DNA from: Halostella salina
GTDB taxonomy: Archaea > Halobacteriota > Halobacteria > Halobacteriales > Natronoarchaeaceae
DNA: 64,000 nucleotides
Direction: 5' to 3'
NCBI RefSeq assembly: GCF_003675855.1
Contig: NZ_RCIH01000006.1
Coordinates: 186,001 to 250,000, forward strand
Shown piece by piece: positions 1-64,000 of this stretch; positions within the stretch are counted from its first letter, which is position 1, and each line of letters opens with the position of its first letter. The notes under the pieces are model-generated. The model saw only the letters and a list, made by a program, of their open reading frames with translations, was not told where the DNA came from and made no database searches. The position numbers and the translations under genes were made by a program.

Positions 1-2
1 TG

Positions 3-563
3 GACTTCTGGCGCGAGAACGGGTTCTCGGCGGTCCACCTCTCGACCACGCGGAACGACGCGAGCGGCGAGTACTCCGCGGTGATGCTCGCCCCGCTCTC
101 CCCGGCCGGCCGGGACCTCCGTGACCGCCACGCGCGGCGGTTCGCCGGCCGGATCGGCGGCGTCCTCTCGGACGCGCTCGACGACGCCGACCCCGACGTG
201 GTGCGGGCGGTCCTGCGGTCGGTCGAGACGACGCCCGAGGTCGACCTGACCTCCTACGAGTGGCGGGTCGTCGCGGACGCCGCGTTCGGGCCGGGGCTGT
301 TCGACGCCTCGCCGTCCCCGTTCCGCCGCCTCGCCGTCGCCCATCTCGTCGACGGCGAGGCGGACCTCACGGCCCGCGAGGAGCGCCTGCTGGTGCGCCG
401 CGCGCTGCAGGCGCGGGACTGGTCGGCCGTCGCCGAGGCGCTCGACTACCCGTCGGCCCGGCAGTGCATGCGCGCGCTCGGCGACGCGTACGCGCCGCTG
501 GTCGAGACGTACGGCGACGAGACGGCCCGCGAGGAGCGCGAGCGCTACGCCGACGGCGGCTGA
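3..563 (+). CDS. tmcA: tRNA(Met) cytidine acetyltransferase TmcA, C-terminal part
   Basis: Only the last 186 residues are in the window; the gene begins upstream. The open frame runs from the window edge and includes a GNAT-like segment, FWRENGFSAVHLSTT, followed by SGEYSAVMLAPLS. This matches the family pattern (a residue run FW..GF.pV....., then the S.C/YtAmaLLPLS block) of TmcA, which makes N4-acetylcytidine using acetyl-CoA and ATP on tRNA, and in archaea often on rRNA too. The tail (residues after about 70 of the visible part) is helical and matches the C-terminal tRNA-binding region of the family. The helicase and most of the GNAT domain cannot be checked here. A small downstream gene lies 47 bases further on the same strand. 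Confidence 0.85.
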   Translation, partial: DFWRENGFSAVHLSTTRNDASGEYSAVMLAPLSPAGRDLRDRHARRFAGRIGGVLSDALDDADPDVVRAVLRSVETTPEVDLTSYEWRVVADAAFGPGLFDASPSPFRRLAVAHLVDGEADLTAREERLLVRRALQARDWSAVAEALDYPSARQCMRALGDAYAPLVETYGDETAREERERYADGG

Positions 564-610
564 CCGCCGTCACCGACAGAGCGAAGGGCTGGCGCGCCGA
601 ACCGGCGGCC

Positions 611-766
611 ATGCGGGAGTGTACCGAGGACGAGTGCGACCGCGAGGCGGCGGTGCTGTTGCGGATCCCGTGGGCGGCGAACCGGGTCGTCTGTGCGGCC
701 CACGCGCGGGTGCTCGGGCAGCGGGACGGGATCGTCGCCGACCCGCTGGAGAACGCCGACCTATAG
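611..766 (+). CDS. small Cys/His protein, possible zinc-binding
   Basis: A 51-residue protein starting at ATG 611. It has Cys4, Cys9, Cys28 and His31, a spacing that could bind one zinc ion (C-x4-C ... C-x2-H). The protein is acidic like its neighbours and the frame sits just downstream of tmcA, so it may be co-transcribed with it. It overlaps the convergent acetyltransferase gene by 6 bases at their stop codons. I do not recognise a named family; the function is unknown. The call as a real gene rests on its acidic composition and the metal-ligand-like pattern. Confidence 0.6.
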   Translation: MRECTEDECDREAAVLLRIPWAANRVVCAAHARVLGQRDGIVADPLENADL

Positions 767-1492
767 CCAGCGCGCCATCATCACTTCGTCGACGTAGTCG
801 TCGTCTAGCTTGTAGTGGTCCTCGCGGATCGCCTCGGTCTCCCAGCCGTGCCCCGCGAGGAACTGGATCGCCGCCTGGTTCGTCGACGGGATGCTGTTGT
901 ATATCTTCTCGTAGTCGCTTTCGGACGCCCAGTCGACGCCGCGCTCCATCAGCCGGCCGCCGATGCCGCGGCCGCGGTACTCCGGCAGGACGCCGAGGGT
1001 GAGCCGGGCGGTGTGGCGGAGTTTGCCGACCTCGGGCACGTTCAGGTGGACCCAGCCGACCACCTCCTCCTCCACCGTGGCGACGAAGAACACGCGGGAC
1101 TCCAGTTCGTTGTGCCGGATCAGCACCTCCTCGTGGTCGACCACGTCGGCCACCGTCTCGGCCTCGATGTACGCGCCCTCCTCCGCGACCTCGCGGATCG
1201 CGCCGACCAGCCCCGTGAGGTCCTCCTGTCGCGCGCCGCGGATCGTGCAGTCGACGCCGGCGGCGCTGAACTCCTCCTCGTCGACCTCCTCGAAGGCGAC
1301 GCGCAGTTCGCCGTCGACCTCCTCCAGCACGCCGTCGCGCTTGAGGATCGCGATGTGGTGACCGAACGCCCGCGGGTCGATATCCAGCGCCCGGCGCAGC
1401 CGCTTTGGCTTGATCGACCCGTGTCGCTCCACGTAGTCGTATATTTCTCCCCGGTCCTCGTGGCCGAACTCGAACTCGCCGGTCAGTTCCAT
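761..1492 (-). CDS. winged-helix / GNAT N-acetyltransferase fusion
   Basis: A 243-residue protein. Residues 1 to about 70 look like a winged helix-turn-helix (IYDYVERHGSIKPKRLRRAL ... HHIAILKRDGVLEE), and the rest is a GNAT acetyltransferase with the acetyl-CoA loop RGRGIGGRLMERG and a beta-bulge strand before it. The ATG at 1492 is preferred over an upstream start at 1531 because homologous regulators begin close to the helix. The family transfers acetyl from acetyl-CoA to an amine; the substrate is not predictable. The fusion could mean a DNA-binding regulator with a sensing or modifying domain, but that is inference. It ends convergently on the small Cys/His gene. Confidence 0.8.
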   Translation of the reverse strand: MELTGEFEFGHEDRGEIYDYVERHGSIKPKRLRRALDIDPRAFGHHIAILKRDGVLEEVDGELRVAFEEVDEEEFSAAGVDCTIRGARQEDLTGLVGAIREVAEEGAYIEAETVADVVDHEEVLIRHNELESRVFFVATVEEEVVGWVHLNVPEVGKLRHTARLTLGVLPEYRGRGIGGRLMERGVDWASESDYEKIYNSIPSTNQAAIQFLAGHGWETEAIREDHYKLDDDYVDEVMMARWL

Positions 1493-1573
1493 GTGGATAG
1501 GTACCAGTCCCCAGAACTTAGCTTTTGTCACGAAAGTTCGGCACTATCGGCGGGCGCGTCGCCCGCTGCGCCG

Positions 1574-2275
1574 TCACTTCGGCAGCCACACCAGCGGCAC
1601 GTGCCGCCACGCCCACCGCTTGTCGGGCTTGTCGGTGACCTCCCAGAAGCTCCGGGGCCACGTCCCGACGGCGTCGTGGATGTCGCGGTACGAGAGCGTG
1701 CTCTCGCCGTCGAGTACGAGCCGGAAGCGGTCGGCGAACGCCTCGGGGTCGAAGTCGGGGTCGGGGTGTTCCTCGGGGTTCTCGACCATCTCGCGGTGGT
1801 GGGCGCGCGCCAGATCGTTCATGTAGCCGAGCACGAGGTGGCCGCCGGGTGCAACGGCGTCGTAGAGGGACTCTAGGGCGGGTTCGGAGTCGGCGACGTA
1901 CGCGAGCGTCCCGAAGCAGTGGACGAGGTCGAACGCCCGTCCGGGGTCGAAGTCGGGGAGCACGCCGCGCTCGAACGCGAGGTTGTCGAGCCCCGCCGCC
2001 CCTGCCTGCTCGCGGGCGTCCGCGAGCGCCGACTCGGCGGCGTCGTAGCCGACGACGGTCGTCTCGGGGTACTGCTCGGCGACGTGGCGGGCGACGACGC
2101 CGGGCCCGCAGCCCACGTCGGCGAACGACTCGGGCACGCCCTTCTCGGCGAAGAAGTCGTCCAGCAGGCCGCGGACGTGGTGGGCGCTCGGCGTGGCGCT
2201 CGCGCGGCGGTCCTCGTCGGCCTCGGTCCAGAACCGGTTCCAGTTTATCGTGTCGTCGTGGGTTGGATCCGTCAT
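1574..2275 (-). CDS. class I SAM-dependent methyltransferase
   Basis: A 233-residue protein with the class I SAM-binding motif I DVGCGPGVVARHVAEQ at about residues 53-68, an acidic motif II region (VVGYDAAESALADAREQA) and LVHCFGTLAYV as motif IV. The C-terminal part (about 150-233) is probably the substrate-binding region. This fold transfers methyl from S-adenosylmethionine, usually to a small molecule in this subgroup; the acceptor is unknown. It is monocistronic by position: 81 bases separate it from the GNAT gene downstream, and a 223-base gap without a convincing gene precedes it. Confidence 0.85.
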   Translation of the reverse strand: MTDPTHDDTINWNRFWTEADEDRRASATPSAHHVRGLLDDFFAEKGVPESFADVGCGPGVVARHVAEQYPETTVVGYDAAESALADAREQAGAAGLDNLAFERGVLPDFDPGRAFDLVHCFGTLAYVADSEPALESLYDAVAPGGHLVLGYMNDLARAHHREMVENPEEHPDPDFDPEAFADRFRLVLDGESTLSYRDIHDAVGTWPRSFWEVTDKPDKRWAWRHVPLVWLPK

Positions 2276-2498
2276 TGGTGGGAGGATGGTCCGTCGCTGT
2301 GGCCCCGTCGTCGCCGCGCTGGGCAGACGCGAGGCTGGTCGTCGCGCGGACCGTTCCCGGCGTCTGACCGCCTTGTGACGGCGATCACTGGCCGGACCAG
2401 TAGGTACGGGAAACTGTTAGAAAAGGACACCGATTTAATTTCGTCTGTTTACTGTACTTAAGAATTGGTGTGGTGAAACAAGTATCTGTCGGTATCGA

Positions 2499-2876
2499 TC
2501 AGTCCGGGACGCCCGTCAGCACGCGCGCCACGTCGTGGACGTTCTCCGTGTCCAGCAGCGCCTCGGCGGCGGTGCGGACGGTGAAGTCGGCGTCGATGTC
2601 GATCCCGTAGCAGGCGGCGTACAGCTCCAGCCACTCGTTCATCGTGCGCTCGAGGCGCGCGAACTCGGCCTCTCCGAACCGCACGGCGCGGCCGCCGGTC
2701 CGACACTCCACGTACAGCGAGACGGTCGGCCCGAACCCCTCCCGGAGGATCGCCATCGCGCGCTCCTCGTCCGGCGGGTCCTCGGACGGCTCGAACGACG
2801 CCCGACGCTGCCGGAGCGTCTCGGCGAGGGCGTCGATCCGGTCGCCGACCGCCTCGGGCGTCGGGTCGTCGGTCAC
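2499..2876 (-). CDS. unknown acidic protein coupled to the ETF operon
   Basis: A 125-residue protein with GTG start at 2876. The GTG overlaps the stop codon of the upstream ETF dehydrogenase gene (GTGA), which indicates translational coupling and decides the start. The protein is acidic and predicted mostly helical, with a run ERTMNEWLELYAACYGIDID and no recognised motif, membrane segment or metal site beyond two Cys residues. I do not recognise its family. Being last in the electron-transfer operon, it may be an assembly or accessory factor for the ETF dehydrogenase, but nothing in the sequence shows a mechanism. Confidence 0.8.
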   Translation of the reverse strand: MTDDPTPEAVGDRIDALAETLRQRRASFEPSEDPPDEERAMAILREGFGPTVSLYVECRTGGRAVRFGEAEFARLERTMNEWLELYAACYGIDIDADFTVRTAAEALLDTENVHDVARVLTGVPD

Positions 2877-4531
2877 CCTTCGCGGTACTCGACGCCCTTG
2901 CCGCCGGCGGGGTGGTCCCAGTCGGTCTCGGCGACGACCGCGCAGGTGCCACACTCGACGCAGGGCTGGGTGTCGAGGCTGACCAGTCGCTCCTCGTCGC
3001 CGTTGGTCTTGACCGTCTCCTCGCGGTAGCAGCCGCCGCCGAAGTCCGTCGCGCTGACGGGACAGGCGGTGACTGCTGTGCCTGACGCCTCGTAGGAGTT
3101 GTCGAGCAGGTCGATGTGGGGCTCGCCCACGTCGTACGTCAGGTCGCCGATGCGGTCGTCGAGCTCCGGCGGTTCGACCTCGCTCACGTCGGTCACCGGC
3201 TCGCCCAGCTCCTCGGCGATCACCGTCGGGACGGTGACGTAGGGGAGCTTCGTGTCCGGGATCATCGAGACGAGCGTCGGCGAGGAGTACGCCCGCTCCA
3301 GCAGGCCACCGGCCGCGCGGACCCCCATGCGGCCGAGCGGCGAGTCGACCAGCGCGTCGGCCACGTCGTCGACCGGCCCGGCCTCACCGAGCTTCCCGAA
3401 CACCTCGTAGCGGGTGGGTTTGAGCTTGTCCATCACGCCCTCGTCGTTGAGCTTCGCCTCGTACAGCCGGCCGGCCGCGTGCGGGTCGCCGCGTGACTTC
3501 GCGTCGGCGAACGCCTCCGCTGCGAGCGCGCCGGCGGTGACGGCGTGGTTCATCCCCTTGATGATCGGTCCCTGGGCCTGCATCTGGCCGGCGGCGTCGC
3601 CGACCAGCACGAGCCGGTCCCGGTGGGGCGACTCGTGGGCCACCTTCTTCGAGTCGGGCACCAGCTTCGCGCTGTACTCCCGCTCGTCGTACTCGTCGCC
3701 GAGCCACTGCGCGAGCAGGGGGTGGGTGAGCAGCCCGTCGAGCAGTTCGTGCGGTTCTGCCGCCTCGTCGGCCAGCGAGTCGAGGTGGAACACCGTGCCG
3801 ATCGACAGCGAGGCCTCGTTCGTGTAGAGGAACCCGCCGCCCCGGACGCCGTCGAACAGGTCGCCGGAGAACAGGTGCGCCTCGCCCTCGTCGTCGTCGA
3901 TGTCGAACCGCTCGTTGATCACCTCCGGCTCCATGTCGACGACGGCCTTCACGCCCTGGAACCACTCGCCGGGGTCCTCCCAGTCCATCAGGCCGGCGTC
4001 CCGTGCCAGTTCGGAGTTGACGCCGTCGGCCGCGACGATGAGGTCGGCCTCGATGGGTTCGAGTTCCTCGGTCCGGACCCCGACGATCTCCGCGCCGTCC
4101 CGGAGCAGCCCGGTGACCCGGACCTCCGTCAGCAGGCCCCCGCCGGTCTCCCGGGTCATCTCGTGGACGCGCTCGGCGAGCCACGAGTCCATCTTCCGTC
4201 GAAGCACGGCGTCGGCCCACTCGGTGTCGTGGTGGTGGAGGTCCCCGATGTCGAACGTCTTGACCTTCTCGCCGGCGACGTTGTGGATGTAGTTCTCGGT
4301 GACCGGTCGCTCGGCCGCCTCCGCGCGGAAGTCGGGGAACAGGTCGTCGATCGTGTACGGCGCGGACTCCTCGGCGTAGATGAGTCCGCCCGACACGTTC
4401 TTGGCGCCGGCGTCCACGCCGCGTTCCAGCACCAGCGTCTCTACCCCGTTCCGTGCCAGCGTCGCCGCCGCCGCGGCCCCGCCCGGGCCACAGCCGACGA
4501 CGACCGCCTCGTAGTGTTCGTGCTCAGTCAT
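2873..4531 (-). CDS. fixC: ETF:quinone oxidoreductase-like FixC with fused FixX-type ferredoxin tail
   Basis: A 552-residue flavoprotein. The N-terminus carries the dinucleotide motif VVVGCGPGGAAAAATLARNG (residues 10-29), and VGDAAGQMQAQGPIIKGMNH is the second FAD signature of the FixC/ETF dehydrogenase family. The last 64 residues hold Cys490, 501, 524, 527 and 530; C-x2-CG-x-C plus the distant CP motif and the ending HPAGGKGVEYREG match FixX, a small [4Fe-4S] protein usually encoded separately. It should pass electrons from ETF to the menaquinone pool at the membrane face. The start at 4531 places the FAD motif at the normal distance; it overlaps the end of etfA by 8 bases. Confidence 0.9.
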   Translation of the reverse strand: MTEHEHYEAVVVGCGPGGAAAAATLARNGVETLVLERGVDAGAKNVSGGLIYAEESAPYTIDDLFPDFRAEAAERPVTENYIHNVAGEKVKTFDIGDLHHHDTEWADAVLRRKMDSWLAERVHEMTRETGGGLLTEVRVTGLLRDGAEIVGVRTEELEPIEADLIVAADGVNSELARDAGLMDWEDPGEWFQGVKAVVDMEPEVINERFDIDDDEGEAHLFSGDLFDGVRGGGFLYTNEASLSIGTVFHLDSLADEAAEPHELLDGLLTHPLLAQWLGDEYDEREYSAKLVPDSKKVAHESPHRDRLVLVGDAAGQMQAQGPIIKGMNHAVTAGALAAEAFADAKSRGDPHAAGRLYEAKLNDEGVMDKLKPTRYEVFGKLGEAGPVDDVADALVDSPLGRMGVRAAGGLLERAYSSPTLVSMIPDTKLPYVTVPTVIAEELGEPVTDVSEVEPPELDDRIGDLTYDVGEPHIDLLDNSYEASGTAVTACPVSATDFGGGCYREETVKTNGDEERLVSLDTQPCVECGTCAVVAETDWDHPAGGKGVEYREG

Positions 4532-6182
4532 CGCTTGCCTCCTGCACTGCCTCGGCCAGTTCGCCCGCCTCGACTGCCTCCGTGAGACGGGGGAGCACTT
4601 CGAACAGGTCACCCTGTACGTAGTAGTCGGAGAAGTTCCGGATGTCGGCGTCCTCGTCGGTGTTGATCGCGATGATCGTGTCCGACTCGTCCATCCCGAC
4701 CTTGTGCTGGACCGCGCCGGAGATGCCGGCGGCGACGTACACGTCGGGTTCGACTTCCTGCCCTGACTCGCCGATCTGGCGCTCCTCCGTGATGTAGTCC
4801 TCGACGTGGCCCTCGAAGCTGTACGAGGAGGTGATCACGCCCCGGGAGAGCCCCAGGTCGGCCTCGTCGAACGCGTCGACCAGGTCGAGCGCGAGTTCGA
4901 TCCCCTCGGTCGGGTCGTCGCCGATGCCGCGGCCGACCGCCACGACCACGTCGTTGCCGGTGAGGTCGACGCCGTCCGACAGCCGGTCGTACTCGGTCAC
5001 GTCGACGCGGAACCAGTCGTCGGCCAGTTCCATGTCGTGTTCGACGACTTCCGCCTCGCGCTCGTGGTCGGGGTCCGGTATCTCGAAGCTCCCGGGGATC
5101 ACCGACCCGCCCTGCGGGTGGAAGTCCCGGTTCGGCTTGTCGATACAGAGGATCGTCGAGTACTCGAAGCCGGAGAAGTCCGGCCGCTTCATGTGGAGGA
5201 CGCGCTCGAACTCCTGTTTGCTCCCGCCGGTTTTGGCCGGGTTGGAGATCATCGCGTTCTCGATGTACAGCCCCGAGCAGTCGCTGGCGAGGCCGGAGTC
5301 GAGTTCCCCCTGTACCAGCGCCGAGAGGTCCCGCCCGTTGTTCGTCGCCGGGAACAGCGTGTACCGGGGTTCGTGGTAGTCCTTCCAGGCAACGTCCTCG
5401 CGACCCTCGGCGGCGAGGTCGCCGCCGGCCCGCATCATGTCACAGACGATCTCGGTGTAGGGCTTGTGGCGGAACCGCTCCAGCCGGTCGTCCTCGTGGT
5501 GGACGACCAGATCCGCGCCGAGCGAGACGACCTCGTCGACGTAGTCGGTCGCGTCGTCCCCGACCAGCACGGCGACGACGCGCTCGTCCTCGTCGTACTG
5601 GTCGTTGTAGTCGTCCATCAGCTCGCGGGCCTTGCCGAGCATCTCGCGGGACACGTCGAGTAGCTGGCCCGCCTGCGTCTCGCAGTACACCCACATGTCG
5701 CGGTACTCGCCGTCGACGGTACCTTCGACCCACTGCTTGTCGTTGGTCGGGTGGTCGAGTTCGGGGTACTTCTCCTCCGGCGGGCGGTCGTCTATCTCCG
5801 GCCCCTCGCCGTCCTCGTCCTCGCTCCCCTCGACGGAGTCGATGCGGCTCTCGATCTGCGATTTGGCGGTCTTGCGGTCCGCGCCCGCCTGCTCGCGTTC
5901 GAGGAGGTCGCGCAACACGTCGGCGTCGTCGATGTCCCGCACCATGTTCGCCACGTCGGCGACGGTCAGGTCAGCCAGATCGACCGTCTCCGGGTCGACC
6001 TCGCCGTCGTCGTCGGCCTCGACCTTCTCGATGCGGTCCTCGATCAGCGTCTTGACGGGCGCGCGGTCCTCACCGCCTTCCTCCAGTTCGAGCATCTCGC
6101 GCAGCTCGTCGGCGTCGTCGACCTCCTTGATCTTCGGGCCGAGCTCCGCGATGTCGTGGTCGGTGGGGTCTATCTCGGGCAT
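4524..6182 (-). CDS. etfA: electron transfer flavoprotein alpha subunit with repeated N-terminal extension
   Basis: A 552-residue protein, far longer than the usual EtfA of about 320. Residues 1 to about 165 are extra: an acidic, charged region with two 40-residue repeats (16-55 and 79-118) that share 19 identical positions, including DDAD-LR and a final RI--VE. The remainder is normal EtfA: GRGIG, SYSFEGHVEDYITEERQIGESG, ISGAVQHKVGM and INTDEDADIRNFSDYYVQGDL, which make the FAD site. EtfAB collects electrons from acyl-CoA or similar dehydrogenases. The extension could dock the partner enzyme or a ferredoxin; that is inference. It starts 2 bases from the end of etfB. Confidence 0.92.
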   Translation of the reverse strand: MPEIDPTDHDIAELGPKIKEVDDADELREMLELEEGGEDRAPVKTLIEDRIEKVEADDDGEVDPETVDLADLTVADVANMVRDIDDADVLRDLLEREQAGADRKTAKSQIESRIDSVEGSEDEDGEGPEIDDRPPEEKYPELDHPTNDKQWVEGTVDGEYRDMWVYCETQAGQLLDVSREMLGKARELMDDYNDQYDEDERVVAVLVGDDATDYVDEVVSLGADLVVHHEDDRLERFRHKPYTEIVCDMMRAGGDLAAEGREDVAWKDYHEPRYTLFPATNNGRDLSALVQGELDSGLASDCSGLYIENAMISNPAKTGGSKQEFERVLHMKRPDFSGFEYSTILCIDKPNRDFHPQGGSVIPGSFEIPDPDHEREAEVVEHDMELADDWFRVDVTEYDRLSDGVDLTGNDVVVAVGRGIGDDPTEGIELALDLVDAFDEADLGLSRGVITSSYSFEGHVEDYITEERQIGESGQEVEPDVYVAAGISGAVQHKVGMDESDTIIAINTDEDADIRNFSDYYVQGDLFEVLPRLTEAVEAGELAEAVQEASDD

Positions 6183-6184
6183 CG

Positions 6185-7039
6185 TCAGTCACCCGCCGCG
6201 TACGGCGCGAGTTCGTCGACCAGTTCGTCCATCTCCCCCTCGTCGTCGGGGTCGACCGGCGTCGCCTCGCGCTCGGAGGGCGCTTTCGGGATCGGGTCGA
6301 CACCGGAGACGATCGTCGGGGACCCGTCCAGCCCGATGTAGTCGGGGTCGAGGTTCAGCGCCTCGTGGTCCCACACCGTGAGGTGGTCCTCGAAGCTCTC
6401 GGCGCGTTGCTGGGTCTCCTCGCGCAGGTCCTTGTGTGCGAGTCGGTGGCTGGCCTGCCGGTAGCTCGGCTCGAACTCCGGGTCGGCGACGATGAAGGCC
6501 GGCATCGGGGCCTCGATCGTTTCGATCTCTGAGATGTCGCCCTCGACGAGGCGCTTGGCGCGGACCGTCCCCGCCTCCTCGTCGACGTCGAGCGAGATGA
6601 CGTGCGTGATCATCGGCCAGTCGAGACACCAGCAGGTCTGTGGGCCGGTGTGCCCGGTCTCGCCGTCGGCGGTCTTGAAGCCCGCGAACACCAGGTCCGG
6701 CTCGTCGTCGAGCTTTTGAAGTCCTGTGGCGACGGTCATCGCAGTCGCCCAGGTGTCCGCCGCGCCCATCTCGCGGTCCGACAGCAGATAGAGGTCGTCG
6801 GCGTACACGTCGCGCATCCCCTCCTGCAGGATCTCCTTGTAGCCGGGCGGTCCCATGCTCATCAGCGAGACGTGGCCGCCGTTGCGGACCTTCGTCTGGA
6901 ACGCCGCGCGGAGCGCGTGTTTGTCGTTCGGATTCATCACCGTCGGCGTCTTCCCCCGTTCGAGGTGGCCGTCCTCGTCGAAGGACACCTGCCCCTCGCG
7001 GAAGTCGGGGACGCCTTTCGTCAGTGCGACTGTGTGCAT
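6185..7039 (-). CDS. etfB: electron transfer flavoprotein beta subunit
   Basis: A 284-residue EtfB/FixA protein. The AMP/FAD signature lies in LVFAGFKTADGETGHTGPQTCWCLDWP (read in two parts), and the N-terminus MHTVALTKGVPDF is the typical first strand with VALTKGVPD. It pairs with the alpha subunit encoded immediately downstream, forming the soluble electron carrier. The gap to the upstream ferredoxin gene is 90 bases, and a GAGGAAA stretch sits shortly before the ATG, so etfB may be translated from a leader. With the fixC gene this resembles the Fix/ETF systems that link dehydrogenases to quinone, and possibly to ferredoxin. Confidence 0.93.
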   Translation of the reverse strand: MHTVALTKGVPDFREGQVSFDEDGHLERGKTPTVMNPNDKHALRAAFQTKVRNGGHVSLMSMGPPGYKEILQEGMRDVYADDLYLLSDREMGAADTWATAMTVATGLQKLDDEPDLVFAGFKTADGETGHTGPQTCWCLDWPMITHVISLDVDEEAGTVRAKRLVEGDISEIETIEAPMPAFIVADPEFEPSYRQASHRLAHKDLREETQQRAESFEDHLTVWDHEALNLDPDYIGLDGSPTIVSGVDPIPKAPSEREATPVDPDDEGEMDELVDELAPYAAGD

Positions 7040-7129
7040 AGTTGTCAGTTTCCTCGTGGAAGATACTAACCGGCAGTCGGTAATAGTCTTTTGTGGAAGT
7101 CACCCGCGTCGCCGCGCGTCACGACGGGA

Positions 7130-7471
<342 letters not shown>

Positions 7472-7533
7472 TCAACTCCACTACACGGATGGTCCCCAAA
7501 AGATTTTGCACGAACGTTCCTGCGGGTCCGCAG

Positions 7534-8316
7534 TCACAGTCCCGCCATACCGGTCCACGTCAGCCGCACGCCGACGACCAGCAGCAGCAAGTACACCGCC
7601 GCAGTCCGGTACTGCTCCGGGATCCTCGACCGCACACGCTTCCCGGCGGCCACGCCGGCCAGCCCCGGCAGCGCCGCGGCCAGCGAGACGACGAGGAGGG
7701 CGGTGTCGGCGTAGAGTCCGAGCGCCCCGGCCATCCCGATCCTGACCAGCCCGACGCCGAGCAACACCGATGCGAGGACGCCGACGAACACCCCCCGTTC
7801 CAGGTCGAGTCGGTCGAGGTACGCGACGACCTGCACGCCGACGTTGGTCGCGCCGAACACGAATCCCGAGACGAAGCCGAGCCCGACTTTCGCCGCCGGG
7901 TGTGCGGTGAAACAGCGCCGCTTGAGCGTCTCGCTACCCGGAACGCCGAGCCGTTGCTGCTTCGTGGCGACGTACCCGAGCGTCAGGAGACCGAGCGACA
8001 GCGTCATCGGGGCGGCCGGAATGCGGCGCAACAGCGCCATCCCGACGGCGGTGCCGACCAGCGCGGCGGTCGCGTAGGGCCAGAACCGGCGGACGCAGCT
8101 CCGGAGCGAATCGCGGTCGAGTTCGCTCGCCAGCGAGGCGTTCGCCGCGACTATCGGGACGATCATCACCACGACGGCGTCCCGTGGCGGAAGGGTCGTC
8201 GCCAGCACTGCCGTCCCGACGAGCGCGAACCCGAACCCCGTGATGCCGGCCACGACGCCGCCGCCGACGACCGCGGCAAACACGACGGCGGCGACACCGC
8301 CAGCCAGACCGACCAT
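7534..8316 (-). CDS. TauE/SafE-family membrane transporter
   Basis: A 260-residue integral membrane protein with about eight hydrophobic segments in two halves, the arrangement of the TauE/SafE (sulfite exporter / YfcA-like) family. The second segment contains the small-residue pattern GGVVAGITGFGFAL followed by PPRDAVVVMIVP, typical of the first repeat. Members move small organic or sulfur anions; the substrate here is unknown. The ATG at 8316 is preferred to 8379 because the hydrophobic segment begins at once after it and the longer version adds a basic, non-acidic leader. It is flanked by the ETF operon and maeB on the same strand. Confidence 0.85.
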   Translation of the reverse strand: MVGLAGGVAAVVFAAVVGGGVVAGITGFGFALVGTAVLATTLPPRDAVVVMIVPIVAANASLASELDRDSLRSCVRRFWPYATAALVGTAVGMALLRRIPAAPMTLSLGLLTLGYVATKQQRLGVPGSETLKRRCFTAHPAAKVGLGFVSGFVFGATNVGVQVVAYLDRLDLERGVFVGVLASVLLGVGLVRIGMAGALGLYADTALLVVSLAAALPGLAGVAAGKRVRSRIPEQYRTAAVYLLLLVVGVRLTWTGMAGL

Positions 8317-8397
8317 CGTACTCCGGCGTTCATCGGGCCGGATAATGAACGTTGGTCGGTTTCCCGACCGCAGCGCCACGACGCCGGTCCCAGTAAC

Positions 8398-10656
8398 TTA
8401 CTCTTCCTGCTGGGCGTCGACGACCGCGACACCTGCGAGGTTCACGATGTCTTTCACCTCGTCGCCGCGCTGGAGGACGTGGACCGGCTCGTCCATCCCG
8501 ACGAGCATGGGGCCGATCGCCTCCGCGCCGCCGAGGCGCTGGAGCAGCTTGTAGCCGATGTTGCCCGCTTCGAGGTTCGGGAACACGAGCACGTTCGCCG
8601 GCTCGTCCAGGTCCGAGAACTCGTAGGTACCCTCGAGGATGTCCTCGACGACGGCCGTGTCGGCCTGCATCTCGCCGTCGACCGGGAAGTCGACCGCGGG
8701 GTCCTCGCGGAGGCGGCGGGCGGCCGCGCGGGGCTTGCGCGTCCCCTCGTTGTCGACGCTCCCGAAGTTCGAGTACGACAGCATCGCCGCACGGGGTTCG
8801 ACGTTGAACCGGCGCGCGAGTTCGGCCGTGTGGCGAGTCACCTCGGCCAGCACGTCCTCGTCGGGGTTCTGGTTGACCGTGGCGTCGGCACAGAACACGA
8901 CGCGGTTCTTGAACGTGAGCATGTAGACGCCGGCCGCGTAGTCGGCGTCCTCGGCGGTGCCGATCACCTGCAGGGGCGGCCGCAGCGCCGACGGGTAGTG
9001 GTGGGTGAGTCCCGTCAGGAGTGCGTCTGCGTCGCCCTGCTCGACCATGACGCTCCCGAAGTAGTTCGTGTCACCCCGGACCAGCTCGCCGGCCTCCGTC
9101 TCCGTGATCCCCTTGCGCTGGCGGATCTCGTAGAGCCGGTCGGCGTACGCCTCGTAGTCTCCGTCACTTGGGTCAGCGACCTCCGGGTCGAAGTCCAGCC
9201 CGAGCCGGCGTGTCGTCGTCCGGATGCTGTCCTCGTTGCCGAGCAGGACCGGCTCGGCGATCCCCTGGTCCTGGATCTGGTATGCCGCCCGGATCATCTT
9301 CTCGTCGTCGCCGTCGGCCAGCGCGACGCGCTTGGGGTCGGATTTGGCCTTGTTGATGACGACCCGCATCATCTCGCGGGACTTGCCGAGGCGGGCCTCC
9401 AGGGTCTCGACGTACGCCTCGGTGTCGAGTTCCGACCGGGCCGCCCCGGAGTCCATCGCGGCCCGCGCGACGGCGGGCGCGACCTCGAACAGGACGCGCG
9501 GGTCGAGCGGCTTGGGGATGATGTAGTCCGGGCCGAACTGGAGGGGCTGGTCGCCGTAGGCCTTCACGACGGCGTCGGGCACGTCCTGCTTGGCGAGGTC
9601 AGCCAGCGCCTCGGCCGCGGCGACCTTCATCTCCTCGTTGATCTCGGTCGCGCGCACGTCCAGCGCCCCGCGGAAGATGAACGGGAACCCGAGGACGTTG
9701 TTGACCTGATTGGGGTAGTCCGACCGCCCGGTCGCCATGATGACGTGGTCGTCGCGGGCGTCCTTCGCCTCCTCGTAGCCGATCTCCGGGTCGGGGTTGG
9801 CCATCGCGAAGATGATCGGGTCGTCGGCCATCGACCGGACCATCTCCTGGTCGACGATGCCGCCGATCGAGAGGCCGACGAACACGTCCGCGTCCGCCAT
9901 CGCGTCGGCCAGGTCGCCGCCGGGCACGTCGCGGGCGAACTCGCGTTTGTACTCGTTGACGTCGCCGGCCTGCGCGCGCTCCTCGGTGATGATCCCCGAG
10001 GAGTCACACATCGTGATGTTCTCCTTGCGCGCGCCCAGCGAGACGTAGAACCGGGCCGTGGCGATCGCGCTCGCGCCGGCCCCGGAGAAGACGATGTCGA
10101 GGTCCGCGAGGTTCTTGCCGGCGATCTCGGCGGCGTTGAGGAGGGCGGCCCCCGAGATGATCGCGGTACCGTGCTGGTCGTCGTGGAACACGGGGATCGA
10201 CAGCTCCTCGCGGAGGCGCTCCTCGATGGTGAAACAGGCCGGCGCAGCGATGTCCTCCAGATTGATCCCGCCGAACGTCGGCTCCATGCTGACGACGGTG
10301 TCGACGAAGGCCTCTGGGTCGTCCTCGGCCAGCTCCACGTCGAACACGTCGATGTCGGCGAACCGCTTGAACAGGACCCCCTTCCCCTCCATCACGGGTT
10401 TCGACGCCTGCGCGCCGATGTCGCCGAGGCCGAGCACCGCGGAGCCGTTCGAGACGACGCCGACGAGGTTCCCCTTCGCCGTGTAGCTGTACGCCTCCTC
10501 GGCGTCGTCGCGGATCGCCCGGCACGGCGCGGCGACGCCCGGCGAGTACGCGAGGCTCAGGTCCCGCTGTGTGTTCGTCGGTTTCGTCGTCGATATCTCG
10601 ATCTTCCCGGGCGGCTCCTCCCGGTGATACTCCAGTGAATCCTCGTCAAGTCCCAT
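8398..10656 (-). CDS. maeB: NADP-malic enzyme fused to phosphotransacetylase-like domain
   Basis: A 752-residue two-domain protein. Residues 1 to about 430 are malic enzyme: [35 protein letters not shown], the aspartate block [15 protein letters not shown] and the dinucleotide loop [13 protein letters not shown]. Residues from about 430 resemble phosphotransacetylase ([49 protein letters not shown]). The family decarboxylates malate to pyruvate with NADP reduction; in MaeB the second domain usually senses acetyl-CoA instead of catalysing transfer. The ATG at 10656 lies 26 bases after a TATA-like box, so the transcript is probably leaderless. Confidence 0.95.
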
Positions 10657-10681
10657 GGATGGAGAACGTCGCCATCCCCCG

Positions 10682-10688
10682 ATATAAA
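10682..10688 (-). promoter_or_regulatory. TATA-like box for maeB
   Basis: On the minus strand the sequence reads TTTATAT, 26 bases before the maeB ATG. That is the usual spacing from box to transcription start in haloarchaea when the mRNA has no leader. It is the only AT-rich stretch in the short gap between maeB and the M24-like gene. Confidence 0.6.
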
Positions 10689-10722
10689 CTTTGACGAAAA
10701 GACAGTTCGACGAACGTCGAAC

Positions 10723-11799
10723 TCACCGCGTCAGCACGCCGTGCCGTTCCACCGCCACGTCGCGGTCGACCGCGTCGACCTCCTCGGTCGGCCAGCGACC
10801 GGTCCGGGTGAGCACCTCGAAGCCGTCCTCGGTGACGAGCACGGTGTCCTCGCTTTTCGCCCCCTGAACCGTCGGGTTCCAGGCGTAGGCCATGGGCGTC
10901 GTGACGCTCGCCTCGCTGTCGGGCGTCGCGATCCACTCCCGGCCGGCGAAGCCTGCTGCGCCGCCCTGGTGGTGGTTTTGCCACTCGCCCTCGTGGCCGA
11001 CGGCGGCGTACGCGTCCTGCACCGCATCGAAGACGGTTCCGGCGTCGTCGCCGTTCCCGGCGGCCTCCCGGGTCGCGGCCAGGGCCGTCGCCTCGACCGT
11101 CATCGCGGCGTCGTGGCGCTCGTCGAGCCACGCCGGCGGGTCGAACGCGACGGTCCGCGTGAGGCTGGCGTGGAGTCCGTCGCGCTCGACGGTGACCGAC
11201 ACCAGCACGTAGTCACCGATCTCGACCTCCTGCGGGGTGTAGTGGCGGTACTGCTGTGCGCGCTCGCTCCCGCCGACGAGGACCACGGGTGCTTCGAGGT
11301 TCCGGGCCGACAGCGCGACGCGCAGGGCCGAAGCGACCTCGTGTTCGGTGTCGCCCGGTTCGACTTCGTCACAGACTGCTTCGACCGCGGCGGCCGCCGT
11401 TTGCCCGACCTCACGGTTCGCCTCGACGTCGTCCTCGGACAGCGGCATCCGTAGCGATGTCGGGTCGACGGTGTCGAACCCCGGCACGTCGAAGTCGGCC
11501 GCGGCCGGTTCGGGCGCGTAGGATCGCACGCCCTCGGCGAGCGAGTCTTCATACCACTCGGTCTCGTGGACGGCCACGTGGTCGGCCAGTTCCTCGTCCG
11601 CGAGGCGTGGCGCTTCGATGTTGTCCGTGACGACCGTCACGCCGTCACCGTCGTACCCGGCGGCGGCGACGCCGATGTCGGTCTCCCTGTCGACGACGTT
11701 GTTCCCGCCGGTGAGCCACGCGAAGCTGTTGGGTCGCGCGAACCAGACGGATTCCAGGTCGTTCGCCGACAGGTACGCGTCGAGTCGGTCCTCTCTCAT
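10723..11799 (-). CDS. M24 (Xaa-Pro peptidase/creatinase) fold protein, metal ligands mostly lost
   Basis: A 358-residue pita-bread-fold protein. The N-terminal half resembles the creatinase/prolidase N domain (FARPNSFAWLTGGNN), and the second half the M24 catalytic fold. In active enzymes the two metal-binding aspartates lie in iDxG and gDxTRT; here these are VSVT and ASLTRT. The His block reads GGAAGFAGREW and the first Glu block MAYAWNPTVQG, so only the last Glu (KSEDTVLVTEDGFEVLT) remains. It is therefore probably not a dinuclear metallopeptidase; a creatinase-like metal-free enzyme or a binding protein are alternatives. Reading frame and length are intact. Confidence 0.8.
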   Translation of the reverse strand: MREDRLDAYLSANDLESVWFARPNSFAWLTGGNNVVDRETDIGVAAAGYDGDGVTVVTDNIEAPRLADEELADHVAVHETEWYEDSLAEGVRSYAPEPAAADFDVPGFDTVDPTSLRMPLSEDDVEANREVGQTAAAAVEAVCDEVEPGDTEHEVASALRVALSARNLEAPVVLVGGSERAQQYRHYTPQEVEIGDYVLVSVTVERDGLHASLTRTVAFDPPAWLDERHDAAMTVEATALAATREAAGNGDDAGTVFDAVQDAYAAVGHEGEWQNHHQGGAAGFAGREWIATPDSEASVTTPMAYAWNPTVQGAKSEDTVLVTEDGFEVLTRTGRWPTEEVDAVDRDVAVERHGVLTR

Positions 11800-11917
11800 G
11801 GCCCGTACCTGACCGCACCCGCTCTTGAACCCACCGGACGCCCACTGGTCGTCAGAGCCGATTCGACGATCGAACCGGGCGACCTAAGTGCGCGAGCGCC
11901 CGAGTTTTACCGAACGG

Positions 11918-12994
11918 ATGACCTCCGACCCCTCCGGTGCCGACGGCGACGCTGCCGGTACGATCGGCGACGAACGCTTCCGGGGTCTCGCCGTCGCGAC
12001 GGCGATCACCACGCTCCTGTTGATCCTGATCGGCCTGTACACCGCCGTCGCCGGGTTCGGGCTGACCTGCGAGACGCGCTGGCCGCTCTGTGACGGCGCA
12101 GTGTTCGGCCTGTTCCCAGCGAACTGGGGCAGCTTCGTCGAGTGGTTCCACCGCCTCGTGGCGATGGTCACCGGCTTCATGATCCTCGGCCTGACTGGGC
12201 TGGCGTGGCGCGGCGGCCGTCAGCGCCGGGTCCGGTACGCGACGGCGCTGGCGACGCTCGTGCTCCCGAGCCAGATCGTGCTCGGCGCGCTCACCGTGAC
12301 GGAGTACGAACTGCTGATCCTCGCGGCCCACTTCACGACCGCCCTGCTCATCTTCCTGCCGCTCATCGCCGTCGCCGCGTGGGCGGTCGACGGCGGGAGC
12401 GCCGATGCGACCGGACGGCTCGGCTGGTACGCCGGTCTCCCGCCGGTCCTCCTCGCACTCGGCATCGCTGCGGCGGCGTGGACGCTCCCGGACGGACCCG
12501 CCGCCGAACGCGTGGGCCTGATCGCCGGCACCGCACTCCCCCTGGCAGTCGTCTCGCTCGCCGCCGGACCGGCGGTGCGGGCGCTCGACGGTCGCCCCCG
12601 TCCGTCCCGCGCCCGCACCGCGACCGCCGGCGCGCTCGTCCTGCTCGCCGCCGGGATCGCTCTCACGCCCGGTCTGATCGCCGCGTCGCTCTCCATCACG
12701 ATCGGCTACTACGCCGCCCTGCTCGCGGCGCTGGCCGGGCTGTTTGCCGCCGGCCTGTGGGCCGCCGACGCGGACACGGACGGATCGCTCCGGTCCGTTC
12801 GGCTGGCGGCCTTCGGTGCGACCGGGCTGCTCGCGGTCCAGCTGGTCGTCAGCCGGGTCCTGTTCTCCGCGAGTACGACGACGGTGCTCGCGGCGATGAA
12901 CGTCGTCGTCCTCGTCGTCGCGGTCGCCGTGTACCGACTGAGTGGGCGGCTTGTTCGCGGCTCGACGGGCGGTCGGGCTGCGAGCGGCGACTGA
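11918..12994 (+). CDS. ctaA: COX15/CtaA-family heme A synthase
   Basis: A 358-residue membrane protein. After an acidic N-tail, the first transmembrane segment is followed by TCETRWPLCDGAVFG, the cysteine-pair loop of CtaA, then FVEWFHRLVAM with the heme-ligand His, and AAHFTTALLIF with a second His. The second half has four further hydrophobic stretches, with weaker family likeness. CtaA oxidises heme O to heme A for cytochrome oxidase. A CCTAAG stretch about 30 bases before the ATG may be the promoter. It faces the divergently transcribed M24-like gene; no other oxidase gene is in the window. Confidence 0.8.
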   Translation: MTSDPSGADGDAAGTIGDERFRGLAVATAITTLLLILIGLYTAVAGFGLTCETRWPLCDGAVFGLFPANWGSFVEWFHRLVAMVTGFMILGLTGLAWRGGRQRRVRYATALATLVLPSQIVLGALTVTEYELLILAAHFTTALLIFLPLIAVAAWAVDGGSADATGRLGWYAGLPPVLLALGIAAAAWTLPDGPAAERVGLIAGTALPLAVVSLAAGPAVRALDGRPRPSRARTATAGALVLLAAGIALTPGLIAASLSITIGYYAALLAALAGLFAAGLWAADADTDGSLRSVRLAAFGATGLLAVQLVVSRVLFSASTTTVLAAMNVVVLVVAVAVYRLSGRLVRGSTGGRAASGD

Positions 12995-13161
12995 TACCGC
13001 CGGCGTCTCACCGTGTTGGCGGACTTGCTCCGCGCTGCTGCTAGCGAACAGGCGACCTCGGCGGACGCGAAGCGGTCGGTCGCACTACCGCGAACCGCTC
13101 CGCGACGGCTGGTCAGAACACGGCGAGGCTGGCCGCCCGATCCTGTATAAACCCTCGGCGG

Positions 13162-14607
13162 TCACATGAAGTCGTCGAGGCCGGACTGGCCGTCGTCCTC
13201 GTCGGGGTCGTCGTCCGTTGCGGTCTCGTCGGCGTCGTTCGCCGGGGCCCCGTCGTCTGAAGGTGCGTCGTTCGTCGACTCCTCAGCGTCCCGGACCGCC
13301 CCCTCGAACGCGCCGCCGGCGTTGTCCTCGACCGCCTCGTCGCGCAGTTCCCGTGCGTCCGCGACGACCCCCTCGACCTTGTTCGTCGTCTCGCCGCTGC
13401 CCGTGACGAAGGAGACGTCGCTCTCGTCCATGTCGTAGGCGGCGGCCATCTCGACCGTGAGTTCGCGGTTCTTGCAGTGGTGGGTCATCGTCGCGAGGAA
13501 GGGGAGGATATCGCGGCGCGCGGTGCCGATGCTCGTCCCGGAGCGCTCGGCTATCTCGCGAGCGATCCGGTCGCGTTGCTTGCGCGTCCCGCTCGTCCGC
13601 CCGAGCTTCGACCAGTAGCTCGGCGGCCCGTAGCGCGTCCACCCGCCCTTGCTCTCCTTCCGGGCGGCCGCGACGCCGGCGGTCATGTTGTCGCCGGCGT
13701 AGCGCCAGTAGGAGTAGTTCTGCGTCGCCCGCACGCGGCCGAGCCAGCGGTCGGCGTTCGCGAGGAAGCCGTAGGCGTCGGCGAGTTCGTCGCCGCGGTA
13801 GTCCTTCGGCATGTTGTCCTCGATCCAGTTTATCATGTCGTCGGGCGTCTCGTCCACGTCGTAGGAGGCGTACAGCGCTTCCTCGGCGTCCAGGTTCTTG
13901 ATCACGTCGTCGAGGAAGTCGAAGATCCCCTCCGTCTCGTCGCGCGAGCCCGTGACAACGTCGTCCTCGGTGAGTCGCTCGGTCTCCTCGGCGAGCGCCT
14001 GGAGGTCGTTGATCGCCGAGCGCAGGTCGCCGCTGGTGCTGTCGGCGATCGCTTCGAGCGCGTCGTCCTCGAACTCGACGCCTTCTTGCCGGCAGATGTC
14101 CCGTAGAACCGGGACGATCGAACGCGAGGATACGTCTCGGAACTCGATCTCCCGGCAGGCGTCCCGGAGGCTGTCGCTCATGTCGTAGAACTCGTTGGCG
14201 ACGAGCACGACCGGCTGGTCGGCTTCCTTCACGACACTCGTGACCGCACGGGAGCCGCCGTAGTCGGCGTTGCCGTGGAAGTTGTCGGCCTCGTCCAGAA
14301 TCAGCAGGCGGCGGCCGGACTCGCCGGCGGTCAACGTGCCGGTCCTCGACGCCTCGCCGGCGATCCGTTCGACCACGTCGCCCGTCCGGCTGTCGCTGGC
14401 GTTGAGTTCCATGACCGGCCACCCCATGTCGCTGGCCAGCGCGTGGGCCGCCGAGGTCTTGCCGACCCCGGGGCTGCCGTGGACGATGGCGGCCTCCCGG
14501 TGGTCGTCCCACGTCTCGGCCCACTTCTTCAGTTCGTCGCGGGCCTTGTCGTTCCCCCGGACCTCCGACAGCGTCGTCGGGCGGTACTTCTCGGTCCAGT
14601 CGCTCAT
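13162..14607 (-). CDS. rfcL: replication factor C large subunit
   Basis: A 481-residue AAA+ clamp-loader subunit. It begins MSDWTEKYRPTTLSEVRGN, the standard RFC start, has Walker A GSPGVGKTSAAHAL, Walker B LLILDEADN, and the sensor region CREIEFRDVS. The ATG at 14607 is fixed by this conserved start; the open frame extends upstream but is not coding there. The tail is acidic and ends GQSGLDDFM, a plausible PCNA-interacting (PIP) box. With the small RFC subunits (not in the window) it loads PCNA onto DNA. The gene faces the divergent CinA-like gene, 94 bases away. Confidence 0.95.
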   Translation of the reverse strand: MSDWTEKYRPTTLSEVRGNDKARDELKKWAETWDDHREAAIVHGSPGVGKTSAAHALASDMGWPVMELNASDSRTGDVVERIAGEASRTGTLTAGESGRRLLILDEADNFHGNADYGGSRAVTSVVKEADQPVVLVANEFYDMSDSLRDACREIEFRDVSSRSIVPVLRDICRQEGVEFEDDALEAIADSTSGDLRSAINDLQALAEETERLTEDDVVTGSRDETEGIFDFLDDVIKNLDAEEALYASYDVDETPDDMINWIEDNMPKDYRGDELADAYGFLANADRWLGRVRATQNYSYWRYAGDNMTAGVAAARKESKGGWTRYGPPSYWSKLGRTSGTRKQRDRIAREIAERSGTSIGTARRDILPFLATMTHHCKNRELTVEMAAAYDMDESDVSFVTGSGETTNKVEGVVADARELRDEAVEDNAGGAFEGAVRDAEESTNDAPSDDGAPANDADETATDDDPDEDDGQSGLDDFM

Positions 14608-14701
14608 TACCGGGGGAAGGAACGATGCGCGTTTAGTGGTTGCGGAGCGGCCGCCCCTGCAGCCCGTAAGACGTAGGCCCGTCCCCGCCCGACCACGTTG
14701 C

Positions 14702-15445
14702 ATGGACGCCGCGATCATCACGGTCGGGGACGAGTTGCTCGCGGGCGACACGACGAACACCAACGCCGCGTGGCTCGCGGCGGAGATCGCGGACCGCGGG
14801 AGCCGTGTCCGCCGCGTTCTCACCGTGCCGGACGACCGGCCGGTCATCGCCGAGCACGTCCGCGAGTGGGCGGCCGCGTTCGACGCCGTCCTCGTCACCG
14901 GCGGGCTGGGCGGGACGCCGGACGACGTGACGATGGAGGCCGTCGCGGACGCGCTGGACCGCGAACTCGTGCTCGACGAGGGGGAGCGCGAGCGGCTAGT
15001 CGAGAAGGCCCGTGCGTTCCGCGAGGAGAACCCCGAACTGGCCGAGGAGTACGATCTGGATCTCGACTTCGACGCCGCCGCGTCGCTCCCCGACGGCGCG
15101 CGGCCGCTGTCGACCGACGCGGGCTGGGCCCCGGGCTGTGTCGTCGAGAACGTGTACGTCTTCCCCGGGTTCCCCGAGGAGATGCAGGCCATGTTCGACC
15201 TGGTCGCGGAGTCGTTCGTCGGCGACGCCGTCGCCCGGACGGTGTGGACGCCCACGCCGGAGGGCGCGCTGGGCCCCGTGCTTGCCGGCGTCGACGAGCG
15301 GTTCGACGTTGCGGTCGGGAGCTACCCCGGCAAGGGGGAGACGCCGGGCCGACTGAAAGTCACCGGGACGGACGCCCGGGAGGTCGACGACGCCGTTGCG
15401 TGGATCGAGACCGAACTGGAGACGGTCGACGCTCCGGACGAGTGA
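14702..15445 (+). CDS. CinA-like molybdopterin-binding domain protein
   Basis: A 247-residue protein with the MoCF/CinA fold: AIITVGDELLAGDTTNTNAAWLA at the start and VLVTGGLGGTPDDVTMEAVA, the pattern of molybdopterin-binding proteins. GWAPGCVVENVYVFPGFPEEM is typical of the CinA N-domain. The length fits the archaeal version that lacks the C-terminal deamidase. Bacterial relatives hydrolyse ADP-ribose; whether this one binds molybdopterin or a nucleotide is not visible. The ATG at 14702 is chosen because the conserved first strand begins directly after it. Confidence 0.88.
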   Translation: MDAAIITVGDELLAGDTTNTNAAWLAAEIADRGSRVRRVLTVPDDRPVIAEHVREWAAAFDAVLVTGGLGGTPDDVTMEAVADALDRELVLDEGERERLVEKARAFREENPELAEEYDLDLDFDAAASLPDGARPLSTDAGWAPGCVVENVYVFPGFPEEMQAMFDLVAESFVGDAVARTVWTPTPEGALGPVLAGVDERFDVAVGSYPGKGETPGRLKVTGTDAREVDDAVAWIETELETVDAPDE

Positions 15446-15542
15446 CCGATTCGTATCGCGGTATCCGGTTGATCGCCCCGTCGGACCGGTTCCCACACGT
15501 CCAGAACGCTTAACACACCGGGAGTGAAAGCCCGGAAAACCG

Positions 15543-16160
15543 ATGTTCCCCGAGGAGATCGAGACGGAGCGGCTACGCCTGGTCCGCTTTAGCCGCGACC
15601 GCGTCGACCTGGAGACGGTCCACGAAGCGCTCTCCCGCGACGACGACACCGAGCGCGAACTCGCCCACGTCACGAAGACGCCCGACGACACGCTGAAGGA
15701 GACGTGGGACCGCTTCGTCGCAGCCGAGGAGAACTGGGCGGACGGCGAGAAGGCCCGCTACGCCGTCTACCCGCGCGAGAGCGAGGACGGGGCCGGCGAG
15801 TTCGCTGGCATGGCGGCGCTGACGCCCCACTGGGACCGGCGGAGCGCGCGGTTCAGCCTCGTCCTCAAGCGCCGGTTCTGGGGACGGGGGTACGCCGGCG
15901 AGCGCGCGATCGCGTTCATGGCGCTTGCGTTCGACCGGCTCGACCTCGATCTGGTGTCGACCGGTTACTTCGAGGGCAACGAGAACTCCCGGGCGGCGAT
16001 CGAGAAGTACGTCGACCGCGTCGGCGGGCAGTACGAGGGCCGCCTGCGGAACTGGGTGCCCGACGGCGACGAGGTGCTCGACCTCCACCGCTACACCGTC
16101 ACGAGCGACCAGTGGGCCGCGAACCGCCCGGACGACCGCGTGGTGTTCTCGGATGGCTGA
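15543..16160 (+). CDS. RimJ/RimL-type GNAT acetyltransferase, first of a pair
   Basis: A 205-residue GNAT of the RimJ/RimL subgroup: ETERLRLVRFSRD at the start, and the acetyl-CoA loop RRFWGRGYAGERAIAFM. A stretch CGCTTAACAC about 30 bases before the ATG may be a promoter. It is a close paralogue of the next gene: both contain FWGRGY-GER, then AIEKYVDR-GG-Y-GRLRNW. These enzymes usually acetylate N-terminal amines of proteins or small amines. The stop overlaps the start of the second gene by 8 bases, so the two are probably co-translated. Confidence 0.88.
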   Translation: MFPEEIETERLRLVRFSRDRVDLETVHEALSRDDDTERELAHVTKTPDDTLKETWDRFVAAEENWADGEKARYAVYPRESEDGAGEFAGMAALTPHWDRRSARFSLVLKRRFWGRGYAGERAIAFMALAFDRLDLDLVSTGYFEGNENSRAAIEKYVDRVGGQYEGRLRNWVPDGDEVLDLHRYTVTSDQWAANRPDDRVVFSDG

Positions 16161-16797
16161 CCTCGGGGACCCGGCCGGCGACGCGCCGTTCCCGGCGACG
16201 ATCCGGACCGACCGGCTCCGGATCGAGCGGCTCTGTCACGACGCCGTCGACCTGCGGAACTACTACCGCATCTGCTCGGGCGACGAGGACATCGAGGAGG
16301 TGACCGAGTACCTCTCGTGGGACCCACACGAGTCGATCCGCGAGACGAAGTCGTTCGTCGACATGGTCGAACGCCAGTGGGAGAACGGCGAGAGCGCCGC
16401 GTACCTGCTCCGCCCCCGCGACCCCGACCCCGACGCCGGGGAGATAGCGGGCGGGGCGGGGATCACCGTCGACTGGGAGCGCGACACGGGTACGCTCGGC
16501 GTCTGGCTCCGCAAGCGGTTCTGGGGCCGGGGGTATTCCGGCGAGCGGGCGGCGGCGTTCGTCCAACTCGCCTTCGAGCGCCTCGGACTGGATCTGGTCG
16601 CCGTCGAGCATCAGGTCGGCAACGAGCGCTCGAAGCGCGCCATCGAGAAGTACGTCGATCGCTTCGGCGGGAGCTACGACGGCCGACTGCGCAACTGGGC
16701 GGTCAAGGCCGACGAGGTGCGCGACCAGCACCGGTACACGATCAGCCGGGAGCAGTACCGGCGGAGCCGCGACGAGCGCACCGAAGCGACGGTTTAG
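16153..16797 (+). CDS. RimJ/RimL-type GNAT acetyltransferase, second of a pair
   Basis: A 214-residue GNAT with ATG at 16153, inside the end of the preceding gene. Motifs are TDRLRIERL near residue 20 and LRKRFWGRGYSGERAAAF for the acetyl-CoA loop. Sequence likeness to the previous gene over the whole length points to a tandem duplication followed by divergence. Its substrate is unknown. The stop codon overlaps that of the convergent GNAT gene by 4 bases, giving three acetyltransferase genes in under 2 kb, the third being of a different subgroup. Confidence 0.87.
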   Translation: MADLGDPAGDAPFPATIRTDRLRIERLCHDAVDLRNYYRICSGDEDIEEVTEYLSWDPHESIRETKSFVDMVERQWENGESAAYLLRPRDPDPDAGEIAGGAGITVDWERDTGTLGVWLRKRFWGRGYSGERAAAFVQLAFERLGLDLVAVEHQVGNERSKRAIEKYVDRFGGSYDGRLRNWAVKADEVRDQHRYTISREQYRRSRDERTEATV

Positions 16798-17282
16798 AGG
16801 TCGCGGGCCACCAGCTCACCCCACGGCTCGAAGCCGTGCCGGTCGTAGAACGCCCGCGCCCGCTCGTTGTTCGCGTCCACGTCAAGCACCAGTCTGTCCA
16901 GCGGAAGGTCCTGGTCGCGGGCGGTTTCGAGCGCCCGCTCGATCAGGGCGTCCGCGACGCCGGTGCCGCGGTTGTCGGGCGCGACGTACACCTCGTTCAG
17001 CACCGCCGCGTCCCAGATCATCGCCAGCCGCTCGGGCAGGACGAACGCGTAACCGACGATGCCGTCGCCGTCGTCGGCGACGAGCACGCAGTCGGGGTCG
17101 TCGGCGACGCAGCGCTCGACCCACGCGAGGTAGCGCTCGCGGTAGTCGTCGGTGAGTTTCCCCTCGTAGGCCGCCGCCTTGTCATCGCCGCCAGTGTTCT
17201 CGCCGAGGCCGCGCTCGAAGGCGCGCTTGCACTCCCAGAGTCCCGCCGCGTCGGTGTCGGGGTCGTACGCTCGGACCTCCAT
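16794..17282 (-). CDS. GNAT acetyltransferase
   Basis: A 162-residue GNAT, distinct from the two upstream ones. The conserved strand and loop are VLNEVYVAPDNRGTGVADALIERALE, and the end LDVDANNERARAFYDRHGFEP is the classic GNAT C-terminal pattern. The ATG at 17282 begins MEVRAYDPDTDA, a typical start; ten extra upstream residues are basic and unlikely. The acceptor substrate is unknown. It runs convergent to the tandem pair, and 67 bases separate its start from the end of the membrane hydrolase gene upstream. Confidence 0.88.
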   Translation of the reverse strand: MEVRAYDPDTDAAGLWECKRAFERGLGENTGGDDKAAAYEGKLTDDYRERYLAWVERCVADDPDCVLVADDGDGIVGYAFVLPERLAMIWDAAVLNEVYVAPDNRGTGVADALIERALETARDQDLPLDRLVLDVDANNERARAFYDRHGFEPWGELVARDL

Positions 17283-17349
17283 GCGTCCACCTCCGCGTCG
17301 CCCCGTGTTCACTCCCCCGGTCCCGGCGAGCGTCGCTGGGACGCCCGGG

Positions 17350-17994
17350 TCAGGCCTGCGACCGGCGCAGTCGGCCGGCGACAGCGACGACGCTCGCGAG
17401 GACGACGGCCAGCTGGTCGCCGTTCCCGACGACCGGGAAGATGCGCTCGGGGGCGGGTTCGTCGCCGCCGCCCACGTCCGCGCCGGTGCTGTTCGGCTCG
17501 GGGTCGACCCCGGTGTAGAACTGCGTCTCGCTCGTCGACCCGCGGGCCGACTCCTCGATGTCGACGAACGTCTGGACGATCCCGCGGTCGGTGGAGTAGA
17601 ACAGCTCGCCGTCGAACGCGTAGAACTGGTCGTGGACCGGGTACAGCAGGTTCACGCCGTTGAACGTCGCGTCCGGGACGATGCCGCCCAGCGTCACGGC
17701 CGCGACGGTAACCCAGCTCACCCGGACGCCGTACGACCCCCAGCGCTCGCGGAGCGCGGACCGCTCCCGGACGCGGGTGTCGTAGTAGACCGCCGCGCCG
17801 ACGGCGGCGGGCAACAGCAGGGTGTGGAAGGCGGCGCGGTGCGCGCCGATGACGACCCAGCCGACGAACACGTCGAGGTCGATGAACACGGTCGCGCCGC
17901 CGACGACCGCCAGCGCCCGGGCGTCGAACTCCTCCGCCAGGAGCGTGCAGGCGACCAGACCGGCCAGCGCGACGTGGAACACGGTCGATGGCAC
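17350..17994 (-). CDS. YdjM-like membrane-bound metal-dependent hydrolase
   Basis: A 214-residue membrane protein of the YdjM (LexA-binding, DUF457-like) family. A GTG start at 17994 gives VPSTVFHVALAGLVAC, the usual N-terminus of this family with an early His. FIDLDVFVGW and HRAAFHTLLLPAA supply the Asp and His residues expected for the metal site. A longer version from 18069 would run into the promoter of the divergent regulator. Several hydrophobic segments follow, and the C-terminal end may be an external stalk. A second, shorter member of the family is at 45.8 kb. Substrate unknown. Confidence 0.8.
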   Translation of the reverse strand: MPSTVFHVALAGLVACTLLAEEFDARALAVVGGATVFIDLDVFVGWVVIGAHRAAFHTLLLPAAVGAAVYYDTRVRERSALRERWGSYGVRVSWVTVAAVTLGGIVPDATFNGVNLLYPVHDQFYAFDGELFYSTDRGIVQTFVDIEESARGSTSETQFYTGVDPEPNSTGADVGGGDEPAPERIFPVVGNGDQLAVVLASVVAVAGRLRRSQA

Positions 17995-18068
17995 GGGGGT
18001 GAGTTGCGGCCCGGAACGTATCAGCGTTCGCCATGGTTCGTCGTCCGTCGAAGGTCGCTTTCGATACA

Positions 18069-18075
18069 CCTATTA
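18069..18075 (+). promoter_or_regulatory. TATA-like box for the XRE regulator
   Basis: CCTATTA lies 27-30 bases before the ATG at 18099, which fits a leaderless transcript. The region also serves the divergent membrane hydrolase gene. Confidence 0.5.
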
Positions 18076-18098
18076 CCCGATCGGCCGACCGGCGAGCC

Positions 18099-18812
18099 AT
18101 GGACGGCACGGACGACCCGCGCCGCGACCTGGCCGAGAAGGTCGCGGGCGAGATCACCCTGAGCGACGACCCCGGGGCGACGATGCGGAAGTGGCGCACC
18201 GACTTCGACGTGTCCCAGACCGACCTCGCGGCGGAACTCGGCGTCTCCTCTTCGGTGATCAGCGACTACGAGAGCGGCCGCCGGGAGAGCCCCGGCATCG
18301 GCGTCGTCGAGCGCGTCGTCGGTGGGTTGCTCGACATCGACGAACGCCGCGGCGGCGACCGCATCCGGCAGTACGCCCGCGTCATCTCCGCCGGGTTCGA
18401 GAGCGACATCGTGCAGGACCTCCGGGAGTACTCGACGACCGTGCCGCTGGAACGGTTCTACGACGCCGTCGACGCGACGGAACTCGTCCGCGGTGCGGGC
18501 GACCGCATCAGCGGCCACACGGTCATCGACTCCATCGAGGCGATCACCCGGCTCTCCAGCGAGGAGTTCTACCGCCTCTACGGGCAGAGCACGAACCGCG
18601 CGCTCGTCTTCACGGGGATCACCCGCGGCGAGTCGCCGCTGGTCGCCATGCGCGTCGTCAACCCGACGCCCAACGCCGTCATTCTCCACGGGATCACGGA
18701 GGACGAACTGTGGGACCACGCGCCGGATCTGGCCGCGATCGACGACTTCGCGCTCGCCGTCACCGACGCCGACCTGGACGCCATGCTGGAGTCGATGCGG
18801 GAGTTGCCGTAG
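18099..18812 (+). CDS. XRE-family (COG1709-like) transcription regulator
   Basis: A 237-residue regulator. Residues about 25-75 are a Cro/XRE helix-turn-helix (WRTDFDVSQTDLAAELGVSS and VISDYESGRRESPG). The remaining 160 residues form a second domain found in archaeal COG1709-type regulators, probably a sensor. The ATG at 18099 is the first after a TATA-like box. It is convergent with the HMG-CoA synthase gene, only 67 bases apart at their ends, a neighbourhood seen repeatedly in archaea as far as I recall. That suggests, but does not show, a role in lipid (mevalonate) regulation. Confidence 0.85.
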   Translation: MDGTDDPRRDLAEKVAGEITLSDDPGATMRKWRTDFDVSQTDLAAELGVSSSVISDYESGRRESPGIGVVERVVGGLLDIDERRGGDRIRQYARVISAGFESDIVQDLREYSTTVPLERFYDAVDATELVRGAGDRISGHTVIDSIEAITRLSSEEFYRLYGQSTNRALVFTGITRGESPLVAMRVVNPTPNAVILHGITEDELWDHAPDLAAIDDFALAVTDADLDAMLESMRELP

Positions 18813-18879
18813 CTTCCACGACTGCTCGTCTTCCCGGAACCGTCCCGCAGAAACCAGCCGCCGTTCCCGGTCGCTCGCC

Positions 18880-20217
18880 CTACTCCACGTACTCGTACTG
18901 GCGCTCGCCCATCCGGCCCCAGCCGGTGAAGGCGAACTCGCCGTCGGGCGACGTGAGCGGGTCGAGGTCGGTGTCCTTGTCGTGGTTGTGCGCGTCGTGG
19001 ATCGACTCGTACTCCTCGAACGTCAGGTCGTGGCGTGCGCCGAGCTGTTCGTCGACGTTCATCGCGCGGACCTCCTCCGCCCAGCCCTCGACGACCGTCT
19101 CGGCGTGGATTTCGGCCTGCGCCCCGCTCCCGTAGGAGCCGACGAGCAGGCGCTGTCCGGCCAGGTCGACGTCGTTGTCGAGCGCATGGCGGAGGGCGCT
19201 CGCGCGGGCGAGGTGGACCGAGCCGGTGTACCAGTTACCGACCTCGCGGGAGATGGAGAGGGTCGGCTCGATGGTGTTCCCGTACCAGTCGCGGTACCCC
19301 TCCGTCTCCTTCAGCGCGTCCATGTAGTCGCGGACGGCCTCCTCGTAGGCCTCGTCGTCGTCGAATCCTTCGGGGCGGGGCTGGCGGCCGATCTCCTCGG
19401 CGAACTCGTCCTCGACGGGCGTGTCGCGGATCATGTGGCGGAAGCCGAGCAGCCCGGCCTTCCGGACCATCCCCGGGAACGGCGTGTGGAACGGGATGTA
19501 CGCGTAGTCGTCGGGGTGGGTGTCACCCGCCACGCTCTCGAAGTCCTCCAGGGCCTCGCGCATCCGGGCGAGATACACCTGCATCGAGCGCTTGCCGTCG
19601 ACGCTCGGGAACTGCTGCTGGGGCTTGAGGAAGTCAGTCTCGTCGGCGCTGCCGTACCCCTGCTCCGTGCTCAGTTCGACGACGCTCGGGTCCTCGGTGA
19701 TGAGCATCGCGACCGCGCCGGCTCCCTGCGTCGCCTCGCCGGGGTCGTCGCGGGCGTACAGCGCCGTGTCGGTGGCGATGACCAGCGCCGCGCGGCCGCG
19801 GTGCCGCCCGGCCTTGATCCAGTTGTACGCGTCGTCCAGGCTCTGGGTGCCCGAGATGCAGGCGAACTTCCGTTCGCCCTTGTTCGCGTGGTGGAAGTTC
19901 CCGTCGTACACCTGCTCCAGACAGCCGGCGACGTACGTCGAAACCGGCTTGGAGTTGTCGAACGCGCTCTCGGTCGCCACGTCGATCCGGCCGATGTCCT
20001 CCGGCCCGAGGCCCTTGCGCTCCATCAGCCGGTGGGCCGCGTTGGCCCCCATCGTGACGATGTCCTCGTAGCTGTCCGGGAACGAGCTCGCGTTCAGCCC
20101 CAGGCCCTTCGTGTACTTGCCCGGGTCCTCCCCCTTCGCCGGCGCGAAGGTGTTCGGCAGGTCCAGCTTCAGCCGCCCCGTTCGGATCTCGACGGCGTCG
20201 ATGCCGACTGCAGTCAT
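18880..20217 (-). CDS. hmgA: hydroxymethylglutaryl-CoA synthase
   Basis: A 445-residue HMG-CoA synthase. The catalytic Cys is Cys120 in KFACISGTQSLDDAYNWIKAG, Glu83 lies in DVATESAFDNSKP, and the His block is YIPFHTPFPGMVRKA. It condenses acetyl-CoA with acetoacetyl-CoA to HMG-CoA, the first committed step to the isoprenoids of archaeal ether lipids. The length is like haloarchaeal and eukaryotic type enzymes rather than the short archaeal ones near 350. It is monocistronic, convergent with the XRE regulator. The symbol is tentative, since both mvaS and hmgA-like names are used. Confidence 0.92.
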   Translation of the reverse strand: MTAVGIDAVEIRTGRLKLDLPNTFAPAKGEDPGKYTKGLGLNASSFPDSYEDIVTMGANAAHRLMERKGLGPEDIGRIDVATESAFDNSKPVSTYVAGCLEQVYDGNFHHANKGERKFACISGTQSLDDAYNWIKAGRHRGRAALVIATDTALYARDDPGEATQGAGAVAMLITEDPSVVELSTEQGYGSADETDFLKPQQQFPSVDGKRSMQVYLARMREALEDFESVAGDTHPDDYAYIPFHTPFPGMVRKAGLLGFRHMIRDTPVEDEFAEEIGRQPRPEGFDDDEAYEEAVRDYMDALKETEGYRDWYGNTIEPTLSISREVGNWYTGSVHLARASALRHALDNDVDLAGQRLLVGSYGSGAQAEIHAETVVEGWAEEVRAMNVDEQLGARHDLTFEEYESIHDAHNHDKDTDLDPLTSPDGEFAFTGWGRMGERQYEYVE

Positions 20218-20300
20218 ACCCTAGCGGTTGTCTGGCCGGTATAAGTTATTGTCGACTGTGGTTTCGACGGACGTCGATCACAGTTCTCCGCGAGCCGGAC

Positions 20301-23300
20301 TCACTCAGTCTGTTTTTCCCTAACTTCGATCCGGAGGTTGTCTTTGGCGGAATACGTTATTCTAACGTTCGCGTTGCTACCTATGGCCCCGTTATACTGG
20401 TTGAATTCGCCGAGGGAGGCGTCCTCGTAATTAGCTTCGTCGAACACGTCAACTAGTTCGTCATTGTTGATCCTATTCCGGGCATCAGAGGTAAGACGGT
20501 ACCCTTGGCCGTCGATCGTGACGGATCTGGCGTTCCCCTGAACGTACACGTCGACGTCCACACTGGACCCGTCGTTTCGTTCGACCTCGAACTCCGTATT
20601 AATCTGTCCTCCTCCGTTTTTCGCTATCGTAACCGTGTATGGACTGAGTGCGGGATTGATCTGTTCAGTTAACCCGTCGTTGACCGTCACGTCAGTCTGG
20701 GTGGAGTTGTACCCGGCGGGGCCTCCATTGAACCGCACCGTGTAGTCGCCTCTCGGCACCCCGAACCCGTACTGTCCGTTCGCGTCGGTGGTCGCCGTCT
20801 CCACGACGTTCCCGTCGCCGTCGACCAGTTCGACCGAGACGCCTTGGACGGGATCGTCGCTGTCCGCGTCGGTTACGGTTCCGGCCACCTGCCCGAGGGC
20901 GAGAATCTCGACGTTCTGACTGTCGGACTCGTTCTCGCTGGCGACGGTCACCGGGACGCTACTGCCGTTGTCGCCCTTTTGCGTTTCGTAGCTGAGCGTC
21001 ACCGTCTGGCTGTTGCCGCCGCCGTTGAGGCTGACCTGCGTGCTGTCGACGTCGTTCCGGCCGGCGAAGTCCAGCGACACCGTCTCGGTGCCGGCGGTGT
21101 CGCCCGTGTTCACCACCTCTACGGAGACTTCTATCGTCTCGGTCTCCGTGATCGTATCGGAACCGGACGGCGTCTGTACCTCCTGTATTGCGACGGTGAA
21201 ATACGGGTTGCTCTGTATCGTCAGCCCCTCCGTCCGCGTTCGGCCGTCGGTGCTGAACGTCACGTCGTAATCCCCGGCGTCACCTGCTTCGGTCAGGACC
21301 TGCAGGGGAACGGACCTCGTCTCACCCGCCGCCAGCGTCAGCTCCGTGGAGTCGCTCCCGACGCTCCCGACGCTCATTCCGACCGTCCGCGTCCCCTTCC
21401 CGCCCTCGTTCTCAATCTCGACCGTCGCCCCGAACAGATCGCCTTCGGTGATGGGCGAACTGAAACTGGCCCCGTTGATCCGGAAGTCCGGCGGTTCCTG
21501 CAGGGTCACGGTCCTCGTCGAACTGTCGTTGTCGCTCTCGACCCTGACGCTGTAGTCGCCGGTGCTATCGCTCGTCGTGTCGTAGCGTAGCGTCGTGGTC
21601 TTCGTCTCGCCGGCGGCAAGCGTGACGAACTTCTCGGCCTCCCTGGTGCCGTCGTCGTCGAAGTCGAGCCCGATCTTCTGTCTCCCCGGGCCGTCGCCGT
21701 CGTTGGTGATCTCGGCGGTGACTTCGAGCGTCTCCCCGACTCCGACCGGGCTGTTGGTACCGTCGATGGCGACGCTGAAGTCGGCTCTCGCCCTCTCCAC
21801 GGTGACCGCGCTCGCGTCCGAGGAGTTCACGCTCCCGACGCGCACGTCCTTGCTTCCGGCGTCCCCGAGCCCCGTGCTGTACTCCAGCGTGAGCGTGCTG
21901 CTCGCGCCGGGGTCCAGCGTCACGGACTCGGAGTCGACGTTCGTGTCGTCCCCGAAGTCCAGCGAGACGGACTGCGTGTCCGCGGTGCCCCCGACGTTCT
22001 CGACCTTGACGTCCACCGTGAGCCGGTCGCCCTCGGTGACGGGTTCGTTGGTCCCGGTGATCGTGGTCGCGAAGTACGGACCCGACGCGTCTTCGACCGT
22101 CACCTGTCTCGACCAGTCGTCGTTCTCGGTCGTGACGGTGTAGCCGTAGTCGCCGGGCGGTCTGTCGGTGTTATCGGTCCGCAGACGGACTGTCTTCGTC
22201 TCACCGGCCGCCAGAGTCACCTCCCCGCGGTCCAGGTCGTTCGCGCCGTCGAACCCGAGCTTGACGGTCTGGGTGTCCCCGGCGTCGCCGGTGTTCGTTA
22301 TCTCCGCGTCGACCTTGAGCTGTTCGCCCGCCTTGATCGGGTCCTTCTGGGCGTCAAGGCCGGTGACCTCGAAGAACGCTCCGTTCGAGCCCCCGCCGCC
22401 GTCGCTCCCGCCGCCACCGCCGCTGCCGGTCTCCACGTTCACGCTGAACGCGACGGTCTCGCGGGGGCTCCCGTCGCCGACCGCCGTTCCGATCTCGGCG
22501 GTGACCGTGTCGCTCTCCGTCCCGTCGTCCGGGGCCTCGTAGGTCACCGTCACGCGGCCGTCGCTGTCGGACGCATTGGTGGTCGTCGACGTGCCGGTCC
22601 CGGCGAACGTGCCGCCGTCGCTCGCGGACAGCGTTACGTCCTCGCCGCTGACCGGGTTGTTGAACCGATCGCGGACCTCGACGGTGATCGCCTCCGTTCC
22701 GTCGGCTTCGACGTTCAGGCTGGTTCCACCGACATCGGTCAGGTACAGGTTGTCCGCCTCCTCAGTCACGCCGTCGCCGACGCCGACCTTCGCCATCCGG
22801 AGGTTGTACGTGGTCGACTCCTTGAGTTCGATCGACAGGAGCGCGTAGTTCTCATCCGAAATTGGTTCGTAATACTGGCCGACGATGTTGCCGCCGTTAC
22901 TACTGTACTCCGATTCGAGCGCGTCGGTCCAGGTTTCGTTGTCGAGCCGCGTCGGGATCGTGATGTTGATCGGGCCGCCGTCACCCTCCACTGCGACCGC
23001 GTTGCGCGACGTGCTGACCGGGCGGACCGAGACGGATGCGCTCCCGGCCGACGACTTCGAGAGGCTCCCGTTGAGCGCGACGAGGTTGATCTGGCGGCCG
23101 TCGACGATCCGCTGGTCGGAGAGGGAGACGTTCGCGCCGTCGAAGCGGTTGTACAGGACCGACTGCTCGTAGACCGTCGTCGGAGCCGACTGATACTCGC
23201 TGTACTGCGGTTCGTACACGATCGCGCCGGTGTTGAACGTCCGCTCGTCCCCGTTCCAGTAGTCGTTCGTCTCGCCGGACGCCGCGGCGTTGTCGACGGC

Positions 23301-23633
23301 GATGTTGATGCTCGCGTTGGTCGTGTCGACCGTCCGGAGGCTCCCGCTCGGGGCGGGTGGGTTGACGAAGAGCGTGCGCGAAGGGAACCGCGTGCCGAGG
23401 TCGACCGTAACCGAGCCGCCGTTGCCGCCGCCCGGAACGGAGACGATCGCGTTCCGGAGCTCCTGCATCTGGCTCTGGACCTCCTGATTGTGGTTGTACT
23501 CGACCTGCGCGTTCTGGTCGGGGACGACGGTGGCCTGATACATCGCCATCGAGACGATGATCATGCCGAACAGCAGCGTCGCTCCGACCTGGATCGCCGC
23601 TGCTCGCTCGTCGCCCCCGAACTGCATGGACAT
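20301..23633 (-). CDS. large surface protein with CARDB-like repeats
   Basis: An 1110-residue protein. One hydrophobic segment near residues 10-35 (AAIQVGATLLFGMIIVSMAM) anchors the N-terminus, in the style of archaeal DUF7289/pilin-like surface proteins. An Ig-like (Big-type) domain follows (VEADGTEAITVEVRDRFNNP), then five CARDB-like repeats of about 95 residues, each with an E-I-N-T/E-G pattern and LAAGETKT-like block. A carboxypeptidase regulatory-like domain comes next (VAGTVTDADSDDPVQGVSVE). There is no C-terminal anchor or PGF motif. Two close ATGs (23633, 23627) are possible. It probably faces outside the cell as an adhesin or scaffold. Confidence 0.82.
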   Translation of the reverse strand: MSMQFGGDERAAAIQVGATLLFGMIIVSMAMYQATVVPDQNAQVEYNHNQEVQSQMQELRNAIVSVPGGGNGGSVTVDLGTRFPSRTLFVNPPAPSGSLRTVDTTNASINIAVDNAAASGETNDYWNGDERTFNTGAIVYEPQYSEYQSAPTTVYEQSVLYNRFDGANVSLSDQRIVDGRQINLVALNGSLSKSSAGSASVSVRPVSTSRNAVAVEGDGGPINITIPTRLDNETWTDALESEYSSNGGNIVGQYYEPISDENYALLSIELKESTTYNLRMAKVGVGDGVTEEADNLYLTDVGGTSLNVEADGTEAITVEVRDRFNNPVSGEDVTLSASDGGTFAGTGTSTTTNASDSDGRVTVTYEAPDDGTESDTVTAEIGTAVGDGSPRETVAFSVNVETGSGGGGGSDGGGGSNGAFFEVTGLDAQKDPIKAGEQLKVDAEITNTGDAGDTQTVKLGFDGANDLDRGEVTLAAGETKTVRLRTDNTDRPPGDYGYTVTTENDDWSRQVTVEDASGPYFATTITGTNEPVTEGDRLTVDVKVENVGGTADTQSVSLDFGDDTNVDSESVTLDPGASSTLTLEYSTGLGDAGSKDVRVGSVNSSDASAVTVERARADFSVAIDGTNSPVGVGETLEVTAEITNDGDGPGRQKIGLDFDDDGTREAEKFVTLAAGETKTTTLRYDTTSDSTGDYSVRVESDNDSSTRTVTLQEPPDFRINGASFSSPITEGDLFGATVEIENEGGKGTRTVGMSVGSVGSDSTELTLAAGETRSVPLQVLTEAGDAGDYDVTFSTDGRTRTEGLTIQSNPYFTVAIQEVQTPSGSDTITETETIEVSVEVVNTGDTAGTETVSLDFAGRNDVDSTQVSLNGGGNSQTVTLSYETQKGDNGSSVPVTVASENESDSQNVEILALGQVAGTVTDADSDDPVQGVSVELVDGDGNVVETATTDANGQYGFGVPRGDYTVRFNGGPAGYNSTQTDVTVNDGLTEQINPALSPYTVTIAKNGGGQINTEFEVERNDGSSVDVDVYVQGNARSVTIDGQGYRLTSDARNRINNDELVDVFDEANYEDASLGEFNQYNGAIGSNANVRITYSAKDNLRIEVREKQTE

Positions 23634-23764
23634 CCCTAACCGTGGGGGCACCAAAACACTTGTTGCCCGAGACAGGTCAGACCGCTGACTAAACGCCGCC
23701 CCGCGAACGCCGTCGCTGTCCGGGCGGTCGCCTGAAAACAGCTAGCGCGTATCGACCCGTGGGA

Positions 23765-24346
23765 TCAGTCCTCGTCCTCTTCGACGACTTCGGGGTCGCT
23801 CATCGCGCTCTGAAGGCTATCGAGCCCGTTGACCCACTCCGTGACCAGCCCGTAGTCGACCTCCTCGGCCAGCGAGATATCGAGCTCCTGCCCGTCGATG
23901 ATCAGCGTGCCGGCCTGTGCGACGTAGCCCAGCGCGGCGTCGACGTTCTCCTCGGCCTCGGCGTCGGCCGCGGCGCGGACGTACTCCTCGACGCTCGCCT
24001 CGTCGGCCGGGCCGTCGGCGACGAACTCCTCGGCGGCGTAAAACACGCAGACGAGGCTTGTCTGGACGCCGTCGATCAGCATCAGTTTCTCCTCGTCCTC
24101 GAACTCGACCTCGCTCAGGACGATGTCGCGGATGTCGGCGATCTCCTCCAGCGCCTCCTCCTGGTCCAGCTGGCCCTCGTCGTAGGCCGAGACGACCTTC
24201 GCCACGGCGATGGCGGCGTCGTCCTGCAGGTTCAGGAGCAGGCGCGCCGAGTCCTCGTCCTCGGGATCGATATCCTCGTCCCTGATGCGGTCGACCCAGT
24301 TGTTCCAGCGGTCCTCGGAGTAGAACTCCTGCGGGGGCTCGCTCAT
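23765..24346 (-). CDS. DUF2150-family acidic protein
   Basis: A 193-residue, very acidic, predicted all-helical protein, starting MSEPPQEFYSEDRWNNWVDR. The pattern LLNLQDDAAIAVAKVVSAYDEG and VQTSLVCVFYAAEEF match the archaeal DUF2150 family as I recall it. No catalytic motif, membrane segment or metal site is visible. The function is unknown. It is monocistronic, lying between the large surface protein gene and the TatD-like hydrolase gene on the same strand, with 131 and 117 base gaps. Confidence 0.75.
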   Translation of the reverse strand: MSEPPQEFYSEDRWNNWVDRIRDEDIDPEDEDSARLLLNLQDDAAIAVAKVVSAYDEGQLDQEEALEEIADIRDIVLSEVEFEDEEKLMLIDGVQTSLVCVFYAAEEFVADGPADEASVEEYVRAAADAEAEENVDAALGYVAQAGTLIIDGQELDISLAEEVDYGLVTEWVNGLDSLQSAMSDPEVVEEDED

Positions 24347-24463
24347 ACTTGAGGGTACATTGGCCGCTTGAAATGCCTTTCTCTCTGCGCGATGCGTTCG
24401 GCGCGAACGGACACGTCAGCACGGTAACGGGCGGCGCGGCGGTCATCGGGCGCGAATGCGGGC

Positions 24464-25315
24464 TCAGGACCCGTCCAGCGTTCCCCGGATGTCGATCCCG
24501 TAGATGCGCTCGGGCGTCGTGACGTGGGCGCGTTCGACGGCCCCGTCGTACCCCTCCGACAGGAGCCAGCGGACGCGTCGAGGGACGGTTTTCGGGCCGA
24601 GCACCGCGCCCGGACGGTCCGGGTCGTCGACGAAGTCGGTCTCCATGAGGAACGGGGCGTCGGACTCGGCGGCGACCTCCAAGCGCTCTTTCTCGCTCAT
24701 CACGCTCGGCGTCGGCCCGGCGAGGCGACCGGTGGCGTAGTGCTTGACGACGCGTTCCCGGTCCAGTCCAGCGTCCACGGCCCACTCGGCGACCTCGGTG
24801 AGGTCCTCGCTTGCTTCGGTGTGGAGCTGGACGGCACAGTCGACCGCCGCGCCGCGCTCGAACGCCGTCCGCATCACCTCGTTCGACGCGTCCCACACCG
24901 CGTCGGACACGTCGTAGTGCGGCCGGCCGGACTTTATCGCGACCGCCGGGCCGTCGGCGACGTACTCGGACGCCACCTCGACGCCCGCCGCCATCAGGTC
25001 CCGCGCGTCCGCGGGGCTCATCCCGCGGTCGTCGACCAGCCGCGAGATCAGCCCCGGATGGACGCCCAGCACGGGCCACGCTTTCCCGTCCAGCACCGCG
25101 CTGGCGCGTTCGACGGTCGCGATGGTCCGGTCGAAGACGGGGCGGAAGTCCTCGCCGACCTTCGGTTCGACGCCGAGATGCCAGGACGGCTTGTTCACGA
25201 CGAGCAGGTGGGTCCCGCCGCTCCGGGCGAACTCCTCGACGGCCTCGATCCCGCGCCCGTTGTCGGGGTCGAGATGGAGGTGGTTGTCCAGTACGGGGGT
25301 GTCGAGATCGGTCAT
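24464..25315 (-). CDS. TatD-family metal-dependent hydrolase
   Basis: A 283-residue TIM-barrel hydrolase. The metal ligands are visible as LDNHLHLD at the start, AVQLHTEASE and VVKHYATG in the middle and METDFVDDP near the end. The ATG at 25315 gives MTDLDTPVLDNHLH and is the only start that leaves the first strand at the correct place. TatD proteins are DNases or related phosphoesterases, but this archaeal branch could have another substrate. Its gene is 104 bases after the NYN-domain gene on the same strand. Confidence 0.88.
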   Translation of the reverse strand: MTDLDTPVLDNHLHLDPDNGRGIEAVEEFARSGGTHLLVVNKPSWHLGVEPKVGEDFRPVFDRTIATVERASAVLDGKAWPVLGVHPGLISRLVDDRGMSPADARDLMAAGVEVASEYVADGPAVAIKSGRPHYDVSDAVWDASNEVMRTAFERGAAVDCAVQLHTEASEDLTEVAEWAVDAGLDRERVVKHYATGRLAGPTPSVMSEKERLEVAAESDAPFLMETDFVDDPDRPGAVLGPKTVPRRVRWLLSEGYDGAVERAHVTTPERIYGIDIRGTLDGS

Positions 25316-25419
25316 CGGTTCCGCGTCCGTACTCCAGCGAGGAAAATCCCGGCGGTCGGCCGCGGCGTGAACCTGTTCCGGCGGTGCGGGCGTCGTCGCC
25401 ACTCCGACCTGCCGACGGG

Positions 25420-25872
25420 TTACCCGTTCAGCAGGACGGTCTCGTCGGCGGCGTTGCCGAGCGCGTCGGAGTTGCCGTGTTCGCCGGGCGCGATGGCGAT
25501 CGTACGGACCCCGTTGCGGCCTGCGGTCTCGACCACCGGTTTGAAGTCGGTGTCTCGGGAGGCGACGGCCAGCGTGTCGACGCCCCCGTCGACGACGGCG
25601 GCGGCCGCGTCGACCGCGAGTTTCACGTCCACGTCGCCGCTGGTGACCACGACCTCGTACCCGCGTGCCTCGGCGGCCTGGATGAGCCCCGGGGTCGCGT
25701 GTTCGTCGACGTACAGCCGGGTGATCGCCAGGTCGCCGACCGCCTCCGCGGCCTCGCGGACGTCGTCCAGGTCCACGTCGAACTCGTCGCGCAGGACGTT
25801 CGGGCCGTCGACGAACAGGCCGACCCGGGTCCGCCCGCCGTTGCACAGCACCCGCCGCACCAGTCCGGTCAT
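25420..25872 (-). CDS. NYN-domain (PIN-like) putative RNase
   Basis: A 150-residue protein with the NYN/LabA fold: VGLFVDGPNVLRDEF supplies the first Asp and Asn, KLAVDAAAA the middle Asp, and VASRDTDFKPVVETAG the SxDxDF block. These acidic residues bind the metal in PIN-like nucleases. Family members cut RNA or have a regulatory role. The ATG at 25872 is the start that fits the length of the family; the longer frame upstream is basic. It could be co-transcribed with the TatD-like gene downstream. Confidence 0.87.
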   Translation of the reverse strand: MTGLVRRVLCNGGRTRVGLFVDGPNVLRDEFDVDLDDVREAAEAVGDLAITRLYVDEHATPGLIQAAEARGYEVVVTSGDVDVKLAVDAAAAVVDGGVDTLAVASRDTDFKPVVETAGRNGVRTIAIAPGEHGNSDALGNAADETVLLNG

Positions 25873-26095
25873 GCGCCCCCGTTGACCGCTGACGACGATA
25901 GGCGTGGCGGTCGGCGGCCGTCGCGTGCTTGGCCGATGCAAGGACGGGGAGACGACGTGTTCCACCGAATTACGCTCGTTACTACAACCGTTGTGTCGTT
26001 TATTCGATTGTCAGACACGCCGCAACCGTGCGGATATTTCGACACGCCGCCCTAATTTTTACTCTGTCAACAATTTTGTACACGATACAGTAAAG

Positions 26096-26104
26096 TTTAA
26101 ATTA
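26096..26104 (+). promoter_or_regulatory. TATA-like box for the subtilase
   Basis: TTTAAATTA lies about 27-35 bases before the ATG at 26131, in an AT-rich stretch that runs from about 26030. This is consistent with a leaderless mRNA. Confidence 0.6.
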
Positions 26105-26130
26105 TGGGTTGGTACTACTTGTCACCTGCC

Positions 26131-27732
26131 ATGTCAGATGATGGCACTCACTCATGGTCACGACGTACCTTCATCAAAGCAACCGGAGTCGCCGGCGCGG
26201 TCGGCGCGTTCGGCGGCGTCACGGCGGCGACACCGGGACGGGAACCCGGTCCGAAGAAAGACGAGATCCTCGTCGGCGTGTCGGCGAGCGCCGACGACCT
26301 GGAGGGGACCGTTCGTAGCGCCGTCCCGGGGAACGCCCGGGTCGTCCACAAGAACGAGAAACTCCGGTACGTGGCTGTCAAGTTCCCGAGTCAGGCGGCC
26401 GACGTGGCGCGCCAGAACTTCATCGAGGCAGTGACGAAGAAAGACGAGGTGAAGTACGCCGAGCCGAACGTAACGCTTCAGGCGTTTTACACCCCTAACG
26501 ACCCGCAGTTCGGGAGCCAGTACGCGCCCCAGCAGGTCAACGCGCCGGGCGCGTGGGACACCACGCTCGGCGATTCGGGCGTGACGATCTCCGTGGTCGA
26601 CCAGGGGATCCAGTACGACCACCCGAACCTGCAGGGGAACATGGACGGGAGCGTCTCGAACTACGGCCGGGACTTCCCGGACAACGACGGCGACCCCTAC
26701 CCGGCCAACGCCGAGGAGAACCACGGCACACACGTCGGCGGCATCGCCGCCGGCGGCACGGATAACGGCACGGGCCACGCCGGCATCAGCAACTGCTCGA
26801 TGCTGTCCGCCCGTGCGCTGGACGAGACCGGCGGCGGGTCGCTGTCGGACATCGCGGACGCGATCACCTGGTCGGCCGATCAGGGGGCCGACGTGATCAA
26901 CCTCTCGCTGGGCGGCGGCGGCTACACGGACACGATGAAAAACGCCGTCTCCTACGCCTTCGACAACGGCTCGCTGCCGGTCGCCGCGGCCGGTAACGAC
27001 TACGGGAGCCCCGTCTCCTATCCGGCGGCCTACGACGAGTGTCTGGCCGTCTCCGCGCTCGACTCCAGCGAGTCGCTGGCCAGTTACTCCAACAAGGGGT
27101 CGAAGATCGAACTCGCCGCACCCGGGTCGAACGTGCTGTCGACGGTTCCGTTCGGCGAGTACAGCGAGCTCTCGGGCACGTCGATGGCGTCGCCGGTCGT
27201 CGCCGGCGTGGCCGGGCTCGCCCTCTCCGAGTACGACCTCACGCCCGCCGACCTGCGCAACCACCTCAAGAGCACCGCGGTCGACATCGGTCTCCCCGCC
27301 GAAGAGCAGGGGAGCGGCCGCGTCGACGCCGACAACGCCGTCAACACACAGCCCGGTGATGGCGGCGACGGCGGCGACGGCGGCGACGGCGGTGATGGTG
27401 GCGACGGCGGCGATTCGACCACCGCCTCCGTCTCCGACACGCTGTCCGGCTACTGGGACTCGGCCTGCTGGACGTACGGCTGGGAGTTCTCGTCGACGAG
27501 TCAGATCGTCGTCGAACTCGACGGCCCGGCCGGCTCCGACTTCGACCTCTACGCGAACACCGGCAGTTCGAGCTGTCCGTCCACGAGCGACTACGACTAC
27601 CGCTCGTGGTCGCCCGACAGCCAGGAGTCGATCACCATCGACAACCCCGACACGTCGACGGACCTGCAGATCCTCGTCGACTCCTACAGCGGGAGCGGGG
27701 ATTACACGCTGACGATCACCGAGAAGAGCTAA
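26131..27732 (+). CDS. Tat-exported subtilisin-like serine protease (halolysin type)
   Basis: A 533-residue protease. The N-terminus has a Tat signal, [20 protein letters not shown] (residues 10-29), followed by an inhibitor-like propeptide to about 120. The catalytic triad is Asp157 (VVDQG), His198 (NHGTHVGG) and Ser351 (GTSMASP), with Asn289 for the oxyanion hole. After a Gly-Gly-Asp linker (409-429), a C-terminal domain of about 100 residues ends the protein, as in halolysins and other PPC-like tails. It should be secreted folded via the Tat path and act on extracellular proteins. The ATG at 26131 is preferred over 26104 on account of the TATA box. Confidence 0.93.
27355..27414 (+). repeat. 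in-frame Gly-Gly-Asp coding repeat
   Basis: A run of 9-base units of the form GGCGGCGAC, with silent changes, that codes for the GGD linker of the subtilase. It separates the catalytic and C-terminal domains. Such repeats can change length by slippage; no sign of frame loss is seen. Confidence 0.85.
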
Positions 27733-27871
27733 CGGATCCGTCGATCACTCGACGGCTCCGGATGCGCGGTCGAGGCACCCTGAACCCAACGCGCCGTCTC
27801 CTTTTTGCGTCCCGACCCGATCACCGTCGCGGATACGAAAACATTACTTGCCGGCGGTCGACGGTGCGTGT

Positions 27872-29008
27872 ATGCCCCGACGGAGGCCGCCGCTGTACGC
27901 GGTCCACGACGAGCGCGGCGCGTCGTTCACCGACTTCGGCGGCTGGGAGATGCCCGTCGAGTTCGACTCCATCAGGACCGAACACGAGGCCGTCCGCGAG
28001 GCGTCGGGCGTCTTCGACGTCTCGCACATGGGCGAGGTGACGGTGTCCGGTCCGGACGCGACGGAGCTGACCCAGCGGCTGGTCACCAACGACGTGAGCG
28101 CGCTCGGCCCGGGCGACTCCCAGTACGCGGCGATCACCGACGAGGACGGCGCGATGCTCGACGACACCGTCGTCTACCGGCTCCCCGACGACGGGGGGCG
28201 GCTCGCGGCCCTCGGGGACGACCCGACGCCGGACGACGCGGCGGGACCGACGTACCTGTTCGTCCCCAACGCCGGCCACGACGGGGAGGCGTACGACCGC
28301 TGGACGAGCCACCGGGACGAGTGGGACCTCGACGCGACGGTGACGAACCGGACCGACGAGTTCGCCATGTTCGCCGTGCAGGGTCCCGACGCGGCCGACC
28401 TGCTGGCGGACGCGAGCGCGGACCCGGTCACCGACCTCTCGCGGTTCGAGGCGCGCTGGGCGACCGTCGCCGGCGTCGACTGCTGGGTGGCCCGCACCGG
28501 CTACACCGGCGAGGACGGCTTCGAACTCATCGTCCCGTGGGACGACGCCGAGACCGTCTGGGCGGCGTTCGACTGCCAGCCCTGCGGGCTCGGTGCCCGC
28601 GACACGCTCCGCATCGAGGCCGGCTTCCTGCTGTCCGGGCAGGACTTCGACCCCGAATCGAACCCGCGGACGCCGTACGAGGCCGGCATCGGCTTCACGG
28701 TGAAACTGGACACCGAGTTCGTCGGCCGGGACGCGCTCGCGGCCCAGCAGGAGGCCGGCGTCGACGACCGCTTCGTCGGCTTCAAGCTGACCGAGCGTGG
28801 CGTCCCGCGGCACGGCTACGCGATCACGACGCCCGACGGCGAGGAGGTCGGCACCGTCACCAGCGGGACGATGAGTCCGACGCTGGACGAACCGATCGGT
28901 CTCGGCTACGTGCCCGCCGAGTACGACGAGGCCGGGACCGAGATACGGGTGGTCGTCCGCGACCGCCCGAAGGACGCGCGGATCACCGACACACCTTTCG
29001 TACAATGA
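27872..29008 (+). CDS. gcvT: glycine cleavage system T protein (aminomethyltransferase)
   Basis: A 378-residue GcvT. Motifs include [23 protein letters not shown] near the start, [14 protein letters not shown] in the middle and [15 protein letters not shown], the folate-binding region. It transfers the aminomethyl carbon of glycine from the lipoyl H protein to tetrahydrofolate (or tetrahydromethanopterin-type carriers). The ATG at 27872 is preferred to the one at 27848 because a TATA-like AACATTAC lies 25 bases upstream. The TGA stop overlaps the gcvH ATG (ATGA), so gcvTH form one operon. Confidence 0.93.
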
Positions 29009-29388
29009 GCTTCGACGCACCCGACGACCGCGGCTACCTGGAATCGCACGAGTGGGCACACGAGGACGACGGCACCGTCCGCATCGGCATCACCGACTTC
29101 GCGCAGGACGAACTCGGCGACGTGGTGTTCGTCGAGGTGCCGGACGTGGGCGACGACGTGACCAAGGGCGACGAGTTCGGCGTCGTCGAGAGCATCAAGG
29201 CCGTCTCGGACCTGTACTCACCCGTCTCCGGCGAGGTGACGGCAGTCAACGAAGAGCTGTTCGACGCCCCCGAACTCGTCAACGACGACCCATTCGGCGA
29301 CGGCTGGATGCTGGCGGTCGACCCGTCCGACCCGGACGAACTGGACGAACTCATGTCCGCGGCGGAGTACCGCGAGCAGGTGGAGTAG
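29005..29388 (+). CDS. gcvH: glycine cleavage system H protein
   Basis: A 127-residue lipoyl carrier. The lipoylated lysine is Lys65 in [13 protein letters not shown], and [15 protein letters not shown] is the conserved strand before it. It shuttles the aminomethyl group between the P and T proteins and dihydrolipoamide dehydrogenase. The start overlaps the gcvT stop. The gcvPA and gcvPB genes of the same complex lie about 2.1 kb downstream, after three regulator-type genes, two of which read in the opposite direction. Confidence 0.95.
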
Positions 29389-29417
29389 ACGGAACCCCGT
29401 CGCTACGGTCCCTCCCG

Positions 29418-30221
29418 TCAGTCGTCCGCGGCCGGGTCCCGCTCGGCCAGCAGCCCCTGAGCCATGAGCCGCCGTGCGATCACGACGAGCCCGTTGCCAA
29501 AGCCCCGGCCGAAGATAGCCTGTTCCTCACCCGTCTCCGGGATGATCGAACTCACGAGGATCGTCGACCGGTCGACGAGCAACAGCCGGCCGATCGCCGT
29601 CTCGGTCTCGGCATCGCTGTGGAGCCACTCCAGCCCCGAGATGAACGTCTCTGCGCGCGGCACGGCGTCGCGGATGCGCTCCTCCAGCGACGCCGTCACC
29701 GCGCCGACCAGCAGGTCGATGTCGTCGTCGACGGCGTTCAGGTCGTTCACCAGGTCCTCCGTCAGGAGGTCGCCGTCAGCGACGACCAGCACCACCTCGG
29801 TGTCGGCCTCCGCCACGAGGTCCCCCGTCCTGTTCGCGACCGCCGCCTTCCCGGACATCGACCACACCTCCTGTACCGGGCTGTCGTCCCCCGTGTCGAC
29901 CGGTTCGGCCTCGTCGAGCGCGTTCCGAAGCCGGTCGACACGGCTCTCGTACTGGGTGCGGAGCGTCTCCGCCGCCTCCTCCAGCGGCACGGCCCGGAAC
30001 CGCTGGGGGCTGGTGTGCTGGACCTCGACGAGGCCCTGTGCCTCCAGCACGCGGATCGCGTCGTAGATGCGCGTCCGAGGCACCTCGACGACCTCGCTGA
30101 GCTGTTTCGCAGTCCCGGTCTCCATGCGCGACAGCCCGACGAAGCATTTCGCCTCGTACTCCTTGAGACCGAGCTGCTGAAGGACGTCTATCGCTTCTTC
30201 CAAAGTGTTGTCTCGATTCAT
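29418..30221 (-). CDS. TrmB-family transcription regulator
   Basis: A 267-residue TrmB-like regulator. The N-terminal winged helix is LGLKEYEAKCFVGLSRMETG then VVEVPRTRIYDAIRVLEAQGLV. The C-terminal half is the TrmB effector domain of weak conservation. Members bind DNA and sense sugars or other metabolites. Position between gcvTH and gcvPAB suggests control of glycine cleavage, which is inference only. ATG 30221 gives MNRDNTLEEA; a GTG/ATG nine bases upstream is also possible. Its end is 30 bases from the gcvH stop, in convergent orientation. Confidence 0.87.
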   Translation of the reverse strand: MNRDNTLEEAIDVLQQLGLKEYEAKCFVGLSRMETGTAKQLSEVVEVPRTRIYDAIRVLEAQGLVEVQHTSPQRFRAVPLEEAAETLRTQYESRVDRLRNALDEAEPVDTGDDSPVQEVWSMSGKAAVANRTGDLVAEADTEVVLVVADGDLLTEDLVNDLNAVDDDIDLLVGAVTASLEERIRDAVPRAETFISGLEWLHSDAETETAIGRLLLVDRSTILVSSIIPETGEEQAIFGRGFGNGLVVIARRLMAQGLLAERDPAADD

Positions 30222-30602
30222 GTGTCCCAACCTATAGCCGGGTGACCCCGGCAGTCCCCGGACGTTCTCCCCCGAGTCAGATATGCGTTGTTACTGTCCG
30301 GGCAGGTACCATTCACGGGCGACAGGAACGCAACTATCCGGACTGCGGCCGCGTTCGGCGGCGAGCCGTCGTCGGACACTGTATCTCGCCGACGAAGTCT
30401 GTTACTCACTTGATCACAAAATGGTTATACGGACGGGGAGTGAGTAGCTAACTGGCACGCGGTCAGGAACTGTGTCCCAACCACCGATCCGCCGTGTGCC
30501 GACTCTGCCGCATTCCGCGGCGGAGTTTCGTACTGCGATCTCGTGATGTTATTCGGATAGTAACAACAACGCTATTGTGGCGGTCGCCCCTGTCTGTACT
30601 GG
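30222..30602. other. intergenic region between divergent regulators, no convincing gene
   Basis: About 380 bases between the TrmB gene and the HalOD1 gene. Short frames exist on both strands, but none has the acidic composition of its neighbours. The stretch near 30410-30460 is less GC-rich and probably holds promoter elements of the divergent genes. I see no repeat or RNA structure of note. Confidence 0.5.
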
Positions 30603-30890
30603 ATGAAAGATGGGAATCACCCTGTCGAAGACGAAACGGTTCGCCGGCAGTTCGAATGGTCGGACACGAGTCCGTCCGTCGCGGTCGCCGAGACCGTCGC
30701 GCTCGCAGCCGACAGCGAGCCGACGCTGATCGATCCGCTGTTCGAGGAACTCGACCCGGGGGCGCTCGACGCAGTCGTCCGATCGGACGGCGCGGCGGAG
30801 CCGACGGTGTCGTTTACGGTCTGTGAGTACGAAGTGACCGTCAGCAGTGACGGCGAGGTCGTGGTGCGACCTGCGGAACGCAGCGCGTGA
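30603..30890 (+). CDS. HalOD1 output-domain protein
   Basis: A 95-residue protein. The block VAVAETVALAADSEPTLIDPLFEELDPGALDAVV followed by VSFTVCEYEVTVSSDGEVVV (each longer than can be quoted as one motif) is the HalOD1 pattern: helix, linker, then a short two-strand end. HalOD1 is a haloarchaeal output or partner domain seen alone or fused to signalling proteins. No enzymatic residues are present. It stands alone on the plus strand between the TrmB and the DUF7344-like genes. Confidence 0.85.
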   Translation: MKDGNHPVEDETVRRQFEWSDTSPSVAVAETVALAADSEPTLIDPLFEELDPGALDAVVRSDGAAEPTVSFTVCEYEVTVSSDGEVVVRPAERSA

Positions 30891-30917
30891 ACGACGGGCG
30901 AGGCAGTGCGGGCCGTG

Positions 30918-31244
30918 TCAGTCGTCGCTGGCCACGGTGTCGAGAAGCGATCCGAGCGACGCTGCGGCCTGTTCGTCCGGCTGGTAGCTGACGAGCCGGG
31001 ACTCCGGGTCGTACGCGACGATGTCGTGTTCCGCTAGCCTCGGCAGGTGTATGTGATGAAGTTCGACCGCGACGGACTCCCTGTCTTTCGCGTCCCCCGT
31101 CCCGGGCGGGGGCTTGTGGACGTTGTCGACGAGCTCCTCCAGCGACACCGGTCCGGTTGCCTCGTGGTGCAGGAAGTTGACCGTTTTCCGACGAGACTCG
31201 TCCGCCATCAGATCAAGGTGTGCGTCCCGCTGAGCGTCACTCAT
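30918..31244 (-). CDS. DUF7344-like winged-helix protein
   Basis: A 108-residue protein with a winged-helix core: LMADESRRKTVNFLHHEATG for helices 1-2, VSLEELVDNVHK for the next helix, and ELHHIHLPRLAEHDIVAYD, the signature of the haloarchaeal DUF7344 family. The C-terminal end includes a wing strand and a final helix. Such proteins are probably DNA-binding regulators. It is convergent with the HalOD1 gene (27 bases). A second domain of the same type ends the protein at 61.7-62.6 kb. Confidence 0.82.
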   Translation of the reverse strand: MSDAQRDAHLDLMADESRRKTVNFLHHEATGPVSLEELVDNVHKPPPGTGDAKDRESVAVELHHIHLPRLAEHDIVAYDPESRLVSYQPDEQAAASLGSLLDTVASDD

Positions 31245-31476
31245 CGTGTGTGTTACTCCGGCCCACAGCCACTTTAGCGGTTGTAGTTTTTACACTACCG
31301 GGAGTTTTGATGAACTGAGTTACAGTACTCGGCACGCCGTCGACGCGGGACCGCGTCAAACCGGGGGCATCATAAGGACAGCGTCGTAACGGTCCAGTAC
31401 CCGTGCTTTCGACCAACGCCCGCGAACCGCCGCGGGCCACGCGGCTTTCCTTCCCCGGAGACGGGACCCGTAAACC

Positions 31477-32814
31477 ATGACCGGACATCACACAGCGGCA
31501 GGCAGTCCGTTCGCACCGCACACGCCCGAGGAGACCGAAGCGATGCTCTCGGCCGTCGGTGCCGACGACGAGGCGGACCTGTTCGACATTCCCGATTCGG
31601 TCCGTTTCGACGGCGAGTTCGGTATCGAAGCCCGGAGCGAGCGCGCGGTCAGGCGCGAACTCCGCGAGACGCTCGGCGAGAACGACGACCTGACGGAGTT
31701 CCTCGGCCGGGGGCACTACGACCACTACGTGCCCTCGATCGTCGACCACCTCTCGCTGCGCTCGGAGTTTCTCACCTCGTACACGCAGTACCAGCCCGAG
31801 ATCACCCAGGGGTTCCTGCAGGCGCTGTTCGAGTACCAGTCGATGCTGGTGGAGCTGACGGGCCTCGAGATCGCCAACTGCTCGATGTACGACGCCGCGA
31901 CCGCGCTCGGCGAGGCGGCGACGCTGGCCGACCGCGTCCGCGCCACGAGCGGCCACCGCGTCCTCGTCCCCGAACTGCTTCGCGAGGAGCGCCGCGACGT
32001 GCTGGAGAACTACGTCGCCGGCACCGACCTCGTCGTCGAGACGGTGCCCGAGGACGACGGCAACGTGGATCTCGACGCGCTCGCCGACCGGGTCGACGCC
32101 GAGACGGTGATGGTGTACGCCGAGAATCCCACCGTCCGCGGCACGATCGAGGAGCGACTCGCCGAGATCGGCGACCTCGCGGACGCCAACGACGCGCTGT
32201 TCGTCCTCGGCACCGACCTCGTCGCACTCGGCCTGCTCCAGCGCCCGGCCGACGTGGACGCTGACGTGGTCGTCGGCGACGCCAGTCTCGGCCTCCCGAC
32301 CAGCTACGGGATGGGGATGGGCCTCTTTGCTACCCGCGAGGAGTACGTCCGGCAGGTGCCGGGCCGTCTCGTCGGCGCGAGCGACGACGAAGCCGGCCGG
32401 CGGGCGTACACGCTCACGCTCCAGACCCGCGAGCAGCACATCCGCCGCGAGCGCGCGACGAGCAACATCTGTACGAACCAGGCGTGGGTCGCGCTCCGAA
32501 CGGCGATCCACGTCGCCTCGCTCGGCCCGTCCGGGCTGGTCGACCTCGCTGAGACCTGCGTGACCGAGGCCCGCGACCTGGCCGAGGCGGTCGACGCCAT
32601 CGACGGCGTTCGTGCACCCGTCCACGACCGCCATCACTTCCGCGAGTTCGTCGCCCACACGGACCAGCCCGCGCCCGCGGTCGCCGCGGACCTCGAAGCC
32701 GAGGGCTACGCCGTTCACGCCGTCGACGACCACGAACTCCAGTTCTGTGTCACCGACGCGAACGCCGGGTCGACGGACGAGCTGGTCGCGGCCCTGACGG
32801 AGGTGGCCCGATGA
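31477..32814 (+). CDS. gcvPA: glycine dehydrogenase (decarboxylating) subunit 1
   Basis: A 445-residue P-protein alpha subunit. [18 protein letters not shown] and [20 protein letters not shown] are the N-terminal signatures, and [13 protein letters not shown] is present near residue 330. With subunit 2 it decarboxylates glycine and passes the aminomethyl group to GcvH. A CATAAGG stretch near 31370 may be a promoter, which would leave a short leader. Its stop overlaps an ATG (ATGA) of a 29-codon open frame that spans the gap to gcvPB. Confidence 0.95.
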
Positions 32815-32900
32815 CGCTCGCCTCGCTCCGCTCGGCGACCCACCGTGGGACGCGGAGCGCCCCACGAGCCTCATTCGGACCACGGGGGTGGTCCGAATGA
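32811..32900 (+). CDS. 29-codon frame bridging gcvPA and gcvPB (doubtful gene)
   Basis: An ATG at 32811 overlaps the gcvPA stop, and the frame closes with TGA at 32898-32900, which overlaps the gcvPB ATG at 32897. The peptide has 29 residues, is basic and Ser/Arg-rich, unlike the acidic proteome, so a functional peptide is unlikely. Its value may be to keep ribosomes moving from gcvPA into gcvPB, or it may be chance within a GC-rich repeat region. I list it with low confidence because both overlaps are exact. Confidence 0.25.
32845..32865 (+). repeat. first hairpin in the gcvPA-gcvPB spacer
   Basis: GTGGG at 32845-32849 pairs with CCCAC at 32861-32865, and CGC at 32851-32853 with GCG at 32857-32859, around a loop of GGA and one mismatch. 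It precedes the stronger hairpin at 32871-32900. Confidence 0.75.
32871..32900 (+). repeat. perfect 13-bp inverted repeat over the gcvPB start codon
   Basis: TCATTCGGACCAC (32871-32883) and its exact complement GTGGTCCGAATGA (32888-32900) face each other across four G residues. The right arm contains the gcvPB ATG. In RNA this would form a stem of 13 pairs that buries the start codon; ribosomes finishing gcvPA, or the bridging frame, could open it. Confidence 0.9.
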
Positions 32901-34321
32901 GATTCGACCAGGCTCGCTGGAGCGACGACGAGAGCGAGGGGTACGAACCCCTCCTCTCGGAGAAGGACGCGACCGAGGCGACCGTCGACGACTCGCCGCT
33001 TCCGGACGACCTCACGCGCGATTCGGTCGAACTCCCCGAACTCTCCGAACCGGAACTCGCCCGCCACTACACGCGCCTCTCGGAGATGAACTACGGCGTC
33101 GAGAGCGGGCCGTACCCGCTCGGCTCCTGTACGATGAAGTACAACCCCAAGTTCACCGAGGACGTGGCGGCGCTCCCCGACGCCGCGGTCCACCCCGACC
33201 GCTCCGAGGGGACGGTTCAGGGGTCGCTCGAACTCCTCCACGGGCTGCAGGACTACCTCGCCCGCATCGGCGGGATGGACGCCGTTACGCTCCAGCCGCC
33301 GGCCGGCGCGGCCGGGGAGTTCACCGGCATCCTGCTCGCCCAGGCGTACCACGAGGCCAACGGCGAGGGGAGCCGCCACGAGGTGATCGTCCCCGAGAGC
33401 GCCCACGGCACCAACTTCGCCAGCGCCGCGCTGGGCGGCTACGACGTGGTCTCCCTCCCCGGCGGTGACGACGGACGGGTCGATCTGGACGCCCTCGAAG
33501 CCGCGCTCTCCGAGGACACCGCCGCGTTGATGCTGACGAACCCGAACACGCTCGGCCTCTTCGAGCGCGACATCGAGCAGATCGCCGAGATGGTCCACGA
33601 CGTGGGCGGCCTGCTGTACTACGACGGCGCGAACCTCAACGCCCTGCTCGGCCGCGCACGGCCCGGCGACATGGGCTTCGACATCATGCACTACAACGTC
33701 CACAAGACGTTCGCCACGCCCCACGGCGGCGGGGGGCCCGGTGCCGGCCCGGTCGGCGTCGTCTCGGACCTCGAACCGTTCCTCCCGACGCCGCGAGTGC
33801 GGGAGACCGAGGACGACACCTACGAACTGTTCGAACCCGACGAGACGGTCGGCAAGGTCCACGGCTACCAGGGCAACTGGCTCGTGCTGGTGAAGGCGTA
33901 CGCCTACATCGCCCGTCTCGGCGACCCCGGCCTCCGCGACGCCAGCGCGAAGGCCGTGCTGAACGCCAACTACCTCGGGGAGCAGATCGACTACGAGGTG
34001 CCCTATGGCCCGTACCACCACGAGTTCGTCGCCAGCGCCGGCGACCAGGACGCCGCCGACGTGGCAAAGCGCATGCTCGACTACGGGGTCCACCCCCCCA
34101 CGACGAAGTGGCCGGAGATCGTCCCCGAGGCGCTGATGACCGAACCCACCGAGATCGAAAACCGCGAGACGCTGGACCAGTTGGCCGCCGCGTTCGACGC
34201 CGTCGCGAGCGAGGACGACGACGCGCTCGACGCCGCCCCCGAACGAACGGCCGCGCGCCGGATCGACCAGACCTCGGCGGCCCGAAACCTGCGGCTCTCC
34301 TGGCAGTCCATCGAGGAGTAG
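32897..34321 (+). CDS. gcvPB: glycine dehydrogenase (decarboxylating) subunit 2
   Basis: A 474-residue P-protein beta subunit. The pyridoxal phosphate lysine lies in MHYNVHKTFATPHGGGGPGAG, and PLGSCTMKYNPKF is the conserved N-terminal motif. With subunit 1 it forms the glycine decarboxylase of the glycine cleavage complex. The ATG at 32897 is chosen over one at 32888 because it starts MRFDQARW, as in other haloarchaea, and carries the overlap with the bridging frame. It lies in a hairpin. Confidence 0.95.
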   Translation: MRFDQARWSDDESEGYEPLLSEKDATEATVDDSPLPDDLTRDSVELPELSEPELARHYTRLSEMNYGVESGPYPLGSCTMKYNPKFTEDVAALPDAAVHPDRSEGTVQGSLELLHGLQDYLARIGGMDAVTLQPPAGAAGEFTGILLAQAYHEANGEGSRHEVIVPESAHGTNFASAALGGYDVVSLPGGDDGRVDLDALEAALSEDTAALMLTNPNTLGLFERDIEQIAEMVHDVGGLLYYDGANLNALLGRARPGDMGFDIMHYNVHKTFATPHGGGGPGAGPVGVVSDLEPFLPTPRVRETEDDTYELFEPDETVGKVHGYQGNWLVLVKAYAYIARLGDPGLRDASAKAVLNANYLGEQIDYEVPYGPYHHEFVASAGDQDAADVAKRMLDYGVHPPTTKWPEIVPEALMTEPTEIENRETLDQLAAAFDAVASEDDDALDAAPERTAARRIDQTSAARNLRLSWQSIEE

Positions 34322-34358
34322 CCCCGCGGTTTTGGGCCTCCCTGCTCTACGTACGTCC

Positions 34359-34610
34359 GTGCCGGTAATCCATTTCGAAACAGCCGACTCGGCGGAGCGA
34401 ACGCAGATCGGCGAGGGGATCGTGAAGTTCGCCGTCGCGGCTGGAAGACTGGAGACCGGGCAGGACCGCGGGAAGTACTTCCTCCTGCACGACGACGGCT
34501 GCGCCGTCGACGGCGACCCCATCGAGGCAGACGACTCGTTTTTCTTCGACACGGAGGCGGGCGACGTGCTCTGCGAGCGCCACGGCGGCGAACGCCGGGA
34601 CGACGGGTAG
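34359..34610 (+). CDS. small acidic protein of unknown function
   Basis: An 83-residue frame with a GTG start at 34359. The N-terminus VPVIHFETADSAERTQIGEG and the stretch FLLHDDGCAVDGDPIEADDS have the acidic composition of true haloarchaeal proteins, and the opposite strand frame does not. It ends with Cys and His residues (LCERHGGERR). I do not recognise the family and see no catalytic or membrane signature. It follows gcvPB by 37 bases on the same strand and may be co-transcribed. Confidence 0.6.
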   Translation: MPVIHFETADSAERTQIGEGIVKFAVAAGRLETGQDRGKYFLLHDDGCAVDGDPIEADDSFFFDTEAGDVLCERHGGERRDDG

Positions 34611-35269
34611 CGCCGGTAGGTCGCGCGTTACCGACGGTGATGGCACAGAGAGGCGTCCAAGTCGCATACAGTACATTTGATATAGCTGTATATGATTTAT
34701 TTGTCGACGGACAGTCGGCTATTTCTGCTGTAGACGACCGGAACGCCCTGAGACTGCCGAGGGTCACTCATCGGGACGAGCGAGAGTCCCGGACCCTACC
34801 CCTGGGGTTGTGTCGGGGAAACGGGGTCACGCGTGAGTGCCACTCTGTCGTTCAGTGATACAGGACGGACAGCCGGAACGAGCGACCGGGTGCGATTCGT
34901 CGATACCGGTTCGTCGGCTTGTTGTGTCGGGGTACGGTGGTCGGTCGGAATGGATGACCGAGAACCGGGGGGATCTCCTCGCCGACGCGACCGTCTCCCT
35001 CTGACGGTTACCCGTCGCGTCGTTCGGCCGAAACGTAGTGTGGTCGTTGGAGGTGCACGTCCGAGGCGGCGATGTGGCTCTAGCAGCAGCGTCCAGCTGT
35101 CGGTGTGGTGCTACCAGCAGAAGTCTGCTCACCGGTCGCGCGCACGCACGATCGATGCAGGACCGGTAGTCCGCTCCACGTCGACGCCCACCCCGGGGCT
35201 CGCGAGGAGAGAGAACATGTAGCAGTCTGTGACGACGGCGGTCCGGGACCAGCCGGTCGGCTGTGAGCG
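34611..35269. other. intergenic region with AT-rich stretch, no convincing gene
   Basis: About 660 bases. Frames on both strands encode basic, Arg-rich or Ser-rich peptides and look like chance. The segment 34660-34705 is strikingly AT-rich for this genome and contains ATATA (34680-34684) facing TATAT (34689-34693) around GCTG. It could hold a promoter or the trace of an inserted element. A frame at 34637-34858 crosses it, but I do not accept it as a gene. Confidence 0.5.
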
Positions 35270-35446
35270 TTACGCCTCGATGTCGGCGTCGCTGGAGTCG
35301 ATGCCGTCGATCAGGAGGAACGCGTAGTCGCAGTCGGGACACCGCCACTTGACTTTCTCGCCGAGGTGGAGGTTGGTGCTGGCGGCGCGCCAGAACGTCC
35401 GTTCGTCCTCGCAGGATGGGCAGTAGTGGTCCAGTTCCTGAGCCAT
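35270..35446 (-). CDS. small zinc-ribbon protein
   Basis: A 58-residue protein with two Cys pairs: HYCPSCEDERTFW and KWRCPDCDYAFLL (C-x2-C ... C-x2-C), a typical zinc ribbon. The ATG at 35446 starts MAQELDHYCPSC, directly before the first pair. Such small haloarchaeal zinc-ribbon proteins are very common and mostly uncharacterised; several influence biofilm or swarming. Function here is unknown. It is divergent from the cobalamin adenosyltransferase gene. Confidence 0.8.
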   Translation of the reverse strand: MAQELDHYCPSCEDERTFWRAASTNLHLGEKVKWRCPDCDYAFLLIDGIDSSDADIEA

Positions 35447-35655
35447 GCGCGGCGCTACCGCCGGGATACAGTTGAACGTACTGGTTTTCCCGTGGCGACC
35501 GCCGGTTGGTACTGAACGGCAGAATCCGATGGCTGAGGCGGGTCGCGCGTCACAAGTAAATCCTATACGACTATACGGAAACTCATCCCTTCGACACACG
35601 CTCGTTTGGGACGTTCGCGGTGGTAACTAAGTGCACCCCGTTCGTGGGTTGGCGC

Positions 35656-36189
35656 ATGAAGATCTACACCGGCCGCGGCGACGAGGGGATGACGGACCTG
35701 CGGGACATGTCCCGCGTCTCGAAGACGAGCGCCCGGATCGAGGCGTACGGGACGGTCGACGAACTGAACGCGCTGATCGGCACCGTGGTTCCGACGGGGC
35801 ACGACGACGTCGACGAGCAGCTGACCGGCGTCCAGAACCACCTCCACGTCGTGCAGGCCGACCTGGCGAACCCGGATCCCGACGAGGACGACCCCGTGGT
35901 GCGCGAGGAGCACGTCGACCAGGTAGAGGCGTGGATCGACGGCTACGACGACGAACTGGAGCCGCTGGAGTCGTTCATCCTGCCCGGCGGGAGCGAGAAG
36001 GGGGCGCGGCTCCACCACGCGCGGACCGTGTGCCGCCGCGCGGAGCGCCGCGTCGTCGCGCTGGCCGGCGAGGAGCAGATCAACGACCTCGCGGTCGAGT
36101 ACCTCAACCGGCTCTCGGACGGCCTGTTCACCTTCGCCCGCGTGGTCAATGAGCGCGAGGGCATCACTGCGGACAGCCCGACGTACTGA
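35656..36189 (+). CDS. cob(I)yrinic acid a,c-diamide adenosyltransferase, PduO type
   Basis: A 177-residue protein with the PduO-type signature: KIYTGRGDEGMTDLRD for ATP binding, ARIEAYGTVDELNALIG, and RTVCRRAERRVVALAG near the end. It attaches the 5'-deoxyadenosyl group from ATP to cobalt of corrinoids, making adenosylcobalamin. The ATG at 35656 gives MKIYTGRG, the normal start. It stands alone among cobamide genes in this window; its promoter may be the TAACTAAG about 30 bases upstream. It is convergent with the adenine deaminase gene, which ends 6 bases away. Confidence 0.92.
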   Translation: MKIYTGRGDEGMTDLRDMSRVSKTSARIEAYGTVDELNALIGTVVPTGHDDVDEQLTGVQNHLHVVQADLANPDPDEDDPVVREEHVDQVEAWIDGYDDELEPLESFILPGGSEKGARLHHARTVCRRAERRVVALAGEEQINDLAVEYLNRLSDGLFTFARVVNEREGITADSPTY

Positions 36190-36195
36190 GTGGGG

Positions 36196-37920
36196 TCACT
36201 CGTCGGGCGTCAGGCCGACCAGTTCCCGGTCGAACACGTCCGCGTAGCCGTTCGCCGTCAGCTTGAGCGAGGGGACGCCGAGGAAGGTGAGCGTCTGGAC
36301 GGCGAGCGGCGGCCGCTCGATGTCGAAGCCGATGTCACGGAGTCCGGCGTTGACCGCGTCGAACCGGTCCGCAGTCTCGGGGACCGGGCGGTCCGACGCG
36401 ACGCCGGCGACGCGGAGCGGCAGGTCCGCGACCACGTCACCGTTGCGGGCGACCGCCCAGCCGCCGCCCATCGCGGCGACGTGGCGGGCGGCCCGGGCCA
36501 TCGCGTCGTCGTCGACGCCGACGACCGCGACGCCCGGCGCTTCCCAGGTGAGACTCGTCGCTGCGGCTCCCTCGTCCAGGCCGAGCCCGGTGATGAAGCC
36601 GGTAAAGGCGGCGTCCTCGTCGGGGCGGCGGTCCAGCAACGCGGCTTTCGCCACGTCGTCGTCCGGGGCCGCGGTCAGCGAGTCGCCGTCGGTGCCGGGC
36701 CGGACGGTCGTCGCGGTCGTGATCAGCCCGTGGCGGTAGTGGAGGGCGCGCACTGCGCCGTCCCGGGCGGCGCTCGCGGGGACGCGGAACGTTTCTGGTA
36801 CCGGGTCGACGGCGACGGAGTCGTAGAACGCGTCGGGGTAGTCGTGCTCCCGCGGTTCGACCGTCGCGCTCCCGTCGCGGACGACCACCCCGCCGCCGGC
36901 GACAACCGTGTCGACGGCGACGGATTCCGCCTCGTCGAGCACGACGATGTCGGCGACGTTGCCGGGTGCGATCGAGCCACGGTCGTCCAGGCCGAAGTGG
37001 CGGGCGGGCGCGAGCGTCGCCATCCGGATCGCCTCGGCGGGGTCGATGCCGTGGTCGACCACGCGGCGGACCGCGCCGTCCATCGCCTCGCCGTCGGCCA
37101 GCGCCCCCGGCCAGACGCCGTCGGTCGACAGCGAGAGCGCGGCGTCGTGGCGGCGGGCGGCGTCGGCGATGGCCTCGCTGTCGTCCCGGACCGACCCGCT
37201 CCGGCCGACGGGGTGGATCCCGCGTTCGAGGCGGTCGGTTACCTCCTCGCCCGCGATGGCCTCGTGGTCGTTGTCGACGACGGTCGCGAAGGCGGTGAGC
37301 TTCTCGTCGGCGCAGCCCGCGCCGTGGCCGACGACGCGCTTGCCGCGCTCGTGGGCGCGGTCGTACAGTTCGTCGGCGGGCGACTCGCGGCCGACGACGT
37401 GCACCCAGTCGGACTCGCCGACGCCGACCACGCGGTCGTCGTCGAGCAGTTCGAGCAGGTCAGCCCGGGTGGCTTCGTCGGCCGGTTCACCGAACGTGTC
37501 GAAGAACGCGTGCGGCGGGACGGTCGGCCGGACGGCGAGCGGGAGGTCCGCCGCGGCGTCGAGCAGTTCCCGGACCCCGTCGGCACCGAACGCGCCGCCG
37601 ACGGCGGACGCTTCGGTTACCACGGTCGTCGTTCCGCCCTCCAGAAGGCTCGAGTACGCCGTCTCGACGGTCTGGAACACGTCGGCGTGGGTGTGTGCGT
37701 CGACGAAGCCGGGGACGACGGCGCGACCGTCGGCATCGACGACCGTGGTATCGTCGCCGACCACAGGGGTCGCGTCCTCGGGGACGGCGGCGACCCGGTC
37801 CCCGACGACCGCTACGTCGCGCTCGCGGAACTCGCCGAGGTCGGTCAGCAGGACGCGGCCGTTTTCGACGACCAGGTCCGCGGTGCCCGCGCCGAGCGCG
37901 ACCGCCTGGGCCCGTCTCAT
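36196..37920 (-). CDS. ade: adenine deaminase
   Basis: A 574-residue amidohydrolase of the adenine deaminase family. GFVDAHTHAD (with the HxH metal ligands), KRVVGHGAG, LSLSTDGVWP and PGNVADIVVLDEAE follow in the family order. It converts adenine to hypoxanthine and ammonia, with Mn or Fe in the active site. The ATG at 37920 overlaps the stop of the upstream metallo-beta-lactamase gene (ATGA), so the two are probably one operon. The length agrees with bacterial enzymes near 580. Confidence 0.9.
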   Translation of the reverse strand: MRRAQAVALGAGTADLVVENGRVLLTDLGEFRERDVAVVGDRVAAVPEDATPVVGDDTTVVDADGRAVVPGFVDAHTHADVFQTVETAYSSLLEGGTTTVVTEASAVGGAFGADGVRELLDAAADLPLAVRPTVPPHAFFDTFGEPADEATRADLLELLDDDRVVGVGESDWVHVVGRESPADELYDRAHERGKRVVGHGAGCADEKLTAFATVVDNDHEAIAGEEVTDRLERGIHPVGRSGSVRDDSEAIADAARRHDAALSLSTDGVWPGALADGEAMDGAVRRVVDHGIDPAEAIRMATLAPARHFGLDDRGSIAPGNVADIVVLDEAESVAVDTVVAGGGVVVRDGSATVEPREHDYPDAFYDSVAVDPVPETFRVPASAARDGAVRALHYRHGLITTATTVRPGTDGDSLTAAPDDDVAKAALLDRRPDEDAAFTGFITGLGLDEGAAATSLTWEAPGVAVVGVDDDAMARAARHVAAMGGGWAVARNGDVVADLPLRVAGVASDRPVPETADRFDAVNAGLRDIGFDIERPPLAVQTLTFLGVPSLKLTANGYADVFDRELVGLTPDE

Positions 37921-38864
37921 GTGCGCTCGTAGAGGACGACGCCGCCCTGTTCCGACCGGGTCACTTCGCCGCGGAGTTCGAGCACGTCGAGGTGGCCGAC
38001 CGCCTCGCTCATCCCCGGGAACAGCTCGGTCAGGGGCAGGTCGCCGAAGAGATCCTCCATCACGTCGACGGCGGTCGTCTTCCCGTCGACGGCCGCGAGG
38101 ACGTTCTCCGAGCGGTCCTCGTGCTCGGCGCGGATCTCGGCGATGCGCTCGGCCGGCGCGTCGATGATCTCGCGGTGGCCCGGCAGGACGCGGTCGTAGC
38201 CGACCTCCCGCAGTTCGTCGAGCGAGTCGTTGAACGCCGGGAGGACCCGGGGACGCTCGGTGCCACGCTCCAGCGGCGGCTGGAGCAGCGGGTTCGGCGT
38301 GATGTCGGGCAACACCTGGTCGCCGACGACCGCCTCGCGGCCCCCCTCACCGTCGTACTCGAAGACCAGTTCGCCGGCGGCGTGGCCCTCGGCGGCCCGC
38401 GCGGTGACCGTCTGGTCTGCGACGGTGAGCTGGTCGCCGTCGGCCAGAACCCGGTCTGTCTCGCAGGAGGGCGCGTACTCCAGATACACCTCGGGGAGTT
38501 CGAGGACGGACTCGGCGGTCGACCGTGCCATCCCGTGGCGCTCGAAGCAGTCGACGAAGAAGTCCTGCTCGTACGATAGCCGCCCCGCGAAGTCGCCGAC
38601 GATGTCGGCCGAGGCCCGGCTCGTGACGACCTGCGCGCCGGCGTCGCGAAAGCGGCGCGCCAGCCCGAAGTGGTCGGGATGGGGGTGGGTGACGAGCACG
38701 CGTTCGATGTCCGCGGGGGCGAGGTTCCGCGCTTCGAGTTCCCCGAGGAGGGCGGACCACGCTTCCTCGCTGTCCGGACCCGGGTCGACCAGCGTCCGGC
38801 CGGCGAGGTAGGCGTTGACCGGCCCCACCTGAAACGGCGTCGGGATGGAGAGCCGACTGAACAT
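37917..38864 (-). CDS. metallo-beta-lactamase-fold hydrolase
   Basis: A 315-residue MBL-fold hydrolase. VLVTHPHPDHFGLARRF is the HxHxDH motif, AAEGHAAGELVF carries the next His, VVGDQVLPD the bridging Asp and YDRVLPGHREII the last His. The C-terminal part has a winged-helix-like segment (DVMEDLFGDLPL ... LDVLELRGEV), as in the LACTB2/glyoxalase II-like group. The ATG at 38864 gives MFSRLSIPTPFQVGPVNAYL, the standard start. It is translationally coupled to adenine deaminase; a shared role in purine or nucleotide salvage is a guess. Confidence 0.9.
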   Translation of the reverse strand: MFSRLSIPTPFQVGPVNAYLAGRTLVDPGPDSEEAWSALLGELEARNLAPADIERVLVTHPHPDHFGLARRFRDAGAQVVTSRASADIVGDFAGRLSYEQDFFVDCFERHGMARSTAESVLELPEVYLEYAPSCETDRVLADGDQLTVADQTVTARAAEGHAAGELVFEYDGEGGREAVVGDQVLPDITPNPLLQPPLERGTERPRVLPAFNDSLDELREVGYDRVLPGHREIIDAPAERIAEIRAEHEDRSENVLAAVDGKTTAVDVMEDLFGDLPLTELFPGMSEAVGHLDVLELRGEVTRSEQGGVVLYERT

Positions 38865-39104
38865 TACGACCACGATACGCCCGGCCACGGCTAAAGAGGT
38901 TGTGCAACCGGGAACCTCCGAAGAGGAGTTGCCGGCACCGACGCGGCACGGTCGGCGCGCCGTCGTGGTGGTCTGGCGGGACTGTGCCACGACCGGCCGC
39001 GCTCGACCGTGGATGCCCACGGTCAGTACCCTTACAGAGTCGGCGGGACGGCGGTGAGACGGCATGACCCCGAACGTCCGCGCGCCATCAGCGCCCCCGC
39101 GGTT

Positions 39105-39118
39105 TTAGGTTCGCCTAA
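39105..39118. promoter_or_regulatory. TTAGG-N4-CCTAA palindrome, DtxR/IdeR-like operator candidate
   Basis: TTAGG TTCG CCTAA is a perfect 5+5 palindrome, extended by T and A-rich flanks. This is close to the iron-repressor (DtxR/SirR/Idr) sites reported in haloarchaea and bacteria. It lies 121-134 bases before the ATG at 39239. Two direct copies of CGRCTGACCTA follow, at 39142-39152 and 39169-39179, each with a similar half-site ACCTA. Confidence 0.5.
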
Positions 39119-39210
39119 GAAATTCAAAAACGCTTCGGTTTCGGCTGACCTAAAAACACGCCTCGGGCCGACTGACCTATCGACGACCAATTCTGTCCTC
39201 CCACAAAGGA

Positions 39211-39216
39211 TATATT
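39211..39216 (+). promoter_or_regulatory. TATA-like box for the 84-residue helical protein
   Basis: TATATT lies 23-28 bases before the ATG at 39239, the expected spacing for a leaderless transcript. Confidence 0.6.
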
Positions 39217-39238
39217 CTCTCCCGGCGTACTGTCATGT

Positions 39239-39493
39239 ATGAACAAGCACTTCGAAGACGCTCGGTACTACATCAAGCGAGCGGGCGAACAGGCCAAGAA
39301 AGGCGTCAGCGAGGAACTCGAACCCGTCGAGGAACGGTTCCGCGAACTGACCGGCCGCGAGGAGGAGCCGGAGCCGAGCCGCCTCGACAGGGTCCGCGAG
39401 GACCTGGAAGAGATCGAACAGCGCGCCGAGGGCGAGGCCAAGGAGGCCGTCGCGGACGCACGCGAGCGGCTTCGCCGCTACCGGGAAGACTGA
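39239..39493 (+). CDS. small helical protein (DUF7553-like)
   Basis: An 84-residue, highly charged protein, predicted entirely alpha-helical, probably coiled coil: MNKHFEDARYYIKRAGEQAKK at the start, then repeated Glu/Arg-rich heptads to the end RLRRYRED. It resembles a common haloarchaeal small-protein family (DUF7553-like, by memory). No enzymatic residues exist. A strong TATA box and iron-type palindrome lie upstream. The tRNA-Val gene is 44 bases downstream on the same strand, with a T-rich stretch between. Confidence 0.75.
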   Translation: MNKHFEDARYYIKRAGEQAKKGVSEELEPVEERFRELTGREEEPEPSRLDRVREDLEEIEQRAEGEAKEAVADARERLRRYRED

Positions 39494-39505
39494 CTTTCGG
39501 AACCC

Positions 39506-39511
39506 TTTTTA
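39506..39511 (+). promoter_or_regulatory. TATA-like box for tRNA-Val
   Basis: TTTTTA, 26-31 bases before the first tRNA base. The same T-run could also terminate the upstream small-protein mRNA. Confidence 0.5.
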
Positions 39512-39536
39512 CGGCGACGGCGGTACGTTCTCGTGC

Positions 39537-39611
39537 GGGTTGGTGGTCTAGCCCGGTTATGACGGCTCCTTCACACGGAGCAGGTCGGCGGTTCGACTCC
39601 GCCCCAACCCA
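39537..39611 (+). tRNA. tRNA-Val (anticodon CAC)
   Basis: 75 bases fold as a full cloverleaf: acceptor GGGTTGG (39537-39543) with CCAACCC (39604-39610), D stem GTC/GAC, anticodon stem GCTCC/GGAGC around TTCACAC with anticodon CAC at 39572-39574, and T stem GGCGG/CCGCC around TTCGACT. The discriminator is A at 39611. CCA is not encoded. A T-rich box lies 26 bases upstream. A partial copy of the 3' end is found 121 bases downstream. Confidence 0.97.
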
Positions 39612-39710
39612 TTTCGCGTTTTGCGACGAACGGACGTGAGGAGCAACGCGAAGCGTTGGGCGGATCGAACCCTGCCAGTCGCGCGCAACGGAGTGAGCAC
39701 GTCTGGCTCC

Positions 39711-39732
39711 GGTTCGACGCCGCCCCGACCCA
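39711..39732 (+). repeat. copy of the 3' end of tRNA-Val (possible attachment-site remnant)
   Basis: These 22 bases match tRNA-Val positions 39590-39611 (T loop, T stem 3' arm, acceptor 3' arm) at 20 of 22 positions. A direct repeat of a tRNA 3' end is what integrating elements leave behind. Only about 100 bases lie between the copies, and no integrase is there, so any element was lost. Confidence 0.65.
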
Positions 39733-39737
39733 CTCGT

Positions 39738-40043
39738 TTACTCCATCCCCGACGACCGGGCAGGAGCCACGAAGCCGTACAGGATCGACAGCATTCCGGC
39801 CACCTCGCCGGTCTGGGTGATGATCCCGACGACAGCGGTGGAGATCGGAAGGACCTGCCCGAGCAGGAAGATACCGCCGGGGACGCCGAACGTCAGGACG
39901 AACCCGGCCGCGATGAACAGCATCGGGCGGCTGTCGTTCCGTCTGGCCCCGGTGTAGGCGACGTAGGCGATGCCGAGCGCGAGCGCGACGACGACGTAGT
40001 CCGAGACGAGAAACAGGAGCTGGAGCGAGGTGAGTTCAGTCAT
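39738..40043 (-). CDS. small membrane protein (DUF7521-like)
   Basis: A 101-residue protein with three hydrophobic segments: LQLLFLVSDYVVVALALGIA, PMLFIAAGFVLTFGVPGGIF and VVGIITQTGEVAGMLSILYG. This matches a small haloarchaeal family (DUF7521-like) usually paired with a winged-helix gene. The ATG at 40043 lies inside the end of that regulator gene (8-base overlap), so the pair is translationally coupled. Function is unknown; a sensor partner or membrane component for the regulator is possible. Confidence 0.8.
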   Translation of the reverse strand: MTELTSLQLLFLVSDYVVVALALGIAYVAYTGARRNDSRPMLFIAAGFVLTFGVPGGIFLLGQVLPISTAVVGIITQTGEVAGMLSILYGFVAPARSSGME

Positions 40044-40383
40044 ACAGTCCCTCCACGAAGTCGGTAAAGCGGTCGGCGGCACGCTGTCGCGTCGTCACGG
40101 TGACTTCGAGGCCGTCGTCCGTGAGGTTCACAACGACCTTGTCGAGCGTCGCGGCATACACCGTTCGCTGCTGGCCGTCGGCGTCGAGTTCCGTTCGCTT
40201 TTCGAGCAGGTCCTGGTCGGTGAGGTCGTCCAGCCGACGGAACACCGTCGCCCGGGACGCCGAACACGTCTCCGTCAGTTCCGCTGCCGTCATGGGTTGG
40301 TCGTGAGTCCGTTTGAGGATCGTCTGCGTGCAGTCGTCTTCGAGGAGCCGCGCGACGGTGTCCAGTCGGTTCGACTGCGCCAC
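40036..40383 (-). CDS. ArsR-like winged-helix transcription regulator
   Basis: A 115-residue protein with GTG start at 40383 (VAQSNRLDTVARLLEDD). The winged helix is QTILKRTHDQPMTAAELTET then SRATVFRRLDDLTDQDLLEK, the haloarchaeal ArsR-like pattern. The second half has two strands (QQRTVYAATLDKVVVNL, DGLEVTVTT) and a C-terminal helix. The gene overlaps the small membrane protein gene downstream by 8 bases. The pair probably forms an autoregulated unit. Signal and target genes are unknown. Confidence 0.85.
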   Translation of the reverse strand: MAQSNRLDTVARLLEDDCTQTILKRTHDQPMTAAELTETCSASRATVFRRLDDLTDQDLLEKRTELDADGQQRTVYAATLDKVVVNLTDDGLEVTVTTRQRAADRFTDFVEGLYD

Positions 40384-40482
40384 GCTACCGATTCGTGGCG
40401 AGGGGAATATAAAATCGGGGCACGTCTCAGCGCGTGAGACCGCACGGGGATGTTTATCGGCCCGCCGGGCGAACCGTCTCGT

Positions 40483-40803
40483 ATGTCGGTCCCCGAATCG
40501 ATCGCCGTCGAATGGCTCGTGGCTGGAGCGTTCGTCACCGCGCTGGGCGCGCTCATCCGGTTCCGAAACTGGACGTTCCTGGTGGCGGGGTACGACGACA
40601 GCACGGACGTTCCGGAGAACGTGGTCGCGAACATGGTCGGGAACATGGTGTTGCGCGTCGGTATCGGCGTGTCCGTGTTCGGCGTCGTCGCCTCGTACGT
40701 CGACCTGCCGACGTACCTCGCGCTGGTCGTCGAGGTCGTGATCGTGGCCGAGGTGGTCCGGACGATCTACAGACTGAACACCTACGCACCGTCCAACGGA
40801 TGA
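40483..40803 (+). CDS. small membrane protein (DUF3784-like)
   Basis: A 106-residue membrane protein. It has a first hydrophobic segment VEWLVAGAFVTALGALIRF, a loop WTFLVAGYDDSTDVPENVVA like the DUF3784 family, then two more segments (VLRVGIGVSVFGVVASYV and ALVVEVVIVAEVVRTIY). The ATG at 40483 has a TTTATC box about 28 bases upstream. Its TGA overlaps the ATG of the lipoprotein gene that follows. Function unknown. Confidence 0.75.
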   Translation: MSVPESIAVEWLVAGAFVTALGALIRFRNWTFLVAGYDDSTDVPENVVANMVGNMVLRVGIGVSVFGVVASYVDLPTYLALVVEVVIVAEVVRTIYRLNTYAPSNG

Positions 40804-42293
40804 CCGCGAACGGCCTCAGCAGACGGACGGTGCTCAGGCTCGCCGGTGCCGGCGGACTCGTCACTCTCGCCGGCTGTGGCGGGTCTGGCGACGATGCGAC
40901 GACCACGACGACCGATGGGTCGAACGAAACCACGACGCTCCTGACGACGAGCGACGGTACGTCGGCGTCGCCGACGGCGCGGCCGGGAACCGGGACGACG
41001 CAGCCGACAACGGGAACCACCACCCCCGAAGCGACCGTTGCCGGGCTGGAGACGACGGCCCGTCGCTTCGTGACCGACCTCGCGAGCGGCGACTACGGGG
41101 CGGCCCGGAGCGCCTTTGCTCCGAGCGCCCGGGAGCAGGTGTCGACCGACCAGCTCGAAACGGTCTGGACCTCGCTCGAACGGGCTGCCGGGCGGTTCGT
41201 TCGGATCGCCACGACGGAACACGGGACGGTCGAGGGGCGGGACCTGATCAGCGTGACGGTACAGTTCCGGAACGCCCGGCAGGTCCTCAACCTCGTGTTC
41301 GACGACGAGGGGGCCGTGATCGGCTTCCGGGTCGCCGGGTCGCCGGACACGGGCGGGTCGTGGTCGCCGCCGGCGTACGCGGACCGCGACGCGTTCGCCG
41401 AGACCGAGGTGTCCCTGTCGGCGACCGACTCGTGTTCGCTCCCCGGGACGCTCACGATGCCGGCCGGCGAGGGGCAGGTGCCGGGCGTCGTGCTGGTCCA
41501 CGGCTCCGGGCCGAGCGACCGCGACGGGACCATCGGCCCGAACAAGCCGCTGAAGGACCTCGCGTGGGGGGTGGCGAGCCGGGGCGTGGCCGTGCTCCGG
41601 TACGAGAAGCGGACCGCGGCCTGCCGGGTCGACCCGGCGACGGTGACGATAGATGCCGAGGTGACCGACGACGCGCTCACGGCGCTGGCCCGGCTTCGGG
41701 AGGCGGAGCGCGTCCGCCCCGGCGACACCTGCGTCGTCGGTCACAGCCTCGGCGCGATGCTCGCCCCGCGGATCGTTGCGCGGTCGGAGCAACTCGCCGG
41801 CGGCGGTATGCTCGCGCCGCCGGCGCGTTCGCTGCTCGACCTCCAGATCCAGCAGTACGAGTATCTGGCGACCCTCGACGGCTCCGTCAGCGACCTGGAG
41901 CGCGAGCGGATCGACGCCGTCCGTGACGCCGTCGAACGGATCCGCGCGGGCGAAGTCGCGGAGGGCGAACTCGTCCTCAACGCGCCGCCGGGCTACTGGG
42001 AGAGCCTGGAGTCGTACGACCAGGTCGAGACGGCGGCCTCTCTCTCCCGTCCGCTGTTCATCGCACAGGGCGGCCGCGACTACCAGGTCACCGTCGAGGA
42101 GGACTTCCGGCGGTGGCGGGACGCGCTGACGCGGGCGAACGTCACGTTCGAGCGCTACCCGGACCTCAACCACCTGTTCATGCCGGGGGAGGGGACGCCG
42201 AACCCGAGCGAGTACTATCGGCCGAACCACGTTGCCGAGGCGCTCGTGGCCGACCTGGCGACGTGGGTCCGCGGCGTCACTGGGACGGGGTGA
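40800..42293 (+). CDS. exported alpha/beta-hydrolase lipoprotein
   Basis: A 497-residue protein. The N-terminus has a Tat-like signal and lipobox: LSRRTVLRLAGAGGLVTLAGC, with lipidated Cys at the end, then a Thr/Ser-rich linker. A DUF3887-like segment (ARRFVTDLASGDYGAARSAF) precedes the hydrolase domain. The latter contains VVLVHGSGPSDRDG, VVGHSLGAM (the G-x-S-x-G nucleophile), GGRDYQVTVE with the acid, and YPDLNHLFMPG with the His. It resembles bacterial YqkD/S9-like hydrolases. Probable extracellular esterase or peptidase; substrate unknown. Start overlaps the previous stop. Confidence 0.88.
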   Translation: MTANGLSRRTVLRLAGAGGLVTLAGCGGSGDDATTTTTDGSNETTTLLTTSDGTSASPTARPGTGTTQPTTGTTTPEATVAGLETTARRFVTDLASGDYGAARSAFAPSAREQVSTDQLETVWTSLERAAGRFVRIATTEHGTVEGRDLISVTVQFRNARQVLNLVFDDEGAVIGFRVAGSPDTGGSWSPPAYADRDAFAETEVSLSATDSCSLPGTLTMPAGEGQVPGVVLVHGSGPSDRDGTIGPNKPLKDLAWGVASRGVAVLRYEKRTAACRVDPATVTIDAEVTDDALTALARLREAERVRPGDTCVVGHSLGAMLAPRIVARSEQLAGGGMLAPPARSLLDLQIQQYEYLATLDGSVSDLERERIDAVRDAVERIRAGEVAEGELVLNAPPGYWESLESYDQVETAASLSRPLFIAQGGRDYQVTVEEDFRRWRDALTRANVTFERYPDLNHLFMPGEGTPNPSEYYRPNHVAEALVADLATWVRGVTGTG

Positions 42294-42463
42294 GGCGGGC
42301 GGCGATCCGTCAGGACGGGGAGACACCGGGCGGCCGACTCGGCGCGGGCGAACCGCCACGGCCCGCGTCCGTGACTCGACGACTGCCCGCGGTTTGAGCC
42401 GATCGCTGGCCGTAATCGTTTTCAAACTCTCGGCAGAATGGGGCCGGTATGTTCCCCGTCAGA

Positions 42464-42475
42464 ACTGCTAGCAGT
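42464..42475. promoter_or_regulatory. 12-bp perfect palindrome before the Bat-type pseudogene
   Basis: ACTGCTAGCAGT is a perfect palindrome 51-62 bases before the ATG at 42526. It may be an operator or a chance match; no second copy was noticed nearby. Confidence 0.3.
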
Positions 42476-42525
42476 GACCACGTACGTGGTGCCGCCCGCA
42501 GCGTCGGGACGGGAGCGGGACAGCC

Positions 42526-43697
42526 ATGAACGAGATGGCCGTCCCACGGCGGCGACACGACCCCGAACCCGACGAGCCGATCGAGGTGCTGCTGGTCGAC
42601 GACAACGAGGAGTGGGCGACGGTTCTGGCCGACGATATCGAGGAGCGCGAGCCGGCGATGCAGGTCACCGTCGCCGGGGGAGCGAACGAGGCGACTCGCG
42701 GCTGCTGCCACGCGTCGTTGAGGGGACCGACACCGACTACGTCGAGAACCGGGAGTTCTGTACCGAGACGGACGGGACCGAAAGCGAGCCGAGCGTCTGG
42801 GCGGTCCGGATAGGGGAGCCGAAGTTCGTTCAGGACTTCCGCGACCTGTTCGAGACGCCGTGGCGCGACGCGGCGATCGAGCACGGGTACCGCTCCGGGG
42901 CGGCGCTCCCGTTGCTTCACGACGGCATCCCGTTCGGCGTGCTGGCGGTGTACCACGAGGAACCCAACCGGTACGACGGGGCCGAGCGACAGCTGTTGAC
43001 CGACCTCGCGGACACGGTCGCGTTCGCGATCCACAGCCTCGAAGCCGGCCGGGCGCTCTCGTCGGACCGCGTTCACGAGGCGACGCTTCAGGTGAGCGGC
43101 GACGGGTACTACCTGCTGGACGTCGTGAGCGAGGCAGCGCCCGGGGCCGCCGACGCCGCGGTGACCGTACAGGGGACGATGCCCACCGGCGACGGCGAAC
43201 TGCTCCAGTACCTCCGCCTCGACGGGATCCCGGTGGAGGCGTTTCGGACGGCGGTCACGGACATCGGTGGGGACGACACCCCCCGATTCCAGGTCACGGT
43301 GTCGGGGGCCGTCCCGGAGGTCGACCTCGCGTCGCTGGGTGCCGTGGTGCGCTCGGCCTCGGTCACGGCGACGAGCGCGGTGCTGGAGGCCGAACTCCCC
43401 GCGAAACGCGACCGGCGCTCCTTCGTGGACGTGCTGGAAGAGCGGTACGGGTCGGCGACGATGCTGTCCTGTGTCGAAGCAGAACGGGAGGAGACGGCGC
43501 GAATCCGGGTCGACACGCACGCGCTCACCGAGAAGCAGGCAACGTCGCTGGAGGCGGCGTTTCATCACGGCTACTTCGAGTAGCCGCGGCAGAGTTCGGC
43601 GACCGAGGTGGCCGAGTCGCTCGGCATCGCCCACTCCACGTTCCTCCAGCATCTCCGGACGGCCCAGCAGAAGCTGTTCGGGAGCCTCTACGGCTAG
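42526..43697 (+). pseudogene. decayed Bat-type response regulator (receiver / GAF / HTH_10)
   Basis: The N-terminal piece in one frame (42526 to about 42700) is a response-regulator receiver start (EVLLVDDNEEWATVLADDIE). The next domain, a GAF plus the Bat-type middle region, is in another frame from about 42690, beginning LLPRVVEGTDTDYVENREFC. Rest of the receiver, with its phospho-acceptor Asp, and any PAS domain are missing. Near the end, TAG at 43581 falls inside HTH_10 after HHGYFE; the frame continues PRQSSATEVAESLGIAHSTF to a real stop at 43697. So it has an internal deletion with frame change plus one nonsense codon. Confidence 0.85.
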
Positions 43698-43839
43698 ACG
43701 AAGTTCGTCGGCAGACCCGGTGCAGGCGGCGGAACTGCTGGACGAACCCGGGACCGCGGACGAGCGAGCCGAGGACGGTAGCGAGTAGCGGCGACCTCGG
43801 AAAGCATTTATCCGCCGGCCGGCCACCCTTTCGCAACGA

Positions 43840-44040
43840 ATGTCCGACGACCAGCCCGACGTGCCGGTAATCTGTCCCAAGTGCGACACGCGGACGCAGG
43901 TGCCGCTCGACGACGTGTCCGAGTCGGTCGCTCGCCACAACGACCAGCTTCACGACGGCGAGGCGGTGGCCGAGGTCGACCCGGCGATCAGGGAACACCT
44001 CGCGGACCGGGTCGCGGAGGACATCGGCCTGCTCGACTGA
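43840..44040 (+). CDS. small Cys-pair acidic protein
   Basis: A 66-residue protein, MSDDQPDVPVICPKCDTRTQ, with one C-x2-C pair followed by a helical acidic part (VARHNDQLHDGEAVAEVDPA). Two His residues (His33, His38) could complete a metal site. CATTTATC at 43805-43812 lies about 30 bases upstream, giving a leaderless start. I recall similar short haloarchaeal proteins but no named function. It may bind zinc. It is convergent with the ThDP enzyme gene. Confidence 0.78.
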   Translation: MSDDQPDVPVICPKCDTRTQVPLDDVSESVARHNDQLHDGEAVAEVDPAIREHLADRVAEDIGLLD

Positions 44041-44077
44041 AGCGGCCACCGGTGACGAGCCAGCGCCGCGGGGGGCG

Positions 44078-45763
44078 TCAGTCGTGCACCAGCACGTCCA
44101 CGACGGAGGGGCCGTCCTCGGCCAGCGCGTCCGCGACGGCGGGCACGATGTTCTCTGGCGTTTTTACCTGCGTGGCGGCTGCGCCGTGGCTCTCGGCATT
44201 GGCCACGAGGTCGACAGCGGGGTCGAAGTCGACGCCGACGAGCGACTCGGCAGCGTCGTCGCCGAGCAGGTCGGCCGCATTGTCCTTCAGGATGCGGTAG
44301 TTGCGGTTGTCCGGGACGACGACGGTCAGGTCGACGCCGTGGCGCGCCGCGGAGTAGATCGCCTGCGGATAGTAGAGGTAGGAGCCGTCCCCGACGAAGC
44401 CGACCACGTCCCGCGGCTCCGCCCGCTCGCTTTCGGCGACCGCCGCGCCGACGGCGGCGGGCAGGCCGTAGCCCAGCCCGCCGCCTTTGTTCGAGATCAG
44501 TCCGCCCTCCTCCAGCGGCCAGCGCGTCAGCAGGGGGTATTTCGCGGTGACGCCCTCGTCGACGACGTAGGCGTCGGGCGCGGCCGCGAGCAGTTCGTCG
44601 ACGAGTTCGGCCTTCGACGGACGCGGGTCGTCCGGGGCGTCGTCCTCGCCCATCGCCCGGACCGTCCCGGCCATGGACTCCCGGAGCGCCCGGACCTGCT
44701 CGACGCGGTTCTCGCGGACCGTCCCGTCGAGGCGGTCCCGAACGGCGTCCGCCACATCGGACAGGGCGAGGCCGGGGTCGCCGAGCACCGCGGCGTCGGC
44801 CGGCTGGTTCTTCCCGACCTGCCACGCGTCGTCGCTGACGTGGATGCAGGTCGTGTCCGGATCGACCAGCGGGCGCTCGTGACGGGTCAGCGTCGTGTTG
44901 GTCGAACAGCCCGCAAAGAGGAGCGTGTCGGTCTCCATGAGCGTCGCCGCCATCCCCTCGTCCGGCGGGACGAAGGTGACCCACTGCTCGTGCTCGGTCG
45001 GGAAGTCGACCTCCGAGGCGAGGATCTCGCCGAACACGCGAAGCCCCGCGGCCTCGGCGAGTTCGACCGCGGCGTCGACGCCGCCCTCCGACCGGGCGAC
45101 GCCGTCGCCGACGACCATCGCCGGCGCGTCGGCGGCTGCGAGCAGTTCCGCCGCCCGGTCGACCTGCGCGGGGTCGCCCCGGCCCGCGTTCGGGATCGGC
45201 CCGAGCGGTTCCGGATCAGCGTCGGTCTCGGCGGTCGTCACGTCCAGGGGGAGCGCGAGGAAGACGGGGCCGGTCGGCGGCGTGAGCGCGACGCGGAATG
45301 CCCGGCGGAGCATCGTCGGGAGCGCCGAAACGTCCAGTACCTCCGCACTCCACTTCGTGAAGTTCTCCGCGAGGTCGACCAGGTCGCCGGAGAGGATCGG
45401 CTCCTCGTGGCGGAAGTCGGTGCTGTGGTTGCCGGCGGTGACGACCAGCGGCGCGCCGGCCATCCGGGCGGCGTAGAGGTTGCCGAGGCCGTGGGCGACG
45501 CCGGGCGCGATGTGGAGGTTGGCGACGCCGACCGGCAGCACGCTCGGGTCGTCGTGAGCGTGGTAGCGCCGGGTGCTGGCGTACCCGCCGGCCATCCCGA
45601 CGGCAACGTCCTCGTGCAGGCCGAGCACGTACTCAAGGTCGCTCCCGCCGAGCGCCGAGACGAGCGGCAGCTCCGTCGTGCCGGGGTTGCCGAAGACGCG
45701 CTCGACGCCGTACCGCTCCAGCGCCTCGACGAACAGCTCCGCGCCGGTGCGTGTCGTTCCCAT
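44078..45763 (-). CDS. thiamine diphosphate-dependent decarboxylase/synthase
   Basis: A 561-residue ThDP enzyme. FGNPGTTELPLVSALGG and LHEDVAVGMAGGYA (with the catalytic Glu) form the pyrimidine domain; GDGSYLYYPQAIYSAARHG ... NRNY is the GDG-N motif for the diphosphate. It resembles benzoylformate decarboxylase and acetolactate-synthase-like proteins. It has no adjacent ilv or other pathway gene, so the substrate is open; branched-chain or aromatic 2-oxo acid decarboxylation is possible. The start at 45763 (MGTTRTGAEL) is preferred to 45790. Confidence 0.87.
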   Translation of the reverse strand: MGTTRTGAELFVEALERYGVERVFGNPGTTELPLVSALGGSDLEYVLGLHEDVAVGMAGGYASTRRYHAHDDPSVLPVGVANLHIAPGVAHGLGNLYAARMAGAPLVVTAGNHSTDFRHEEPILSGDLVDLAENFTKWSAEVLDVSALPTMLRRAFRVALTPPTGPVFLALPLDVTTAETDADPEPLGPIPNAGRGDPAQVDRAAELLAAADAPAMVVGDGVARSEGGVDAAVELAEAAGLRVFGEILASEVDFPTEHEQWVTFVPPDEGMAATLMETDTLLFAGCSTNTTLTRHERPLVDPDTTCIHVSDDAWQVGKNQPADAAVLGDPGLALSDVADAVRDRLDGTVRENRVEQVRALRESMAGTVRAMGEDDAPDDPRPSKAELVDELLAAAPDAYVVDEGVTAKYPLLTRWPLEEGGLISNKGGGLGYGLPAAVGAAVAESERAEPRDVVGFVGDGSYLYYPQAIYSAARHGVDLTVVVPDNRNYRILKDNAADLLGDDAAESLVGVDFDPAVDLVANAESHGAAATQVKTPENIVPAVADALAEDGPSVVDVLVHD

Positions 45764-45833
45764 GCCACACGTCTCGGGGGCGACCCACAAATGCGCTGTC
45801 CCGGCCGGCGCGGGACGGCGACGGCCGCCGCGG

Positions 45834-46307
45834 TCAGGACCGCAGTGCGGTCGGGTGCAGGCGCTCTGCCCGCCACAGCAGGCCGAGACAGGCCGCCCAC
45901 AGGGCGAAGGTTACCGGCGCGGAGTGGCCGCCGAGGACGACGCCGTAGAACTCGTCGGTGAGGGGGTACAGGAGCGGCACGCCCATCGGCGTCGTCGCGT
46001 CGATGGCCAGCTGCGAGGCGTAGCCGACGCCGAGGCCGGCCGCGGGCCGCCGACCGCCGACCGCTGCCACGAGTGCGGTGACGACCGCCAGCGCGAGCAG
46101 GGTGTGGGTGATCCCCCGGTGGACGAGCGGGAACCCCCACGCTGCGGGCAGGAGCAGGTCCGCGTCGGCGAGCACGCCCCCGACCAGCCCCGCCCGGGGT
46201 GCGTCGAACAGGCCCGCGCCGAGCGCGTAGCCCACGAACGCGTGGGTGAGGAGGGCGACGACGAGGAAGGCGGTGTGGCCGCCCGGGAGGCTGTGGAAGA
46301 GCGTCAC
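45834..46307 (-). CDS. YdjM-like membrane-bound metal-dependent hydrolase, short
   Basis: A 157-residue membrane protein with HAFVGYALGAG at the start, then GGVLADADLLLP (Asp ligands), VHRGITHTLLALAVV (His ligands) and DATTPMGVPLLYPLT, all signatures of the YdjM/DUF457 family. Four or five hydrophobic segments are visible. It is a shorter relative of the protein at 17.4-18.0 kb. Function unknown; the family was named from an SOS-regulated bacterial membrane protein. Confidence 0.85.
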   Translation of the reverse strand: MTLFHSLPGGHTAFLVVALLTHAFVGYALGAGLFDAPRAGLVGGVLADADLLLPAAWGFPLVHRGITHTLLALAVVTALVAAVGGRRPAAGLGVGYASQLAIDATTPMGVPLLYPLTDEFYGVVLGGHSAPVTFALWAACLGLLWRAERLHPTALRS

Positions 46308-46374
46308 CGGTCCAGGATCCGGTCCCGGAGGTAAAAGCTCCGACGGTCGGCGCGGGGCACTGGCTGCGGATGGG

Positions 46375-46382
46375 TTTATATC
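46375..46382 (+). promoter_or_regulatory. TATA-like box for the GmrSD-type gene
   Basis: TTTATATC lies 24-31 bases before the ATG at 46406. This makes that ATG, not 46370, the likely start, since 46370 would lie in front of the box. Confidence 0.7.
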
Positions 46383-46405
46383 ACGTTGGGGACAACAACG
46401 CCCTC

Positions 46406-48772
46406 ATGCCCGAGGACGCCTACGACATCGGCAACCGCCTCATCGACTACGACGAGGAGAACTACGACGAGGACCTGATCTACTACGGGTCGGTGATCGA
46501 CCTCCTCGCCCAGGACGAGATCGAGATCGCCCAGTACAAGCTGGCGAAGTTCATCGACGAGTACGAGTTCCAGATCCCCGAGTACCAGCGCAACTACGAG
46601 TGGGAGGAACCGCAGTGGGCGGACCTCTGGGCCGAGATAGAGAAGCTGTTCGACGCGTCGCTGTCGACGAACGGCGAGCAGACGCCTGACGTGTTCTTCG
46701 GGTCGATGTTCTTCGCCGAGCGCGGGACCTCCGAAGGGGGCAACACGGACGTGGTTGAGGTCATCGACGGCCAGCAGCGGCTCACCACCCTCTCTATCTT
46801 CTTCAAGGTCGTCGTGGACGCGCTCGACGACCGAAGCCCGGAGAGCAGCGAGTGTCGGCGGATGGCCGACGCGCTCCGCTCGACGGTCGAGAACATTCTC
46901 TACCTGCCGTCGAGCATTCCCGGTCGACAGCGACCGGCGCTGAACCTGAACGAACACAACCGCGAGTTCTACGAGGCGCTTGTCGGCGACGAGGCGTCCC
47001 GGATGGCGTTCATCCTCGACCGCGAGAGCGTCCACGGCAACCGGCGGCGGCACGCGATCCGGATCCACGACTACGCCGAACTGCTGAACGTTCCGCCCGA
47101 GCGGTACGAGGAGTACGACGACGACAACAGGCATTTCGACAACGCGAACGACCGGATCCTCCGTGCGTACCGCTACTTCTACGACCGACTGACGAACGCG
47201 CTCGACGACACGTTCGACACCGATGACCAGCGCGTACGGGCGCTGACGAACGTCGTCAACTACGTGCTCAACTCCTTTATCGTCGGGTACTTCGAGATCA
47301 CGTCCAACCGGTCCTCGCTGATGATGAACGTGTTCCAGATCCTCAACGACCGGGGGATGAACCTGAAGAAGGTCGACATCGTCAGGGCACGGATCGTGAG
47401 TCGCCTCCGCGAGAACGGCGAGGAGGGTGCGGCCGACGACATCCGGAAGTTCGAGGCGATGATCGAGACGCTGGACAACGACTACGGGGACGTGGAGGAC
47501 TTCCTCGTCGACTACGTCGCCGCCCGCGAGGACGCGATCAGTTCCAAGACCGATGTCACGAAGAACTTCCTCGAAGCGTTCGAGCAGAGCAACGGCGGCA
47601 ATCGGACGATCAGCCCGCTGCTGGATTCGAAGGAGGCGACGCGGGAGTTCCTCGACGACGTGGAGACGTACTCCGACTACTACCATCGTATCATCGACCC
47701 GGACCGCCGGATCGAACTGCGTGACGACGTTCGGGAGGACCGGGCCAACGAAATCATCACCCGGTTGAACAAGCTGGGGTACGAGCAGTGGCGACCGCTC
47801 GTGTTGCTCGTGTACGGCGAGGTGATGGAGAACGCGACGGAGTCACGCGAGCGGTTCTTCGTCGACCTGCTGGAGGTCGTCGAGAACGTGAGCTTCCGCG
47901 TCTCGCTGACCAACGTCTACCCGAGCAAGCAGGACCCCGTGTACATCGCAGCCTGCCAGTCGTTCCGGAACCGTCCCTTCGACCGGGAGCTGTTCGAGGA
48001 GATCGTCGACGGGATCAAGGACCGGGCACAGCAGCTGTTCTTCGAGTCGTTCATCGACACGGTCAACGAGAACTACGACTGGAGCAGCACGTACGCCCGG
48101 ACGCTCCTCTGGAAGATCACCTCGGAGGCGTTTTACGCGTCCGAGGGGGCCGTCGAAAGCCGGCTGAACGTCGACAACATCCACCTCGAACACGTCCTCC
48201 CGCAGACGCCGATCCGCGACGACGCGCCGGACGGGGACGAGTACGACTGGCTGCGGAACTTCTTCGAGATAGGGCGTGACGACACGGTCGTCGCCGACAT
48301 CGTCGAGACGTTGATCGAGGACGAAACGGCCGAGAACCGCGACGAGCGCATCGAGTCGATCGCCGGCTACTTCGTCGACGACATCGCCAACATGGTGTTG
48401 CTCGAATCCGAGGACAACGTCAGGATCGGCAACAAGCCGTTTTCGGAGAAGGTGCTCGCGTACTACGACACGACGGACTTCGAGTCGATCCGGGTCAACG
48501 AGTACTTCACGACCGACGGCGGCGAGCTCACCGAGACGGAAATCGACCGACTGCGTAGTGAGGACCCGCCACATTCGCTCGACGACTTCTGGACTCATCG
48601 TCGGCTCACTGACCGGAAGACGACGCTCCTCGAACTCGTGCTCGGGTCCGTGCGGTTCGACGGGATCCTCGACGAGGAGTTCGAACCCTACGACATCGAG
48701 GCGAAGGTGAAACGCGAGTCGGACCGCCGCCTCGGACTGATAGAGGCGAACTACCAGTCGGTCATCGAGTAG
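46406..48772 (+). CDS. GmrSD-type DUF262/DUF1524 endonuclease-like protein
   Basis: A 788-residue protein. The DUF262 (GmrS) domain has IPEYQRNYEW (residues 57-66), DGQQRLTTLS (121-130) and FQILNDRGMNLKKVDIV near residue 315. The C-terminal DUF1524 (GmrD) has the HNH-like LEHVLPQTP with His593 and His596, then the Asn block DIANMVLLES (near 662) and GNKPFSEK. In GmrSD and BrxU, DUF262 hydrolyses NTP and DUF1524 cuts DNA with modified (glucosylated or hydroxymethyl) cytosine. This suggests an anti-phage role. Its codon use looks less GC-rich than the genes on either side. Other restriction genes are not present. Confidence 0.88.
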   Translation: MPEDAYDIGNRLIDYDEENYDEDLIYYGSVIDLLAQDEIEIAQYKLAKFIDEYEFQIPEYQRNYEWEEPQWADLWAEIEKLFDASLSTNGEQTPDVFFGSMFFAERGTSEGGNTDVVEVIDGQQRLTTLSIFFKVVVDALDDRSPESSECRRMADALRSTVENILYLPSSIPGRQRPALNLNEHNREFYEALVGDEASRMAFILDRESVHGNRRRHAIRIHDYAELLNVPPERYEEYDDDNRHFDNANDRILRAYRYFYDRLTNALDDTFDTDDQRVRALTNVVNYVLNSFIVGYFEITSNRSSLMMNVFQILNDRGMNLKKVDIVRARIVSRLRENGEEGAADDIRKFEAMIETLDNDYGDVEDFLVDYVAAREDAISSKTDVTKNFLEAFEQSNGGNRTISPLLDSKEATREFLDDVETYSDYYHRIIDPDRRIELRDDVREDRANEIITRLNKLGYEQWRPLVLLVYGEVMENATESRERFFVDLLEVVENVSFRVSLTNVYPSKQDPVYIAACQSFRNRPFDRELFEEIVDGIKDRAQQLFFESFIDTVNENYDWSSTYARTLLWKITSEAFYASEGAVESRLNVDNIHLEHVLPQTPIRDDAPDGDEYDWLRNFFEIGRDDTVVADIVETLIEDETAENRDERIESIAGYFVDDIANMVLLESEDNVRIGNKPFSEKVLAYYDTTDFESIRVNEYFTTDGGELTETEIDRLRSEDPPHSLDDFWTHRRLTDRKTTLLELVLGSVRFDGILDEEFEPYDIEAKVKRESDRRLGLIEANYQSVIE

Positions 48773-48825
48773 CGACCGCCGCCGACGGGCGTTTTTTACC
48801 CCTCCGTCCCCACCGATCGACGCGA

Positions 48826-50343
48826 ATGTCACCCCCGCCCCGCGTGACGGTCCTCTCGTCCGAACTCGTCGAGCGGCTCGACGCCCCGCGGCTCCGCGAC
48901 GCGCTCGACTACGCCGACCCGGACGCCCTCTGTCTCACGTCGCCGGGCGCGCTCGTCCGGCTCCGCGCCGTGGCCCCCGACCTGCTCGACGAGTACGGCC
49001 CGGCGCTGGTTCCGGGCGGCGGCACCGAGCGCGGTTCGGACGACGCTGCCGACGGCCCGGCTCACCGCAGCGTCTGCGGCGTCGACCTCGTCGCGGCGTC
49101 GGCGGACGACGACCTCGCCGCCGTCGGCGCGCTGGAGCGCGAGGACCGCTTCGACGCGACGACGGAGACGTACGTCCTCACCGATCGCCTCGACGTGACG
49201 GTCCAGCTGACCGACCTCGAAGCGACGCTGGAGGGGCGCGAGGCGTACCGCGACGCGCTCTCGCCCGCCGACCTCGACGGCTCGTACACGCACGTCTCGA
49301 CGGCCGCGCCGGTCGGCTACCACCGCGAGTGGGACGGGCTGACCGTCGCCGGCGCGGACCCCGACGGCGACGACGCGCCGGGCGGCGAGCGCGGCGGGGA
49401 CGAGGTACCGACGCTCGTGCTCCACGCCGACGGGACCGTCTGCTCGACCGGTATCGGGACGGACCGCCTCGGCATGCGCGCGCTCCCCGAGGTCGGCGAG
49501 GTCCGCGCCGAGCGGCTCCGCGAGGCGGGCTATCGGACGCCGGCGGACGTGGCCGACGCGACGGTCGCCGACCTGCGCGAGGCCGCGGGGGTCGGGCGCG
49601 ACACCGCCGGGACGATTCACGACGGCGCTCGGGCGATGGCGGCGGGCGAGGTCGTCCGAGAGGGCGACGAGTACTTCCCGGACCGGGAGCCCGTGTTCGT
49701 CGACATCGAGACGGACGGACTGACGCCGACGGTCGTCTGGCTGATCGGCGTGCTTGACCGCGCGGGCGAGGAGCGGTACCTCTCCTTCCTGAACCGCGAC
49801 CCGGACGACCCCGGCCGGGCGGTCGAGGCGTTCGTCTCGTGGTACGCCGCGAACGCCGCCGGCCGGCCGGTCGTCGCGTACAACGGCCTCTCCTTCGACT
49901 TCCCCGCCATCGCCGAGCAGGTCGAGCGCCACTGTCCCGACCTGCTCGACGACTGGGAGTCGGCGTACACGTTCGACCCGTACCACTGGGCTGTCCGCGA
50001 CGACAACGCAATTCTGCCGGGGCGGACGGACAAACTCGGCGGCGTGGCCGCCGCGCTGGGGTGGGACGGCGACGACGCCGGCCTCACCGGCGCGGCGGTC
50101 GGTCGCGCCTACCGGCGGTGGATGCGCGAGCGCACGCCCGAGGCCGAACCGGAGTGGGAGCGCCACGAGCGCTACTGCGAGGACGACGTGCGGGCGCTCG
50201 CCCACGTGTACGACGCGCTCGACGCGGCCGGGAGCGAGGGCGGGGGCGGTGGGGAGCGACGCGAGACGGACGGGCGCGAGGCCGGCGGGACGGCGACGAG
50301 CGAGGCGAACACCACGCAGGGCACGCTGGGTGAGTTCCGATGA
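48826..50343 (+). CDS. YprB/MrfB-like exonuclease with helix-hairpin-helix
   Basis: A 505-residue protein. Residues about 215-270 have helix-hairpin-helix repeats (LPEVGEVRAERLREAGYRTP, then VADLREAAGVGRDTAG). A RNase H-like DEDD exonuclease domain follows: VFVDIETDGL gives the first two acids, VAYNGLSFDFPAI the third and RYCEDDVRALAHVYD the last. This matches YprB (MrfB), a nuclease of the mitomycin repair pair in Bacillus. The TGA overlaps the start of the helicase gene (ATGA). A TTTTTTAC box lies about 30 bases upstream. The N-terminus of about 200 residues has no family I can name. Confidence 0.87.
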   Translation: MSPPPRVTVLSSELVERLDAPRLRDALDYADPDALCLTSPGALVRLRAVAPDLLDEYGPALVPGGGTERGSDDAADGPAHRSVCGVDLVAASADDDLAAVGALEREDRFDATTETYVLTDRLDVTVQLTDLEATLEGREAYRDALSPADLDGSYTHVSTAAPVGYHREWDGLTVAGADPDGDDAPGGERGGDEVPTLVLHADGTVCSTGIGTDRLGMRALPEVGEVRAERLREAGYRTPADVADATVADLREAAGVGRDTAGTIHDGARAMAAGEVVREGDEYFPDREPVFVDIETDGLTPTVVWLIGVLDRAGEERYLSFLNRDPDDPGRAVEAFVSWYAANAAGRPVVAYNGLSFDFPAIAEQVERHCPDLLDDWESAYTFDPYHWAVRDDNAILPGRTDKLGGVAAALGWDGDDAGLTGAAVGRAYRRWMRERTPEAEPEWERHERYCEDDVRALAHVYDALDAAGSEGGGGGERRETDGREAGGTATSEANTTQGTLGEFR

Positions 50344-52748
50344 GCGACGCCGAGGGGTGGAGCGAGCGCGCGGACGTGCTATCGCCCGACCACCTCCGCG
50401 AGCGGTTCCCCGGCTACGAGGACCAGATCGAACACGTCGCGACCCAGCCCGCCGCCGACGCCGAGTACGTCGACGCGGAGTCCGTGCTCGGCGCGGAACT
50501 GGCCGACGCGCTCGGCCACGACCTGTACACGCACCAGGCCGCGGCGATAGCGCGCCTGCTCGACGGCGAGAACGTCGCTGTCGCCACGTCGACGGCCTCC
50601 GGCAAGACGTACGTGTACGCCCTCTACTTCGCGCTGCTGAAGCGCCGCGACCCGGACGCCCGCGCGCTGTTTTGCTACCCCACGAAGGCGCTGTCCCGCG
50701 ACCAGGAGCGCGCGCTGAACGACCTGTACGACGATCTGGGGATGGATGTCACCGTGGCGGTGTACGACGGCGACACGCCGCGGAACCGCCGCCGGGCGAT
50801 CCGGGAGAACGCGGACGTGGTCGTCTCGAACTTCGCGGGGGTCAACGTGTATCTCAACCACCACCGGAAGTGGCGCGACGCCTTTGCGAACTGCCGCCTG
50901 CTTGCGGTCGACGAGTCCCACAGCTACACCGGCGTCCACGGGATGCACGTCGCCTGGACGCTCCGCCGCCTCCGGCGCGTCCTCGACTACTACGGGAGCG
51001 ACCCACGGATCGTCTGCACGACAGCGACCATCGGCAACCCCGTCGAGCACGCCGAGGCCCTGACCGGCGCGCCGTTCGTCGCCGTCGACGACGACGGCAG
51101 CCCGCACGGCCGCCGGCGGATCGTCCTCTGGGACCCGCCGTTCGAGGACGACGCCCTCGACGAGTTCGACATCGACGAGTTCCTCGGCGCGAAGCGCAGC
51201 GCCAACGACGAGGCCGCCGGCGTGCTCGCGCACCTCGGCCTCAACGGCGTCCAGACGCTCACCTTCGCCCGCTCCCGGCAGGGCGTCGAACTGGCGGCGA
51301 AGGCCGCGGAGCGCGCGGCCGGCGAACATCCGTCCGACGGCTACCTCTCGGTCGAGCCGTACCACGCGGGCCACGGGAAGGAGAGCCGCCGCGGCACGGA
51401 ACACCGACTCAAGTCAGGTGATCTGGACGGCGTCGTCTCGACGACCGCGCTCGAACTCGGCATCGACGTGGGGTCGGTCGACGCCGCCGTGACCGCGGGC
51501 TACCCCGGGACGCGCCAGTCGTTCTTCCAGCAGATCGGGCGGGCGGGCCGCGGGACGGCCGACGCGCTCGGCGTGCTGGTCGCGCGGGCCGACGCCATCG
51601 ACCAGTACGTGCTGGACAACCCCGACTACCTGCTCGGCGAGGCCATGGAGGACGCGGTCGTCGACCTCGACAACGACGCCGTGTACGCCCGCCACCTGCT
51701 GTGTGCCGCCGCGGAACTCCCGCTCGACCGCGACGACGCCCGCTGGTTCGGCGGCGCGGACCGGCTGGAGCGCGCCGTCGAGATGTGGAAAGACGCCGGG
51801 CGGTTCGTCGGCCACCTCGACCACGGCGTCCAGTACGACGGCCCGCCGCGGCCGCAGGCCGACATCTCGATGTACGCCGCCTCGGGCGAGACGTTCGAGT
51901 TGCGCTGCGAGAACGGCGAGATCGACATGGAGCCGATCGACCGCCAGCGCGCCTACCGTGACTTCCACCCCGGCGCGCTCGCGCTCCACGACGGCGTTCA
52001 GTACGAGGTAACGGAGCTGGTCGAGGCCGCCCCGCGCCCCCACGTCACGGTCCGCGAGGTCCGGACGAACGAGTACACGCGGACCCAGTCCGAGAAGAGC
52101 GTCTCGGAGATCGAGCGCGAGCGCGTCCGCGACCTGGGCGGCGGCTACCGCCTCTGTTTCGGCACCGGAACCGTGTCCGTCCACTACAGCCACTACGAGC
52201 GGATCGACGTGTCCACCGGGAAGCCGAAGGGGCCGCCCGAGCCGACCGGCCTCCCGCCGGTCGACCTGCGGACCCAGCTCATGTGGGTCGAGACGCCCCG
52301 GAACCTGTTCGAGCGCGTCGTCGACGCGGTGCCCGACGAGCAGCTGGCGGAGCCGTCCGGCGCGGCGTCGCTCGGCACGAAGGAGTGGACGTTCCTCGGC
52401 GGCCTCCACGGAGCCGAGCACGCGATGATCAAGCTCGCGCCCCTCGAACTCCGGCTGGACAAGGGCGACATGGGCGGCCTGAGCGTCAACCGCCACCCCG
52501 AGACGGGCGTGCCGACGTGGTTCATCCACGACACCGTCGAGGGCGGCATCGGCTTCGCGAAGGGGATCTACGAGCACGCCGGGGCCGTCATGGAGCGGAC
52601 CCGCGAGCGCATCGCCGACTGCGACTGCGGCGGCGTCAACGGCTGCCCGGCCTGCCTGATGGACGTGCAGTGTGGCAACGGGAACGAACCGCTCCACGCG
52701 CCCGCGACGGTCGAGATACTCGACGCCGTGCTGGAGCGACTGGACTGA
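50340..52748 (+). CDS. YprA/MrfA-like DEAD-box helicase with DUF1998
   Basis: An 802-residue superfamily 2 helicase. Walker A is ATSTASGKTYVYAL, motif II is LAVDESHSYTG (DESH), motif III TTATIGNP, and motifs V-VI are STTALELGIDVGSVD and QQIGRAGRG. The C-terminal DUF1998 domain has the Cys cluster CDCGGVNGCPACLMDVQCG. This domain set is that of YprA/MrfA (and yeast Hrq1), which unwinds 3'-to-5' and repairs mitomycin C damage with MrfB. It directly follows and overlaps the MrfB-like gene, so the two probably act together in DNA repair. Confidence 0.93.
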   Translation: MSDAEGWSERADVLSPDHLRERFPGYEDQIEHVATQPAADAEYVDAESVLGAELADALGHDLYTHQAAAIARLLDGENVAVATSTASGKTYVYALYFALLKRRDPDARALFCYPTKALSRDQERALNDLYDDLGMDVTVAVYDGDTPRNRRRAIRENADVVVSNFAGVNVYLNHHRKWRDAFANCRLLAVDESHSYTGVHGMHVAWTLRRLRRVLDYYGSDPRIVCTTATIGNPVEHAEALTGAPFVAVDDDGSPHGRRRIVLWDPPFEDDALDEFDIDEFLGAKRSANDEAAGVLAHLGLNGVQTLTFARSRQGVELAAKAAERAAGEHPSDGYLSVEPYHAGHGKESRRGTEHRLKSGDLDGVVSTTALELGIDVGSVDAAVTAGYPGTRQSFFQQIGRAGRGTADALGVLVARADAIDQYVLDNPDYLLGEAMEDAVVDLDNDAVYARHLLCAAAELPLDRDDARWFGGADRLERAVEMWKDAGRFVGHLDHGVQYDGPPRPQADISMYAASGETFELRCENGEIDMEPIDRQRAYRDFHPGALALHDGVQYEVTELVEAAPRPHVTVREVRTNEYTRTQSEKSVSEIERERVRDLGGGYRLCFGTGTVSVHYSHYERIDVSTGKPKGPPEPTGLPPVDLRTQLMWVETPRNLFERVVDAVPDEQLAEPSGAASLGTKEWTFLGGLHGAEHAMIKLAPLELRLDKGDMGGLSVNRHPETGVPTWFIHDTVEGGIGFAKGIYEHAGAVMERTRERIADCDCGGVNGCPACLMDVQCGNGNEPLHAPATVEILDAVLERLD

Positions 52749-52835
52749 GCCCCGTGCGGCGCTCGCGCCGACCGCCGCCCCCGTGCGAACACGTTCGGCG
52801 AAACCCGCCAGTGGCGCGGCCCCATCGAGTTGCCT

Positions 52836-53036
52836 GTGTCACGAGCGAACGGCTCCGGGCGACCGCTGGCGGGACTGGTCCGGGCCGCGGCCGGGAATCC
52901 GGGGTACGCACTCGGCGTCGCCGGACTCGTGCTGGGGGCCGGCGTCGCCGGAGCAGAGGGTGCCTGCTTCGGCGCGCTCGTCGGTTTCTTCGCCGGGAAG
53001 TCGCTGCTGAGCACGCTCTGGGCGGTCGGTCGCTGA
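52836..53036 (+). CDS. small membrane protein of unknown function
   Basis: A 66-residue protein with a GTG start at 52836. It has a Gly/Ala-rich hydrophobic segment from about residue 18 (AAAGNPGYALGVAGLVLGAG) through VGFFAGKSLLSTLWAV, giving one or two membrane spans, and a short basic start. A TTG start six bases upstream is possible. I see no known motif. The gene lies 87 bases after the helicase gene on the same strand, and 102 bases before folP, and may be independent. Confidence 0.55.
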   Translation: MSRANGSGRPLAGLVRAAAGNPGYALGVAGLVLGAGVAGAEGACFGALVGFFAGKSLLSTLWAVGR

Positions 53037-53138
53037 GCGGGACGGGAGCGTCGCCGTCGCGATCGGATCGAGCGCGGGCGAGCGCCGCTGTTCGCCCGTA
53101 GCGTGTCCCTTTTGGTTCCGTGGTCCTCCGGGACTGGT

Positions 53139-54278
53139 ATGCAGAACGTCGACGCCGCCGGCCTCGGGATCGGCGACGACCATCCGCCGCGGATCATGGG
53201 CGTGCTGAACGTCAGCGAGGAGTCGCCGTACGACCCCTCGGTGTACGACGACCCCGCCGAGGCGGCGGCGTACGTCGACGAGGCGCTGATCGGCGAGGGC
53301 GCGGACATCGTCGACGTGGGGCTGGAGTCGGCGAACAAGCGGTTCGAGGTGCTCTCCGCCGAGGAGGAGCTCGACCGGCTCGACACCGCCGTCGCGGCGA
53401 TGGAGCAGACGAGCGGCGACGCCGTCTTTTCCATCGAGACGCGCTACGCCGAGGTGGCCGACGCGGCGCTCTCGCGGGGGTTCGATATGGTCAACGACAT
53501 CTGCGGCTTCGCGGACCCCGAGATGCCCGCGGTCTGTCGGGAGCACGACGTCGCTGTCGCCAAGATGGCCAGCCCCCCGGACCTCGAACGCCCCGGCGCG
53601 GTCGAGGAGGTCGACGACATCTACGACGCGCTGACGCGCAACGGCCTCACCGACAAGACGATCATCGACCCGGCATTCGGCGGGTGGAGCGAGGACAAGA
53701 CCCTCGAACACGACCGCGAGACCTTCCGCCGCCTGCGCGAGTTCCGCGGGCTGGACCGCCCGCTCCTCGTCTCGATCAACCGCAAGAACTTCCTGAAGGA
53801 GGTCGCCGGCCGGTCGACCGAGGAGGCGCTCCCCGTCAGCCTCGCCGCCACCTCGATGGCCGTCGAGCGCGGCGCGCACGTCGTCCGGACGCACGACGTG
53901 GCCGAGACGCGCGACGCCGCGCTCATCGGGAAGGAGTTCGCGCGGGACCGACTCCGCGACGGCGACGACGTGACCGTCGAGGAACTCGACGTGACGACCG
54001 TCGGCGAGGCGCGGCGACACCTGGAGCGACTCGGCGTCGACCCGGACGCCGCCACCGACTGTACGGTGCGGGTGTTCGAACTCGACGGGCTGGCCGACGA
54101 GACGGCGGCGGCGCTGTCGACGGCCGCCGCGGACCGGGACGCGACGTTCGTCGACGGTCGCGATGGCGCGCTGCTGGCCGGGACGCCCGCCGAAATCGCG
54201 GGCGTCACCGCCGCCGTCGCCGAGCGTGCCCCGGATTTCCGGGCGACCGAACGGCGCATTCGGGACGCTCTCAGCTAA
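53139..54278 (+). CDS. folP: dihydropteroate synthase-like protein
   Basis: A 379-residue protein. DHPS motifs in order are IMGVLNVSEESPYDPSV, DIVDVGLESANKRFE, DMVNDICGFADPEM, IDPAFGGWSED and RPLLVSINRKNFLKEVAGR, then ERGAHVVRTHDVAETRDA. These build the TIM barrel that condenses a pterin diphosphate with p-aminobenzoate. A C-terminal segment of about 105 residues is extra. The ATG at 53139 is the start with the normal spacing. Together with the next gene (a pterin diphosphokinase) it would supply folate-type cofactors, although haloarchaea also have a separate fused FolCP, so the exact acceptor may differ. Confidence 0.87.
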   Translation: MQNVDAAGLGIGDDHPPRIMGVLNVSEESPYDPSVYDDPAEAAAYVDEALIGEGADIVDVGLESANKRFEVLSAEEELDRLDTAVAAMEQTSGDAVFSIETRYAEVADAALSRGFDMVNDICGFADPEMPAVCREHDVAVAKMASPPDLERPGAVEEVDDIYDALTRNGLTDKTIIDPAFGGWSEDKTLEHDRETFRRLREFRGLDRPLLVSINRKNFLKEVAGRSTEEALPVSLAATSMAVERGAHVVRTHDVAETRDAALIGKEFARDRLRDGDDVTVEELDVTTVGEARRHLERLGVDPDAATDCTVRVFELDGLADETAAALSTAAADRDATFVDGRDGALLAGTPAEIAGVTAAVAERAPDFRATERRIRDALS

Positions 54279-54290
54279 GAGAAAACTTAT

Positions 54291-54363
54291 GCCGGATGGC
54301 TGTGAAAGCCCGCGTGGTAGCCGGAAGGGCATCCGGGTAGGGGTACACGGACGCCACTCCGGC
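54291..54363 (+). ncRNA. structured RNA candidate between folP and mptE
   Basis: The spacer 54279-54410 can fold strongly. GCCGGA (54291-54296) plus TGGC (54297-54300) pairs with GCCA (54353-54356) plus TCCGGC (54358-54363) with one bulged C, ten base pairs in total. Inside, CCGGA (54321-54325) pairs with TCCGG (54332-54336) around AGGGCA. Two alternatives compete: CCGGATG (54292-54298) with CATCCGG (54330-54336), and GGCT (54298-54301) with AGCC (54307-54310). An ATG at 54289 also opens a 41-residue basic frame that overlaps the mptE start (ATGA). RNA is the better reading; it may be a cis regulator of mptE or a small RNA. Confidence 0.45.
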
Positions 54364-54410
54364 TCACGAAACTACGGGATCCTGACGACGCTATCTCCCC
54401 AGCGACAGCT

Positions 54411-55097
54411 ATGAACTTCGACGAGTGGAACCCCGTCTACGAGGCGATCCTCGCCGACTTCGGCTTCGACCGGACGGCCGACGAGCGCGCCCGCGACCTG
54501 CTCGCGGACCTCGCGGAGCCGTTCGACGAGGCCCGCCTGCCGCCGTTCGCGGGGGCGACCGTCGCCATCGCCGGAGCCGGCCCCTCGCTCGGGGACGAAC
54601 TTGCCGCGGCCCGCGAGGCCGACGTGGTGGTCGCCGCGTCGACGGCGGCGGACGTGCTCGCGGAGGCGGGCGTCGAGGTGGACCTGATGACGACGGATCT
54701 CGACAAGAACGTCGACACCGCCGTCGCGCTCTCGGAGCGTGGCGTCCCGGTCGCGGTCCACGCGCACGGCGACAACGTCCCGGCGGTTCGCTCGGCCGTC
54801 CCGCGGTTCGCCGACGAGTTCCTCCTGCCGACGACGCAGGCCGAACCCGTCGGCCCGGTCCGGAATTTCGGCGGGTTCACGGACGGCGACCGCGCCGCCT
54901 TCCTCGCGGACCACTTCGGGGCCGCCGAACTCCGGTTCCCGGGGTGGTCGTTCGACGACCCCGCGGTGGACGACCTGAAGGCCCGAAAACTGGACTGGGC
55001 CGAACGGCTGCTCCGGTGGCTCGAACGCCGCCGCGACGAGCGGTTCGCGGTGCTGGACGGCCGGCGCGGCGGTATCGAACCCGTGCCGGGCGCGTAA
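54411..55097 (+). CDS. mptE: 6-hydroxymethylpterin diphosphokinase MptE-like
   Basis: A 228-residue protein of the MptE family (DUF115). It begins MNFDEWNPVYEAILADFGF, then VAIAGAGPSLGDEL, the nucleotide-binding Gly loop, VDLMTTDLDKN and HAHGDNVPAVRSAV, and FGGFTDGDRAAFLADHFGA. It transfers diphosphate from ATP to 6-hydroxymethyl-7,8-dihydropterin, the substrate of DHPS, so it belongs with folP just upstream. The ATG at 54411 follows a structured spacer of 132 bases and overlaps the end of a short frame there. Confidence 0.92.
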   Translation: MNFDEWNPVYEAILADFGFDRTADERARDLLADLAEPFDEARLPPFAGATVAIAGAGPSLGDELAAAREADVVVAASTAADVLAEAGVEVDLMTTDLDKNVDTAVALSERGVPVAVHAHGDNVPAVRSAVPRFADEFLLPTTQAEPVGPVRNFGGFTDGDRAAFLADHFGAAELRFPGWSFDDPAVDDLKARKLDWAERLLRWLERRRDERFAVLDGRRGGIEPVPGA

Positions 55098-55168
55098 TCC
55101 GCCGCGCGGACGCCGCGGACGGGGTTCCACCGGGTTTATGTGTAGTCGCTGACGAGACCGACGCACGA

Positions 55169-55858
55169 ATGCCCTCCACAGCTACCGACCCGTCCGAACC
55201 CCGCGAGAGCGGGACGGGTAGTTCGCCGGACAGGACGCTCGACTGGGTCGTCTCGGTCCTGCTCGTCCTGCAGGGGCTGTTGCTCGCCGTCGTCGGCGTC
55301 TCCCTCTATCAGTTCGCGTCGCCGGCACGGAGCCGGGAGATCGTCGCGGAAATCGAGGTCCAGCCGACGGTCGTGGACGAGGCGGTTCTCGTCGACGTGG
55401 TCACCCAACTGACGACGTGGGCCGGAGTCGGAACGGCGGCCGCGGGCGTGCTGTTGCTCGTGCTCGGGGCGGCGTTTCCGCACTACCGGACCCGCCTGCG
55501 GCGACGGACCGGCGAGCCATCGCCGCCGGTCGACGACCTGACCGCCTTCGCCGTCGGTGCGGCGGCGTCCGGAGTCACGGGGTCGGTCCCGCTCGGCCCG
55601 GCGGCCGTCGGCGGCGTCCTCGGGTACTACCGCGACGGGGACCGGGCGGACGGCCTCCGGCTCGGTCTCCTTGCGGGTCTCGGCGTCGCGGCTCCGGCCG
55701 TGGTACTGGTCGCATTTCCGATCGCGGCGACCGCGACCGGTTCGGCCGCGCCGGTCGCGGCGGTACTCGCCGTCGCGGCGTTCGTGAGCGCGCTCTACGC
55801 GGTCGCAGTGAGCGCGCTCGGCGGCGTCTTCGGTGCCGTGATCGCCGACCGGGACTGA
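55169..55858 (+). CDS. DUF5518-like membrane protein
   Basis: A 229-residue membrane protein. After a charged Ser/Pro-rich start there are hydrophobic segments: WVVSVLLVLQGLLLAVVGVS, AGVGTAAAGVLLLVLGAAF, then four more in the C-terminal half with Gly-rich pattern VTGSVPLGPAAVGGVLGYYR, as in haloarchaeal DUF5518 proteins. A TTTATGTG box lies about 27-34 bases before the ATG at 55169. The function is unknown. It is convergent with the MDR oxidoreductase gene, which ends 4 bases away. Confidence 0.75.
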   Translation: MPSTATDPSEPRESGTGSSPDRTLDWVVSVLLVLQGLLLAVVGVSLYQFASPARSREIVAEIEVQPTVVDEAVLVDVVTQLTTWAGVGTAAAGVLLLVLGAAFPHYRTRLRRRTGEPSPPVDDLTAFAVGAAASGVTGSVPLGPAAVGGVLGYYRDGDRADGLRLGLLAGLGVAAPAVVLVAFPIAATATGSAAPVAAVLAVAAFVSALYAVAVSALGGVFGAVIADRD

Positions 55859-55861
55859 GGA

Positions 55862-56836
55862 TTACGCGGGTTTCAGCACGACCTTCCCGGTCGACCCGCG
55901 GTTCTCGATGAACTCGTGGGCCTCGGCGGCGTCGGCCAGCGGGAACGATTCGCCGACGATCACTTCGAGTTCACCCGACTGCAGTCCCTGCTGGAGGTCG
56001 GGCACGGCCTGCAGCACGCGGTTGGGGTCGGTCCGCATCGCGCGCCCGAGGTGGTAGCCGATGACGCTCTTGTTGCCGAAGAGGAGCGTTCCGGTGTCGA
56101 CCTCGCCGGGCCGGCCGCTGGCCGCGCCGTAGGCGACGATCCGGCCGAACTGCGGGATAGCGTCGAGGCTCTCCGAGAACGTCTCGCCGCCGACGCCGTC
56201 GAGCACGATGTCGACGCCCTCGCCGTCGGTGATCTCGTCGACGCGTTCGACGAAGTCGTCCTCGACGTAGTTGATGGGATGGTCGCAGCCGAGGTCGCTG
56301 GCCAGGTCAAGCTTCTCCCGCGTGCTCGCGGTGCCGAACACCTCCGCGCCGGCCCGGGATGCGAGCTGGACCGCGGCGGTGCCGACGCCGCCCGCGGCGG
56401 CGTGGATCAGCACGCGCTCGTCCTCTTTCAGGTCGCCCCACCCGAACAGGCAGCCGTGGGCGGTGAGGAACTGGACGGGGAACCCGGCGGCCTCCTCGAA
56501 CGACATCCCGTCGGGGATCGGGAACAGCGAGGCCGTGTCGGCGGTGACGTACTCGGCGTACGCGTTCCCGTTCGTCATCGCGACGACGCGGTCGCCCACG
56601 TCCAGCCCGACGCCTTCGCCGACGGCGTCGACCGTGCCGGCGGCCTCCATCCCCGGGACGTACGGCGGTTCGGGACCGCCCTCGTAGTGGCCGCGGCGCT
56701 GCATCACGTCGGCGAAGTTGATCCCGGCGGCCTCGACGGCGACCCGGACCTCGCCCTCACCGGGCTCGGGCGTCTCCCGGTCGACGACACTCATCGTCTC
56801 GCTCGTGCCGAACTCCTGAACCTCGATGGCCTGCAT
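55862..56836 (-). CDS. MDR-family NADPH:quinone oxidoreductase
   Basis: A 324-residue medium-chain reductase, zinc-free quinone-reductase type. ETPEPGEGEVRVAVEAAGIN and PYVPGMEAAGTVDAVGEGV form the GroES-like part; HAAAGGVGTAAVQLASRAGA is the NADP-binding loop; SLDAIPQFGRIVAYGAASG comes later. There is no structural-zinc Cys cluster. It reduces quinones or enones with NADPH, using one or two electrons. A single gene; 105 bases separate it from the TraB-like gene upstream on the same strand. Confidence 0.93.
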   Translation of the reverse strand: MQAIEVQEFGTSETMSVVDRETPEPGEGEVRVAVEAAGINFADVMQRRGHYEGGPEPPYVPGMEAAGTVDAVGEGVGLDVGDRVVAMTNGNAYAEYVTADTASLFPIPDGMSFEEAAGFPVQFLTAHGCLFGWGDLKEDERVLIHAAAGGVGTAAVQLASRAGAEVFGTASTREKLDLASDLGCDHPINYVEDDFVERVDEITDGEGVDIVLDGVGGETFSESLDAIPQFGRIVAYGAASGRPGEVDTGTLLFGNKSVIGYHLGRAMRTDPNRVLQAVPDLQQGLQSGELEVIVGESFPLADAAEAHEFIENRGSTGKVVLKPA

Positions 56837-56941
56837 GGTACCGTCGTACGGACGAGCGGCGGATAAAGCTCCGTGAACGGGGGGAAACCGCGGCTCCGTT
56901 CCACGCCGGGCACGCCGGAGCGCGTTTCATCGTGTCCGCTT

Positions 56942-57685
56942 TCAGGCCAGTTCCGCGGCGACGCCGTCCAGATGGTCGATGCCGACGACGGCGAGCACGT
57001 CGCCCTGTCTTCGCAGGTCCTCCAGCTTCGCGGCCATGCACGCCTCGCGCGTGGCGTCCCGCAGGTGGACCGGCTCGGGCGTCTCGAACGCCCGGGTGAG
57101 CGAGAGGCTTCGAGACGCCTGCCGCCGTTCGTCCGCCGCCTGGGTCTCGGGCGGGTCGTTCGCGGTGCAGTCGTGGTCGACCGGCCGGTCCAGTTCGACA
57201 GTGCGCCCAGTCAGCCGGGCGACGGCCGCGCCGGCCCGACAGACGAGCGCGTGCCGGGTGACGCTCGCGACGCCGCGGAGGACCCGGGCGACGGTGCGGG
57301 GCGACGGGCGCTCGTCGCGGATCCGGGCAGCGAGCCGGTGGACAAAGGCGGCGCTGGGCGCGTCGATGCCGGTCACGTCGCAGTCGGCCGCCCGGATGGC
57401 TGCACTCATCTCGCCGCCGCGAGACGGCGGGCCCCCGTCCGCCGCGTCGGCGTACGCCTCGAACAGCGGGAGCGCGAGCGGCGAGAGTTCCAGCGCGACG
57501 GTCGCGGGGTCGCGGGCGTCGATCAGCGCCCGGACGCGGTGGACGCTGGCGGGGTGGTCGTGGACGACGCCGACGAGCGTCACGTCGCCGGGGGCGGCCG
57601 ATCCGTCGCCGACAGCCGACTCGTCGGCGGTGACGGTTCGCACGTACTCGTCGTGGAGGCGGGGGTCGTCGCGGGCGGGAGCCAT
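56942..57685 (-). CDS. TraB-like (PrgY/GumN) domain protein
   Basis: A 247-residue protein. VTLVGVVHDHPASVHRVRAL and VALELSPLALPLFEAYADAA near the start, and VLAVVGIDHLDGVAAEL at the end are the TraB/PrgY/GumN-like pattern with conserved His and Glu. Middle part RDATREACMAAKLEDLRRQG carries another conserved block (MA.kl). Unlike the usual TraB, it lacks C-terminal membrane segments, so the protein is soluble. Family members may be proteases of the EreA/ChaN clan, without certain substrate. Confidence 0.78.
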   Translation of the reverse strand: MAPARDDPRLHDEYVRTVTADESAVGDGSAAPGDVTLVGVVHDHPASVHRVRALIDARDPATVALELSPLALPLFEAYADAADGGPPSRGGEMSAAIRAADCDVTGIDAPSAAFVHRLAARIRDERPSPRTVARVLRGVASVTRHALVCRAGAAVARLTGRTVELDRPVDHDCTANDPPETQAADERRQASRSLSLTRAFETPEPVHLRDATREACMAAKLEDLRRQGDVLAVVGIDHLDGVAAELA

Positions 57686-57939
57686 TCGCTACGGACGCCT
57701 ACGACCGCGGACGGATAACCGTTGCTTTCCGCCGGACGATCGGGATTTCGACAGGTCGGTCGTGTGAACCGCCGGAGTTCGTCGGTCCGCGTGCTGGCGA
57801 AAGCCCTCGTTACCCGTCGCCGCCGGACGGAACGCGGTCGGCATCCGACCGATGACGGTTGGCAAGCCCGGCTTACGGGCTGGAACGGACGGAACGACTG
57901 CCGTCGCTTATTGAATCCCCCGTCGCGGTTCCGGTCGGA

Positions 57940-58182
57940 ATGCGATCCAACATCACAGACGACGACGAGGGGAAGCACGTGGTCAACGCCGACGGCGACA
58001 AGGTGGGCATCGTGAAGGACGTCCGGGCCGGCACGGCACACGTCGACCCCGACCCGGGGATGACCGACAGGATCATGTCCAAACTCGGCTGGGGCGACAT
58101 GGACGACGACACGTACCCGCTGCAGGAGGCGAACGTCGACGCTGTCACCGACGATGAGGTTCGACTGAAGCGCGACCTGTAG
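57940..58182 (+). CDS. PRC-barrel domain protein
   Basis: An 80-residue PRC-barrel protein: DDDEGKHVVNADGDKVGIVK and VDAVTDDEVRLKRDL form the strands, with MTDRIMSKLGWGDMDDDTYP between. It follows the common haloarchaeal small-PRC layout. A CTTATTGAA box lies about 27-34 bases before the ATG at 57940. PRC barrels are interaction domains; some bind RNA or the cell-division machinery, but this one has no known partner. A T-rich terminator follows at 58201. Confidence 0.88.
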   Translation: MRSNITDDDEGKHVVNADGDKVGIVKDVRAGTAHVDPDPGMTDRIMSKLGWGDMDDDTYPLQEANVDAVTDDEVRLKRDL

Positions 58183-58200
58183 CAGTCGTCGCTAGCGCGG

Positions 58201-58214
58201 TTTTTATTATATTT
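58201..58214 (+). terminator. T-rich terminator after the PRC-barrel gene
   Basis: TTTTTATTATATTT, beginning 18 bases after the stop codon, is the T-run style of archaeal intrinsic termination. It also marks the beginning of a less GC-rich stretch. Confidence 0.65.
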
Positions 58215-58282
58215 GGATGTGAAACGGGGGAGAGAGATCGGTAAGTGAGTGGGCGAATCGACCGTTGTTAATTCCGGAACTG

Positions 58283-58630
58283 TCAGTACCGGAGTAGTTC
58301 GTCGGGGAGGCGATAGCCGGTTTCGTCCTGTTTGAACTGGAACGAGTCAACGACTGAATCCAACGATAGGGGGCCGTAGACGTGTGGAAATGCGCTGCTC
58401 CCGTCGTCTCCCGATTCGTATCGAACTGGTGAGTCGAGCTTGGATTCGTCCAGGACGAGAAGCATCATATCATCGTCGGTAGCGTGGTTGATGTCGGCAA
58501 CGATGACTATCTGTCCCGGTTTCGAACAGTGAACGAACCCTTCTGTGGCAAGTGAGTCCGGACGATGTTCCCCAGTCTCCTGAAACGATTGCCAGTCTGC
58601 TCGGGAAAGTGTATGGACGATGTATGCCAT
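58283..58630 (-). CDS. DUF952-family protein in a less GC-rich islet
   Basis: A 115-residue protein with the DUF952 pattern: HTLSRADWQSFQETGE, then EGFVHCSKPGQIVIVADINH (His and Ser are conserved), LLVLDESKLDSPVRYESG and AFPHVYGPLSLDSV. Relatives are small, possibly glutathione-transferase-like or decarboxylase-like proteins with unclear chemistry. The base composition is unlike the neighbours: the row 58321-58380 has 30 G+C of 60. Codon use is relaxed, so it was probably acquired recently, maybe from a less GC-rich halophile or bacterium. Confidence 0.85.
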   Translation of the reverse strand: MAYIVHTLSRADWQSFQETGEHRPDSLATEGFVHCSKPGQIVIVADINHATDDDMMLLVLDESKLDSPVRYESGDDGSSAFPHVYGPLSLDSVVDSFQFKQDETGYRLPDELLRY

Positions 58631-58737
58631 CTCGTGAGAAAATCGGCTCCTGACAAATATTGTTGCTGTATGTAACGTATATTTCGCCCCGGAGACAGGT
58701 GAAGGAATTGAATAGGCTACTACCGGCGGCCCGTGAG

Positions 58738-59742
58738 CTACTGCTCGGGCGCGAGCGCCTCCAGCGTCTCGCGCGCCTCGTCGACCGTCGCGCCGCGCGG
58801 GAACCCGACGGCGACGGCGTCGACGCCGTCAATCGACGCGAACTTCTCGAACTGCTCGCGCGCTCGCTCGGGCGTGCCCACCGCGGCGAGGTCGTCGATG
58901 AGTTCGTCGTCCAGCAGTTCGTTGGCGCGCTCGCGGTCGCCGCTCGCCCACGCCGCGGCCACCTCGTTAGCCACCTCCTCGTGGCCCTGCCGGGCCAGCG
59001 AGTCGCGGTAGTAGGTGCCCATCCCGCCGATGTAGAAGGCGCTGTGCTGGAGGCCGAGTTCGCGGGCGCGCTCGCCGTCCTCCAGCGCACAGCAGGTCAG
59101 CGACAGCGTGACGCGCACGTCGTCGGGGTCGCGGTCGCCGAGTTCCGCGCCGCGGCGCAGGTTGTCCAGCCGGTCGCGCATGCCGTCGGGCGTGAACACG
59201 GTGGCGTGCCAGCCGTCGGCGAAGCGCCCGCAGAGCTCGACCGCCTTCGGTCCCATCCCGGCGGCGTCGACCGGCGGCGCGGGGTCGGGCGGTTCGGAGC
59301 GCAGGCGGAAGCCGGCGAGGTTGAAGATGTCGCCGTCGTAGTTCAGCTCCTCCCCGGCGAGGACGCGCTTGATGATGTCGACGTACTCGCGGGTCCGGCG
59401 GAGCGGGCGCTCGAAGTCGACGCCGTGCCAGCCCTCGATGACGGCGGGACCGCTCGGGCCGATGCCGAGGCGGAGGCGGCCGTCCGACACCTCCTGAAGC
59501 GTTGCGGCGGTCTGGCCCATCAGCGCCGGCGACCGCGCGTAGACGTTGAGGATGCTCGGGCCGATACCGATCTCGTCGGTGCCGTGGGCGATGCTGGTCA
59601 GGCTGGTGACGGCGTCGCGGCCCCACGTCTCCGGGAGCCAGGCGCGCTCATATCCGAGGTCCTCCGCCTGCTGCGAGAGGTCGACGAGCGTGTCGACGCT
59701 CGGCTGCGCCGCGACGGGCAGGTGGACGGTGCGGTCGGTCAT
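58738..59742 (-). CDS. LLM-class F420/FMN-dependent oxidoreductase
   Basis: A 334-residue luciferase-like TIM barrel. LGYERAWLPETWGRDAVTSL and IGIGPSILNVYARSPALMGQ are conserved in the F420-dependent LLM subgroup (as in Mer-like and FGD-like enzymes), then LRLGIGPSGPAVIEGWHGV. It probably uses reduced F420 on an unknown substrate. The ATG at 59742 overlaps the stop codon of the upstream SDR gene (ATGA), so the two are translated together and may act in one pathway. Confidence 0.9.
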   Translation of the reverse strand: MTDRTVHLPVAAQPSVDTLVDLSQQAEDLGYERAWLPETWGRDAVTSLTSIAHGTDEIGIGPSILNVYARSPALMGQTAATLQEVSDGRLRLGIGPSGPAVIEGWHGVDFERPLRRTREYVDIIKRVLAGEELNYDGDIFNLAGFRLRSEPPDPAPPVDAAGMGPKAVELCGRFADGWHATVFTPDGMRDRLDNLRRGAELGDRDPDDVRVTLSLTCCALEDGERARELGLQHSAFYIGGMGTYYRDSLARQGHEEVANEVAAAWASGDRERANELLDDELIDDLAAVGTPERAREQFEKFASIDGVDAVAVGFPRGATVDEARETLEALAPEQ

Positions 59743-60515
59743 ACGTCGGGGTTCTCCATGATGTCCGGAAGCCCTGCCGGGGTGATCGTCTGCCCGACCA
59801 CGTAGGACGCGGCGGGGCTGGCGAGGAACTGCGCCACGTCGGCGATCTCCTCGCTGGTGCCGATGCGTCGCTCGACCTCGTCGCGCTCTATCTCGTCGGC
59901 GCTGACGCCCATCTGGCTCTCGACGCCGGGCGTGGCGACGAAGCCGGGCGAGATGCAGTTGACGCGGACGCCGTCGCCCGCCCACTCGTGGGCTAGCGTC
60001 GTCGTGAGGTTGATCACGCCGGCCTTGGCCGCGGCGTAGTGGCTCATGTACGGCGCGCCCTGCTCGCCGGCGACGCTGGCGAGGTTGACGACGCTCCCGC
60101 CGCCGTCCTTCAGGTGCTCGCCGGCGACCTGCGTGCAGTGGTACGTGCCCGTCAGGTTGATGTCGACGATGGTGCCCCAGCCGTTCGGGGAGATGTCGTC
60201 GAAGTTCGCCATGAAGCTCGCGCCGGCGTTGTTCACGAGCACGTCCAGCCCGCCGAACTCCTCGACCGTGGCCTCGACCAGCGCCTCGACGGCGTCGCGC
60301 TCGGTCACGTCGCACTCGACGGCGAGCGCGTCACCCGGGCGCTCGCTGTCCGCGATCCCGTCGGCGACCGGTTCGACGTTGTCGATGTCGCGGGAGCAGA
60401 CGACCACGTCGACGCCGTCGTCCGCGAACCGCTCGGCGATCCGCTTGCCGATACCGCTCGACGCGCCCGTTACCACCGCGGTCTCGCCGTCGACGCGGAA
60501 CTGTTCGACCGTCAC
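59739..60515 (-). CDS. short-chain dehydrogenase/reductase
   Basis: A 258-residue SDR. The cofactor motif is VVTGASSGIGKRIAERF (T-G-x3-G-x-G), the NNAG block is DVLVNNAGASFMANF, and the active site is S (LASVAGEQGAP) with Y-x3-K in MSHYAAAKAGVIN. It oxidises or reduces an alcohol/ketone, as in 3-oxoacyl-ACP/CoA reductases or steroid-type SDRs. It is the first gene of a pair with the LLM enzyme. It lies divergent to the phosphotransferase gene, whose promoter is in the 125-base gap. Confidence 0.93.
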   Translation of the reverse strand: MTVEQFRVDGETAVVTGASSGIGKRIAERFADDGVDVVVCSRDIDNVEPVADGIADSERPGDALAVECDVTERDAVEALVEATVEEFGGLDVLVNNAGASFMANFDDISPNGWGTIVDINLTGTYHCTQVAGEHLKDGGGSVVNLASVAGEQGAPYMSHYAAAKAGVINLTTTLAHEWAGDGVRVNCISPGFVATPGVESQMGVSADEIERDEVERRIGTSEEIADVAQFLASPAASYVVGQTITPAGLPDIMENPDV

Positions 60516-60640
60516 GCGGACCCCTCCGTGCGTGTCATTGTCACGAATTTATACACAGTCAACGCCCATAAAGTTGTGCGGTCGGGAGAAACCGACATCG
60601 CGCCGGAAGTTTATTCGTCGTCCCTGCCCTGCGGTGGCAC

Positions 60641-61702
60641 ATGGCGGACGACTACTACGAGCGCCTCGTCGACGAGGACGCGCTCCGGACCTACCTCGAA
60701 TCCGAACTCGGCCCGGCCGACGGGTTCGACGTACAGCGCCACCGCGAGGGCCACTCCAACGAGACGCTGTTTCTCCAGTGGGGCGACCGCGACCTGGTGG
60801 TCCGGCGGCCCCCGCCGGGCGAGACGGCGGACAAGGCCCACGACGTGCTCCGCGAGTACCGCGTCGTCGACGCGCTGCAGGACGGGCCGGTGCCGGTTCC
60901 GACCACGGTGCTGGCCTGCGACGACGAGAGCGTGATCGGCGACGAGTTCTACCTGATGGAGCGTGTCGAGGGCGACGTGATCCGCGACGCGGAGCCGGAG
61001 CGCTTCGCCGACCCCGACCGGCGGCGACGGCTCGGCGAGGAACTGGTCGACGGGCTGGCGGCGATCCACGGCGTCGACTACGAGGCGGTCGGCCTCGGCG
61101 AGTTCGGCCACCCCGAGGGCTTCGCCGAGCGGCAGGTGCGGCGCTGGTCCGAACAGCTCACCTGGGCGTTCTCGAAGACGGCCGACGAGCGCGAGGTACC
61201 GGTGCTGTACGACGTGATGGAGTGGCTCACCGACAACGCGCCCGAAGACCACCCCCACACGCTCGTCCACGGCGACTACAAGCTCGACAACGTGATGTAC
61301 GGGCCGAGCGAGGACCCTGAACTCGTCGGCGTGTTCGACTGGGAGATGAGCACGCTGGGCGACCCGCTGACCGACCTCGGCTGGATGCTGTCGGTCTGGC
61401 GCGACCCGAAAGACCCCGAACCGCCCGCGTCGAACATGGTGACCCGCGTCATGGAGGCGGAGGGGTACCCCACCCGGCGGGAACTCGTCGACCGCTACGA
61501 GGCGAAGACCGGCATCGAGTACGAGAACGACCGCTTCTACCGCGCGCTGGCGGTGTACAAGCTCGCCGCGCTGGGCGAGATGTTTTTCGCGCGCTACCTG
61601 CAGGACGACGCAGACGACCCCCTGTATCCGAAGATGGAGGAGACGGTCCCGGCGCTGGGCGAGCGCGCGATGCGGATCATCGACGGCGAGGAGCCGCTCT
61701 GA
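60641..61702 (+). CDS. APH-family phosphotransferase (ACAD10/11 kinase-like)
   Basis: A 353-residue protein of the aminoglycoside-phosphotransferase fold. The ATP-binding loop has HREGHSNETLFLQWGDRDL, then VVRRPPPGETADKAHDVLRE; the catalytic loop is LVHGDYKLDNVMYG and the metal-binding motif VFDWEMSTLGDPLTDLGWML. This layout matches the kinase-like N domain of ACAD10/ACAD11, which phosphorylates 4-hydroxyacyl-CoA. TTTATTC lies about 25-31 bases before the ATG. Its neighbours SDR and LLM could belong to the same acyl or hydroxy acid pathway. Confidence 0.9.
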   Translation: MADDYYERLVDEDALRTYLESELGPADGFDVQRHREGHSNETLFLQWGDRDLVVRRPPPGETADKAHDVLREYRVVDALQDGPVPVPTTVLACDDESVIGDEFYLMERVEGDVIRDAEPERFADPDRRRRLGEELVDGLAAIHGVDYEAVGLGEFGHPEGFAERQVRRWSEQLTWAFSKTADEREVPVLYDVMEWLTDNAPEDHPHTLVHGDYKLDNVMYGPSEDPELVGVFDWEMSTLGDPLTDLGWMLSVWRDPKDPEPPASNMVTRVMEAEGYPTRRELVDRYEAKTGIEYENDRFYRALAVYKLAALGEMFFARYLQDDADDPLYPKMEETVPALGERAMRIIDGEEPL

Positions 61703-61723
61703 TCCCCGACGCCGCCCGATCGG

Positions 61724-62635
61724 TCACGGTGCGTCCCCGTTTGTCGACTCCCCGGCCATTGACAGGTGGGGTTCGACCGCGGCGATGGCGTCGGTCGGCC
61801 GGACGACGTCGTCGTCGACGGTCACGACCCCCGCGTCCGTCAGCTTCGGCAGGTCGACGTGGTGGAGGCTGGTGTACACCCGACCGCGGTGCTCCCGGTC
61901 GCCGTCCGCATCCTCCGCCTCGGCCACGCACTCTGCGAGGTCGTAGAGGGGGAGGCCGTCGCGGTCGCGGACGAGCCGTCGCAGAACGAGCCGCTGGCGG
62001 CGGTTCGACAGCAGTTCGAACAGTGTCCCGGGGTCGAGTTGCTCCGTGACGGCAGTCCGCCGGCGGCCGTCCAGGTCCAGTACGCTGTCGAACGCTCCGG
62101 CGACCGCCGCGACCGTCGCGTCCTCGCATCCACCGGTTTCGAACGCCGCACAGAGGCTCGCCGGTCGCGCCGACAGCGCCGCGCCGAACTCCTCCAAGAA
62201 GCGCGTCAGCGCCGGCAGGGAGGCGGCGTGGAGAAGCGATTCGACCGCGTCGAGGTACACCACGGTGTCGCCCGACAGCGGCGTCCAGGCGTCGAGGAGT
62301 GACTCGACCGCGGTCCGGACGCCGTCCAGGTCGCCGGGGTCGGGCACCCCACGGACCGCGCTCTCCCCGGACGACGGCGTCGCGACCGCCGCCCGGGTGC
62401 GTTCGCCCACGTCGACGACGCCGAGATGCGTGGGGACGGTGTCGACGTGGTCCAGCCACCGCTTGACGAACCCGTCTGCGGACCGGCCACAGGCTACCGC
62501 CAGCACGGTCCGCGCGCCGGGGTCCGGGCCGGCGACGATGTCGAGGCATCTGGCACGCTCGTCGGCGCCGAACGTCCGGGCACACACGAGCGCGTGCGCC
62601 CCCGACTCTCCGAGTACTGCCCTCGTCTCCGACAT
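61724..62635 (-). CDS. RecA-like (DUF7504-type) / DUF7344 winged-helix regulator
   Basis: A 303-residue protein. The N-terminal two thirds resemble the RecA-like DUF7504 domain without a clear P-loop (ARTVLAVACGRSADGF, THLGVVDVGERTR, TVVYLDAVESLLH). The end is a DUF7344-like winged helix (LFELLSNRRQRLVLRRLVRD, then YTSLHHVDLPKLTDAGVV). The ATG at 62635 begins MSETRAVLGE; the longer upstream frame is basic. This pairing is common in haloarchaeal regulators with an unknown signal. A second DUF7344-type protein is at 30.9-31.2 kb. Confidence 0.82.
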   Translation of the reverse strand: MSETRAVLGESGAHALVCARTFGADERARCLDIVAGPDPGARTVLAVACGRSADGFVKRWLDHVDTVPTHLGVVDVGERTRAAVATPSSGESAVRGVPDPGDLDGVRTAVESLLDAWTPLSGDTVVYLDAVESLLHAASLPALTRFLEEFGAALSARPASLCAAFETGGCEDATVAAVAGAFDSVLDLDGRRRTAVTEQLDPGTLFELLSNRRQRLVLRRLVRDRDGLPLYDLAECVAEAEDADGDREHRGRVYTSLHHVDLPKLTDAGVVTVDDDVVRPTDAIAAVEPHLSMAGESTNGDAP

Positions 62636-62880
62636 CTTGATCTCTCCGAGTTGACACGACGTTCGGCACCCCGTGGTATAAAACCATGTGCACCGACCAC
62701 CTTCCGGGAAGGGGGAGACCGCCCGCAGGCGACATGCGAGGGATCGCTTCAGGGTTTCACGGATCGGACCACGGGCGCTGGCCGTGGCTCCCTCGCCGGG
62801 CGACACCGCGCTCCCGTGCCGGCCGCGACACGGAGCGTCTCGCCCGCCGCGCTTTTGCCGCCACCGTCCTCATGGAGGGT

Positions 62881-64000
62881 ATGCGACTTCACTGGCACCG
62901 GCGGGACCTGCGGGTCGCGGACAACCGCGCGCTGTCGCGGGCGGCCGCCGACGGTCCCGTCGTCCCGGTCTTCGTCTTCGATCCGAACGTCCTGGCCCAC
63001 GGCTCGCCGCCGCGGGTCGCGTTCATGCTGGACGCGCTTGACGCGCTGCGCGAGGCGTACCGCGAGCGCGGGAGCGACCTGGTCGTCCGGCAGGGCGACC
63101 CGCGCGAGGTCCTTCCCGACCTCGCGGACGCCTGCGGCGCTGACGGCGTCACGTGGGCGAAGGACTACTCCGGCCTGGCGCGGGAGCGCGACGCCGCCGT
63201 CCGCAGAGCGCTGGACGACGCCGACGTGGCCCGCGAGAGCGTCCACGACGCCGTCCACCACCCGCCCGGCTCGATCACGACCAACGACGGCGACCCGTAC
63301 TCCGTGTTCACGTACTTCGGCCGGAAGTGGCTGGACCGCGAGAAGGAGTCGCCGTCCGACCCGCCGACGGCCGACGACCTGGCCGCGCCCGACGCCGTCG
63401 ACCCCGGCGAGCTTCCGACCCTGTCCGACCTCGGTTTCGACGACCCCGAGGCGGACGTGCCGCCGGCGAGCGCCGAGCGCGCCCGCGACCTGCTCGACGC
63501 GTTCGTGGACGGCCCCATCTTCGAGTACGAGGAGCGCCGGGACTACCCGGCTGACGACGTGACCTCGCGGCTCTCGGCCCATCTCAAGTGGGGAACCATC
63601 GGGATCCGGGAGGTGTACGACGCGACGGCGGACGCGATGGCAGCGGCCGAGTCAAAACCCGACGACGAGGCGGCGGACGCCGCCGAGTCCGTCGAGGAGT
63701 TCCAGTCGCAACTCGCCTGGCGGGAGTTCTACACGCACGTCCTGTTTTACAACCCCGAAGTGGTGTCGGAGAACTACAAGGCGTACGAGAACGCCATCGA
63801 GTGGCGCGAGGACCACGAGGCGCTGGACGCGTGGAAGCGGGGGAAGACGGGCTATCCGCTGGTCGACGCCGGGATGCGACAGCTCCGCGAGGAGGGGTGG
63901 ATGCACAACCGCGTCCGGATGGTCGTCGCCGCGTTCCTGACGAAAGACCTCCTGATCGACTGGCGTGAAGGGTACGACTGGTTCCGGCAGAAGCTGGTCG
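62881..64000 (+). CDS. phr: deoxyribodipyrimidine photolyase / cryptochrome family (partial)
   Basis: The first 373 residues of a photolyase run to the window end. It starts MRLHWHRRDLRVADNRALSR, the antenna-binding alpha/beta domain. The FAD domain follows: WREFYTHVLFYNPEVVSENY, DAWKRGKTGYPLVDAGMRQL, and GWMHNRVRMVVAAFLTKDLL with WREGYDWF. These match class I CPD photolyases. It splits UV-made cyclobutane dimers using light. The C-terminal end, with the Trp residues for the substrate pocket, lies outside the window. The gene has a CTTTTGCC stretch about 25 bases before the ATG. Confidence 0.95.
   Translation, partial: MRLHWHRRDLRVADNRALSRAAADGPVVPVFVFDPNVLAHGSPPRVAFMLDALDALREAYRERGSDLVVRQGDPREVLPDLADACGADGVTWAKDYSGLARERDAAVRRALDDADVARESVHDAVHHPPGSITTNDGDPYSVFTYFGRKWLDREKESPSDPPTADDLAAPDAVDPGELPTLSDLGFDDPEADVPPASAERARDLLDAFVDGPIFEYEERRDYPADDVTSRLSAHLKWGTIGIREVYDATADAMAAAESKPDDEAADAAESVEEFQSQLAWREFYTHVLFYNPEVVSENYKAYENAIEWREDHEALDAWKRGKTGYPLVDAGMRQLREEGWMHNRVRMVVAAFLTKDLLIDWREGYDWFRQKLV

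Follow-up and report, generated by a model that had tools for sequence, protein, structure and literature searches.

The window analysed here, a stretch of 64,000 nucleotides from Halostella salina, carries on its forward strand the dihydropteroate synthase gene folP (53103–54278; TIGR01496, E = 1e-50; PF00809) and an mptE-like gene (54411–55097; PF01973, E = 4.5e-15). Both domain assignments confirm that the spacer at 54279–54410 lies between folP and mptE, as had been proposed in an earlier reading made from the letters of the DNA (hereafter the sequence-only reading). No Rfam family matched the spacer or the small RNA described below, even at E = 10, so that the comparison with H/ACA and other known RNA models yielded nothing; the sole Rfam match in the window is a tRNA-Val (CAC) at 39537–39611. 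An H/ACA guide RNA was also rejected on the structure itself, in which the internal loop measures about one base per side and the ACA is not constant. A plasmid collection searched with the spacer gave no match. The folding energy of the whole spacer was no better than that of dinucleotide shuffles (z = -1.18; 24 of 200 shuffles were equally good), and folding energy alone is therefore no justification for the findings reported here. The spacer is also covered by a 41-residue frame that had been considered as a leader peptide. This frame exists but is broken within the genus, which excludes the leader peptide: one locus lacks the ATG (L002), one contains a stop (L005) and two have shifted frames (L003 and L004).

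Using blastn with the spacer as query we found a match in 32 of 59 relatives belonging to many families. In these relatives the element was always located directly before mptE, even when folP was not adjacent. A covariance model detected it in 327 of the 392 genomes of the host’s order (303 of the 345 good-quality genomes) and in 76 of 95 genera. In a phylum-wide sample of 247 genomes all 41 matches fell within this order, with none in the genomes sampled outside it. Named records carrying the element belong to Haloferax, Halobellus, Halorussus, Halalkalicoccus, Halogeometricum and Halostella. For the mptE-linked loci, mptE was found downstream of the element in 131 of 131 cases examined. The distance from the loop of the element to the ATG varied from 35 to 266 nt, and no conserved expression platform was found between loop and ATG in these loci.

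Alignment of the loci revealed the pattern GAGAAA(A/G)(C/T)TTAT, followed by about 25 variable bases and a conserved core GG(A/T)AGCCGGAAGGGC..CGGGTAGGGGTACNYG..GCCAYTCCGGCYCA. In H. salina the first part corresponds to a BRE-like GAGAAA and the TATA element CTTATG (54279–54291, forward strand); it is kept across genera and fits the haloarchaeal BRE/TTWT pattern (PMC4983044). The distance between the TATA element and the start of the loop is 46–51 nt in these genes, with a mode of 48. From the TATA spacing we predict transcription to start at about 54316 (54315–54317, forward strand). The extent of conservation would place the 3’ end at 54372, giving a small RNA of about 57 nt (54316–54372, forward strand); for comparison, a 58-nt RNA, HM42_V, lies beside folP in Haloferax mediterranei. 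Promoter signals conserved at a fixed spacing, together with stand-alone copies that have a TATA element and a T-run, are in keeping with an independent unit, and we predict that the spacer is a small RNA gene with its own promoter.

All pairing arms named in the sequence-only reading are present in the DNA (GCCGGATGGC at 54291–54300, GCCACTCCGGC at 54353–54363, CCGGATG at 54292 and CATCCGG at 54330). The closing stem drawn from the first two is nevertheless not conserved: the bases 54291–54300 belong to the TATA box and the stretch directly behind it, precede the predicted start of the RNA and vary between species. What holds of the proposed structured RNA is that a conserved structured RNA precedes mptE; its hairpin is a different one, formed by 54320–54330 with 54353–54363. 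In this hairpin the 5’ arm of P1 (GCCGGAA, 54320–54326) pairs with CTCCGGC (54357–54363), with double compensatory changes in 6 of 7 pairs across species; H. salina forms six of them, the seventh being A-C. P2 is formed by GGC (54328–54330) and GCC (54353–54355), and double changes were found at all three pairs. The apical part holds the invariant loop GGGUAGGGGUAC (54335–54346; all on the forward strand), within which GUA and UAC can form a weak inner stem around GGGG. The automatic RNAalifold fold from a MAFFT alignment was wrong, with the indels of P2 misaligned, and we tested a structure named by hand instead. With this P1/P2/P3 structure, 6 pairs showed double changes in 27 sequences and 12 of 15 pairs did so in 66 sequences. 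In the larger set, whose alignment was fitted to the structure model and is biased towards it, 93.1% of cells were paired versus 81.7% in shuffles (0 of 500 as good) and at most 61% in slid controls. The comparison of aligned spacers that the sequence-only reading had called for thus gave strong compensatory changes for the P1/P2 hairpin and no conserved pairing for the stem it had drawn.

Copies of the loop also occur away from mptE, with their own promoters, at unrelated loci. In one family (f7; loci L085, L086, L087, L097 and L100) the hairpin GGTGGACAG-CGGGTAGGGGTACTCG-..CTGTCCACC has its own TATA element. This second type of sRNA has a nine-pair stem and adjoins genes for acyl-CoA dehydrogenase, pan/polyprenyl synthetase or EF-2. 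In Halorussus (genus g19) and genus g27 the RNA is reduced to the invariant loop on a stem of 5–9 bp, with a T-run, and recurs in up to four copies per genome (L089, L103 and L117 in G037; L364–L366 in G089; further L118, L122, L123, L125, L128, L129, L132, L369, L371 and L373). The TATA element of the minimal copies lies about 33–34 nt before the loop. T-stretches are known terminators in Haloferax (PMC7237163). Some g27 genomes (G037, G089 and G107) keep stand-alone copies while an mptE-linked copy was not detected in them. The stand-alone copies indicate that the working unit is the hairpin presenting GGGUAGGGGUAC.

The archaeal 16S rRNA has a GGGGTAGG-like stretch in its h23 loop; mimicry of the rRNA by the loop was an idea only and was dropped after another match had appeared. 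When the genomes were scanned for the 12-mer, the reverse complement, GTACCCCTACCC, turned up upstream of one gene family. In the genome of H. salina the 12-mer has exactly two sites, namely the sRNA loop and, reversed, the leader of an S-layer glycoprotein gene (C3:252465–252476). There the first base of the motif is 110 nt from the start codon, and the encoded protein carries the TIGR04207 surface-glycoprotein signal and matches NF041335, the ArtA-dependent S-layer glycoprotein. When leaders of TIGR04207 genes were collected across genera, those of almost all csg-type genes contained NNACCCCTACCC. The first 12 nt predicted for the S-layer glycoprotein mRNA (GUACCCCUACCC) are a perfect complement of the loop, in H. 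salina as well as across the order. In 89 of 93 leaders 26–29 nt separate the motif from the first T of the TATA element upstream. A transcription start would be expected at this distance, and from the spacing we place the putative start of the S-layer mRNA at the motif. The distance from the motif to the signal peptide, on the other hand, varies from 86 to 197 nt. The site thus keeps its place relative to the predicted mRNA 5’ end and not relative to the start codon.

The presence of sRNA and target was also compared between genomes. Five genomes of f4 genera in which the S-layer motif was not found (G011, G076, G108, G118 and G142) were also without the sRNA and without the 12-mer on either strand. 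In a few sRNA-bearing genomes (e.g. G053 and G181) the motif was not found in the S-layer genes checked, and one genome (G146) has the motif with no convincing match to the sRNA. In genus g21 (L142, L379, L382 and L383) an exact GTACCCCTACCC is located directly before the ATG of a different gene, possibly as a second target or by chance. Within the S-layer leader, a further conserved stretch, ATGGTGGCAGTAGCGAGTA, lies 3’ of the pairing site (1513–1545 of L102 and equivalents) and encodes no conserved peptide.

A changed loop is accompanied by a changed S-layer mRNA 5’ end in at least four genera. The loop TGGTAGGAGTAC of genus g53 stands opposite GTACTCCTACCA (12 of 12 positions) or GTACTCCTACCG. 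In genus g63, GGGCAGGGGT is opposite ACCCCTGCCC and GGGCAGGGGC opposite GCCCCTGCCC; the corresponding combinations are GGGTAGGGGC with GCCCCTACCC in g29 and GGATAGGGG with CCCCTATCC in g37. For genome G140 the loop CGGTAGGGGTAC gave the prediction GTACCCCTACCG before the S-layer leader was fetched, and this sequence was then found. Of the other one-sided core changes most still allow a G-U pair, and in Natrialbaceae-type genomes bases 1 and 2 of the target often lack a partner. We carried out a permutation test on 55 distinct rows from 37 genera using ten core positions; loops and targets had each been selected by their distance to the consensus and not to each other. The observed number of core pairs was 546 of 550, compared with 534.1 ± 1.3 for permuted targets, and none of 20000 trials was as good. 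With one row per genus, a design that controls shared ancestry only partly, one of 20000 trials reached the observed value. Most loop-target pairs are invariant, and the co-variation consequently rests on about four to five lineages. Judged by genome comparison, loop and target retain their complementarity through compensatory changes, as is expected of a trans-acting base-pairing sRNA. In two genomes (G223 and G267; loops L222 and L238) loop position 4 and its target base are both changed, and in G223 this position has also changed along with its partner in the inner GUA/UAC stem. This suggests that the free-loop fold of the sRNA is under selection as well.

On these comparative data we consider it very probable that the spacer encodes a trans-acting sRNA with its own promoter that base-pairs with the S-layer mRNA at its 5’ terminus, protection of this end being the most likely action. 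The sRNA would be transcribed from its promoter in the folP-mptE spacer and fold into a bulged hairpin presenting GGGUAGGGGUAC. The weak GUA/UAC stem would open to allow full pairing, and the loop would base-pair in vivo with the first 10–12 nt of the S-layer glycoprotein mRNA. The duplex would cover the 5’ end and could shield this very abundant mRNA from decay directed at the 5’ end, with RNase J as the putative antagonist of the sRNA; pairing possibly also tunes ribosome loading. Leaders differ two-fold in length, yet the pairing site keeps to the predicted 5’ end, so that the sRNA is likely to act on the 5’ end itself. With the site anchored in this way, and by analogy to FasX and ska, protection is favoured over occlusion of the start codon. 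Pairing of the sRNA FasX with the 5’ end of the ska mRNA stabilises this mRNA in Streptococcus pyogenes (PMC4691137). As in that case, the predicted target is an mRNA that encodes an exported protein and would be bound at its 5’ end. The two RNAs are not homologous: the present one is archaeal, would pair through a hairpin loop where FasX uses a CU-rich strand, and is found order-wide with co-variation.

That the effect on the S-layer mRNA is stabilising is somewhat favoured, at slightly better than even chances. The same sRNA and pairing could instead repress, with the duplex at the 5’ end blocking ribosome loading or recruiting a nuclease and in this way limiting S-layer synthesis. Many sRNAs that pair with leaders are repressors, FasX itself represses one target while stabilising another (PMC4691137), and in many leaders a conserved AUGGUGGCAG directly follows the pairing site. 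Against this, the position of the site follows the predicted transcript start and not the start codon, 86–197 nt away, and in Haloquadratum the S-layer mRNA ranks with the most strongly expressed mRNAs, csg heading the protein-coding genes in the study cited (PMC5496347). We regard repression as the less probable outcome, though one to be taken seriously. An effect at the level of DNA is quite improbable. Here a single factor would bind GGGTAGGGGTAC at both the S-layer and the sRNA promoters, and parallel changes of the two promoter-near sites with a changing factor would mimic compensatory changes. Such an operator does not readily explain why the orientation is always opposite at the two loci, why the site is always found in the loop of a hairpin with co-varying arms, why stand-alone copies at unrelated loci have T-runs, or why most one-sided core changes leave a G-U pair.

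The position of the element raises the question of a role in cis. The sequence-only reading had interpreted competing helices as a switch upstream of a gene of pterin synthesis, and a riboswitch or RNA thermometer in the mptE 5’ UTR would be in line with a compact, conserved fold that precedes mptE at every type-I (mptE-linked) locus, also where folP is not adjacent. The THF, preQ1 and Moco riboswitches are likewise compact folds upstream of pterin-pathway genes, but the present RNA differs from them in lacking an Rfam match at E up to 10 and in having stand-alone copies and a predicted trans target. We consider such a cis-element very unlikely. The competing helices are not conserved, no known riboswitch class was matched, and a purely cis linkage fails owing to the stand-alone paralogues with their own promoters at unrelated loci. 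The widely varying loop-to-ATG distance without a conserved expression platform also argues against it, and the riboswitch reading is further disfavoured because changes in the otherwise invariant loop are matched by changes at the 5’ end of the mRNA of another gene, that of the S-layer glycoprotein, which is unexpected for a pterin riboswitch. A trans-acting sRNA does not account for the main copy being strictly linked to mptE. The linkage would fit a reversed direction of action, in which the abundant S-layer mRNA serves as trans-factor or sponge on the mptE leader and couples one-carbon metabolism to envelope synthesis. With stand-alone copies in several genera, including the three g27 genomes without a detected mptE-linked copy, we give this little credence.

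Returning to the trans-acting sRNA, a candidate transcript has been listed before. HM42_V of H. mediterranei, an intergenic RNA of 58 nt next to folP (HFX_2904), figures in a set of sRNAs verified by RNA-Seq, most of which had been found through their homology to sRNAs of H. volcanii (PMC5852579). By hand count, about 58 nt of the Haloferax sequence lie between the predicted start and the position directly behind P1. HM42_V thus resembles the H. salina sRNA as predicted in intergenic neighbourhood and length, and on these two features it is probably the same RNA. Its entry in that set describes no function, family, structure or S-layer target (PMC5852579), and our literature search found neither the 12-mer or its complement in this context nor a link of HM42_V to the S-layer. 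Earlier transcriptomes may have filed the sRNA as a long mptE leader, since a novel intergenic RNA had to lie at least 250 nt away from a gene start to be counted (PMC4983044). The haloarchaeal sRNA132 and s479 are also intergenic regulatory RNAs (PMC6560208, PMC8155600). Tested haloarchaeal sRNAs are mostly species-restricted, with 22 of 27 deleted genes confined to H. volcanii (PMC3956466), in contrast to the order-wide sRNA described here; none of the 27 has a number neighbouring that of folP or mptE. In Haloferax vesicles the S-layer mRNA is the most enriched mRNA, and both RNase J and the sRNA H3.2 were found there with it (PMC10927574).

On this reading the RNA falls into an established class, that of base-pairing sRNAs acting in trans; unusual are its order-wide conservation, a target at the 5’ terminus of an mRNA and the co-evolution of loop and target. 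The S-layer protein is usually the most abundant surface protein, and we know of no account of how haloarchaea set its level. Archaeal sRNAs known to us are mostly poorly conserved and have few proven targets. We give even odds to the broader proposal of a haloarchaeal sRNA family, spread through the order, that governs the 5’ terminus of the S-layer mRNA and whose loop co-evolves with its target. If true, it would surpass in breadth of conservation any cognate trans-sRNA/mRNA pair known to us in archaea, and no earlier proposal of a post-transcriptional regulator for the S-layer is known to us. The question is directly testable, as it involves a single deletable gene of about 57 nt, one predicted 12-nt site and natural compensatory mutants, and genetic tools exist for Haloferax. 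The sRNA may serve as a separable ‘RNA cap’, shielding an mRNA that is among the most abundant of the cell. Most haloarchaeal mRNAs are leaderless, and the system would provide a model for the protection of mRNA 5’ ends in this group.
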